Assembly (NCBI GenBank): GCA_964017155.1
Contig: OZ024864.1
Coordinates: 30,929,467 to 30,993,466, forward strand
DNA length: 64,000 bases
Reading direction: 5' to 3'
Source: Oasisia sp. SBJ-2009
Lineage: Eukaryota > Annelida > Polychaeta > Sabellida > Siboglinidae
A program made the translations under genes and the position numbers. The notes below the pieces were generated by a model. That model searched no databases. It worked only from the letters and a program-made list of their open reading frames with translations, and was not told where the DNA came from. Positions 1-64,000 of this stretch are shown here, in pieces; position 1 is the stretch's first letter; each line of letters starts with the position of its first letter.

Positions 1-2841
1 CCCTGTTCGATCGGCGGCAACCGGGGAACCGTGTCCGACAGGGCAGTGTCGACCCAGTCGCCAGCGTCGTCCCAGGCGGCTTCGATGGCCGGGAAGCCGC
101 CATAAGGAACTCCTTTATCGTCGACACCCTCGCCACCACGGCCGTCGTCGGCGTCAGCGGCCGCAGGGTCCTCGGTGACCGGAAGGTCGGTGGGTTGGCG
201 GCCCTCCACGTGGCACCTGGGGAGTACAATGCAATGCAATGCAATGCAATGCAATGCAATGCAATGCAATGCAATGCAATGCAATGCAATGCAATGCAAT
301 GCAATGCAATGCAATGCAATGCAATGCAATGCAATGCAATGCAATGCAATGCAATGCAATGCAATGCAATGCAATGCAATGCAATGCAATGCAATGCAAT
401 GCAATGCAATGCAATGCAATGCAATGCAATGCAATAATACAAAAGAATACAAAAGAATACAAAAGAATACAAAAGAATACAAAAGAATACAAAAGAATAC
501 AAAAGGATACAAAAGAATACAAAAGAATACAAAAGAATACAAAAGAATACAAAAGAATACGATACGATACGATACGACACGACACGACACGACACGACAC
601 GACCCGACCCGACCCGACCCGACACGACACGACACGACACGACACGACACGACACGACACGACACGACACGACACGACACGACACGACACGACACGACAC
701 GACACGACACGACACGACACGACACGACACGACACGACACGACACGACACGACACGACACGACACGACACGACACGACACGACACGACACGACACGACAC
801 GACACGACACGACACGACACGACACGACACGACACGACACGACACGACACGACACGACACGACACGACACGACACGACACGACACGACACGACACGACAC
901 GACACGACACGACACGACACGACACGACACGACACGACACGACACGACACGACACGACACGACACGACACGACACGACACGACACGACACGACACGACAC
1001 GACACGACACGACACGACACGACACGACACGACACGACACGACACGACACGACACGACACGACACGACACGACACGACACGACACGACACGACACAATAA
1101 CCTTTAATAGCCCCACAAAGAGGACATTCTTGTCGTAAATATTCACATAACACAACATAACACAAACGACATTAGTTGTGACAATTATCAGTGACAGTGC
1201 AAAGTTGTAGGAAAGTAGTGCGCCCCATTGTATCCCCCCCCCAGCCTCCCCGATCATTTCTCCCTCCCCGATTTCGTGTTTAGTAGTTTAAAAGAAGTTG
1301 GAAGAAATGTGTTTCGATAACGGTTCGTGTGTGTTCTTTCGGAAATGTACCTACAGCCAGATTGTGCACGACATGTCATTTGTCATATGGTGTACCATAT
1401 ATGTTACTTCCGGATATAGGGTGATTAATGATGGTAGTAATGATAACAATGATACTAATTGTAATGATGGATGATTAGAATAATTAAAATGATTAGAATA
1501 TTCTACAGGAAATCGCCCGCAAGTCCTACTAAATTATGTATTCAGTAGATGTTATCGATAATTGTTATCTAAGGGATCCTCGTTTTGTGGAGGAAGGTCA
1601 CATTATAGTAGAACCTCGTAATACGGTCACCTGGGCAATACAGCCACATCGCAATTAAGTTAATCACAGGGCAGTCACAAAACATGTCCATTACACTTTA
1701 CATTTACTTTACAATTTATCCTTCTAATGCGGTCACCTCGCTATTCCGGTCACTTCGGCCCGCCCTGCGGGTGACCGTAATAGTGAGATTCGACGTGGTC
1801 AAGGCGACGTGGTCGACACAACATACAAGAAGCTTTATTTGTATGGGTACATAAAAAATGCAAAGTATATTTGTTAAATAGATTGAAATAATATATAATT
1901 TAAGACATTAACATAAATTAAAATATAGAGAATATATGGTATGTATATATGAAACTAATTTAGATAATTTAAGACATTAAAACAAATTTTCTGTGATTAT
2001 TTGACTAGACTTATTAAAAAAATAACAAATACTTTAAAACTTAAAAATAAATAGATCTTAAGAATAAATTAAGGCACCCACCTCTCCAGGTAGCTGACCG
2101 TGCGGTCGAGCTGTTCGGCCAGGCGCCACTTGTGCGGGCCGTAGTCGCGCCAGAAGAGCTCCTCCCTCGCTCCCGCCGGCGCCTCGCTGTCCATGTCTCG
2201 CTCGGCCAGCGTCGTCCACAGGCGCAGCTGACGCCACGTCCGGCTGTCGTCGTACAGGCCCGTCAGGTGGCGGCACATGTCGCGCGCCAGCCGCCACTGG
2301 TCGCCGAAGCGGTACATCCAGTAGCACGTCAGCCGGTACAGCTTCTCCTGCGCGCGCGCGGCCTGCGCGCGCCGCGCGTCACGTGACGCCCCAGACCACG
2401 TCTCGCCGACGTCTCGCGCGACGTCGACGACGGCCGGCGAGAGGAGGGCCGGCGAGAGGCGTCGGGCCGGAAGTAGACAGTTCCGTTGTCCGGCGACCAG
2501 CTTCTGCGAGGTCAACGAGATCCACTCTTTGGCGGTCGGTGCGTGCGTTGTGTCCCGCCTTCCGCCCGGAGACGCTACCGGGGAGACTTGGGGAGCGAGA
2601 GGCGTTGTCTCGCCGGCTGTGTGCTCCGTCTCCGGGGCGCCGGACCACGAGTCGTCAGCGCAGCCCACCAGGATGGCAAGGTTGACGTAGAACGACTTGC
2701 GCTGTGCCGTATGGTCGGTCTGGTCGCTGGGCGACTGATGCGTCTTGGCGTGCAGGTAGCTGTGGATGCGTGCTTCCCGCGCCTCGGCTCCGCTTGCGAT
2801 GGGCGGAAGATGAGTGACGCTACTCGTTGATATCTCGTCGA
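1..2841 (-). CDS. Unrecognised GC-rich gene, 3' part, at least two exons, runs off the left edge
   Basis: I do not recognise this protein. Exon 2841-2082 begins after a good acceptor (CTCTTTCAG) and ends at a donor (AGAG|GTGGGT) in phase 2. Exon 216-1 begins after TACTCCCCAG, supplies exactly the one missing base, and stays open to the window edge, so the two exons join in frame for about 325 codons. The encoded chain is rich in Trp, Arg and Leu (for example YWMYRFGDQWRLARDM and WRQLRLWTTLAERD), then turns acidic (DADDGRGGEGVDDKG). The amphipathic helical look could fit a helical repeat domain, but I see no diagnostic motif. Codons are strongly G/C-ending, unlike the flanking DNA. The intron holds the pentanucleotide satellite. 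If the donor is not used, the frame stops at 2071-2069 (…ERWVP). The 5' end is unresolved; see the candidate exon at 3146-3236. Confidence 0.55.
228..1095. repeat. Long pentanucleotide satellite with successive unit types
   Basis: About 870 bp of pure 5-bp periodicity. GCAAT units run to about 434, then the 10-mer AAAAGAATAC to about 560, a few GATAC units, GACAC, a short GACCC block at about 602-621, then GACAC to 1095. Adjacent types differ by one or two bases, which suggests expansion with point changes spreading along one array. It lies in the intron of the left-edge gene. The long open frames here on both strands (RHDTT or VVSCR periods) only reflect the lack of stop codons in the unit. 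Confidence 0.97.
1096..2068. other. AT-rich intron or intergenic stretch
   Basis: Apart from the MITE-like element at about 1606-1797 I see no coding signal here. 1850-2060 is very AT-rich with several AATAAA-like strings on either strand. Confidence 0.6.
1606..1797. mobile_element. Tigger/pogo-like MITE
   Basis: The left end reads GTAGAACCTCGTAATACGG, and the inverted right end (reading from 1795 leftward) reads GTCGAATCTCACTATTACGG. These roughly 25-bp imperfect terminal inverted repeats flank about 190 bp with no ORF, next to TA. The ends resemble pogo/Tigger DNA transposon termini. No transposase is present. Confidence 0.5.
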
Positions 2842-3015
2842 CTGAAAGAGTTTATAGGCGTAACGAGTACACAGGCATAACGCAGCGCCCCAAATTACAG
2901 CGAGGTTAAAAACTGAAGCGGTTGAAGAAGCGGGATACCGGAATTACAATGGAAAGACAGTGTAAGGAGCTCTAGAGAGAGAAGGCACGAATTGCCGACA
3001 ATGGAATATATATAT

Positions 3016-3016
3016 A

Positions 3017-3070
<54 letters not shown>

Positions 3071-3134
3071 CGCGCGTGCGTGCGTGTATGTGTATGGTGT
3101 GTGTGCGTATGTGCGTGCGTGCGTGCGTGTGTGG
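3016..3134. repeat. (TG)n microsatellite with GCGTG variants
   Basis: Runs of TG followed by degenerate TGCG/TGTA units. The frames read through it are artefacts. Confidence 0.95.
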
Positions 3135-3145
3135 TGTGACCTCAC

Positions 3146-3236
3146 CAGATTCCGTGGTACTTGTCCCAGTACCGCCGCCAGGTGGCGGTGTTTTGCTCTT
3201 CCCGTTGACGGCCATGGCGCGGCGTCTGCGCCTGTT
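3146..3236 (-). CDS. Candidate upstream exon of the left-edge gene
   Basis: On the minus strand, acceptor TACACCAACAG and donor ATCTG|GTGAGG bound a 91-bp open stretch whose frame contains TATWRRYWDKYHGIW. That is protein-like and compositionally similar to the 2082-2841 exon. It ends in phase 2, which does not fit the best acceptor at 2842. It would fit an alternative acceptor (GAGTAG|C) about 20 bp further in. Linkage to the left-edge gene is therefore unproven. Confidence 0.3.
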
Positions 3237-3613
3237 CTGTTGGTGTAGACCACTCACATCCGGTTGTATTCCATGGCCGGCTACGACGCACCCACCAACC
3301 CCAGCATCGCCCTCACCTCGCCCGCGAGGTGGCGCTGCTCCATCCCGCGTCTTCGTCGTGTCGACCATGGCCGACCTGTCAGGTACTGACACAACCTGTC
3401 ACGATGACGTCACACCAAGGTAACCGTTTCACTAAGATAAATAGCTCCTAAGGATAAGTCATCATTAATCAAAATATTTCGTTAAATTTAAGGAGCTTTT
3501 TCAAAACACCACTATCCATTTCCGTATTACCGGGGACATTGTTTCTGTGACACACCAGCAACGCTGTCCCACTGACGCGTCGTGGTGTTGACAGTTTTCG
3601 GGTATACAATATA

Positions 3614-4045
3614 ACAGCCTCGCTTAACCGACTGTCGGCCGGCTGTGTAACTACGCCGAGGAGACAGTCTGGTGACTGCCGGCTTTTGAATATTATCCGT
3701 GTGGTGCTAAACTATGCTGCCACCTCATGGATACTGGTTAATCTTGCCGTAATTCCTATTTTATAAACAACTGCAAATTTGTATTTATATTTATTTTGTG
3801 TTAGTATGGGTTTAATTTTGAATAGTTTCTATAATACAGCATTATCTGATAAAAATAGGTATCGTTATTTAATTTGTTATTTTTGAAATTCGGCCTGAGA
3901 ACAAACCAGCATCTTTATTCTAATCTGGGGTAAGGCCGCCATGGCGGTTACAACTGCAGCCCATTAAATGACGAAATCCCCAGGCAGAGTTGAGGGACTT
4001 AAAAGTGCTGCCAGCTCACGGAGCCTGGGTAACCGAGGCTAACAA
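3614..4045 (+). repeat. Unclassified interspersed repeat A, copy 1
   Basis: Collinear with 6600-6970. Shared blocks include GCTTAACCGACTGTCG, GAACTACGCCG (partly changed here), a central AT-rich part, AAATTCGGCCTGAGAAC, GGGGTAAGGCC and GGCGGTTACAACTGCA, ending in a CTCACGGAG...GACCGAGGCTA-like block. It is about 430 bp and non-coding. I see no terminal inverted repeats or tRNA boxes, so the class is unknown. Confidence 0.8.
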
Positions 4046-4589
4046 TATACCTGTTAAGGAGTAAAAAATTAAAGAGCAAAATCGGTTTAGGAGCTCTTAG
4101 CAATGTCAGTGAAACGGGCCCCAGGAATAATGGCGTACGTCTGGTCACCGTTCTGCCACGCCTGGGGAGTAATGTAAATAAATCTCAAACTTTGAATTTG
4201 AAGGTGAAATGGGGATTAGAATTTTAAAATATTTGCATTATGACGACTATTGCCGGTGACATGGTTCCGGCGTCTCCCGGGCCTAGATTCGCATAAAAAA
4301 CGCATACTCCGCTTGCGCGCGCAAACGCAGCGCTAGATTTTATTGGCGACACACGTCACCTCTGGACGGAGTTTCTTCAACACGCTCGTGTATTTTATAT
4401 AAAAACTGCAATTTACAGTTTTATAGGAATACTTGGTGTATTAAATAACGGAAACTACGTAGTAACTATGGAGAATCCTGGCCCGCTACCGTCCCCGACC
4501 CACATTCGGCACGAATCTGGCTCCGGCAGAATCTAGGAACATGACACACACCGCACGATACGATACACAATACTCGTATCGCGATACAT

Positions 4590-4690
4590 CCCAGAGAAGG
4601 TAAGATGGCTTCTGATTGAACAGGTCTGCCAGGGAGGTAAAGCGCTTTGATCAATCCTGAGGATTGGATGCTGCGCTATAAAAACTTACC
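4590..4690 (+). mobile_element. 3' fragment of tRNA-derived SINE 1
   Basis: Matches the 3' half of the full copy at 48112-48420: CCCAGAGAAGG, GAACAGGTCTGCCAGGGA, AAAGCGCTTTGA, CCTGAGGATTGGAT, CTGCGCTATA. The tRNA-like head is missing. Confidence 0.75.
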
Positions 4691-4889
4691 TTTTTTGTAC
4701 CATTCTAATCAATGTAGACTGTAGTCTATATGGACTATGGCGATATGTATAGTAGGCTATCGTGACCTATACATATCGTATCGCGAAGTAGTGTTCCGGC
4801 GCGAATGACGACACTATTTTCTCAAGACATCAGTATCCCCCATGTGTATATTGCATACTTGTGCTTCAGTTACGTACTTTAAAGGAAAA

Positions 4890-5030
4890 GATAATTTCTT
4901 ATATAGCACTGTATCCAGTCCTCGGGACTACGCAACGCGCGTTTCACTTTATTAACCCGGCAGACCTGTTCAAGCAGTGATACATGTCAACTTCTGTGGG
5001 GAGCATCCAAATGATTATACGTGGTTATGA
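4890..5030 (-). mobile_element. 3' fragment of tRNA-derived SINE 1, decayed
   Basis: In reverse orientation it contains the SINE 1 tail: TATAGCACTGTATCCAGTCC, GGCAGACCTGTTCA and GTGGGGAGCATCCA. It is more diverged than the copies at 15380 and 48112. Confidence 0.65.
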
Positions 5031-6599
5031 TAGGTCTAATACGCGGTTCTTTTGCATGGTGCTGGTGATACCGAGTGACATTGTTACTTACTCTTAGAAG
5101 AAGACGGCTCTGTTCCGCTTATACAGCAGGCGTTTTCTTAGCCGGTGTCCCCTTTTCCTTCACGTTTACACGTACTACGTCACAGGTACGTCTCACGTAT
5201 TACGTCACAGACGTTCCAGCACGGAGAAGCCACGCGTTAAGGAAACCACCACATACAGTGTACGTCAGCACTCCTTTGCTTTCGGTCTCGCTTGGTCGTT
5301 TCAGTTGACATGGACATTTTGCGTAGGGCGGATCCGAGGTCACGTCTAGAACTTGTGGGATTTTTGTTTGTCTAAACTTTTTTGAATGTCCTCTATTACA
5401 CCCCCCTAGAATAAAATGAAATGTGAAGCTTAGGTGACACAATTTTATCACTAGGCTTACTTTCCGCGTCATCCGATGTCACGACTCCAAATAGCGCGAC
5501 GGCAGCGAAATCGGAGATTTGACTTTTCTTTTTATTTATTTGACTTTCTTGACTTGAGCGCATGGGCCGGGATTGTTTAGCTCGATGTTTTCCCGCTAGA
5601 TCTGGGCGGGCCAACGTTTTTTAGTAAAGGGCAACTACAAATGTAAATGTACGCGTACGCAGGGTTTACGTTTGTCTGAAGTTCACCCAAAAATTAAACA
5701 CATCACACTTTAAAAAGTGTCAAGAAAGGCTGGTGTCAATTTTTCGTTTACGACAGTGCAGCACGCGGACAGAAATAAGGTAATGTGAAGTGATGACCTT
5801 CGACAACTGGCTGGACCTGGGGCGAGAGAGATCTTCTACTTCCTCTTCTTCCAGATACCGCCTCGTCTCAACATGCCGAGGATACAAGCGGGCGAACAGG
5901 AAAAATATGAAACATATTTTGGTTCTTTTAGGGTGCAATGCAATATGTCAGAACAGTAATTAGTGCATGTAAACGGTAATGCGTGCAAAAGAACTATAGT
6001 TGTGTCGAAAAAGTCGAATATTGCACAAGTCTGGATATTGCAAGGCTGGTTTGATTTATAACAATGTTGAGGGAGGAAGTTCGAAAGTCGAATGGTACTT
6101 GGGGAAAAAAAATACAAGTGGTAATTACATCTGGAGAGTTTGCATAAGGTAAGATAAGGAATGCTTTTTTCTAGTAACTGTGTTTACAGGAATAAGAAAT
6201 GTTTTTGCTGGTATACGCACTAAGCCATTTGCTATTTTATATATCATGCATAATTTAGCGTCATTTCTTCGGTCGGATAGGGATCTTCATCCTAATGTCT
6301 GGAGCATATCGTAAGGCGCTGAAGCTCATCTAACTGCCGGTTCGTTAACCAGCCCCGGAGTGCGTTCTTGATTATTTTATACCTGAGAATCTAGACCACA
6401 CACTATTGATGAGTACCAGGAACTTTTGCTAGAAGCTATTTTCGTCATCCAGAACAGCACCAGGTCCAGGTCGTTCTTTTAGCGACAAACTCGTCTTACT
6501 TGTGACACACCCCAGACTGAATTGTAATCGGACTGGCAAACATGACAAACGTCATCGATAGTTGCAAAGTCAGCGAATGGATTGTTGAATGCTGTCTGT
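5031..6599. other. Intergenic, nothing recognised
   Basis: Only short open frames (under 95 codons) with no recognisable motif and no convincing exon boundaries. TACGTCACAG occurs twice near 5170-5210. Confidence 0.5.
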
Positions 6600-6970
6600 A
6601 GTCCCGCTTAACCGACTGTCGTTCGGCTGCGGAACTACGCCGGGAAGACAGTCTGGTGATTTTGACAGTTCTTGAATGTTATCCGCGTGATCTAAATAAC
6701 TCTGCCGCCTCACTGACGAATTCCTATTTTATACACAACAGCAATTTTTTTTATTTTTTTTATTTTTGTGTTAATATAAGTTTAGTTTTGAATATTTTTA
6801 TAATACATTATGCGATAAAAAGGTATCGTTATTTAATGAATTATTTCAAATTCGGCCTGAGAACCAATCAGCATCTCTACCCTAAACTGGGGTAAGGCCA
6901 CCCTGGCGGTTACAACTGCATTAATTCTCCAGTGCTGCCCCCTCACGGAGTCTGGGTGACCGAGGCTATG
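6600..6970 (+). repeat. Unclassified interspersed repeat A, copy 2
   Basis: Direct-orientation relative of 3614-4045, with the same block order, small indels and scattered substitutions. It is slightly shorter because the segment after GGTTACAACTGCA is deleted relative to copy 1. Confidence 0.8.
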
Positions 6971-7199
6971 CCGTCTGCAGACGCTCTACACCGACAAGCA
7001 CCTGCCTGGCTTCTTCCGGGCGTTTGTCGTCGTCGCCGCAGACTTCTCTTGTGAACCGAAGATGCAGAAAGTAATAATCCCAACATAAAAAAGAGCCGAA
7101 CACGCAACTCCAAACTAATGTTGTCAAGATTCAACAATAGAGCCGAAACAAAAATTTTAAAATTAATTTATCTCCCAATTCCCCCCCCCCTAATTTTGC

Positions 7200-7800
7200 A
7201 GAGACCTGCCACCAGGGTTTGCGGAACGTTGGCCAGTCTGACCCTTGGCAATGCTCCACCCTTTTCATGGTTTCTCTTTTTTTAGTCCTTCTTCTTTGTA
7301 GGCTATACTCTCAGCAATTTCCATTGACGCATCTCTCCAAATGCTGCCAAAAGCAGCCTTGAAGTCTCCGAAATTAAATTGCAAGCGGGCCTCTTATTCA
7401 TTGCCTTTTCGATGATCTGGAGCACTATGAATAAGGCATCTATTGTTCCTGTTTTTCCAAAATCCAAACTCATTTTAATAAATGTGCATCGATTATACAT
7501 GTAATCAATACTTTTAGAATACTTTATCCAGAATATAAATTAAGGAAAGTGTTCCGTCGTTTGAGGATGTTAACTTACATCTTTTGATGATAGTTCTGCA
7601 CCAATCTATGGGTGACTTGTCGTGGTGCCACTGCATTGCACAGTTTCAGCAACATCTCGGCCATTTGATCTCTGCATGCTTCCAGGACTTCGGCAGTAAT
7701 GCAATCTGCACCAGGCACTTTCTTTGATATCGTAGTTCTAGCAGCCTTCTTTGTCTCTTCTAAAGAGGATTGAGGTCAGGTTGGCCCTGGCCATTTACCT
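7200..7800 (-). pseudogene. Decayed LINE reverse transcriptase fragment
   Basis: Read on the minus strand in shifting frames, this gives the start of a LINE RT domain: a PG.D.I.AEVL-like segment (PGADCITAEVLEACRDQM), then a GTIDALFIVLQIIEKAMN block like the RT 'GFR...GT.DAIF.L..IIEKA' region. Stops and frameshifts separate the blocks, so it cannot be functional. Its family differs from the two LINEs at 21-30 kb. Confidence 0.6.
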
Positions 7801-9084
7801 GGTTTCCTCTTCCCTTGGCTAATTTTGTTTTGAGATGTTTCTGCGTGTAGCTTTCCCCATATTTTATCATCTTGACTGGGGTTGTTTTAAGGTTTCCGTA
7901 ACTATCCTTTGCAACCATAGGATAAACATGAGGCTTCTAACATGCAACTCTAAATAATGCCAAAAATATCTTACAAGACAGACGAATGCCATGACGACAT
8001 AGGCAGTATATTTGTTTTATTCATTTTTTTGTACATAAGAAAGAAGACAATGTTTATGTCAAGTTAGCATGCATCTGAACTATTATTTATACTGTTCACA
8101 TGCACACCATAGTTACATGATACTGACTGTTGTGACAATGCAATATGATTTTGTTAAAACGTCCATTTGTTCTGTCGCTGTTGTGTATTTCTTAGAAATG
8201 TCCATGTATGGTCAGTGCATTAACACTGCATTTGCTGCTGGTCATATTCGTGTCCACTTGGCTTCAGAACTACAAACAGATGTGTGACGTTCATTGATTA
8301 TATTGTAAGAATTAGCATTTACTTTTGAGAAATTTATTGCAATTCAACATATAGATGCACTGAAATGTTGCATGTTTCCAAAAAAGCCTCAAAGGTTCTG
8401 CAAATACGTACAATGTAACCAAATCTGAAAGCCATGAACAATATTTTCCACAACCTTCACTGATTATGTTTTGATGTCAGGTATGAGTGAGCGAATTTGT
8501 GTTTCTCAAAATGTAGAACAATCAACAAAAGCTGCTAATGTTGTTTCCATTATTCAAAAACAAAGAGAGCAGTGGCTCATTATATATTTTAGTCTGCTGC
8601 ATGCTTCTCTGTATTATAACAGCAATGCCAATTTTCATTTTTTTATTGCAATTAGTCATCATCTTTCTTTAAGATTTTTGCTAAATAAATCAATTAATTG
8701 TTTGATTTCAATACTGTTATTTCAACATTAAATAAAGATTTGTTATTTTGAAAGTGGAATATTAAAGGTGCAACTGCAGTGGGTACACAGTAATAATTAC
8801 GAATTTTTAAATATAATTTTACTGTTACAAAAATAATTTTGAAATGTCCCAAGGTGACATAAATTTAAGGGTGGTTGTATTTCTGAGATGACTGTAAAGT
8901 GAGGGTTGTCAATAAACATTGCATACAAATCAAAAGGCGTGTATAGAAACCATGGGAGCAGACACAACTGACTGGTCATTTCCACATGCTATTGTTTTTA
9001 GTATTGTAAAAAAGCGGGATATATTATTTCGTTCTAGCCTTCTAGTTGATGGTTTGGAGAAACTGAATGAATGTATTTGTTTGT
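7801..9084. other. Intergenic, AT-rich, nothing recognised
   Basis: No supported gene, RNA or repeat. Open frames are short and lack motifs or splice context. Confidence 0.5.
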
Positions 9085-9475
9085 GAAGTCTGTAAGTATG
9101 ACAGCGAGGGTGACAATAGAGATGTTACTTCTGCCCGTTTAGGCACCTTCAAGGCACGTCTAAAGACACTTTTCTTCTGACTGTTCTCGCGGCTTAGTTT
9201 AATGTTTGTGTACTTTTATCGATATTTTATTTAACCTATTTATATATTTATTATACGTATATACATTTATTCAGCTTAAATAATTTGTGTTATATTTATA
9301 TATTTTTAAATTGTTTTTTTAATTGTTTATATATGTCACTAGTATATTTATGTGTTTTTCTTCTGGTGTGTATTTGTATTTGAGGACTTTAATGTATGTA
9401 AAGCACCACGAACAATTTGAAATTGGATGAGGCGCTATATTAAATAAAATATATTATTATTATTATTACTCACAG
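9085..9475 (+). mobile_element. 3' end of an L2-like LINE
   Basis: Begins with remnants of the ORF2 C-terminus (LGTFKARLKTLLF then stop) followed by an AT-rich 3' UTR. It ends in the hairpin-like tail GTAAAGCACCACGAAC ... GAGGCGCTATATTAAATAAA and (TTA)n. The same tail recurs near 25690, 26510 and 52030, so it is a family signature. Confidence 0.7.
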
Positions 9476-9879
9476 CGAGAAACCTGACGCCGAACTCTGT
9501 CCTCAGCCGATGTCCACACTCGACCGACAGTCCACTGGACGTCACACTGGGTGGGAACGAGTAAGGACCGGTCAGAAAGAGACCAATTACATCAACACAC
9601 ATTCATCAATGTTCTATGTGTTGCATATCTCTCACACATGCACGCATGTGTGCATGCACGTAGCACACAACCCATACACTGTTACTAGAGATAAAATTTA
9701 AATAAATACATACACACCGGTAGTAATTCCAGCCCTGCTGTCAACCAGGAATTGTGTACATTTGTTTGTATATAATTGTATATATATATATATGGGCCTA
9801 TATTATTAAATTACAATATAAAACAGCTTCTCAACAATACAAAAACCTCATTCACTAATTCACTGATCCACTCACTCCC

Positions 9880-10545
9880 CTCTCACTCAATCACCCACCC
9901 TCCCACTCTCCCAATCACCCACCCACCCTCCCAATCACCCACCCTCCCACTCTTCCAATCACCCACCCACCCTCCCAATCACCCACCCACCCTCCCAATC
10001 ACCCACCCACCCTCCCAATCACCCACCCACCCTCCCAATCACCCACCCACCCTCCCAATCACCCACCCTCCCTCCCAATCACCCACCCACCCTCCCAATC
10101 ACCCACCCTCCCTCCCAATCACCCACCCTCCCTCCCAATCACCCACCCACCCTCCCAATCACCCACCCACCCTCCCAATCACCCACCCACCCTCCCAATC
10201 ACCCACCCACCCTCCCAATCACCCACCCACCCTCCCAATCACCCACCCACCCTCCCAATCACCCACCCACCCTCCCAATCACCCACCCACCCTCCCAATC
10301 ACCCACCCACCCTCCCAATCACCCACCCACCCTTCCCAATCACCCACCCACCCTTCCCAATCACCCACCCCCTCCCAATCACCCACCCACCCTCCCAATC
10401 ACCCACCCACCCTTCCCAATCACCCACCCACCCTCCCAATCACCCACCCACCCTTCCCAATCACCCACCCACCCTTCCCAATCACCCACCCACCCTCCCA
10501 ATCACCCACCCTCCCTACTCACCCAGTCATTCACCCACCCACCCA
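9880..10545. repeat. 20-bp minisatellite, G4-forming on the minus strand
   Basis: About 32 tandem copies of ACCCACCCACCCTCCCAATC with minor variants (CCCTCCCTCCC units, +1 T units). On the minus strand each unit reads GGGAGGGTGGGTGGGT, four G-tracts with one-base loops, an ideal intramolecular G-quadruplex. The open frame through it (THPPNHPPTLP period) arises because 20 bp gives a 60-bp coding period without stops. It lies 0.5 kb past the stop of the death-domain gene. Confidence 0.97.
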
Positions 10546-11089
10546 TGAATTTTACTAATGTTTATACAAATATCTATCTAATTAAACTATTATTATTATT
10601 TAAGTGAACACAATAACAACACATTGTTAGCAATCCTAAGACTAAACATGAGTATGTATAAAAGTGATAAACATACACTGTTGTCATTGCAGACATCTTG
10701 GTGAGTAGAGTTCTAATCCTGGCCTCACTGCCGGCATCTGTCAACTTGTTCCGCTGTACACTGTCAACAGTGAACAAGAATACTGTCAACTGTCAACATA
10801 ATCTTGATGTCAGCCTGTTCCTCTGTATCATGTCAACAACAAACAAATACCGTCAAGAGTAAACGTAATATTATGTCTGTTTAATCTGGAACACTTCAGG
10901 TAAATACACAGAGTTGGTCAATTTTATTTTATTACTGGATCAAAGCTGTACACTTCAGGAGGAAAATGGTGAATGATACTGTGTCTTAAAACATGCAACA
11001 TTTAAAATTAAAATAATCTTAATTTTCAATAACGATAATAATAAAAAAGTTATCAGTTGTTTGGTGGGCACCAACACAAATGTAGTGTC

Positions 11090-20266
<9,177 letters not shown>

Positions 20267-20384
20267 CTGTAATTTATTCAAAATATAAATTCACTTGTTG
20301 AAACACGGTCATACATTGGACACCTTTCTGTATAAAACACAATAAAATAATTGAGACATGAAGCTGGCCAGCCTTGATTATAAA

Positions 20385-20714
20385 TGTGTCTGTGTGTGTG
20401 TGTGTCTTGTTGATATATACTGGCCAACACTACTGCTGGAGTCAAACGGTCAGGGTTGGGTGCGCATGCTTGTTGGGCTATTAGTCATGTATTAAAGTTT
20501 GTCTCAAATGTTGTGATTCAGGAATGTTAACAATTGCATCTGGTAGGGAATTCCAGTATCTTAATTATTGTTCGAGGAAAATATGAAAATTTATAGCAGT
20601 TCTTACTGGCGTGGATCGTGTTGAATGGTTTATTGTTTAAATGTTTTGATAGGCATTGTATGGACTGGATGAGGTTATTAACAGGCTAGGACAGGTGCCC
20701 ATAGATGGCTTTGT

Positions 20715-20750
<36 letters not shown>
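20385..20750. repeat. (GT)n microsatellites
   Basis: Two short (GT)n runs, about 20388-20406 and 20715-20749. The sequence between them is unremarkable. Confidence 0.9.
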
Positions 20751-20752
<2 letters not shown>

Positions 20753-21464
20753 CGTGCATGTGTCAATGTTTGTGTAAACTTTTCCCATCCATCCCATCCT
20801 AATCCCAAGCACAAACACTGTTATTCCACTTCCAGATAACATGAAGTCAGCCATCCTGAAACCGACCAACCATACTAGTGCGTGATGCCCCAGTCGGCGT
20901 TTTGCACTACAACAGATCAGAACCCGGAAGTGAAGCAGTGCCACTAGAATCATGACATGATTCATGTCGTGTCCCGACATTATTGCTATGTCCAGGCATA
21001 CCCGGTCATAACAAAAGCCCCGACATATATAGCTAGTTATCGCTATCTAATTGCGAGCTATTGCAGAAATGCTTCGAGCATGTCAATTACGCATTTGTTT
21101 GGAAGATAACACAGGATGACAGCACACGACTACCCACCAATTTCGCGGAGAAAGATCCTGAAAGCGAAATTGGACTTAAGCTTCGAAACAAATCCGCTAG
21201 GTTTTGGCGGAAGTTACCGACACTGTCGCCATCTATTGGACTACGATAAAACAAATCCGCCAGGTGTTTTTTTAACCCGTATAACATAAAAAATATTGTT
21301 ATCATTCGCTCGACCATTATTACGTTGTAATTTAACTCTTGTGATGACAGCTTTCATTATCACAATTTGAAACAGTAAGCTGTTGGTGCTGTCATCGAGT
21401 GCCACGCACCTTAAAAGGATGATGTTGTGACATTTGTGAGCGATAATATATGGTGTTCAATTCA
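20751..21464. other. Presumed 5' region of the death-domain gene
   Basis: Because the ATG exon of the death-domain gene begins after an acceptor (TTACAG|ATTCG at 20267), a non-coding first exon and promoter should lie upstream (higher coordinates), probably here. I could not place them. A segment around ACAAATCCGCTAGGT is partly repeated about 60 bp later. Confidence 0.35.
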
Positions 21465-22325
21465 ATATCTTTATTTCAGACTGTCATACAGATGTCCACA
21501 TAAACATTAACAAATACAAGTGACTAAAAATATATATAAAGGTATTGCACATGTTAAATAGAAAAAAACATTGCACAGTGGTACATTCAGTCAAAAACTA
21601 TTATGTATATACAACATTTTTATCCAATGGCAATGTCGTCTTATCCTGGATTGCCATTTTATATCACTGTTGATAATTGCAATTACCAACTTATTATAAG
21701 AGGCATCAAGTCTCCGCATGAATTTATATACAAGGTTTCTAATTACAGCTTTACTATCTGGTACATGGTATTCTACAAAAATGGTGGAGGCACTGCAATA
21801 TTTAGGCTGATTTAGCAGTAAGCGAAACACATTATTGTAAGCCACATGAAGTTTATGTATACTTGCTACTGTGTAATTCCACCACAGCTGAGCAGTATAC
21901 ATAGGAGAGCAGAAAGTTCTAAGCAAAGTCAGTTTCACGTCAGTGGAACACATGTAAAATTTCCGCAATAGCGTATTACCCCTAGCATATAGTTGTCGGC
22001 ATTGGCGTAAAATATCTTTGTCATCACGTAATGTATTAGAAATAAAGTGACCCAAATATTTCACATTATCCACTTCCTGGATTGTTTCACCATTAATCTT
22101 AAATGATGGAACATCAAACATTTTCATATATTTACTTTTAAATATTAACACAGCACTTTTCTTGGAATTGTACTTGATATCATGGTTTAAACCATAGAGT
22201 CCACATACCTGCATCAGTTCAGACAGTCCTGATACAGATGGGGAAAGAATTACCAAATCATCAGCATACATAAGATGGTTGATAGTTGTACTACCTATTA
22301 CACACCCTATGTTACATTTGTTTAA
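21465..22325 (-). pseudogene. LINE-B, 3' part: end of reverse transcriptase ORF2
   Basis: Minus-strand frame from the RT catalytic box onward: GSTTINHLMYADDLVILSPS (YADD), then HDIKYNSKKSAVL, VKYLGHFISNTL and the C-terminal thumb-like region to a stop at 21591, followed by a short 3' UTR. The missing N-terminal part is found on the same strand at 27165-30235. The joined RT would read ...GILSPYLFNVYMDEL (27 kb) to LNKCNIGC... (22.3 kb), so one LINE was split by the insertion 22323-27165. Confidence 0.8.
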
Positions 22326-22706
22326 AGTGAAAAAAAAGGCTACAGTTTAGTGTTATGCACCTAAAAGAGTTTACACTAGCTAATCATTTGCATCTACAAT
22401 CCAATTTTTCACCTTAATGGTTACCTCAGAAAGTGGTCTTAAAGTGGGAAAATCTAGCTAAATCACCGACACCATGAACCGGCCCATCTTGGATCTTGCA
22501 ACCAATCACAACCCAGCAGTTTGGAAAAGTAATACGTCAGAGAGTCGTCTGCTGGTTCAGCTGTCATAACAGAGAGCCAAGCGGTACGTACGCTAAAAGT
22601 TGCCTTACGTCGGTTTACAACGAAATCGCGACATCAATATGCCACACTGTTCCTCAAACGCTTATAGTAATAGTACAGTGAAAGACAGTATCAGTAAGAT
22701 GTCTTC

Positions 22707-24995
22707 TTGTTAACCTATGAATTGTTAACCTTTGTGTTAGAACCAACCAGGGACAAGAACGTGTTGGACATAGTTTTGAGCTCACAGAAGGAATTTGTTG
22801 ATAATGTCAATATATGTGAGCCACTGGGATGTAGTGATCATAACCAGATACATTTTATCATCAAAGTAAAAGGAGAACGGAACAGAAAAATACGGTACAG
22901 GACAAATTTTCACAAAGGAAGATATAAGGACATGAGGGAATATTTAGCGAAGATAGACTGGAATAACACACTGAAGAATAAGACAGCAACAGAATGCTGG
23001 AATATCTTAAAGAGGGAAATTGACTGCGTCGTTGACAAATTTGTCCCCTTGAAAAAACAAGGGAAAAGGTCAAAGAAGAAACACTTATCGAAGGAAGCCA
23101 TTAGAAAAATCAAGTACAAGCAAATGATGTGGAAGACATATAGACATACTGGAAGTGAAGAAGACTATGCCATTTATAAAGAAGCACTTAATCAAGCTAC
23201 AGCTGAAATTAGAAATTCGAAGAGAAGCTATGAACAAAAAATAGCTTTCAACATAAAACATGACAGCAAGAGTTTTTATGAGTATGTTCGAAGTAAACAG
23301 AAAGTTCAAGATAAGGTCGGGCCACTAGAAGGTAGTGATGGAAACATAATAACGGAGGGATTCTTAATGGCAGAAAACCTAAATGAATACTTTAGTTCGG
23401 TGTTTACCAGGGAAGATATTAGTACATTACCAGTACTAGAGACTAAGTTCGAAGGGAGAGAGTGTGACTATTTAGGACAACTAACTGTAACCCCAAAAAT
23501 GGTAGCTATGAAAATAAGAGATATGAAGGATAATAAATCACCAGGAGTGGATGGGATTCCTCCCAAATTACTACTGGAAATTGTAGAACAAATTAGCATA
23601 CCACTTGCAACAGTGTTCAATTTGGCATTAGAGGAAGGAGTGGTTCCGGTAGAATGGAAAGAAGCAAACATCATACCATTATTTAAAAAAGGATCAAGAA
23701 GCAAGTCAGAGAACTATAGACCAGTGAGTTTAACATCGGTGATTTGTAAACTATTAGAAAGACTAATTAAAGATCACTTGGTTGATTTTCTTGTTAAAAA
23801 TAAATTGATAAACACATCTCAACATGGGTTTTTAAAAGCGAGGTCATGCTTAACAAATATGTTATGTTTTTTGGAAGATGTCACAAAGTGGGTAGATGAG
23901 GGATCACCAGTAGATATAATCTACTTAGATTTTAAAAAAGCCTTTGACAAAGTGCCACACCAAAGATTACTACTTAAACTAAAGGCCCATGGCATAGGAA
24001 ATAGTATGATTAACTGGATAGAAAAATGGCTTATTGATAGAAGACAAAGAGTAGTAGTTGATGGGGAGGTTTCAAATTGGAAATCTGTTTTGAGTGGAGT
24101 ACCGCAAGGATCAGTATTGGGACCTATTTTATTCTTAATATATATCAATGATTTGGATGATGACGTAACAAGCAAGGTGTTGAAGTTTGCGGACGACACA
24201 AAAGTGTTTAGGAAAATAAAAAGTGATGCAGATAGACAGCATTTACAAGATGATCTAAATAAGTTGATAGAATGGTCTGAGAAATGGCAAATGCTGTTTA
24301 ACTTTGGAAAGTGTAAGTGCCTCCACACAGGACATGGGAATGAAAATGCACAATATACAATGGGTGGTACTGTACTAAATACTACTGTAAAGGAAAAGGA
24401 CTTAGGTTTAACCATTAGTGCTGACATGAAGGTATCAGAGCAGTGTGGAATTGCAGCAGCGAAGGCAAACCAAATTCTTGGATTAATTAGGCGAAATATA
24501 GTATACAAAGAAAAAGAACTAATAATACCGCTTTATAAAACAATAGTTAGGCCTCATTTAGAATATTGTATACAAGCATGGAGGCCATATCGCAAGAAGG
24601 ATATTGATATGCTAGAAAGAGTACAAAGGAGAGCAACAAAAATGATACAAAAACTCAGGAATATTAGTTATGAAATGCGTCTAAAGGAATGTGGTCTAAC
24701 AACACTAGAAACCAGAAGATTGAGAGGAGATCAGATTGAGGTTTTTAAAATATTGAATGGGTATGAAAATATTGACAGAAATATTTTTTTCACGGTCAAG
24801 GAAGAGAGAAGGACTAGAGGACATGGAGTTGCATTAGCAAAGAAGCAGTGTAGACTAGATATTAGAAAATTTTCATTTTCCCAAAGAATAGTAAACGAAT
24901 GGAACAAATTATCAGCTGATTGTGTAGGTGCTAGAAGTGTTAATATGTTTAAAAATAAAATTGACATATACCTAAGACGGGCAGGGTATACTTAG
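22707..24995 (+). CDS. CR1-like LINE ORF2: end of EN plus complete reverse transcriptase
   Basis: Uninterrupted 762-codon frame; the first recognisable family residues are around PTRDKNVLDIVLSS. The endonuclease domain is reduced to its last motif (GCSDHNQIHFII), so the copy is 5'-truncated near 22735. The RT domain is complete: DNKSPGVDGIPPKLL, SENYRPVSLTSVICK, QHGFLKARSC, YLDFKKAFDKVPH, SGVPQGSVLGPILFLIYIND, and the catalytic KFADDTKVF. The C-terminus (RRLRGDQIEVFKIL, ...RKFSFSQRIVNEWN) is the jockey/CR1-type tail. The RT copies element RNA at a nicked target. Absence of stops implies a young copy. The start codon in use is unknown because the true N-terminus is missing. Confidence 0.9.
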   Translation: MLTYELLTFVLEPTRDKNVLDIVLSSQKEFVDNVNICEPLGCSDHNQIHFIIKVKGERNRKIRYRTNFHKGRYKDMREYLAKIDWNNTLKNKTATECWNILKREIDCVVDKFVPLKKQGKRSKKKHLSKEAIRKIKYKQMMWKTYRHTGSEEDYAIYKEALNQATAEIRNSKRSYEQKIAFNIKHDSKSFYEYVRSKQKVQDKVGPLEGSDGNIITEGFLMAENLNEYFSSVFTREDISTLPVLETKFEGRECDYLGQLTVTPKMVAMKIRDMKDNKSPGVDGIPPKLLLEIVEQISIPLATVFNLALEEGVVPVEWKEANIIPLFKKGSRSKSENYRPVSLTSVICKLLERLIKDHLVDFLVKNKLINTSQHGFLKARSCLTNMLCFLEDVTKWVDEGSPVDIIYLDFKKAFDKVPHQRLLLKLKAHGIGNSMINWIEKWLIDRRQRVVVDGEVSNWKSVLSGVPQGSVLGPILFLIYINDLDDDVTSKVLKFADDTKVFRKIKSDADRQHLQDDLNKLIEWSEKWQMLFNFGKCKCLHTGHGNENAQYTMGGTVLNTTVKEKDLGLTISADMKVSEQCGIAAAKANQILGLIRRNIVYKEKELIIPLYKTIVRPHLEYCIQAWRPYRKKDIDMLERVQRRATKMIQKLRNISYEMRLKECGLTTLETRRLRGDQIEVFKILNGYENIDRNIFFTVKEERRTRGHGVALAKKQCRLDIRKFSFSQRIVNEWNKLSADCVGARSVNMFKNKIDIYLRRAGYT

Positions 24996-25100
24996 ATAGA
25001 TAGGTTGGACTCTCGATAAGCCAAACGGCTTCCTTGTCCACCTGCCATCTAGAGTTGATTCTCTAGGTGGCAATCTTGTTAAATCTTGTTAAATCGAGCA
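22735..25100 (+). mobile_element. CR1-like LINE, 5'-truncated copy A
   Basis: ORF2 plus a 3' UTR (GTTGGACTCTCGATAAGCC, CCATCTAGAGTTGA, CTAGGTGGCAATCTTG) ending in two direct TCTTGTTAAA units at 25074-25094. Copies B (35860), C (39183) and D (37600) end in the same or very similar tandem, so short terminal repeats, not poly(A), mark the 3' end as in CR1. Confidence 0.88.
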
Positions 25101-25187
25101 GAACTGAAACAGTGGTTCGGTGGATTCGTTTGGACAGTCACAGACACAGCGCGGATCCTAGACGACCCGATTTGATTGACCTAACCA

Positions 25188-26941
25188 TCAAAACGACCAC
25201 CAACAGCCGCCAAACTTCTCCTCACATATCTTACATACATATGCATACACTACATTATGTAATAAAATCTCTTGCATTCCTCTGACGAAGAAAATTCACA
25301 CACAAAAACGCGCAGACCTCGAGTACAACTTGTTCGGCCGCTCAGCGGTACCGTAAAATCGCTTTTAAAAGCTTTACACAAAATACCGCTAGACGCCACG
25401 TTTCTGACTGCTAATATTTAATTGTTTTACTTCACACGCGCGAAATAGTTTAATTACTTATAAATAATATAATAATAATAATTAATTATTATCATCACTA
25501 TGATTTGCAGGAAATTATAAGTTTTATTATTTTTATATTGATATTTTATTTTTATAATTGTTCATATATGTTTCTAGTATATTTATGTTTTTTTTCTTCT
25601 GGTGTGTATTTGTTGTTTAGCATTTTAATGTATGTAAAACGCCATGAACAAGTTTAAATTGGATGTGGCGCTATATTAAATAAACAAGCAATTGTTTTTA
25701 TTATAATATAATATTTTATTTATGTAGCGCCACATCCATAATTGTTTGTGGCGCTTCACAAAATAATGCTATTAAAAATACAATAAAGAGAAAACTACTC
25801 ACAGATAATATTATTTAAAAATAAATAATGAAAATACATGTTTCTATATCATTAACTAAGCTGACCTATCAGTCATAAATAAACATACAAATTACATAAC
25901 AACAATTGAAATAAATGAATATAAAAGTATGGTTAATAGTAATAAATAATTAAAGTAGTAAAATAAGTACGACGTAATAATAATTTTTATTCAGCACATA
26001 CACAACCATTATGCATAAGAACATATTACTGAAGCTATTTGTTCTACTCATGAATGACATTTCCACCATCAGATATGTAATAATAATTATTTTTGAACAA
26101 GACACTTTATTAATTATCGGAACAATAAATCTCTAAAATGTAAAAAGGAATATGAATATATGGGAAATATTATGGTGGTAGAAAAAGAAGGATTTAAAAA
26201 CAGTAATATTAACATGTTATTGTTTTAGTTATTATTGTTAAAACATCGCTTATGTAATATAAGCTTGCATGCTCGCAGTACACGCGGGATGTTTATAGAA
26301 ATATTGATGAAATAAACAATGTGACTTCATTGAAAAACACGTAATTTCCTTTTTCTTTTATAACTAATAGGCAATTTTGGATAATTATGCAGACACATGT
26401 ATTTTTAATATTTATTTTTAAATATTACCTGTGGGTAGCATTCTTATTATTGCATATACTTTAATAACAGTATGTTGAATAGAAGAGAAGAGAATTGTGG
26501 ATTTGGCGCTATATAAAATAAACTAATAAAATTATATATTTGTATATTAAATTGTTATTTTTTATCAACTCTATTAGACCCATATCACCAAAGCGTTGCC
26601 TTAGTTTGCCGTTTAACATTTTCTGTAGATCATAGTGATGCAGCTAATTATTATTATATTATTTATAATTAATTAAACTAATTCGCGCGTGCGAATGCAG
26701 TAAGGTTAATAAATATTCGCGCGCCATCTAGCGGTATTTTGTGTAAAGCTAACTTATAATAGCGAGTTTACGGTAGTCGAAGTTGTCGAGTTGCCGTTCG
26801 CCAAGATTTGCGTTTCTGTTATGAATTTTCTTCGTTAGACGAATACAAGTGATTTTTTTGTAATGTAGTGTATGTATATGTATGTAAGAAATGTGGGGAG
26901 AAGTTTGGCGGCTGTTGGCGGTCGTTTTCGTGGTTAGGTTA
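25188..26941. repeat. Inverted repeat with ~320-bp arms
   Basis: Left arm 25188-25516 (plus) and right arm 26622-26941 (minus) align throughout: CCAACAGCCGCCAAACTTCT, ACATACACTACATTA, ACGAAGAAAATTCA, GCTTTACACAAAATACCGCT, CACGCGCGAA, TTATAAATAATATAATAATA, ATCACTATGAT. Identity is roughly 75-80%. The 1.1-kb spacer holds LINE tails. It may be a foldback transposon or two opposed copies of one element. No transposase seen. Confidence 0.8.
25540..26530. mobile_element. L2-like LINE 3' tails in both orientations, AT-rich spacer
   Basis: 25560-25690 (plus) ends in ACGCCATGAACAAG ... GTGGCGCTATATTAAATAAA. 25712-25762 is a reverse-oriented tail (GTAGCGCCACATCC ... TGTGGCGCTTCAC). 26495-26525 is a further plus tail (GATTTGGCGCTATATAAAAT). 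The remainder is AT-rich with no coding signal. Confidence 0.6.
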
Positions 26942-27122
26942 GAAAGTAACAGATAATAATATGCATGCACAGTTCACGCCGACCAAGAAGACTCTCTGAC
27001 GTCATTTTGTTTCTAAAATGGCGTAGTCTGTAGACTTTCTATGTCTATGTGTTTTACATTTTTTTTCTGGTAAACCACTGACGTTAAAAATATGATTGTT
27101 GTTGGAAGTTGTTACTTTTTAT

Positions 27123-29259
27123 TCACTCTGTTAATCCCATATGATCCAAACATTGACTTTGTTTTCCCTTTAACTCATCCATATATACATTAAAAAGGTA
27201 TGGTGAGAGTATACCACCTTGCCTAACACCATTTGTAACACCAAAATGTTCCGACAATTTGCCTGACCATCTTATACACATAGTCTGGTTCGAATACCAA
27301 TGTATAAGCAGTCTAACAATATATCCAGGCACTCCCCTGTCAATCAACTTTTGAAATAAGATAGAATGTTTCACTCTATCAAAGGCTTTAGAAGCATCTA
27401 AAAACATGTAAACCTAGACCCATTTAGACTCCTATGCCTGTCAATAACTTCCTTTAAGACATAAATACACAAGTCTGTCCCGTGTTTTTTCTTAAATCCA
27501 AACTGATTGGGCATTGTTGACAGCGTAACTGACATTCTGTCTAACAATATGTTTTCAACCATTTTTGACACAATACTAGCTAATGCAATAGGTCTGTAAT
27601 TGTCCTTGCTGTTAGTCTTGCCACATTTATCTTTGATAATAGGAACCAGCACAACAGATAACAAAGAACTAGGTAAAAATCCATGTACAAAAAACCCAGT
27701 TATACACATGGCAAGTAAAGGCACAATGCGCTTATCACAATGTTTAAGGTGTTCAGCATATATACCATCCATACCACAAGTCTTATTTATATCCAGGCAT
27801 TTAATAGCATTTTCAACTTCGCTAATTTCCACAACTATGTCATTTGTATATTTGGAATCACATTTGATCTGTTGAATGTCTATATCCCTAATACAATTAA
27901 AAAGCTGTTTAAAATGAGACCGCCATAATTAAGTTATTTCATCAATACCAGTAACATCCTCAATACTGTTAGGTAAAGGTATATTACAGTTGTTTACCTG
28001 GCGTATCTCTTTCCAAAAGTCATCTGGCCGAGACTGTGCGACAGCTTTTTTGCCAATGAATCCTTTCTAAGTTGGCATTCATGATTTTTAAGAAAACGTA
28101 TTGCATATTTAAACCTTGCCCTAGATGTCTTCATTAGATCAAACACAGGACCATGTTTTGGTCTACCAGCATCAATCCACATAATGAAGCATTCTCTGGC
28201 AGCAGTATGGAGATCTCTGGCATGGTCATTCCAGCCAGGTCTACATTTGTATGGTTTTGTCCTACCCTGCCGACTAACCAGTTCATCATTTGCATTTTTC
28301 ATAGATTCAATAATATTATCATAAAATAAATTGATCGTAGATATATGTGCATCATCTGTACAGTTTACATTATTACATATAATAGCATCGTGTGGAATAT
28401 TAGCATTGTTCAGGTTACACTTTGTTGCCTCAGCATAGCCATTAATACATTCATCACTAACTCTATCCCAGCTGATTTTGTTACACTCGTGGGTTGATAA
28501 ACCCTCAACCTGAGGCACTAGCTCCAGGGAAACATCGATACATATCGGAATGTGATCCGACGTACAAACACTATATAACACATCTATATTCTGAATAACA
28601 TTGTGACCATCACTGGTGGACACACAGTGGTCCAACCATGAGGTGGAATCCCACCTTTCACTTAAATAAGTAAACATATTTGCTGGCAGTAACAGCTCAC
28701 TAGAGAGCAACCAGCAATTTTCCTCACAAAACTGTTTAAAGTGTCTACAAAAAACCGATTCACTGTCACTTATATCTGAGTTCCAGTCCCCAATACAGAA
28801 ATACATGTAGTGTCTAACTCCTCTATCACTGCTTTAATAGTACCAAGATTTTTCTAAAAACAGGTCTTCATGAGCATGCGATTCATAAGGCATGTAGACA
28901 CATAATATAACATACGTCCGCCGTCGTCCGGTTACTAATAGTAATTTTAATACCGGTTAGCCAGTCAATATTTAGATCTAAACATGCATATCAAGATGTG
29001 TGCGCCATAGTATGGCCACACCACCGGGGTTATGACTCCTACATAAACGATCCCTGTAATCTACAGTCGCGGCCCCTGTACCATGAAAATCAGAGTGTGG
29101 CTTATTTAAAGATCCAAGATCTTGTTTACTAAACCAAGTTTCTTGGAGGCATACAGTATCAATGTCATCATCATTTAATATGTCCAGCACACAGGGTCTA
29201 TGGTGTAATTGTGAGGCTTTATTTGGTAGGCCCCTACAGTTATAAGAAATAATTTTCAT
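27123..29259 (-). pseudogene. LINE-B ORF2, 5' part: APE endonuclease and N-terminal RT
   Basis: Endonuclease start at 29259 (MKIISYNCRGLPNKASQL, then DTVCLQETWFS with the catalytic Glu, PGGVAILWR). EN end and linker 28806-27994 (FCIGDWNSDIS, LDHCVSTSDG, CTSDHIPI with the catalytic His). RT N-terminus 27832-27398 (CGMDGIYAEHLKHC, KDNYRPIALASIVSK, QFGFKKKHGTDLCI). RT palm 27407-27165 (MFLDASKAFDRVKHSIL, GVRQGGILSPYLFNVYMDEL). Frames shift between these blocks and 28807-28978 holds stops, so it is inactive. The rest of the RT is at 21591-22325. Confidence 0.85.
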
Positions 29260-29441
29260 TATTGAGTGTCTGCAGAAGTGCTCCTAGCCCTGCTAGCAGC
29301 CAATGGTTTCACATCACTGTCACTGGTCTCTCGCTTGTGGTCGTGGGTATGGTTCCTCCACCATCGAACGTATGCACCCTCTGGCCACAGCATTGCCGAC
29401 AAGAATACTTTGGGAAGAGGGCAGTTGCAAGTGATGTGGAA

Positions 29442-30215
29442 TTAACTGTATGTGGCGGTAGACTTCACCTGTTCAACCACAACATCCAGGTTCAGCGAGA
29501 AGTCCAGGTACGACTTTAGGTCCACCACTGTCAAGTTGGGATCAAGGCGAGAGGCAAACACATTTGCCCAGCGGAGATCTGACAGCTTTGCAGCTTTGAT
29601 CACTACGTTCTTCGCACTTCCGATGATTGCTGATCCTTTCTGAATGGTCTTGATCGAGACAGTCTTCGCTCTCTTGGGAACTGTCGTCCACTGTTGTACA
29701 GCTTCCGCATAGGTAGGCGTGTTCCCCTCACTGCCATGATCCTCACCTGCTGTCACTGAATCTTGACTCAGTAGCTCTGTCGTTGTTGATGGTTTAATTG
29801 TCACCTTGTCACATTGTTTCTGCTCATCTGAGACTTTCATGTCAACTTTGGCAGTAGCAGCACGCAGTGGCAGATCATGTGCTGTCCTAGTTGACACCCC
29901 GGCCTCGGTCACTGCACGCTTCCGAGACACTCCAGTCATGCCACGCTTTGTAGAGCGGACTGTGGTGGCTGGCGCAGTTTCAGCAGCATGATGTATATCA
30001 GCCATTACACTGACTGTCTCCAGCAAGTTATCATGCGCCTTTACCTGTGTTGACATCATCGATCGCAGATCGTCACACGCGATTGACTGAGCCTCCACGG
30101 TCGATTTCAGCATGGTTATTTCCTCAGTAGCTGTTTCCATTCCTGCCAGCAGGGTTGACACGTCAATGCTGTTGAATGTGACAGCAGTGTTAACATTCAA
30201 ACCGGATAAACACAA
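29442..30215 (-). CDS. LINE-B ORF1 (RNA-binding, gag-like)
   Basis: 257-codon open frame just 5' of the LINE-B endonuclease, in the same orientation. The N-terminus contains a probable coiled coil (STLLAGMETATEEITMLKST). The middle is Ser/Thr/Lys-rich and basic (RSTKRGMTGVSRKRA). The C-terminus (ANVFASRLDPNLTVVDLKSY) resembles the conserved end of LINE ORF1 proteins, thought to fold like an RNA-recognition motif. It likely coats element RNA. The frame is intact although ORF2 is broken. Confidence 0.75.
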   Translation of the reverse strand: MCLSGLNVNTAVTFNSIDVSTLLAGMETATEEITMLKSTVEAQSIACDDLRSMMSTQVKAHDNLLETVSVMADIHHAAETAPATTVRSTKRGMTGVSRKRAVTEAGVSTRTAHDLPLRAATAKVDMKVSDEQKQCDKVTIKPSTTTELLSQDSVTAGEDHGSEGNTPTYAEAVQQWTTVPKRAKTVSIKTIQKGSAIIGSAKNVVIKAAKLSDLRWANVFASRLDPNLTVVDLKSYLDFSLNLDVVVEQVKSTATYS

Positions 30216-30235
30216 AGTACGAATGTTTGGGTAAT

Positions 30236-30864
30236 CTTATACTTAACCGGCCTAAATTATTACGGCCTTTTACAACCGTTTTTTGACAACAGATATCGCT
30301 ACCGAATAATTATCATTACCCAGCTCTGACGCCTCTGCGAGTGTGCAATTCTCTAACCGGTTGCCATAACTGAAGTGGCACAGTCACAGAATGACAGATG
30401 TCGCATTGTTGTCAGTGTCACGTGTGCGTAATATTGAGTGTGCTGGCCTTTTAGTGTCCATTCTCAGTGCCAACTCAAAAAGGTTGCCTTGGCGATAATT
30501 ACTGTTTTGAAAAAGGCTGAATATATAGTTGAATGAGACCTCATAGATTTTGTTTGGTCTAGTAAGTTAACAGAACGTTACGAAAGAGTGGAAACAAGTA
30601 GTACTATTAAATATAAAAAACTGTGATGATGCATATCTAGCATTGTGCAATTCCATGGCAGTTGTGGCATTTGGCAACTATTATGCACACACCCAAAGGG
30701 TCAAATATACACGAACATACACACACATTCACAAAACATACACAGTATTACACGCACACACACATACATGTATAGATATACATTATTGCCATAACTTTTA
30801 TAATAATGTGTTTGGTAGATGACACCTAAGACAGACAACTAAACGGAATACATTGACCTTCACC
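30236..30864. promoter_or_regulatory. Upstream region of trub1
   Basis: About 630 bp between the 5' end of LINE-B and the trub1 ATG. An in-frame TGA at 30820-30822 precedes the ATG without an intervening ATG, which supports the start choice. I see no clear TATA or initiator. The stretch 30720-30770 is (CA)-rich. Confidence 0.4.
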
Positions 30865-33800
30865 ATGACGTCAACAATGCAGCTGTCTCGACTTTGTGGT
30901 GTCTTTGCTGTCATAAAGCCAACAGGAATAACTTCAGCGAAGCTTGGCGACAGGATTCGCGATGACTTACAAAAGGGTAGGTATTGTGCAATCATATATG
31001 TATTTTTATATATGTAAATTTAGTTTCACGCTTTTTTGGATGCCATCTAAAATAAGCTAGAAATGTATGCCAGGATCAAAACATTTATTGAACATAATTT
31101 TTTTGAGTGTATCGAGAATGGAATTGAGCAACTTAATACCTGATTTTCTGCAGTGGGTCACATGTTAACAAATGCAAAATAAATATTCTATCAGAGACAT
31201 TTTCAAAACATTATATTTGCTGACACTGTGTCAGCAAATATAATGTTTTGAAAATGTCTCTGATAGAATATTTATTTTGCATTTGTTAACATGTGACCCA
31301 CTGCAGAAAATCAGGTATTAAGTTGCTCAATTCCATTCTCGATACACTCAAAAAAATTATGTTCAATAAATGTTTTGATCCTGGCATACATTTCTAGCTT
31401 ATTTTAGATGGCATCCAAAAAAGCGTGAAACTAAATTTCACAAGTTTGCTGCTTAATACACACTGTTTACAAAAAATACTCTCTTTCCCAGGCCATGGTA
31501 CAATTTGCAACAATTAATTCCAAATTGTAAATAATTCTTGTTTCTGTTTTAGAGATTGGGTGTGAACTCTTGAAAGGTCGAAGACTAAAGATTGGTCATG
31601 GTGGCACATTAGACATGTTTGCCACGGGGGTGATGTGCTTTGGCCTTGGGGCAGGGTGTAAACAGTTACATGCGTTACTACACGGAAAAAAGGTATTTTA
31701 ATATGTTGAGTTTTGACAAACATGTATATATAAATCTCCATAATTTGTACTGTCATATTTACACAGATACGTGTCATTTTTTTAAGGTGTCATTATTTTA
31801 TTAACTAAGGGAAATAGTTTAAACAGAAGGCTTGTATTAAAATAATAAAGTTAAATGTTATATCATATGTGGTTTGGCTAATATTGTAGAATATTTCAAT
31901 TACACATGTTTATTATAAATCACTTAGGTTCACATTATTATGCATATTAATTTTACATAATTATGCAAAGAGAAATTTAGTATTGTAACATGAATTATTA
32001 TTGTTATGTAGGTATGTCTGATTGATGAATTATCGACCACATTACGGCTGTTTACATCTGTTGACATTTGTTTTATGTCTCTTCAGAGGTACTTGTACTT
32101 GTCAACTTGTTTATATCTGGATGACATTTGTTTTATGTCTCTTCAGAGGTACTTGTCAACTTGTTTATATTTGGTGACATTTGTTTTATGGCTCTTCAGA
32201 GGTACTTGTCAACTTGTTTATATCTGGTGACCTTTGTTTTATGTCTCTTCAGAGGTACTTGTACTTGTCAACTTGTTTATATCTGGATGACATTTGTTTT
32301 ATGTCTCTTCAGAGGTACGTGTCAACTTGTTTATATTTGGTGACATTTGTTTTATGTCTCTTCAGAGGTACGTGTCAACTTGTTTATATCTGGTGACATT
32401 TGTTTTATGTCTCTTCAGAGGTACGTGTCAACTTGTTTATATTTGGTGACATTTGTTTTATGTCTCTTCAGAGGTACGTGTCAACTTGTTTATATCTGGT
32501 GACATTTGTTTTATGTCTCTTCAGAGGTACGTGTCAACTTGTTTATATCTGGTGACATTTGTTTTATGTCTATTCAGAGGTACGTGTCAACTTGTTTATA
32601 TCTGGTGACATTTGTTTTATCTCTTCAGAGGTACTTGTCAACTTGTTTATATCTGGTGACATTTGTTTTGTCTCTTCAGAGGTACTTGTAAACTTGTTTA
32701 TATCTGGTGACATTTGTTTTATGTCTCTTCAGAGGTACTTGTCAACTTGTTTATATCTGGTGACATTTGATTTATGTATCTTCAGAGGTACTTGTCAACT
32801 TGTTTATATCTGGTGACATTTGATTTATGTATCTTCAGAGGTACTTGTCAACTTGTTTATATTTGGTGACATTTGTTTTATGGCTCTTCAGAGGTACGTG
32901 TCAACTTGTTTATATCTGGTGACCTTTGTTTTATATCTCTTCAGAGGTACTTGTACTTGTCAACTTGTTTATATCTGGATGACATTTGTTTTATGTCTCT
33001 TCAGAGGTACGTGTCAACTTGTTTATATCTGGTGACATTTGTTTTATGTCTCTTCAGAGGTACGTGTCAACTTGTTTATATCTGGTGACATTTGTTTTAT
33101 GTCTCTTCAGAGGTACGTGTCAACTTGTTTATATCTGGTGACATTTGTTTTATGTCTCTTCAGAGGTACTTGTCAACTTGTTTATATCTGGTGACATTTG
33201 TTTTGTCTCTTCAGAGGTACTTGTCAACTTGTTTATATCTGGTGACATTTGTTTTATGTCTCTTCAGAGGTACTTGTCAACTTGTTTATATCGGGTGACA
33301 TTTGTTTTATGTCTCTTCAGAGGTACGTGTCAACTTGTTTATATCTGGTGACATTTGTTTTATGTCTCTTCAGAGGTACTTGTCAACTTGTTTATATCTG
33401 GTGACATTTGTTTTATGTCTCTTCAGAAGTACTTGTCAACTTGTTTATACCTGGTTACATTTGTTTTATGTCTCTTCAGAGGTACTTGTCAACTTGTTTA
33501 TATCTGGTGACATTTGATTTATATATCTTCAGAGGTACTTGTCAAGTTGTGTATATTTGGTGACATATGTTTTATGGCTTTTCAGAGGTACTTGTCAACT
33601 TGTTTATATCTGGTGACCTTTGTTTTATGTCTCTTCAGAGGTACTTGTACTTGTCAACTTGTTTATATCTGGATGACATTTGTTTTATGTCTCTTCAGAA
33701 GTATGTGTCAACTTGTTTATATCTGGTGACATTTGTTTTATGTCTGTTCATAGGTAAGTGTCAACTTGTTTATATCTGGTGATGTTTGTTTTATGTCTCT

Positions 33801-36800
33801 TCAGAGGTACGTGTCAACTTGTTTATATCTGGTGACATTTATTTTATGTCTCTTCAGAGGTACTTGTCAACTTGTTTATATCTAGTGACATTTGTTTTAA
33901 GTCTCTTCAGAGGTACTTGTCAACTTGTTTATACCTGGTTACATTTGTTTTATGTCTCTTCAGAGGTACTTGTCAACTTGTTTATATCGGGTGACATTTG
34001 TTTTATGTCTCTTCAGAGGTACTTGTCAACTTGTTTATATCTGGTGACATTTGTTTTATGTCTCTTCAGAGGTACTTGTCAACTTGTTTATACCTGGTTA
34101 CATTTGTTTTATGTCTCTTCAGAGGTACTTGTCAACTTGTTTATATCTGGTGACATTTGATTTATATATCTTCAGAGGTACTTGTCAAGTTGTTTATATT
34201 TGGTGACATATGTTTTATGGCTTTTCAGAGGTACTTGTCAACTTGTTTATATCTGGTGACATTTGTTTTATGTCTCTTCAGAGGTACTTGTCAACTTGTT
34301 TATATCTGGTGACATTTGTTTTATGTATCTTCAGAGGTACTTGTCAACTTATTTATATCTGTCGACACTTGTTTTATGTCTCTTCAGAGGTACTTGTCAA
34401 CTTGTTTATATCTGGTGACATTTGTTTTATGTCTCTTCAGAGGTACGTGTCAACTTGTTTATATCTGGTGACACTTGTTGTATGTCTCTTCAGAGGTACG
34501 TGTCAACTTGTTTACATCTGGTGACATTTGTTTTATGTCTCTTCAGAGGTACATGTCAACATGTTTATATCTGGTTACATTTGTTTTATGTCTCTTCAGA
34601 GGTACGTGTCAACTTGTTTATATCTGGTGACATTTATTTTATGTCTCTTCAGAGGTACTTGTCAACTTGTTTATATCTAGTGACATTTGTTTTAAGTCTC
34701 TTCAGAGGTACTTGTCAACTTGTTTATACCTGGTTACATTTGTTTTATGTCTCTTCAGAGGTACTTGTCAACTTGTTTATATCGGGTGACATTTGTTTTA
34801 TGTCTCTTCAGAGGTACTTGTCAACTTGTTTATATCTGGTGACATTTGTTTTATGTCTCTTCAGAGGTACTTGTCAACTTGTTTATACCTGGTTACATTT
34901 GTTTTATGTCTCTTCAGAGGTACTTGTCAACTTGTATATATCTGGTGACATTTGATTTATATATCTTCAGAGGTACTTGTCAAGTTGTTTATATTTGGTG
35001 ACATATGTTTTATGGCTTTTCAGAGGTACTTGTCAACTTGTTTATATCTGGTGACATTTGTTTTATGTCTCTTCAGAGGTACTTGTCAACTTGTTTATAT
35101 CTGGTGACATTTGTTTTATGTATCTTCAGAGGTACTTGTCAACTTATTTATATCTGTCGACACTTGTTTTATGTCTCTTCAGAGGTACTTGTCAACTTGT
35201 TTATACCTGGTTACATTTGTTTTATGTCTCTTCAGAGGTACTTGTCAACTTGTTTATATCTGGTGACATTTGATTTATATATCTTCAGAGGTACTTGTCA
35301 AGTTGTTTATATTTGGTGACATATGTTTTATGGCTTTTCAGAGGTACTTGTCAACTTGTTTATATCTGGTGACATTTGTTTTATGTCTCTTCAGAGGTAC
35401 TTGTCAACTTGTTTATATCTGGTGACATTTGTTTTATGTATCTTCAGAGGTACTTGTCAACTTATTTATATCTGTCGACACTTGTTTTATGTCTCTTCAG
35501 AGGTACTTGTCAACTTGTTTATATCTGGTGACATTTGTTTTATGTCTCTTCAGAGGTACGTGTCAACTTGTTTATATCTGGTGACACTTGTTGTATGTCT
35601 CTTCAGAGGTACGTGTCAACTTGTTTACATCTGGTGACATTTGTTTTATGTCTCTTCAGAGGTACATGTCAACATGTTTATATCTGGTGACACTTGTTTT
35701 GATGTCTCTTCAGAGGTACTTGTTAATCTGTTTATGTCTGGTGACACTTGTGTTATGTCTCTTCAGAGGTACATGTCAACTTGTCGGTTGGGGGTAGCCA
35801 CAGAAACATACGGAGCTGAGAGCAGATTGACGAAAGAACTGCCTTACAGTAGGTACCCTCAAAGGAATATAATTATGAAATGCGTCTAAAAGAATGTGGT
35901 TTAACAACACTAGAAACCAGAAGATTGAGAGGAGATCAGATTGAGGTGTTTAAAATATTGAAAGGGTATGCAAAAATTGACAGAAATATTTTTTCCTCGG
36001 TCAAGGAAGAGAGAAGGACTAGAGGACATGGAGTTACATTAGCAAAGAAGCAGTGTAGACTAGATATTAGGAAATTTTCATTTTCACAAAGAACAGTTAA
36101 TGAATGGAACAGAATATCAGCTGATTGTGTAGGTGCTAGTAGTGTTAATATATTTAAAATTGACATACCTAAGACGGGCGGGATATTCTTAGATATATAG
36201 GTTGGACTCTCTATAAGCCAAAAGGCTTCCTAATCCACATGCCATCTAGAGTTGAATCTCTAGGTGGCAGTCTTGTTAAATCTTGTTAAAGCTTCAGGTG
36301 GTAGTTGCAGTACATGTATAGGAAACCTTTGTATGTGTTGACTTTCTTAGGGCTACTATTTCCGAGAGGACACACCAAACATGACAGTGTGATAAAGTTG
36401 ATACTACATGGTCTAGGTGTCAGTTCATATTATCTATGATTGTGTAGATACTGTAGCACTACAACAATAGTTGAATACATGACCTCTGGGAGATATCATC
36501 TGATGTATGGAGTTATTTTAGCTGATTCTGTTGTACCAGTTCCTTGTAATTAACACTGCAGGTTAGGAACATACAATCTCTGAGAACAGTTACCTAGCTA
36601 CATGGAACATATTAAAAACACAAACAAACAATCAATTGTTTCCAAAGCAATATACTCATAACAAAAATACATTATATAATTTCTAATCAACACTGACCAC
36701 ATATCAGTAGCTATGGTTGCTCATACAGAGTATATGTTGTCACTTGGGAGTAGTGTAACGGTTGTCTTTGTTCTGCCAGGTCATGTGACCAGAGACCAGC

Positions 36801-39800
36801 TACAAGAAGCGATATCAACATTCACTGGACAGATATCACAAACGCCCCCCGTGTGAGTATATGTCACCCTTAGTATATGTCACCCTTAGATGTCCCCAGC
36901 CTAGGGTGGACAAGTTAGATAATGTACACGTATTTCATGTTATAACTCGATATGTTATCGATACACAAACAGTTATAATTTGCACTGGCCGTTTATAGCT
37001 CTGCAAAGTTGGCGCGAATACAGCCTTGTCTGTATCACAGCATATCACGATACCAATATGGTGTACCATGCCATGGGGTGTGTATCACGATACACTGGTA
37101 CACCGGTGTATTGTTCTGGCCCTATCAGTCGGGCATCTCATTGAAACCAGATGCATGATTCCTTGTCGAGTCTGACTAACTGCATAGTGGACATTCACTG
37201 GTGAAGTGAGTAAGGTGTGCCTTTTGGTGCTTCGCTTGCTCGAAGCTGACAGCCTCATACGACAAAAAATGACTGGAATAAATAAAGTGAAAATAGTGTA
37301 AATGCCAGCAGTGTAAATTTGTTCAAAAAATTAATTTGACACTTTTCTGGCGAGAACAGGTTACATCTAGGTTGAACATTATTTTTAGGAGTTATTTTAA
37401 TATTGAATCAATTATTTATTTTAATAAATTTATTGTTATTACGAATGCATTGCTATTATTGTAATATATTTTATCTAAGCATTATTGAATTTTTAGAGAC
37501 CTCACATTTTATTTAGTAGCTTAGCATTTTAGACTTTTAAAATATTTATAATTTTATGTATGTTACTAATTCATGTACAGTTTTATAAGAAATAATATTA
37601 CTTTTAGTTGGACTCTCGATAGGCCAAACCTTCCTTGTTCACATACTGTCTGGAACTTAGTTAGCTCGAGACGGCGATCTTGTTAAGTCTTGTTAAATCT
37701 AGTTCATGTTATTTCTGATCTTGCTGTATCTTATCCTCTTTTCCTCATTCGGAACAACGACCTGTCTTCTGTCTCCCAGATGTTGTAAGACCACAATAAG
37801 GTGTTCATCCGCCATTACCTGACCAAAGAGTACCTTATAAAATTAGCATTATGCGGGTTGTCTGAATTTCTGTGAGCACTTATGTAGTGTGGAGTGAGTA
37901 GAAATAATGTTTTGTGCAGCGTGGCATCAGAGCTGTCAAAATATGACATCTGTCAGTCGGTGCATTTCTGTGTATTAATACAGTTGTCATTTTGCTTGGT
38001 GATGTAATGAGGGACAGTCCGTGGGTGGTTCAAGCAGAAATGGAGGGGTGTAAGGTTTGAAAGAAGTTTGTGGGAGTCTGAGGTACTAAAAATTAACACA
38101 ATTTTCACTGAACCTCTGTCAATGGAGGGTAAATATGCTGTGAAACTGTCAATAACAGAACACATCAAGATGAGTAGGAAATGAAGGAAACGTTATAATG
38201 GTCGCCTATGGAAAATGCAAATGTGGTCTGACTCCAGATTCTCCGCCCTGAAACACAAAGGGAAAAGGTTGTCGGACATGGCCCGGGCCGGAGACACTCT
38301 CCCTGAGATACAGCCTCGACTCGTACAAGTGGACAGCATCGCGTGCCTGGACTTCTCTCCCCCCTACTTCACACTGGGTTGGTACCGCCTTCTTGCAAAG
38401 GCTGTCGTTGTCCCTTCTTTCCATATACCATATTCATTCTGGTCAGTTTACAGAACACTTCAAGATTTTATAGGGCGTGTAAGTCTCGCACACGAAAACG
38501 AGGCTGGGGGCAGGAAGTCCATATTCTCCATGTTAACATATAGGACTTTGTTTTGTTTTTGTTTGTAATAATCGAACTGTTCCCAAATAGCGTATTTCAG
38601 TTATATTGTCCAAAGGATTATTACAAGCAGAAGCAGTGGAACACTTTGCCGGTGACAATGATCACGGAAATCATGAATTTTAATCGATTATTATGATGGT
38701 TGCCATGGTATTAGCGGCAAGTACTTGTGTTTGGCGATCTTGACTAATAATGAAGAGTGCCATTTTTCGCGCAGTACAACCTGTTTGGGGCAAACGTATA
38801 CATGTCTTATGATTATGTGCATTTAGACAACTTGTCAGATATAAGTGCTTATCGAAACCACAACATACAGCAATGTAAAATGCAAATCCTGTAAAAGACA
38901 CATACGGCCTAAAATCGTGTTTATTATCTGCACTATGTAAATTGCTATAAGTCTATGATAGTGTGATAAACTCAATATAGAATTGGACATTTAAGATAAG
39001 AAAGGTATAACACAAGAATATCTATGACCTGATTTTCCCAGTATTCATCAGTCGGAAGTTACAACTGTCATCCACCGTTTGAATATTATTCTTATGACCA
39101 GTCCCCGAATCAGCTCCAATCGCGTGGAGTCTCACCATGTATCGTGACACACTTACACGCCCTATAAGTAGCCAGATGTTGAAAATATTTACAAAAATAT
39201 TTTTTCTCGGCTAAGGAAGAGAGAAGGACTAGAGGACATGGAGTTACATTAGCAAAGAAACAGTGTAGAAAATGTTCATTTTCACTAAGAAAGCAAATGA
39301 ATGGAACAGATTATCAGCTGGTTTGTGTAGGTGCTAGTAGTGTTAATATCTTTAAAAATTAAATCAACTTCTTTTAATATCTAAGAAGAGCGGGGTACAC
39401 TTAGATAGATAGGTTAGACTGTTGATAAGCCAAAGGGTTTCCTAGTCCGCCTACCATCTAGAGTTGAGTCTCTAGGTGGCAATCTTGTTAAATCTTGACA
39501 CCTTAACAACGTTCTGAAAAACCTGTGGCCAAGGATATGGGCATTTGGTGACTGTTGGCAGGGCTAAATCTATTCTCTACAAATGTCTTCAGCTGATAGA
39601 TGGATGGTTCTCTTGCTCTGTGAAACCACATAATCATTGCGTAAGTTTGAGAACAACCGAGTATTATCCAACTAATAATCAGTAAAAATGTGAACCGGTA
39701 ATTAATTTTAATTGTTCAAGTGTTGTAAGAGAAAACCCTGACATATATCTGCCAAATTGGTGTAGTATAGGAGAGGACAAAGCATGCATGCATGCATACA

Positions 39801-41019
39801 TACATACATACATACATACATACATACATACATACATACATACATACATACATACATACATACATACATACATACATACATACATACATACATACATACA
39901 TACATACATACATACATACATACATACATACATACATACATACATACATACATACATACATACACACAATAGTTGGATTATTATTAGATTATAATAGTAA
40001 CAGTGTGGTTAGTGACATCTAGAAATGTTGCAACATTACTGGTTAATTTTATATAAAATTCATTTTGCAGGTAAAACATCAAACACAAAAAAAGAAAAAA
40101 ACACTACTAGATTCTCAATACTATTTTACCTCATTTTTTTAGATATAAAATGTGGAGGTGGCTTTTACGTGCGGAGCTTAGTTCACGACTTGGGAGAAGG
40201 TGCGGTATCTGAAACTATTATTATTTATAGAACATGTCCACAGAAAATAAAAATGGAGTCATTTGAAGTCAATTCTCAGCATGCAGACCTGAAATTATGG
40301 TTTGGTCACGAGATTCTAAAGTAATGTTGCATATCACTGCACATTTGCTCCTACTGTTGACTTAATCTGTCCAACTATAATATATCACAAATAACTCTGT
40401 CACAGAAATAAACCATTGTTATGTTTCTTGTACATTTTTCCAGTTCTGCTGGGAACCATGTTTTTGGTAAATTCTGTGTTCTAAAAGTAAAATCCTGAGA
40501 GTTGGCAAAATTCTGAATTTCGTGATCATTTTCACAACTGACCGGCTTGATACATGAATCTAACTTATTTGACAAATTTACCTAACAAGTAATTTATTAT
40601 ATTGAATATATTGTTCATGGCTCCAAGAATGGTTTATTGTAGTATAATTAACTTACTTTGGAGCGTAATTGTCCAAGATGAGTATGTGAACAAGGCCCGT
40701 AGATGACGGGTCGAAATGTCGTACTCATCATCGACAATTAAGCTCCAAAGTAAGTTAATTATACTACAAGTAATTTATTGTTTTATTTCACACAGCCATT
40801 TCTTTTGCAGCCGTTGCCAGTTGTGCCCACGTGGTGGCGCTAGAGAGAACCGAACATGGCCCGTTCACCCGAGACGATGCAATTCCCGAATATCAGTGGA
40901 CACTGGAGAATGTCCTCATGGCCATTGATGCCGCAGAAGCAAAGTTTGGTGACTACACGAAAGATGCACAGTGCGGTGTTAATACAGTCAGAATATCAAC
41001 AAGAAATAAAGGAATATGA
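30865..41019 (+). CDS. trub1: TruB-family tRNA pseudouridine synthase (TRUB1), 7 exons, 270 aa
   Basis: Exons: 30865-30976, 31553-31692, 35767-35848, 36780-36852, 38238-38377, 40143-40199, 40811-41019. The CDS is 813 nt and every junction is phase-consistent with good GT/AG sites. Family motifs in order: GVFAVIKPTGITS (motif I, residues 12-24), KIGHGGTLDMFATGV with catalytic Asp58, KKRY at the exon 2/3 junction, RLGVATETY, FTGQISQTPPV, FSALKHKGKRL, IKCGGGFYVRSLVHDLGE (motif III), ALERTEHGPFT. TRUB1 isomerises U55 of the tRNA T-loop to pseudouridine. The protein is shorter than human TRUB1, mainly at the N-terminus. Introns 1 and 2 are odd (palindrome, splice-acceptor array). Introns also hold CR1 fragments and a foldback element. 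A candidate poly(A) signal ATTAAA lies at 41078-41083. Confidence 0.95.
31016..31438. repeat. 423-bp palindrome, one-base centre, no mismatch seen
   Basis: Two 211-bp arms around a single T at 31227 (GCTGACAC-T-GTGTCAGC at the centre). By eye every base of 31016-31226 is mirrored by 31228-31438. Outside, the sequences diverge at once (ATGT | AAATTTAG versus the mirrored TTGTG | AAATTTAG). It lies in trub1 intron 1, 40 bp past the exon 1 donor. Confidence 0.95.
32085..35790 (+). repeat. ~53-bp tandem array (about 70 units) repeating the trub1 exon 3 acceptor
   Basis: Unit: TTTTATGTCTCTTCAG / AGGTACTTGTCAACTTG / TTTATATCTGGTGACATTTG. The first block is a polypyrimidine tract with AG, the second equals the first ~18 bases of exon 3 (codons RY.STC). 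The final unit runs straight into exon 3 at 35767. Variants (GTACGT, ACTTGTACTTG, CTGGATGAC) recur in blocks: ~692 bp (13 units) at 32128/32820/33514, 795 bp (15 units) at 33786/34581 and 34210/35005, and 318 bp (6 units) at 35005/35323. This shows higher-order duplication. The many frames through it (MFYVSSEVLVNLF type) are artefacts. Confidence 0.97.
35860..36295 (+). mobile_element. CR1-like LINE, 3' copy B
   Basis: Begins inside ORF2 (MRLKECGLTTLETRRLRGDQ at 35880), keeps the frame to the C-terminus with small indels, and ends with the tandem TCTTGTTAAA pair. Inserted in trub1 intron 3 only ~10 bp past the exon 3 donor. Very similar to copy A. Confidence 0.9.
36990..37600. other. trub1 intron 4, palindromic TATCACGATAC-rich stretch then AT-rich
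   Basis: 37030-37110 has several near-palindromic pieces (TATCACGATAC, GGTGTACC, GTATCACGATACAC). The rest is AT-rich. Nothing coding. Confidence 0.4.
37600..37695 (+). mobile_element. CR1-like LINE, 3' UTR copy D
   Basis: Only the last ~90 bp: GTTGGACTCTCGATAGGCCA to the terminal TCTTGTTAAG/TCTTGTTAAA pair. In trub1 intron 4. Confidence 0.8.
39183..39500 (+). mobile_element. CR1-like LINE, 3' copy C, decayed
   Basis: Starts around GAAAATATTTACAAAAATAT with AAGGAAGAGAGAAGGACTAG, then the ORF2 end with deletions, then the 3' UTR ending CTTGTTAAATCTTG. In trub1 intron 5. Confidence 0.85.
39784..39966. repeat. (TACA)n microsatellite
   Basis: About 45 TACA units after GCATGCATGCATG, in trub1 intron 5. 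Open frames in several registers are artefacts. Confidence 0.98.
40600..40775 (+). mobile_element. Foldback element with central hammerhead-like core
   Basis: Flank ATTGTTCATGGCTCCAAGAA, then inverted ends TAGTATAATTAACTTACTTT (40641) and AAAGTAAGTTAATTATACTA (ending 40768). Related sequences are at 13490-13635 and 43338-43432. Lies in trub1 intron 6. Confidence 0.75.
40677..40729 (+). ncRNA. Candidate hammerhead ribozyme (minimal stem III)
   Basis: Stem I GATGAGTAT / GTACTCATC (9 bp counting one wobble); core GTGAACA in place of CTGANGA, i.e. C3 to G together with G8 to C, which keeps the essential C3-G8 pair; stem II GGCCCGT / ACGGGTC (7 bp, 5-base loop); GAAA; then UG-UC, where GUC would be the cleavage triplet and stem III is almost absent. 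Fold and covariation are visible. Activity is inference. Confidence 0.5.
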
Positions 41020-41126
41020 ACCTACCCAGATACTTGTACCGAGTTCAGTCTTGAAAGGAATTTCTTAGATGAGGAACATTAAATGTTTATGAAACCCACC
41101 CAGCATGAAGAAATATTGATTATAAA

Positions 41127-41392
41127 AAGGTAATTTCTTACACAGCGCTATACCGAACCCTTAGGTCTGCTGAAGGCATTTTACGACTGGCAAGGTTTGT
41201 TAAGTCGATCGCGATCTTGACGTCTCTGCAATCCTTCAGTTGTGCTGCAGTTACTGCTCAAGTATCCACCACTGTCTATAGCCAGGTAATCAGTCTTACA
41301 GAATTCATGAGCAAATGGTAGGAAGCAGTTGATCCCAGAAACTCTTGACTGAGAACGAGTGTTCTGCCTACTGCCCCAGAGTGCCCTTATTT
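41127..41392 (-). mobile_element. tRNA-derived SINE 1, decayed copy
   Basis: Reverse-oriented SINE 1 body: CAGCGCTATACCGAACCC, TCCACCACTGTCTATAGCCA, GGTAATCAGT. The tRNA-like head is not recognisable. Just past the trub1 3' end. Confidence 0.65.
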
Positions 41393-41473
41393 TCTTTTTA
41401 TGGTTCACTCATTGTAGGTTAGGCACATGTCCGTGGCTAGTGTATTAGTGTACTTGGTTTTCAGAGTTGTCCT

Positions 41474-41605
41474 TCTCTAGAATTAGTGAGTCCACTACAG
41501 GTTACACATTTACCCCCTGTGTGGGATCTTTACTTCCCCTGGCACAGCCACCAGATAGAAGTGACCACCGGCTTTGAGTGTCTCTTCTGAAAGACGGGCA
41601 ATGTG
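41474..41605 (-). mobile_element. tRNA-derived SINE 2 tail
   Basis: TCTAGAATTAGTGAGTCCAC, TTACCCCCTGTGTGGGATC and ACCAGATAGAAG match 14331-14430. The head end is replaced by unrelated sequence. Confidence 0.75.
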
Positions 41606-41929
41606 ATTGTTAGGTGAACGAAACTACCAGTGTTTCGAAACAGTGGCAGGTGCGACAGAACCATCCCCTTGATTGGCAGTCTGGTGCCCTGCGACATGAC
41701 CATCTTGTCATAGATAAGTTAGCCCACTGTCACAGAAATATAATGTACAAAGAGGACTCTTAGGAAATATTGGTTATATTATTCCAACTATCAAGAAATG
41801 TTAACATGGACAAACAGACCAGGAATAATTAGGCAGAAACCCAACTATTAAGATACTGATTATCATGGGTAGAGAGACCTGCTATCTGGAAATATTGACT
41901 ATTATGGGCAAATACAAACTATCACGAAT

Positions 41930-42215
41930 TTTTGATTAACATGGTAAAACAATCAGCTATCAAGAAATACTTACAAGGGCAAACAGACCAGTTATCATGA
42001 AATGTTATCACAGGCAAACATACCAGTTATCATGAAACATTATCACAGGGTAACATACCAGTTATCATGAAATATTATCACGGGCAAACAGACCAGTTAT
42101 CATGAAATATTATCACGGGCAAACAGACCAGTTATCATGAAATATTATCATGAGCAAACATACGTTATCATGAAATATTATCATGGGCAAACAGACCAGT
42201 TATCATAAGCAGAGA
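41930..42215. repeat. ~35-bp minisatellite between trub1 and the aminopeptidase gene
   Basis: Seven or so imperfect units of ACCAGTTATCATGAAATATT plus ATCACGGGCAAACAG, with degenerate copies starting near 41770. This is the convergent intergenic space (41020-43099), which otherwise shows no gene. TTTATT at 42581 could be the minus-strand poly(A) signal of the aminopeptidase. Confidence 0.9.
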
Positions 42216-43099
42216 CCCCCTAACTCGCAAATATTCATTACGATCAGCAACGAAACCTGCTCTACCAATAATATAATAGTTTACAACCAAGAATATCTCG
42301 CCACCCTGGTGCAATCTATGGTGTGGCTCGCCACGTTTGTCCACTGATTTCACATTTCTCCAACAGGTGAAAGGTGTGCTTTGTGAGAGGAGCAAATGTG
42401 CGAATAACGTGCAAATAAATGAACATGTAAATTCAGCTCTGCCAACATTTTATTCCACACTGCAGAAAAACACCCGATGTGTCAACTGACAGTACATTAA
42501 GTGCAATCTGTAAGAAGTGCAGCAAACGTTGAGTCACTCATGTAATAATCCATTCAGCTGTTATTGCAAACTTCAACCATTTTATTATTAAAATTCATAT
42601 ATAACTACATAACTATTCCACTTCCGTGACAACCTACCACTGTCGGCGCTATTTGGCACCAATCTGCAGAATACGATTCGGTCGCTATTGAAAATGTAAA
42701 AAAACCAGTGCATTTCCCCTCCACACAATAGAGCCATCTTTCAGTGCAATACGTCTATAAATTACAAAGACTATAAAAGTAGCCGTTTTGTTTCCTATTA
42801 CAGTATAAAAATACACTGCCTACATGATAATCTATTAAAACAATCGTGATGCACTACACCGTCCACCGAAAAGCGACGTTCACTGTATACAATGCAGTTC
42901 AAATCTTACGTTGCGATAAAATCTACATAATAATTTAAACAACATCGTGACGACCTCTACGACAATGTCGTATCGGTCGTTGTTGCCGTGGTAACCAGTG
43001 TTCTTTGATGTAACGCCACGTCACTCTAGATCCTCTCTCGATACTTTCTGTGACAGACGAGTGTACGTGCGGGTACGTATTCACGCGTGCATGCTACAA

Positions 43100-46000
43100 T
43101 TACGCGACGACGTTGTAGAGCAGATGTTCTTGTTCCTCCGGTACCGCGGTCGATGGCGACTCTCGGTTCAACACGAACGCGTGGGCAAATGCAATCAGGG
43201 GGGAGCCGGTTGGGGGTTTAGGGGGCTGACCCGCGGATCCCGCAATGTCGAGGTGACAGAACGGCAGCGAATTGGCGGAGTCAAGGCCGTGCTGTAAACA
43301 ACGACAGGTGAAAGTCAAATCAAATCAAATCAAAATATAGTGAAAATATTGTTCATGGCTCCAAGAATGGTTTGTTGTAGTATAATTACTCTTCGACATT
43401 AAGCTCCAATTATACTACAATAAATCAAAATATATTTATTTATCCCGCATGGGGAAATTCTCGGGTGAAAATGAAAAATTAATGCTGCACATGAGAGTAC
43501 CGTTAAAACAAGTTCTAAGAATTATACATAACTAAAAAACCCAATAGGTTAAACATTTGAATATAATTTAGATATAACAGCCCAAAAAAATAACAAAACA
43601 GTTCATCATCTCATATTTATGGCAATCCAGTGTGAGCACCGAGTTGAATATTAATTATCAACAATGTTCTTGACAAGTGGTTCTAAATGTTTTTTAGTCC
43701 CAACTCACATTTGAGTCGTGGGAGTCTGGAGATTTGGCGACACTCTCAATTTATTTTTGGGGGGCTCATTTTAAATACAGCAGTATAGCATGAACTCTTA
43801 ACACCGGTACAAGCATAACAGATTTTAGAAAACAAAATAGTTTTTCTTCTGCGACGTCATATACAAAGCATTGCATTTGAGAAACAAACAAAACATCATA
43901 GGATGAACCGTGTATCTCAATAAATACACACTGGCTTGATTACTGTTATAAAAATGGAGTAACATCATCTAGAGGCCAGTCCAACAAGTCATCTTATGGA
44001 GGAACTAAGTTTGTTTCGGCCTGGGAAATTTCAGTTTGTAAGTTGTCAGACTTGCATGTATTTCTGTATATATAATTATATGTTTAATATTACTTATAGT
44101 TGTATATACATGTATGTAGAGGGGGGAGAGGGGGGGAGAGAGGGGGACGAGAAAGGGGGAGAGGAGAGGAGAGGAGAGGAGAGGAGAGGAGAGAGAGCAA
44201 ATGTACATGTGTATATGTTTGGCAGGATTATACACATCCGTGGATGTGGCTATATGCTTGGGACAATTTTGGAGTGTTAAAAGATTGCTCCTGGTATGAC
44301 TGACATCCTTGTATGACCAGTACCTTGTCGAGTCCAGACGCCATGATGAGGAAGGCGGCAGGAGACTGGTGACCGCGATTAGTCATAGTGGACGGCTTCC
44401 CCCCGGACTGGACGACGTCCTCACACTCGGACTTGCCAGCGTGGAACTCGTAGTCCTACAACAACACACAACTTCAACTCTGACCTTTTAGATCTTATGA
44501 GAGTTAACAACTCGCGCCCCCTTCGAGTCGCTCCTCCTCGTGAGTTACATCTGTGGAGTCTTTGATGAATTTGATGTGCACGTAAGTTTTCTTGTGTTGC
44601 TTTTATGAATTTTATTTCTCAAGATTGTAAATTGCGCTGATCATAACAAAACTTGAATTCCACATACTATGGAACTGAATAGTGTATACTGAATGACATG
44701 TGACATGCCTGTCTGGGTGTTTCATAGAATCTTGTTCTGATTTACTTTTTGTCCCTACCCTAAAGTCAATACTAGTATTGGGACTAGGGTATATGCTGAC
44801 TGACAGCTGTCACTGAGTGACCGACAGGTATCACCCACTAACTGACAGGTGTCACCCATTGACTGACAGCTGTCACTCACCTCTCGTCTCAGCTTCGAGT
44901 GTTCCAGTGGGTCACCGGACACTTCGCTAGCCCCGAGCAGCCTGTTGACCAGTCCAGCCTTCTGTGCCGGACCATTGGCCACCATAGCCTGAAAACACAA
45001 GGACACAACACTCACTGTCGAGTGAACACAGAAAACACAAGGACACAACGCTGTCGTGTGAACACAGAAAACACAACATAATCGAGTGAACACAGAAAAC
45101 ACAAGGACACAACGCTGTCGTGTAAACACAGAAAAAACAAGGACACAACACTCACTGTCGAGTGAGCACAGAAAACACAAGGATACAACACTCACTGTCG
45201 AGTGAACACAGAAAACATAAGGCCACAACACTGTCGAGTGAACACAGAAAACTATTATCCCATCCCAAACTTATGTGCAGCCTTAAAAACACATACAAGT
45301 ATAACAAAAACCAGTTTCTAAAATATAATCATGACACAGACGTTTAATTGCTTAACATTCTAATTATGGCCAATCACATACAGCATCACAGTGGATATAT
45401 ATGTACAAAGTCTTGGGCAAGGAAATGTAAGAGAATAAACACAATTGATATGGAGGTGATAACGTACGCCGTAGTTCTCGCCATAGCAACGGATCACATG
45501 ACCCGTGAGGGTGGCCACCGTGAAGAGGGCGGGGTTCTTCTCATTCAGGGCCTGAAACAAAAACGTTGTCCACAGTTAACACGGTAATGGTGAAAAATTG
45601 TGACAATGATATTAACAAAGTAAAACAGTGGATGTCACATTTTGTGACAATATAACATGTAACCCAGTGACAGTGTCCTTATCGTGATAATACAACAGAC
45701 AGTGACTTAGTAACAATGTCACACAGAGACAATGAAACACTACGAAATCACAATGTCACATTTTTGTGACAATATCTAATTTTTGTGACAATGTCACACT
45801 TGTGATAATGTCAATTTTTGTGACAATGTTGCATTTTTGTGACAATATCACACTTTTGTGACAATGTCATACCTTTGCAACAATGTCGCATTTTTGTGAC
45901 AATATAACACTGACAATATAACAAGGGACCTACTTTCTCCTTCATCTCACACAGTACGTCTGCCATCGCCATGCGCCCCTCTGCGTCAGTGTTCCCAATT

Positions 46001-49000
46001 CGCACCCGCACTCCAGCACGGGACGTGAACAGTTCGTCACTGACGTACGCATCTACAGAACACAACACCAACAAATAACTAGACAGCCCGCAATAGACTG
46101 GACTTGAACATTTCACCCAACTGATGAAACCGACCTTAATAATAATAATAAAAGCATTTGTATAGCGCCTTATAATAACAATACCTGTTATGAATGTAAA
46201 AATACTAAAAGCAGCTCAGAGTAATAAATAAATAAATCCTAAAAACTTCATACATCCGTCAATGTTCATGAGTAAAAACCTCTGTTGAATAAACAAGTTT
46301 TAAGGTGTCTTTTGAACTGGTATATTGAATCACACGTTTGCATATTGCGTAGTAGATCGTTCCATAAGTGAGGAGCAGCGATGCAGAACGCTCGATCACC
46401 GAACTGGCGGAGATGTGCCCTGTGTACAACCAGTATGGACTCTGATGACGATCGCAATGTTCTGATTGGCTGGTAGAACTAGAGCTGATCGGAGAGGTAG
46501 CTAGACCCAAGTAGATGACTGGCTTTGTACATTGTTAGTATGATCTTGTATTGAATGCAAGTGCTATTGGCTAAAGTTCACGTCAGTGGGGAATTCCTCT
46601 ACCAGATTCAGACAGTGGATGTTTTGGATGTTCCCATAGACAGTAAAAAATGTGTCCACCATTTGTGAAGGGAAACCACGAAGAATGTGTTTCGAACAAG
46701 TGCAATCGGTTCTGTTTCACAACATTCAGACTTGGAAATATTATAGTATAGTATATATATTATATATATAGTATATAAATAGTAATATAAATGGGAAATA
46801 AGCATTGCCAATTGATAGAAAAGATAATAGTGACAAAAAGTCAAAATAATAGTGACAAAAAGTCCAAATCATCGTGCAATGTTTATGTTGTTTTCTTGAA
46901 ATCAATTTCACTGACATCAGAATCATTTTGTTAGAACATGTCACATTTAGTTATAAATGACACCATCATGATTGTGACATGGCCCCTAAGACTTGTGTGA
47001 CTGTGACACGGCCCCCAGAACTCACCTGATCCGACACTGTTGCGCACCATGGACATGGCCCCAATGACCTTGAGACCCCTCGGCTTCCAGTGGGCCAGAA
47101 GCTGCAACAGGGGACCATTTGATAGGAGGGCCCATTTGATTCAAGGCACCATTTAATTCAAGGCACCATTTACTACAAGGGACATTTTAACTCAAGACAC
47201 CATTTCCTATAAGGGACCATTTAATTAAATGGACATATTAATTCAAGACACCATTTACTACAAGGGACCATTTAATTCCAGGGACATATTAACACAAGTG
47301 ACCATTTACTACAATGGACCATTTATTTCCAGGGACATATTAACACAAGGGATTATTTACTACAAGGGACCATTTATTTCAAGGGCCATATTAACACAAG
47401 GGACTATTTACTACAAGGGACCATTTAATTCAAGGGACATATTAACACAAGGGACTATTTACTACAAGGGACCATTTATTTCCAGGGACATATTAACACA
47501 AGGGACTATTTACTACAAGGGACCATTTAATTCAAGGGACATATTAACACAAGGGACCATTTACTACAAGAACCGTGCAATACAAGGGAATGTTTATATA
47601 AGGGACCATTTAATACAATGGATCAGTTAATACTAGGGAACACGCAGGAAGCAACATTACGGGGAGAAACCATAGGAGGAAATGCAAGATATAAATTTCA
47701 AACAATTTCAATCCTCCATCCACTAAATCCGAAACTTACCTTGAACAAACCGGCGACAAACGCTGCGCCACATTTATCACGGTGCATGCCGGCCATGGCA
47801 CCGCCGTACTTGATGTCAGCACCGCCGGTGTCGTAGGTCACGCCCTGTGAACCCAACACACATTGACCTTACTCAGCGGCGTATATCATTTCATATTATG
47901 TATGCTTTTTTATATTTTACAAATCTGCAGTATTACAACGGTATCCTAGTAAACCTCTTTGTTTAGAATTAGGAACCAAAAACACCACGTGTAAAAATAA
48001 CAGCAATTTATTTTCCCACAGGTTCATTGTGACAATCAGACCATTCTCCACTTAATGCAAGAATGTATGTTGTAACTTTGCAAAGTTTAGTAGTAACTAT
48101 TCCGCTTATAGAGCGCAGTGGCTCAGGGGTAGAGCTTCGGACTCGACTACCAGAACCCGGGTTCGAATCCTGTGCTGCAGTGGGCAAGTTTTTTCACTCT
48201 ACATTGCTCCAGTTCACTCACCTGTATAAATGAGTACCTGGCTATAGACAGTGGTGGATATGTGTACGAGAAGCCTTCGCGCATTAATTGTAGCATATGG
48301 CTGGATGCTTCCCAGAGAAGCCGAGATGGTGTCTGAGTGAACAGGTCTGTCAGGGAAGTAAAGTGTAAAGTGCTTTGAACGGTCCTGAGGACTGGATACT
48401 GCGCTATACAAGACCACCATTTTGTTTAAATCTTTCTCAGGGGTTTTAACATCGTTCTTTTCAGTTGAGTTCTGGAGCCCTAAAAAAGAGCACCCAAAGT
48501 GGTAATGAACGTGACATTTGTATTAATAATAATCATGACTTAGTGTTTATAGTTAGCATATTAATGTACAGATACTGTACCTTTCCAACAAACATGAGGG
48601 TTGTGTCAACGGGATGTTCCGGGTCACAATACTCAAGATGGATGACTCGGGCAGCCTGACGATCAATGGCTACAACACAACGTGATTGGTTACTTTCTTT
48701 TCATCACCAAAGGAGGGATTGTAATAATAATAGTAACTAAATAATAAACTTGGCAGAGAAACATTTCCCTGGAGATTGGAGAGAAAAATGAGACAATGAC
48801 CCATAATGCAACGGGAAGATTGCTCAGAGGGTTGGAGAGATTGGGAGACAGCCAGAGTGGGGTGGAGACAGTTGGTACTGAACCGATACAACAAACAACA
48901 GAATTACACCGTGATTTCCTAGCAGTTAAATCTCAAAATCGAATTACATCACACCATGGGGTTAACTCTCGGCTTACACCTCAAGTCTCAGGTGGGTTCC

Positions 49001-49468
49001 TCTAAACAGCCCAAACTTGGGCTAATGCAGGAGTTGTTCTTCTCTAGAATTAGTGAGTCCACTACAGGTTAGACATTTACCCCCTGTGTGGGATTTTTTT
49101 TGGGCCTGGCAACATGGTTACATACCCCGGGTAGCTCGGTTGACGGCCATGAGGAGGGGGTACTCCTTGCTCAGGGTAGCAGGGTCTGACACCACTCGCA
49201 CCTGTCGACACAGCCAGTGTTTACATATTTAATAAACTATAAAATCACATGCCATTTCAGTGCTTTTCTAGGCTTTTATTAACAAAACCTGAAATCACAC
49301 TTATTTAGAAAGTATATACTGACTGAAACATATTTACCTGGCATTAGTAGATACATTGTTCTAATACTGTGCAATACCCAAATAAAATATACAGAAAGCT
49401 TGTTCAAAAGATATTTAGATATTTTGTCTAATGACTTTATGGTTGTTTTACCTGTAGGTTTAGTTATT

Positions 49469-49512
<44 letters not shown>

Positions 49513-52500
49513 GTATAATTTAATCTAATGGCCAAAGGAGGTAAATAAACATTACACGACAAAAAACTTGTTCTTGTCTGTAGAAACCAACCAGACGTTA
49601 TGCGTAATTCAGACAAGATGTCTGTTAGACGCTCCCACAGTGGAAATACGTTCTTAAAACTGTCCAACCACCAAGAAACTTCTCACTTGATCTGAATTAG
49701 TTTCTATCCACAAAACATGTTATTTTCACTTAGCAGCATTACAGTAAATATTACAAATATACATATGTATATTCATATCCTTCCAACCATCACGGACATC
49801 TCATACCTTAACACATGTGTCCTTGAAGAGGTTTTCGACGTACTCGGCAACCCGGGGCGGGGCCATCCTTTCTGGGTCTGAACCCGCAATGTCGGCATAC
49901 ACTTGGCTGAAAATACATAAGAACACATCACTCAGAAGTTACTTGTCAAGCCAGTAACTCTATATTTTACACACATTTAGGCAACTTCACCAACACTGTT
50001 TCCATGAAATTCAACTAATTGTAGACCTACAGATTTATGTAAATATTTGTTTATGCGACCACAGAATAAACACCTTAACAATACGAAATGAATTAATTTA
50101 AAAAAAAAAATTGTAAAAGGGTCCTCTCAGAATGTCAATGTCCTGACAAAATTAATACCATTTGGGGGAAACAGCGCCACATGCTGTTTTTTTCTTCTGG
50201 TTTCACACAACCTCTCTACACTTACACATCATCTCAGTTTTTACACTTTTGCCTGAAGGTGGGGAGTTCTGCGACGAACCCCAAGTTTGGTAAAACCTTT
50301 ACAAGACATTATAGCACTTACATTTTACCGGCATTATAAACGTTCCGATTGACGTTTCTGCGCATGCGTAATAAATGTCAAATCATCAATGTGCAGCGAA
50401 AGGACAAAGCATTTGTGGTATAAACACTACAGGTTGTTTATTAGGATGTATATATCCTCTCAGCAAAGTTATTTGTCACAAATTAACAGTTTTGAGGCAT
50501 ATTTTTTTGCACCAGAATACGTGACAGTGATTTATAAAAAACTTAATATTTTATTGCACTGTCATTGAATGACATTTTAAGAAACTCTTCACAGTAATCA
50601 TCACAGGAGAGTTAACGAACAGCTCGTGGCATTTATACCAAAAATGCTTTGTTGTTTCGCTGGACATTGATGATTTTACATTTATTGCGCATGCGCAGAA
50701 ACGTCAATCGGAACGTTTATAATGCCGGAAAAATGTAAGCGCGACAATGGAACCAATCAATCTGCCCCGTTCTGATGTTGACAGTCATACATTATACCAA
50801 TAGGTGGCGCCACTGTATCAATCAATTTCTCCCACGACATCTGGCTACAACCAAATCACCACCGAACCAAAAGTAATCTTACAAATCTATTGCTGGACTT
50901 TCCATATTTATTGCTACTATCATTCGCTCGTTGGGCTTAATTTGTTTTACAATCGACAGGATCCAACAAATGATTTCTTTCTGACATCTTTTTGTTTATT
51001 ATTTTCACAAAATAATAATTATAAACTAAATCATTTAAAAAATCATTTATTTGCGACAAAAATAAAAAACAAGTAGAAATTATTTATTTGCGACAAAAAA
51101 TAAAACTATGATAATTGTGCATGTTGATGTGTTTTTTCAAAATTTTAATTATCCAGACAAACCACAATTTCACATTTTTTGCAATAACTGCAATAAATGA
51201 AATTTATAAATACGCATTTGTTTAGCTTTTTACAATACAATAATTACAACACTATGAAGCAGTTTGTAAATGACATTATATATTCGTGAAAATGTTCATC
51301 AAGTTGGCAGTATATTATTCCAAACAAATTTCATAATTACACAACTAGCAATGTTCGACTTACTTCTACATTTCGACCACCATCGACGGCCTTCTTCAGG
51401 AACTGAATGTTCAGTGGTCACTGCTCGCTAGAGATGAGGGGGGCTACAGACTAAGTCACGTGTGGGACAGTCTGCTCGCCACGCCATCTAGCGGGCAGAG
51501 ACCACGGAACATTCAGTTCCTGAAGAAGGCCGCCGATGGTGGTCGAAACGTAGAAGTAAGTCGAACATTGCTAGTTGTGTAATTATGAAATTTGTTTGGA
51601 ATGACATAATAGACATTTCTGTTCCGGCAGCAATATGTAGACAACAAATCGACTTATCAACCGTTTTAATAGCACTTTATATTTATTCTTACTATTCATT
51701 TATTTTAATGCCATGAATGTACATTTTATCCGTAATCATACTATTTTTTTATTCCCCTTAATTCTATATATTTATTTGTTTATTATTATTTGATAGTTTT
51801 TATGTAATATATTACTTAATTATTTATTGCACCTATACCTTTTAGGTTTACTATCCTTATATAGAATTGTATTTTTAATCTTTAATTCAATTTATGACTA
51901 TTGTTGTTTAGCTTTTAAATGATTTAACTAAATATTGTAATGTTTTAATTTCTCTGTATATTTATTATTATTATTGTACTGTAAAGCGCCATAGAGCACC
52001 GTGTGATTATGGCGCTATATAAATATTGTATTTTATTATTATTATTATTATATAGTCTTAATTCTTACACAAGTTATTAATTCGCAAAAAAGTGAAAAAT
52101 GTGGTAACTGTGTCCAATGCCTGACCACTCACTGGGCACTGGCCATGCTGGCCAGGACGGTGTTGGTGAAGAACATGATAGTGGCCATGGCGTCGCGGTC
52201 AGTCGGGTCAGTCCACACTCCCACGCGGTCAACCTTCGCTGCCTTCTCTGGGCTCGCCTCTCTCACCTCCAGGGCCTGGCGCACAAAACACTGGTGTTTT
52301 ATCTCGCACAATTAATAAATAATTACTGTACATATATTATCTGTTCACAAACAAAAACAGCTACATCTAATGTAACACTTGCATTATTTATATGTAGTTG
52401 TAATGTATCCGTGGCTAGATTTCATGTTGTTTTATATGTATTAAATGTATTTAATGTAGTGTAGTGTCTGGGTTGAGTCAAAACTGAGTAAGTCTGTTTT

Positions 52501-55500
52501 GGTCAAACAAATGTTATCATTGAAAAACAATCCTGTAACATACACAACTTAAGTTCTTATGGTATATTTTGTTCTACCTAATAGTTACATGCAAACTGAA
52601 GTTTACTTCAAATACATGTTACTTAATAAATTATTTATTGATTTACATGTAACGTCTGTTTTGGACTTACGCATATTTGACTATACAACGATAAACATGC
52701 ATGCACACAGACACATGCATGCACAGTTGCATACACACACACAGGCACACACACTCACACCACAGACACACACACGCGCGTGCGCACACACACACACATA
52801 CACACTTACTGGGGACATGGTAGGGGATGCAGAGGGTTAATACAGCAGTAGTATTACACTATGCAGAATCTAGTTCCACCAGTACATTTAGTACACACTT
52901 AGTACACACTTAGTACACACTTAGTACACACTTAGTACACTCTTAGTACATTCTTAGTACACTCTTAGTACACACTTTGTACACACTTAGTAGACTTTTA
53001 GTACTCTTAGTACACACTTAGTACTCTTAGTACACACTTAATACACACTTACTACACACATAGTACACACTTACTGTGTAGAGGCCAGTGAGTACGGCCA
53101 ACGTGGCCACTCGCACTGACAACACATGCTTCATGCTGCCCTGGACAACCACGAGTGGGGCCTTGCAGCCTGCCGCAAGGGCCCTGAAACCAACAACCAC
53201 AGGGCTCACACACCACCCACAAGATTCTGGGGCCAGTTTCTTAGGAGCTCATACGCTCGATTTTTGCTCTTTAAAATATTCGCTCCTTAATTTCGCTCCT
53301 TAACAAGTATCTTATATTTTGAAAATGTTCTCTCAACCCCAGTGTGGCTGGGATGTTTTCGCTGGTGTGTCACTGAAATAGTGTCCTATGATTTTGAAAA
53401 CGCTCAGTATGTTTACCAATGGATTCTATTTAATAATGGAAATTCCTTGTAAGTTCATGGTTTGGGGAAAATGGTCGCCTGGTCTGCAAAACAGAGGATC
53501 ATCCACCAAGATAATGTTGTTGCAAGGCAAATCCATCATCGAACAAAACCTGTTGTTAAATATTAGATGCTTTTTAAAAATGCAAAATGTCACCGCCATA
53601 TAACCTGGGGCTGAATTAAAGAACAAAATCAGACTTATGTTCATGATTGTTAGAAGAAACAATTTACAGTTCTATTAACGACTGATCAAACTGTAAGTTT
53701 CTATGTTTAATACACATTGTCCTTAGCTTTTTATTGGGTTAGAATTATAGAAGGTGATAGCGCCAAATAAAATTGTCTTCATCTGGTATGAGCTAGAAAT
53801 ATGTACTCTACAACAAACTTGTTTGACAAAAGAACAAAAATGTAACAATTGTAAATATAGAACACACAAAGAACATTAGAAACATTTGAGCATGACTGTG
53901 AAGATGTATAGAGACATGTTGCCAGACGTGCACAATACACCCAGCCAACTTAAATCATTGCTAACACGGAATTACATCCTTGAAGTACGCCGAATGGATA
54001 TGACATTGTCATGGGTAATTTAATACTTTGATTTTAAGGGAACAAATCACGTTCCTCTGCATTATTTACAACTGTATATCACCCAGTATATGTTCAATGT
54101 TACACAGCCATAAAAACAAGGTCGTGACTCACAATTTGATGCCATTCGTGCCAGCATCCTGGAATCGCCGGACGTCATCGTAGTCACGGTTGAGTGGCCC
54201 GGTAGGGGCGAAGATCTAGCACACACATGGACACAGTGTCAACACACATCCCACAACAACATCTGATCGTACTAACGAGACTTTGTGGAGGAGTAAGACA
54301 GCTAATCTACTGGCAGATTTACTAGCAGGAAAGTTGAAAGTTAGAAACTGGCAAATATATATTTGGTTTCTAAAGAAAACATCCACATCGATATATTGCT
54401 GCGTTAACGTATAACTTATTCATTAGATCTGTATTCAGCGTAAGACAGATAAACCTGGCACCTTTAAACGTGCACATGTGATATAATGCTTTGCCTGTAT
54501 GATATTGCAATGTAATTATTTACTGGCTGTCATAAATGAAATGATGATGACTAAACTACATAGAAGTATGACTAAGAACACTCACCAATCGACTCGCAGC
54601 AATGCCAGGACATGTGACCACCGACGCTTCCTTCGCCGCGGCCTTGTTCACCTGGAGGCAAGACAGCGAACTAACACGTAAACAAATTCTTTTGTAAACC
54701 ATCCGTCTTGCAGAGACACGCGACAACACTGAGAAATGACACTGTGATAACTAAAAACATAATGTAGTCAGTCAGGTGCCATCTACTTCAAAACTGACCG
54801 ACTTTGTTCCTTAAATGAACTCTAGTTTCTTTTGTTCACATCAGACATCAAATGTATTTATGACATTAACTTGCAGAATGAAAAGAAACAGACGGTGACA
54901 TATCACTGATGGATGCACGACACCAGAGATATAACACGACAAGACTTAACAAAAACTGTATAATGTCAGCACATTGACATGGCAAACGTTTGACATGATT
55001 TATGTCCACACCTTTACTGAAAACTTCATTGAATACTTTCGTAAAAAGAATCTTAGTAGATGTGCAGGATTAATATTTAAATTAAAGCCACACGTGATCA
55101 GGTCATTCAGTGCAGGTGACGGTGGGTTAAGAACAGATGGAATTGCTGGGTGAAGAAGGGGACAGACCACAATTTAAAATATGGGAAGATGACTATAAAG
55201 ATTTAAGAAATATTGCAGAGGACGATGGATGAAAGGGATAGTATATAAAAAGTCTAGGGAATGTTCTTACACAAGCAGATGAGAAAAAGATGTTTTGTAA
55301 ACACAAAAAATGGGTCATTTTGTGTCATAGGAAAACAATTCTGGGAACTTACACCATTGTCTTAGAATTGGCTGACATTTTATAAATAAAATGTGTATAA
55401 AAACGTGTATCCTTGAAAATTTGACCTTTATCGGACAATGTTCACAAGTTTTGCAGAAGGCTGAAGATATATTATGTTGAATTGCTGTAACTTTTATCAG

Positions 55501-58500
55501 ATTTAACATTAATTTTTGTTGTTGCAACAAGCCAAGATACTGTTTTCAAGGGCTTATATAAAATTCTGAAAATCTCAGAGCTTTGAAATTGTTTATGTAG
55601 GCTAAATGTCTTAAAGGGAATCGAGACCAGTTATCATTCAGCATGGAAGATGAATAAGATGGGACCAGAGTGGTACCTGCAAGTTGAGGTTTATTTTTGT
55701 AGCTCATATTTGCGAGGCAAAATGTACTTGAAAGCATGACACCCAATAGTGAGTGACGTTTAATTTCAGTCTAGACGATATTCCAAATTAAACGAGTACA
55801 CTTGCACTGCATTTACATCAAACATGGCCAACCAAATGATAAATCCTATTTTTAGCCAATACAAACCACCAAGGTCATATCTCCAGAGATAAAGGTCATG
55901 CAACTTAGAAACTGTATCTATAGGTTTGTTCCTTAAATGTGCACAGACATACCTAAGAGACTGTTTCATTACATACAAGTGAACGAGGACCTACAGTCTA
56001 TACATAAGGATATCAAATGACCATTGCTCACCTAGAGGCATTTAAATAAATTATTTTAATTGGGAATCGATCACTAACGGTAACAAGCTCAACACTATAT
56101 AACAACTGAACTATCATAAATAAGCGGTGAAAATTCATGTACTTTGCAGCCTTTCGACACTAAATCTAAACAGCATGTCTGCAGTGGTTCTACTGACCAC
56201 TGAGACGTATTCAAACACATGGATCCAAATCAGAATCCATGCTGCCAGTGTGTGGGATTACATTAACCTCAGCCCTGTGTTAATCTGGGTTCATATGTTA
56301 ATTGCGCTGAGTCCACACCAACAAACAAGAGTAGGTGATCATGATCAAGTCCAGATGGCTGTCAAAAGGCCAGCCAATCCAAGCTGACCAAGGGTCAAGC
56401 ACAGGACAGACATGTCATGTCCAGTCCAGCCACTGTCAGACCACTTGTCCCAAGGTGGCAGACACCCCAGCTCTCTAGGCAGGGTTTAATTACAGGGCAT
56501 TTGGGGGTGACAACAACATGGACTGCTCCACCCAGTTCAAGGGTTGAATTGTGTGCCTGGGTGTATGTAGTAAACCCCTTTTCCAAAAGTAAACAAAAGA
56601 CTAGGTATGACATCATTTAATCAACCAGTGCCTGCTTATTTGAATGCCCACACAAAATGGAACAAATCTAGGAAAACTTTAAGGTAATAATTAACTTATT
56701 ATGATTGCATCACAGTTACCACTACTGGGTAACTCAGTTTTGCATAAGTGAAGCCTGGTGGAGCTGTTAGTTCGTTCGGTCTTAGTTCATTGCGGCAACG
56801 CGTAATGAAAATAAATATAAAGAGGCAGTTTGAAAAGATTTTTTTTAAATACTCTCCCGACTTTCACCAATCTTTCATAAAGATTTCTACAAGTTACTGA
56901 CACTACAAATTGACAAACTGTGGTGGTGATTGCTGGTGAGCAAATTACCCTGGCATCCCCATTGTTCAAGTCTGTCACAAGCTGCTCAGTGGCTAATTAA
57001 TTGTTTAATTAGTTCTAAATGCACAGACCACTAAATCTGTCTAGCCACATCCAATTACATGTAGCACCAAGTGCTCATTCTAAGTCTTCATTGCTTCTAC
57101 TACCAGGTACTTAACTAAAGTACCTACTGAGTACTTAACTAAAGTATCTGCAAACAGAACAAACCATGCAGTGCTAATGATAACAAACTGTTATTTCCAT
57201 TACTCTTTCATGTGGAATAACACTGCAAATACCTGATAAACAAAGACAGTAATTAACTTTTAAATGTGATTCATTACTTGTGTAAACTGATGACAAGTTA
57301 CACTTAATTATGGAATTAATTATATGTGATTAGTCAGTGAATGATTTCAGGTAGATCGCCACAATTGTTTCTTCGTGTCTAAGTCTAAATTAACCCTGCG
57401 GTTTTGCAGTTTAGGCATAATATTCAAAGTGTTTTGTTTTTTCTGGCCCACTAATGCGAGTGTGCCGAGGGAGTCTCTGAGACAATAGAAAACAAACAAA
57501 AGGAAATATGAAGGAAAAGGTTACTCAAATAAGTCAATCACAACATGACTGAGATTAAGATACTGTTTTCCAGCTGAGATAAGACGGATGTATACATCAT
57601 TATTGATGCATGGACAAGAGGAAAAATTGGACTTGGACAAGACTGATGGGAAGAGTGTGACATTGGCAAGAAATTGGTCAGGAAGAGTGGGGTTGGGCAA
57701 GGCAGTAATGGGAAGAAGATGGGGAAGATGGGAATTAGGCTATGTAGGGGTAGGGAAGAATGGGACTTGGGCAATATGTGTACAGTGATGAGGTAGATTG
57801 GGACTTGGGCAAGAGTGATGGGAGAAAAATGGGACTTGGGGAAGGCAGTGATGGGAAGAATGGGAATTATACTATGTAGCGAGACAGCGAAGAGGGTAGA
57901 TTGGTGGTGACTTACCTTGATGTAAGCTTCGACCGCATTTTTCAGTGGCTCAAGGGGCCCGTCCAGGTACTCTACTGATGACGCGACCAGAATGACGCCG
58001 TCTATCTGTTCATCATTGAGATCCTCAATGGCGTGCAGCGTGTAGGGTAAACTAAACGTAACAGAAAAATATCTCAGAATAATTTTGTGTTTGTCTATGA
58101 CATTCTTACAACACAAACACATGATTTGTAGACACATGTAGCCAGGACTTTATGCAGGACCAAATTATTGCCAGTCACACATGTTTTGGTGGACACATGG
58201 ATGTTAACTGTTAAGCCAGTTTACAAACTTTAAATGTGTCTGATGACCTGAAGTGGACTACAAACACATGTATGTGACACCATTTACACTCACTTCTAAG
58301 GCATAACTGACAATATCTATGGTTTTGGAAGACTTTTTTGGCTCCTTCATTTTTTACCCATCCACCACCCGTCCACCCATATTTCTACCCGTCCACAATG
58401 GTTTTAACCCACTCAAATGACGTGTGGACGGGTCTATGCATAAAGCTATACTGCTACCAAACCCAATCTCTCAGAATACCAGAAATATATTATCTCCTCT

Positions 58501-61500
58501 GTCTAAGAAACTATTACGTATTTACCAAGAAAAAGTTAAACTGCTGTACAAAAACATTCACTGCCAGTCCCACGATTAAAATATAAACAAAAATCTGACC
58601 AACTTGTCTACCAAAAATATCAGACAACATAACACAAAGCAAATGTTAATACGAAAGACCCAAGGCAATGGCACTAAATTTTAATTTATGAGTGAAGGAC
58701 AACTATCACACACGTCCAGCTGGTGAAACATGTCAAGTTTATTGTCCTTATCTCTGGTTTGTACTTAACATGCAACAACAGATGCACAGTGCCACAGTTG
58801 TGCCTAATTTCCAAGAACCAAGCTGTATAGACATTAGACGTAAGACCACATTTGAGTTCTCCAAAGGTGGCCACATTTTCAGACATTAATTAGCCTTCAA
58901 TCATACACGTACTGTATAAAATTTGTGAAATTCTAATGCCACATTTTCCCACAATTCAATCTCTAACCTGACACCCTTTAATTCCTTCTAAAAACCAGAC
59001 GCTGATTTGCCCGGATTGCGTCACCAATCAAAATAATGCCTGTATCTATACAAAGAAAAATTCTCACTGACATCTGTCATAATTTGACAGCTCTCACACC
59101 AAGCAGCACAAATACATAAGTTCTACTGACTCAACATTAAAAAAATACACACAGAAATTCATACAACCTACATAATGCAATTTCTGTAGGGAACTCTTTC
59201 ATTGCGTTATGGCAGATGAACACTTTATTGTAGTTTTATGTCAGTAGGTAACTAGGCATATAGCTGATAACCTGGACAATTCAGCATATTCTGACACTGC
59301 AAAACAGTTGTTAACAGAACTAACTTCTGTGTGCGAGCTCAGGGTCCCTTAAACAAAAAAGACTGACAAAGTGAGGTGATGACTCACAGCAACTATTAGG
59401 GGGTAGAAATAACTCCAAAATTTCTGGTAGTCAGCAGGACTACTTAGTTGGGAAATCTGCTAGTCCTCAGATATATCTGGTAGTCATATGGTCCAGATTT
59501 AAGCAAAATAACATGACAAACATATAATTTGAAAAATATCCCCAAATGTTGTGGTAATTCATGGGACCACTGCTGTTATCATCTTTATTATTCCGACCAA
59601 GTTTCTGGTAGTCCTCGGACTAACACTATTTCGACCCCTGACTACAAGTCTGGCACTTACCAGCCAGAAATGTATACTTCGGGTAATCTTGCATGACAAT
59701 TATTCACACTAGATAAAAAGTAATCTAACTAAACAACACCAACATTTCTTACATGTACAGTCAACATGTCACATATTTCCATTCAATAACAAAACTAATT
59801 TAATCACAGTCCACATATGATTAATGAACGCAAGCAGACGATTTTCAACCCCCCCACTAATGGCGGTTAAAATTAGTCCGACCCCCGGGTGAACTTTGCA
59901 AGTTACTAGAACCTGTCGGGAAGACCTTGAATGCATTATGCACGTCACGCATGACTGAATACTTCACGATGTCCTAAGCGAAGGCTTAGAAGTACTGATT
60001 GACCGAACTGATTGACCAGGCATCAACATGTTCCACAGCCAGTGTTATCTGATCACAGTCGGACTAGATATGTTTCTATGAGTTCTGTCGGCTGCGAAGA
60101 CTTCGGAATGTGTGCCAGACGCTAACAAAGCCTGTTTACGACCGGGCGCAGTTAGACGTTTCTTAGACCGGATGGTTATTGCTGTTAATTCTTATTTTAT
60201 CAAACTGTTATTTATTTGTATGGATATATATATTGTTTTTGTTTGATGTGAATTGTAGTAGTTATATTTCCAAATGGTTACTATTACAAGATAAAAAAAC
60301 TATTTTACATCTGTCTGTCTGTCACTATCTATCACTTTTATGAAATGTTAGAAGTATCCTTGTGGATATATATATATATATATGAGTGCACCATATATAT
60401 ATATATCATTATATATCAATTTAATAACTGGTAAATCGAAATTAACTAATTAAACCATTTTCATTTCAGATTAAATATCATGACCACATTCATCTTCAGG
60501 ATGAAGACAAATAAGTACCGGAAAGTAAAATGCAAATATCGCCTTCAAAATATTTACAGACTTTGTGAACCTAACTGTATGTAAATGTCACCAGCATCAA
60601 TCAGTAGCCTTTGTTAAGTACGGCATGTGTGACAGCACTTGAACAGCTCTAGGAAATGCCATTTCTGTAGTAGGTACACTCGACATGTCAATTAAACTTG
60701 AATGACTGCAGTTTTCAGACTTGTTTTATTTCAACGTGTATACTCAAGATTTCTGCATGGCGATGTAGTACCATAATATAAAAGTGGCCATTTTATGGGC
60801 TGATTGTGTTGTCATTTCTTTACCGAATATATCTCAATATCTTACCAAGTGCTATTACATAATAACAAAGTTACAATAGCATTCAGACCAGGAAAGAAAT
60901 TACATTCATCTGACAAGTTGCAAGTACCCGGACAATAATAAAGTCCCTGGAATTTAACACTATAAATATGCTGCAAAGTAAATATATAATTTCAACATTC
61001 ATTATATGCACTACAATTAATCACTCATTAACCCTTTTTATACCAGATACGCACCGATGCGTAGTTGCCGCATCTTACCAAATACGCATCGGTGCGTATT
61101 TACCAACGTGTCCGCCCATGCGGCCATGTTGTGACCATATTGAATAAATTAAAATCCCCCACTTCCGTCATACGAAGAGAACGAGGCTACACCACACTTC
61201 CTGCAAGGCAGACGCCATTTTATTGCGACAATTTCAGTGGTTTTAAACGTGTTTTTGGAAAGTTTTGTTTTGTGTTGTTCGTCGCGGCATTTAAAAATGG
61301 CGGACGATGGTGCTTCAGACAGCGAAGGCAGTGATATTTCGGGAGTTGACAAGTTTATAAACGAGGATTTTGAAGGAGAATTAGCGGGAGAGAATGTCGA
61401 CCCACTGGCACTGCCCTGGATCGAGTGCAGGATGGCGGCGACGAAACCAGACCGCAGTGGATTGACAATTTGTTTCACGAATCCAACGAGTCTGGGGATG

Positions 61501-63997
61501 ATTTATAGGGTTTCCACCCCGACTGGGTGACTGATCCTCGCCGCTTTCGCCTTGTCAGTGCGCCAGATTGCTCCCTGGATGGCACAGGCCACGAACTATG
61601 GTTGTAGTGAGTGCTCTGTGCCTCTGCACCAGAAATGCCTGAGGGCACACATCAACCAGTCGAACATTGGCAGACAGGGTTGTCATGTAAATCGATGGAT
61701 CGTTCTGTAGTTCTAGTTGTCGTTTTGTAATAAATGTATTGTTTACACATAGCATACATATTTCTGGAACTCATTTTGTCAGTAGGAGAGATAGTATTGA
61801 CTGCTGGAAGGAAATAATATGACAATATCCATTGTTGTTACTTGTCATCTTACAAAACTAATATTTTCGGACTGACATACCTGATGAATATTGCTCATAA
61901 CATTCCTTCTACCCGTCACACAGGTATATTAGCAAAATGTAGCTATTGAATTTTTCTACAACTCTTGTAATTGAAGTTGCTTTCTATTCATGCAAAAAAC
62001 AGTAGCAGAGTTATTATTGACTGCTGGAAGGAAATAATATGATAATATCCATACTTGTTACTTGTCATCTTACAAAACTAATATTTTCGGACTGACATAC
62101 CTGATGAATATTGCTCATAACATTCCTTCTACCCGTCACACAGGAATAATTCTTATAGCAAAATGTAGCTATTGAATTTTTCTATAACTCTTGTAATTGA
62201 AGTTGCTTTCTATTCATGCAAGAAACAGTCGAAAAGTTGTACTGAAGTTCAGTCATGCATTTTATAAAAAAAATCAAAAAACTTTCCTCTGATTTCAACT
62301 TATAATATCATAGTTGAATAAACAGTTCTATTTATATGATGCACATCAATGGAAAGCTGCATTTCTTAGCTTTCATTTGATATACAACACTTGTATATAT
62401 GTTATGTAGTTGCTGAGAAAATCAAATTTGACACACACCATGTAAAAAAAAATTCCATATCCGTTTTTTCTCCCAATTGTTCTGGTAACATGGGTATAAT
62501 TTCTGGGCGGATGTCTGGTATAAAAACGGTTAATATTAATGATATCACTGAAGACTTTGATGGGTGCATACTGCTTGTGCAAACCATGTTTTATATTCAA
62601 GTTTTTGGTCAGTGAGCTGGCAATTTAATGACCAGTACCTTTAATGACTACCCCAGGGTAGTAACTTATTTTAACTGAAACACTTACAAAATTAACTGAT
62701 GTATGAAATCAATACATATTAAATAATAAGTCAATAATTTACAATATATATATTTGAAAACAATTAGAAGGCATGACGTTTTTACCTTTATTTTAATCAA
62801 CAATTAAGCAACACCATGATATCATGGAGTCGTGTTGTGTTCAGTGTACATGGTTACATGCTATGTCCAAAAACTGGGTGTGCAAATAACTTGAATAAGA
62901 TATCCTAGAATAGTGCTTTCTTGAGCACTATTCTAGATATCACTGCTTTTCCACAGCAGTGATATCTGCATTTGCAAAATCTCAGCAAACAAGATAAGTG
63001 TTACCAGGTGTGATGGCTATGTACACCTTTGTCCCGTTAACCTATAAGTAATCTAACCATGCATGCAGCTGTTTTATGTGTTAGTATAACAGTTAATGTT
63101 AGCAAATATGTTAGGGCTAAACACTGTCAATTAATTCTTATTACTTATAAAATCGATCATATCTATTACAATAATATTTTTAATTAACTTTATACATTAA
63201 AATTACGCATTTAATGTTAGTGGTATGCATGACTTAAATCAATCTCCCTGACCCTACCCAGTTATTTACACTATAAATTGCAGTATGTATGTATTTCATG
63301 GTCGAATAACATGTTTCTGATTTGTAATTTTATGTATTATACATATCTGATTTATATATTTTATTAATATTTATTGCAACATTTTTCAGTACCTGCATAA
63401 TTTTATTTTACATAGACTAGAATATCTATAATATAATAACACAAATTAAATACTAAGTTAGTCCCTCTCACCTAATACTGAATTCATGCCCACATATAAC
63501 ACGCAGCCGTAGAGGCCAAGGCTAACTGAAGCCTAGGCTATGAGTATGAGGGAAATATGATAGTTTGGTCTGGGACAAACGAAATTCCACAATGACGTAA
63601 CTGGGTATTTATGCATGTAATTGAGCATTCAACCCACCCGCTTACTAACCGATGTGTACACGTAACGTTGGGGTAAGAACACAGCAATTGCTCCAACACG
63701 AGCGACTTGAAGTTGATGTTATAACCTAGCACGCTGCTTAGCACTAACAATACAGCACGGGGCGATATAATCGGATATGACCGATGCGGCGGTATATCAT
63801 ACACGCAGACGTGACGTGATTCTGCGTGCAGAGTAATTAGTCCGGCGAAATAAAACACGAATATACGTTAAAGTAGTTGGAAGATGTCGAACCATTTCAC
63901 AGAAGCTGTTACAAACGGCTGTCATCAATGCGTCTGAACAGACTAACGATGTTTTAACGCCAGAACAAAGCCGGAGCACCTACCCGTACGAAGCCAT
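43100..63997 (-). CDS. M17 leucyl-aminopeptidase-family protein (W07G4.4-like), 16 exons, 543 aa
   Basis: Exons: 63997-63984 (MASYG), 58051-57916, 54651-54586, 54215-54133, 53183-53075, 52275-52133, 49906-49807, 49201-49126, 48669-48581, 47844-47740, 47101-47026, 46052-45934, 45551-45468, 44988-44881, 44455-44324, 43291-43100 (TAA). The CDS is 1632 nt with all phases matching. The C-terminal M17 catalytic domain is intact: MFVGK|GVTYDTGGADIKYGG (Lys272, Asp277, catalytic Lys284), MHRDKCGAA (Asp295), IGNTDAEGRMAMAD (Asp355, Glu357, Arg359). These match the two-metal ligands and catalytic residues of bovine LAP. Then ATLTGHVIR, RGHQSPAAFLIMASGLDK and CHLDIAGSAG. It should cleave N-terminal residues from peptides as a cytosolic hexamer. 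Intron 1 (6 kb) holds a piggyBac derivative; other introns hold minisatellites and SINEs. Exon 1 is the least certain (14 coding bases). Confidence 0.94.
43338..43432 (+). mobile_element. Foldback element, internally deleted copy
   Basis: Shares the flank and ends of 40600-40775 (TTCATGGCTCCAAGAATGGT, TGTAGTATAATTA, CTTCGACATTAAGCTCCAAT) but lacks the hammerhead-like centre. Just upstream (plus-strand side) of the last aminopeptidase exon, in intron 15. Confidence 0.7.
44108..44197 (+). repeat. Polypurine tract (GGGGAGAG / GAGGA)n
   Basis: About 90 bases almost purely A/G on the plus strand, with mirror symmetry, so a candidate for triplex (H-DNA) formation. In aminopeptidase intron 15. Confidence 0.95.
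44998..45252. repeat. ~40-bp minisatellite in aminopeptidase intron 13
   Basis: Units built from GAACACAGAAAACACAAGGA and CACAACACTCACTGTCGAGT, six to seven copies, starting right at the plus-strand side of exon 14. The minus-strand frame VFCVHSTVSVVSLCFL is an artefact. Confidence 0.92.
45600..45925. repeat. ~20-bp degenerate minisatellite (TTTTTGTGACAATGTCACAC)
   Basis: Many diverged units in aminopeptidase intron 12, ending about 10 bp before the exon 12 donor. Confidence 0.85.
46135..46575 (-). mobile_element. L2-like LINE 3' fragment
   Basis: Minus-strand frame near 46457-46266 reads LRQFGDRAFCIAAPHLWNDL then FKRHLKTCLF, the standard C-terminus of L2/CR1-group ORF2. A 3' UTR follows, ending in TATAGCGCC-type sequence and (TTA)n at 46140. 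In aminopeptidase intron 11. Confidence 0.8.
47105..47635. repeat. ~54-bp minisatellite in aminopeptidase intron 10
   Basis: Units AAGGGACCATTTACTACAAG / GGACCATTTAATTCAAGGG / ACATATTAACAC, about 9-10 copies. It begins 4 bp beyond the exon 11 acceptor, so the acceptor borders the array. The plus-strand frame (YYKGPFNSRDILTQGT) is an artefact. Confidence 0.93.
48112..48420 (+). mobile_element. tRNA-derived SINE 1, reference full-length copy
   Basis: The head is tRNA-like, with A box GTGGCTCAGGGGTAGAGC and B box GGTTCGAATCC spaced as in a tRNA gene, but no foldable acceptor stem. Then a conserved body (AAGTTTTTTCACTCTACATT, GAGTACCTGGCTATAGACAG) and a tail ACTGGATACTGCGCTATA. Other copies: 4590, 4890, 15380, 41127. 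Internal RNA polymerase III promoter inferred. In aminopeptidase intron 9. Confidence 0.88.
49037..49105 (-). mobile_element. tRNA-derived SINE 2 tail fragment
   Basis: TCTCTAGAATTAGTGAGTCC and TTACCCCCTGTGTGGGAT match the other SINE 2 copies. It ends about 20 bp before the exon 8 donor (minus strand). Confidence 0.7.
49473..49511. repeat. (TA)n microsatellite
   Basis: About 19 TA units in aminopeptidase intron 7. Confidence 0.95.
50318..50741. mobile_element. MITE/foldback with ~110-bp inverted arms
   Basis: GGCATTATAAACGTTCCGAT and TGACGTTTCTGCGCATGCG at the left are mirrored by CGCATGCGCAGAAACGTCA and ATCGGAACGTTTATAATGCC at the right, with few mismatches. The core of ~200 bp has no ORF. 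In aminopeptidase intron 6. Confidence 0.85.
51353..51403 (-). ncRNA. Candidate hammerhead ribozyme, left arm
   Basis: Minus strand: stem I GTTC/GAAC; CTGAAGA (fits CUGANGA); stem II GGCCGTC / GGTGGTC around GAT; GAAA; short imperfect stem III TGTAGAAGTAAG; cleavage triplet GTC. Same layout as the right-arm copy, with two substitutions in paired positions (G-U in place of G-C type). Confidence 0.45.
51516..51566 (+). ncRNA. Candidate hammerhead ribozyme, right arm
   Basis: Stem I GTTC (51516) / GAAC (51563); CTGAAGA 51520-51526; stem II GGCCGCC / GGTGGTC around GAT; GAAA 51545-51548; stem III A-U, C-G, mismatch, U-A, A-U with loop GAAG; triplet GTC 51560-51562. All invariant core bases of the hammerhead consensus are present. 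Stem I is short and the stem II loop tight, so activity is uncertain. Confidence 0.5.
51690..52055 (+). mobile_element. L2-like LINE 3' tail
   Basis: AT-rich UTR ending GTAAAGCGCCATAGAGCACC ... TTATGGCGCTATATAAATA then (TTA)n. AGCGCCAT/ATGGCGCT can pair into a tail hairpin. It ends ~75 bp from the exon 6 donor (minus strand). Confidence 0.7.
52690..53070. repeat. (CA)-rich stretch and 11-bp minisatellite (ACTTAGTACAC)
   Basis: 52690-52806 is (CA)n-like. 52885-53070 holds about 17 units of ACTTAGTACAC with variants, running right up to the exon 5 donor at 53074. In aminopeptidase intron 5. Confidence 0.93.
54700..57595. other. Aminopeptidase intron 2, unassigned part
   Basis: No exon, repeat family or RNA recognised. 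56330-56590 is less AT-rich and may be an old repeat (GGCAGGGTTTAATTACAGGG) but I found no second copy in the window. Confidence 0.45.
57595..57895. repeat. Degenerate G-rich minisatellite (GGGAAGAATGGGACTTGGGC)
   Basis: About eight imperfect 30-40 bp units on the plus strand, ending ~20 bp from the exon 2 donor of the aminopeptidase gene. Confidence 0.75.
58140..58460 (+). repeat. Unclassified interspersed repeat B, copy 2
   Basis: Opposite orientation to 19375-19685: TTTATGCAGGACCAAATTAT, AAGCCAGT, GGCATAACTGACAATATCTA, GGTTTTGGAAGACTTTTTTG, then three ACCCGTCCAC units. In aminopeptidase intron 1. Confidence 0.8.
58890..61020. other. Aminopeptidase intron 1, mostly unassigned
   Basis: A possible MITE at about 59397-59642 (ends GGGGTAGAAATAA / CTATTTCGACCCC, inner TTTCTGGTAGTC inverted). 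A GC-richer block at 59840-60170 of unknown nature. (TA)n at 60368-60406. No coding signal. Confidence 0.45.
61032..62529 (+). mobile_element. piggyBac-derived non-autonomous element flanked by TTAA
   Basis: TTAA at 61028-61031 and 62530-62533. Inverted ends CCCTTTTTATACCAGATACG (left) and GATGTCTGGTATAAAAACGG (right), differing at a few positions. Subterminal repeats of ATACGCA(C/T)CG(A/G)TGCGTA occur at 61048 and 61081. Inside are the N-terminal and C-terminal remnants of a transposase, so it is an internal-deletion derivative. A ~220-bp tandem duplication occupies about 61790-62235. In aminopeptidase intron 1. Confidence 0.85.
61297..61660 (+). pseudogene. Transposase remnant of the piggyBac derivative
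   Basis: ATG at 61297 opens a frame to 61530: MADDGASDSEGSDISGVDKF then acidic residues and Trp, like the acidic N-terminus of piggyBac transposases. The DDD catalytic core is absent. In another frame near 61605-61660, YGCSECSVPLHQKCLRAHI keeps the Cys spacing of the C-terminal zinc-binding domain (usually C..C.VPLC...C). Not functional as a transposase. Confidence 0.7.
62899..62966. repeat. Two overlapping hairpins sharing GATATC
   Basis: Hairpin 1: GATATCCTAGAATAGTGCT / AGCACTATTCTAGATATC (one bulge). Hairpin 2: GATATCACTGCT / AGCAGTGATATC. The right foot of the first is the left foot of the second, so they are mutually exclusive if extruded or transcribed. Confidence 0.85.
62967..63983. 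other. 5' part of aminopeptidase intron 1, nothing recognised
   Basis: AT-rich to 63470, then less so. No exon or repeat recognised. The aminopeptidase promoter lies beyond the right edge. Confidence 0.5.
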
Positions 63998-64000
63998 GTT

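Follow-up and report, generated by a model that had tools for sequence, protein, structure and literature searches.

An intact TRUB1-type pseudouridine synthase gene, with seven exons on the + strand of the 64,000-nucleotide stretch of Oasisia sp. DNA analysed here (the window), hosts in its intron 2 a 53-bp minisatellite whose unit holds a copy of the adjacent exon's real splice site. We consider it probable that this minisatellite was seeded by a duplication of the intron 2/exon 3 boundary and has been tolerated because the body of exon 3 favours the last acceptor. The locus represents a natural experiment in acceptor choice (69 near-copies upstream of the real site in an intact gene) that is relevant to exon definition versus first-come-first-served splicing, to nested or recursive splicing and to the gain of introns through boundary duplication. 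Relatives that carry fewer copies could provide a dose series.

The host gene and its intronic array

Joining the seven exons (Table 1) yields a single 270-aa TruB protein that ends at a TGA and contains TruB_N (143.6 bits) and TruB_C_2 (35.1 bits; Pfam). Given the TruB catalytic domain, the intact frame and TRUB1 as the nearest protein type (named proteins among the 120 matches listed for the product include TRUB1), we assign the gene to TRUB1. The closest of these 120 listed matches, from Ridgeia piscesae, is 97% identical over 270 aa, and in its gene model exon 2 is joined straight to RYMSTC. So close a match makes the host probably a vestimentiferan tubeworm. In a second relative (P0002, 88% identical), GKK is joined to RYLSTC; as the whole protein is encoded on a 1082-base contig, the source is probably cDNA. 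The 18 exon-derived bases of the repeat unit encode this RY(M/L)STC peptide, the Y of which belongs to a K-x-Y segment showing almost no variation among 13 aligned TRUB1 sequences. The joined frame agrees with the real acceptor at 35767 and the ends of exons 2 (31692) and 3 (35848) proposed in an earlier, sequence-only reading of this DNA.

Table 1 Features of the TRUB1 gene and its intron 2 array (positions in the window; a slash marks a splice junction here and in the text)
Feature	Positions	Strand	Basis or remark
TRUB1 exon 1, coding part from chosen ATG	30865..30976	+	joined reading frame
TRUB1 exon 2, donor AAG/GTATTT	31553..31692	+	joined reading frame; donor score 0.39 (human matrix)
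TRUB1 intron 2, 4074 nt	31693..35766	+	joined reading frame
Array left flank, found also in relative P0123	31963..32048	+	tblastn alignment start 31963
53-bp minisatellite, 70 acceptors, reaching 18 bases into exon 3	32049..35784	+	
First unit, partial, ends at first decoy acceptor (exon-like start 32087)	32049..32086	+	
Variant unit ending TTCATAG, then GTAAGT; sole directly juxtaposed acceptor/donor	33699..33760	+	
356-bp stretch, repeated exactly 795 bp (15 units) further on, 34580-34935	33785..34140	+	
525-bp stretch, repeated exactly 1113 bp (21 units) further on, 35164-35688	34051..34575	+	
Last unit before exon 3, 6 differences from consensus; real TGAC 35742-35745, tract, CAG	35714..35766	+	
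TRUB1 exon 3, donor ACA/GTAGGT	35767..35848	+	first 18 bases = unit's exon-derived part
TRUB1 exon 4	36780..36852	+	joined reading frame
TRUB1 exon 5	38238..38377	+	joined reading frame
TRUB1 exon 6	40143..40199	+	joined reading frame
TRUB1 exon 7, coding part to TGA	40811..41019	+	joined reading frame

Tandem Repeats Finder delimits the repeat with a period of 53, 70.1 copies, 92% matches and a score of 6231; with head-to-tail units of tens of bases, it is by structure a minisatellite (VNTR). A motif scan recovered 70 acceptors from 32087 to 35767, that is, 69 decoys and the real site, so that the roughly 70 cloned acceptors of the sequence-only reading stand, with the start of the array moved from 32085 to 32049. 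Its unit length of about 53 bp likewise holds for 59 of the 69 acceptor spacings (53 nt), the others being 60 nt (4), 51 nt (4), 55 nt (1) and 54 nt (1). The exact sequence TTCAG/AGGTAC is present at 67 of the 70 acceptors, including the real one; intron 2 contains 66 copies of this 11-mer, the remaining window has none, and none arose when the intron was shuffled 200 times with its dinucleotide composition preserved. When the unit was compared by blastn with the remainder of the window, the first ten rows contained only 10–12-base matches. The window has no match to Rfam families, and the exact unit pattern has no occurrence in viral and prokaryotic contig collections (which has little bearing on a eukaryotic repeat). 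A coding role for the array was considered and rejected, as a 178-aa array frame gave only a sub-threshold match to DXPR_C (19.7 bits against a Pfam cut-off of 27). An array-like 84-aa ORF (P0125) is absent from the six frames of the window and cannot be made by splicing within 31500-36000.

Three ENA proteins (P0121, P0122 and P0123) are translated readings of orthologous arrays in relatives, seen in whole or in part, that run into exon 3, with eight, six and five acceptor signatures, respectively, spaced mostly by 53 nt. The 595-base contig of P0123 includes both flanks of the array, and its left flank matches at 31 of 42 residues (counted on the tblastn alignment) from 31963 through the first acceptor; provided that this short contig is not collapsed, five acceptors there correspond to 70 here between the same flanks. 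Judged by these sequences, the array predates this lineage and seems to vary in length among relatives. The acceptor similarity of the three arrays is the opposite of the unrelated satellite that the sequence-only reading had named as evidence against itself, and its proposal that the array grew from the exon edge is supported by the conserved TRUB1 segment encoded in the exon-derived bases and by arrays in relatives that end in exon 3.

The low counts in these relatives, together with the exact internal repeats of 525 bp and 356 bp, would also be expected if the assembler had inflated a short array or joined alleles. We regard such an artefact as very improbable, given that the 69 units comprise 30 distinct types and that the 53-nt spacing into exon 3 recurs in three other contigs; an error could affect the copy number, not the existence of the array.

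Splice signals within the unit

In the consensus unit, a branch-site-like TGAC and a pyrimidine tract lead up to CAG, which is followed by the 18 bases that open exon 3. At 54 of the 70 sites the A of TGAC lies 22 nt upstream of the AG; at 11, no TGAC is present within 29 nt upstream. In the consensus, the repeated segment crosses the intron–exon boundary and supplies donor, branch-site-like motif, tract and acceptor, which is the configuration for intron gain by tandem duplication. The donor is a potential one, AG/GTAC in the exon-derived bases, which the sequence-only reading had overlooked and which makes a unit a candidate 51-nt mini-intron; a GT lies at the acceptor, or two bases after it, in all 70 sites. 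That reading had instead proposed a weak donor, CTG/GTGACA, closing pseudo-exons of 27–30 nt. An exact copy of the motif is found in 38 units, where the pseudo-exon that it closes would be 27 nt long, and its score on a human donor matrix is 1.14. Although use as a donor is still possible, we reject CTG/GTGACA as the main donor of the unit: it overlaps TGAC, and the A at 22 nt before the AG in most sites makes a branch site the more likely role. Our preference for AG/GT is one of geometry and not of strength, as most AG/GT sites are weaker than CTG/GTGACA on the human matrix: the commoner form AG/GTACTT (47 of 70 sites) scores only 0.35, whereas AG/GTACGT (17 of 70) scores 5.10 and one site 6.51, the best donor of the gene itself scoring 4.84.

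These signals raise the prospect of stepwise or nested splicing, in which mini-introns of about 51 nt, from AG/GTAC to the next CAG, would be removed and the array thereby shortened ahead of the exon 2–exon 3 join. Removal of units inside the intron would leave no trace in the mRNA, and stepwise use of CAG/AG/GT from exon 2 would add AG at each step. The GT at every site, the donors that exceed the gene's best (by the human matrix) and a geometry matching that of a potato RdRp intron, where a single 3'-boundary duplication produced a spliced new intron (PMC4974935), are consistent with this idea. Against it stand the 47 weak donors and the rarity of AG directly followed by GT, the arrangement of ratchet points, which is found only at TTCATAG/GTAAGT (33754), the other 69 of 70 sites having two bases in between. 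Introns of 51 nt are, moreover, close to the lower limit in animals. We therefore judge such splicing unlikely, and slightly less likely still in its fullest form, in which the array would form a ladder of some 69 candidate mini-introns, most with their own AG/GTAC, branch-site-like motif, tract and CAG, to be excised stepwise or nested before the exon 2–exon 3 join, and growth would be harmless because the copies could splice themselves out.

Proposed choice of the last acceptor

Under the boundary-duplication account that we favour, the array would go back to some 53 bp of ancestral sequence, made up of 38 intronic bases (branch site, pyrimidine tract and CAG) and the first 15–18 bases of exon 3. 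TGT microhomologies, still present at both ends, probably bounded its tandem duplication. Unequal exchange or slippage may later have raised the number of extra acceptors to 69, in part through block duplications offset by 15 and 21 units. Acceptor strength gives the real site no advantage, since 58 of the 69 decoys equal or exceed its pyrimidine content. RNA accessibility was also set aside as a discriminator: with a window of 120 and a span of 80, the real site ranks 16 (branch site), 9 (tract), 25 (junction) and 37 (donor) among the 70, and with 200 and 150 it ranks 8, 9, 36 and 55, which places it partly above the decoy median without making it unique. What follows the real acceptor is distinctive, with 11 GAR/AGA-type motifs in the 82 nt of exon 3 against a decoy mean of 1.97 (maximum 2), and a GC content of 0.49 against 0.34.

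We infer from this composition that the exon 3 body decides: an exon rich in purines, with a higher GC content than the array and a donor at its end, may, through exon definition, make the last acceptor productive, and the decoys may bind splicing factors without committing. Two observations temper this proposal. The donor of exon 3 is weak (0.50 on the human matrix), which leaves the strength of exon definition in some doubt, and an exon begun at the nearest decoy (35714) would contain the complete exon 3 body, so that composition by itself does not rule this decoy out. Messages that do use a decoy would carry premature stops and be removed. As the sequence-only reading anticipated, upstream acceptors usually shift the frame (46 of 69 decoys); each of the 69, used alone with the sequence up to exon 3 kept, leads to a premature stop, 67 of these falling inside the array. 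On this account the array would be largely neutral and could at most delay the removal of intron 2.

The same stops could instead serve as a dosage switch, in which decoy use diverts transcripts into premature-stop mRNAs, and copy number or splicing factors set the level of TRUB1. An effect of VNTR length on splicing is described for human ABCA7 (PMC5954066), and CAG and GT are invariant across the 59 units that measure exactly 53 nt and to which our constraint tests were applied (the ten of other lengths being excluded). In these tests, whose columns were picked after the data were seen, permutation gave P = 0.027 for CAG plus AGGT and 0.097 for the 11-column splice core, and a scan for the most constant run gave P = 0.025 at 11 columns, 0.07 at 10, 0.33 at 8 and 0.32 at 12. 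The pattern hints at constraint rather than pure neutrality; being weak and variable with the columns and run length chosen, it does not lead us to claim selection on the splice signals. Given these faint signs and a copy number that differs so widely between the same flanks (P0123 against the array here), we consider a dosage switch improbable, more so than either form of mini-intron splicing.

Comparison with known systems

Several known systems share features with the array. A minisatellite in IFI6 reportedly supplies repeated splice sites that are donors, whereas the TRUB1 array repeats acceptors. Internal tandem repeats at exon–intron boundaries in humans are minisatellites that have been linked to new introns, with units of about 30 bp and about four copies on average in recent human paralogues (PMC2812944). 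In the ratchet points of Drosophila, acceptor adjoins donor within the intron, as in the TRUB1 units; ratchet points have AG/GT without a gap, whereas two bases intervene in 69 of 70 TRUB1 sites (PMC8605326). In potato RdRp, an intron was gained through tandem duplication across a 3' boundary (106 RNA-seq reads). There, as would hold for TRUB1, the duplication took in the end of the intron and the beginning of the exon; branch site, tract and CAG derive from the parent intron, whereas the donor was contributed by the exon portion. The potato gene gained a single additional copy, demonstrated to be spliced as a new intron (PMC4974935), whereas TRUB1 has 69 extra acceptors known from DNA. The VNTR of human ABCA7 intron 18 is also a many-copy tandem repeat abutting an exon, with a splice site in its unit. 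Its 25-bp unit lies downstream of exon 18 and provides a donor only (GT), retention of one unit is reported and length effects on splicing are shown in RNA (PMC5954066), whereas the TRUB1 unit, known from sequence, lies upstream of exon 3 and provides acceptor, branch-site-like motif, tract and exon bases. By this analogy, the TRUB1 array is the acceptor-side counterpart of the donor-bearing ABCA7 repeat.

The host gene and its repeated intron

Seven exons, with edges set manually using frame and GT-AG and without a gene predictor, join into a TGA-terminated protein of 270 amino acids that carries the Pfam domains TruB_N (143.6 bits) and TruB_C_2 (35.1 bits). Among the 120 listed of 504 matches, the closest protein is Ridgeia piscesae NP493_296g02037 (97% identical, full length), followed by the proteins P0002 (88%) and P0003 (79% over 61% of the query). 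The 97% identity suggests that the host is a vestimentiferan tubeworm close to Ridgeia.

Features of the TRUB1-type gene, its intron 2 array and other elements in the window
Feature	Position	Strand	Basis or remark
TRUB1 exon 1 (coding part)	30865-30976	+	hand-placed edges, joined frame
TRUB1 exon 2	31553-31692	+	hand-placed edges, joined frame
53-bp head-to-tail array, ~70 copies, 92% match	32049-35784		tandem repeat detection; inside intron 2 of the plus-strand gene
TRUB1 exon 3	35767-35848	+	hand-placed edges, joined frame
TRUB1 exon 4	36780-36852	+	hand-placed edges, joined frame
TRUB1 exon 5	38238-38377	+	hand-placed edges, joined frame
TRUB1 exon 6	40143-40199	+	hand-placed edges, joined frame
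TRUB1 exon 7 (coding part to TGA)	40811-41019	+	hand-placed edges, joined frame
LINE-type ORF-end-like fragments	35869-36200; ~39190-39400	+	in later introns; both contain AGGACATGGAGTTACATTAGC (36023, 39233)
ORF, 765 aa	22698-24995	+	reverse transcriptase domain RVT_1, 122.1 bits (Pfam)
Sub-cut-off reverse transcriptase matches	21594-22346; 27401-27928	-	26.9 and 21.0 bits vs 29.6 (Pfam)
Long near-perfect simple arrays	227-1095		CAATG x41.8, AATACAAAAG x12.5, ACGAC x107.4
Minisatellite, 20-bp unit	9896-10516		x30.7
Minisatellite, 51-bp unit	47142-47639		x9.8, made of 17-bp sub-units

The sequence-only reading had proposed about 70 cloned 3' splice sites in intron 2, and the acceptor scan bears this out: 70 acceptors lie between 32087 and 35767, the last being the real acceptor of exon 3 (the other 69 are decoys), and 67 of the 70 read exactly TTCAG/AGGTAC (slash, cut site). 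This motif occurs 66 times in the intron, and 0 times in every one of 200 shuffles and in the remaining window. Most acceptor spacings (59 of 69) are 53 nt, the others being 60 (four), 51 (four), 55 (one) and 54 (one). The unit passes from TGAC into a pyrimidine tract, then CAG, then the 18 exon 3 bases. TGAC lies at most 29 nt upstream of 59 of the 70 acceptors, in 54 of them placing its A 22 nt before the AG, and is absent within that distance in 11. The first 18 bases of real exon 3 match the array consensus except at base 7 (ATG for TTG). The 69 units fall into 30 distinct types and include exact internal repeats of 525 bp (offset 1113 bp, or 21 units) and 356 bp (offset 795 bp, or 15 units); the last unit before exon 3 has six differences from the consensus (mean 2.4), and 7 of the 68 others differ equally or more. 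On the other side of exon 3, the first LINE-type fragment starts about 20 bases past the donor and is similar to the end of the 765-aa ORF.

Acceptor choice, candidate unit donors and constraint

The real acceptor does not rank first in strength among the 70: pyrimidine content is at least as high in 58 of the 69 decoys, and 41 are identical to it over the 14 intronic and three exon bases at the cut. Local RNA accessibility, considered as a discriminator, did not single it out. The 82 nt past the real acceptor are 61% purine and 49% GC and hold 11 GAR/AGA-type motifs (an author-chosen set and a crude proxy for splicing enhancers); the means past the decoys are 41%, 34% and 1.97 motifs (maximum 2). 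Such composition of the exon 3 body would fit choice of the real acceptor through exon definition, but does not alone explain avoidance of the nearest decoy, 35714, which would take in the whole of exon 3. If a decoy were used and the sequence retained to exon 3, frame length would be kept in only 23 of the 69 cases, in keeping with the earlier expectation that an upstream acceptor would usually shift the frame, and a premature stop would arise in all 69 (67 within the array, two in exon 3 or beyond). The indication that exons 2 and 3 are correctly joined comes solely from relatives' sequences, with GKK joined to RY in the Ridgeia gene model and P0002.

Because the exon-derived part of the unit starts AG/GTAC, a copy also brings a GT two bases past its own acceptor and 51 nt from the next CAG within the 53-nt unit. 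The sequence-only reading had missed this possible donor and named another, CTG/GTGACA, which scores 1.14 on a donor matrix based on human data. On the same matrix, the array sites score 0.35 (GAG/GTACTT, 47 sites), 5.10 (GAG/GTACGT, 17), 0.59 (GAG/GTACAT, three, exon 3's own start among them), 6.51 (TAG/GTAAGT, one) and 0.93 and -3.69 (two single variants); scores for the six donors of the gene itself are 4.47, 0.39, 0.50, 3.03, -1.19 and 4.84. Ratchet points are defined in PMC8605326 by a juxtaposed acceptor and donor; one of the 70 sites is ratchet-like in this sense (33754, TTCATAG/GTAAGT). In the remaining 69, two bases separate acceptor and GT, so these are not zero-length ratchet points.

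Signs of constraint on the splice signals within the array are weak. Among the 59 units that measure exactly 53 nt, CAG and GT are invariant, and the most constant run is TTCAG/AGGTAC; the 10 units that differ in length, one of them ending CATAG, do not enter these counts. For columns examined post hoc, with the data already seen, the permutation test gives P values of 0.027 (CAG and AGGT together) and 0.097 (11-column splice core), and scan P is 0.025 (11 columns), 0.07 (10), 0.33 (8) and 0.32 (12).

Origin of the array and its counterparts in relatives

The exon piece of the unit encodes RYMSTC and is taken as original because this peptide sits in the K-x-Y segment of TRUB1, whose K84 and Y86 (window protein numbering) hardly vary across 13 aligned sequences, among them annelid, crustacean, insect, horseshoe crab, sea star and frog proteins; growth from the exon edge, as first suggested, is thereby supported. 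At its left end the repeat opens TGTTTACATC, preceded by CATTACGGC, and at its right end it extends to CAACTTGT, then CGGTTGG; TGT is present at both ends and would be the microhomology expected for an initial tandem duplication. Since P0002 and P0123 both have leucine at the TTG/ATG codon position (exon base 7), the array majority (TTG) may preserve an older exon 3 sequence.

The sequence-only reading had pointed to the orthologous intron in relatives, and there, too, an acceptor-bearing array runs into exon 3. The array's own 178-aa reading frame, a query that detects only arrays open in one frame, matched three proteins (P0121, P0122 and P0123), all from ENA contigs, in each of which the same array is read into exon 3 and the final acceptor signature is that of exon 3. 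P0121 (contig of 64,593 bases) has at least eight signatures (spacings 53, 52, 53, 53, 53, 53, 53) and P0122 (34,129 bases) at least six (53, 52, 53, 53, 53); both terminate at LQ, consistent with the codons preceding a TAG that lies in frame at the donor of exon 3, and neither matched the left flank of the window's array at its upstream end. P0123 (595 bases) has five signatures (43, 39, 53, 53) and also matches the left flank of the array (tblastn alignment from 31963; 31 of 42 residues identical through the first acceptor, by hand count), giving four decoys between the same two flanks as against 69 in the window, although so short a contig may have collapsed copies. A profile search, with the best 7989 candidates scored, returned the same three, P0124 (the window's own ORF) and P0125, an array-like peptide of 84 aa interrupted by frame breaks, whose contig is as long as that of P0124 (927,632 bases). 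The P0125 peptide was not found in the window's six frames and is perhaps a second, decayed array on P0124's contig, or another allele.

Comparison with known splice-site repeats

Judging from these sequences, the array is a minisatellite of cloned 3' splice sites, common to relatives, and it is most likely tolerated. No acceptor-bearing array this large appeared among the matches listed from the open-licence literature, mostly titles and abstract openings. The 25-bp repeat of human ABCA7 intron 18 includes the exon 18 donor, ranges from about 12 to 427 copies, affects splicing through its length and has one unit retained in RNA (PMC5954066); it carries a donor, whereas the Oasisia array carries acceptors. 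Tandem repeats at exon-intron boundaries that form novel introns average 30 bp per unit and 4 copies (PMC2812944). In a potato gene, a single tandem duplication across a 3' boundary produced a new intron (106 RNA-seq reads) with its donor supplied by exon sequence in the upstream copy (PMC4974935), which is the geometry of the array but with one extra copy. The array belongs with splice-site-bearing tandem repeats, to which it adds the acceptor side and many complete signals.
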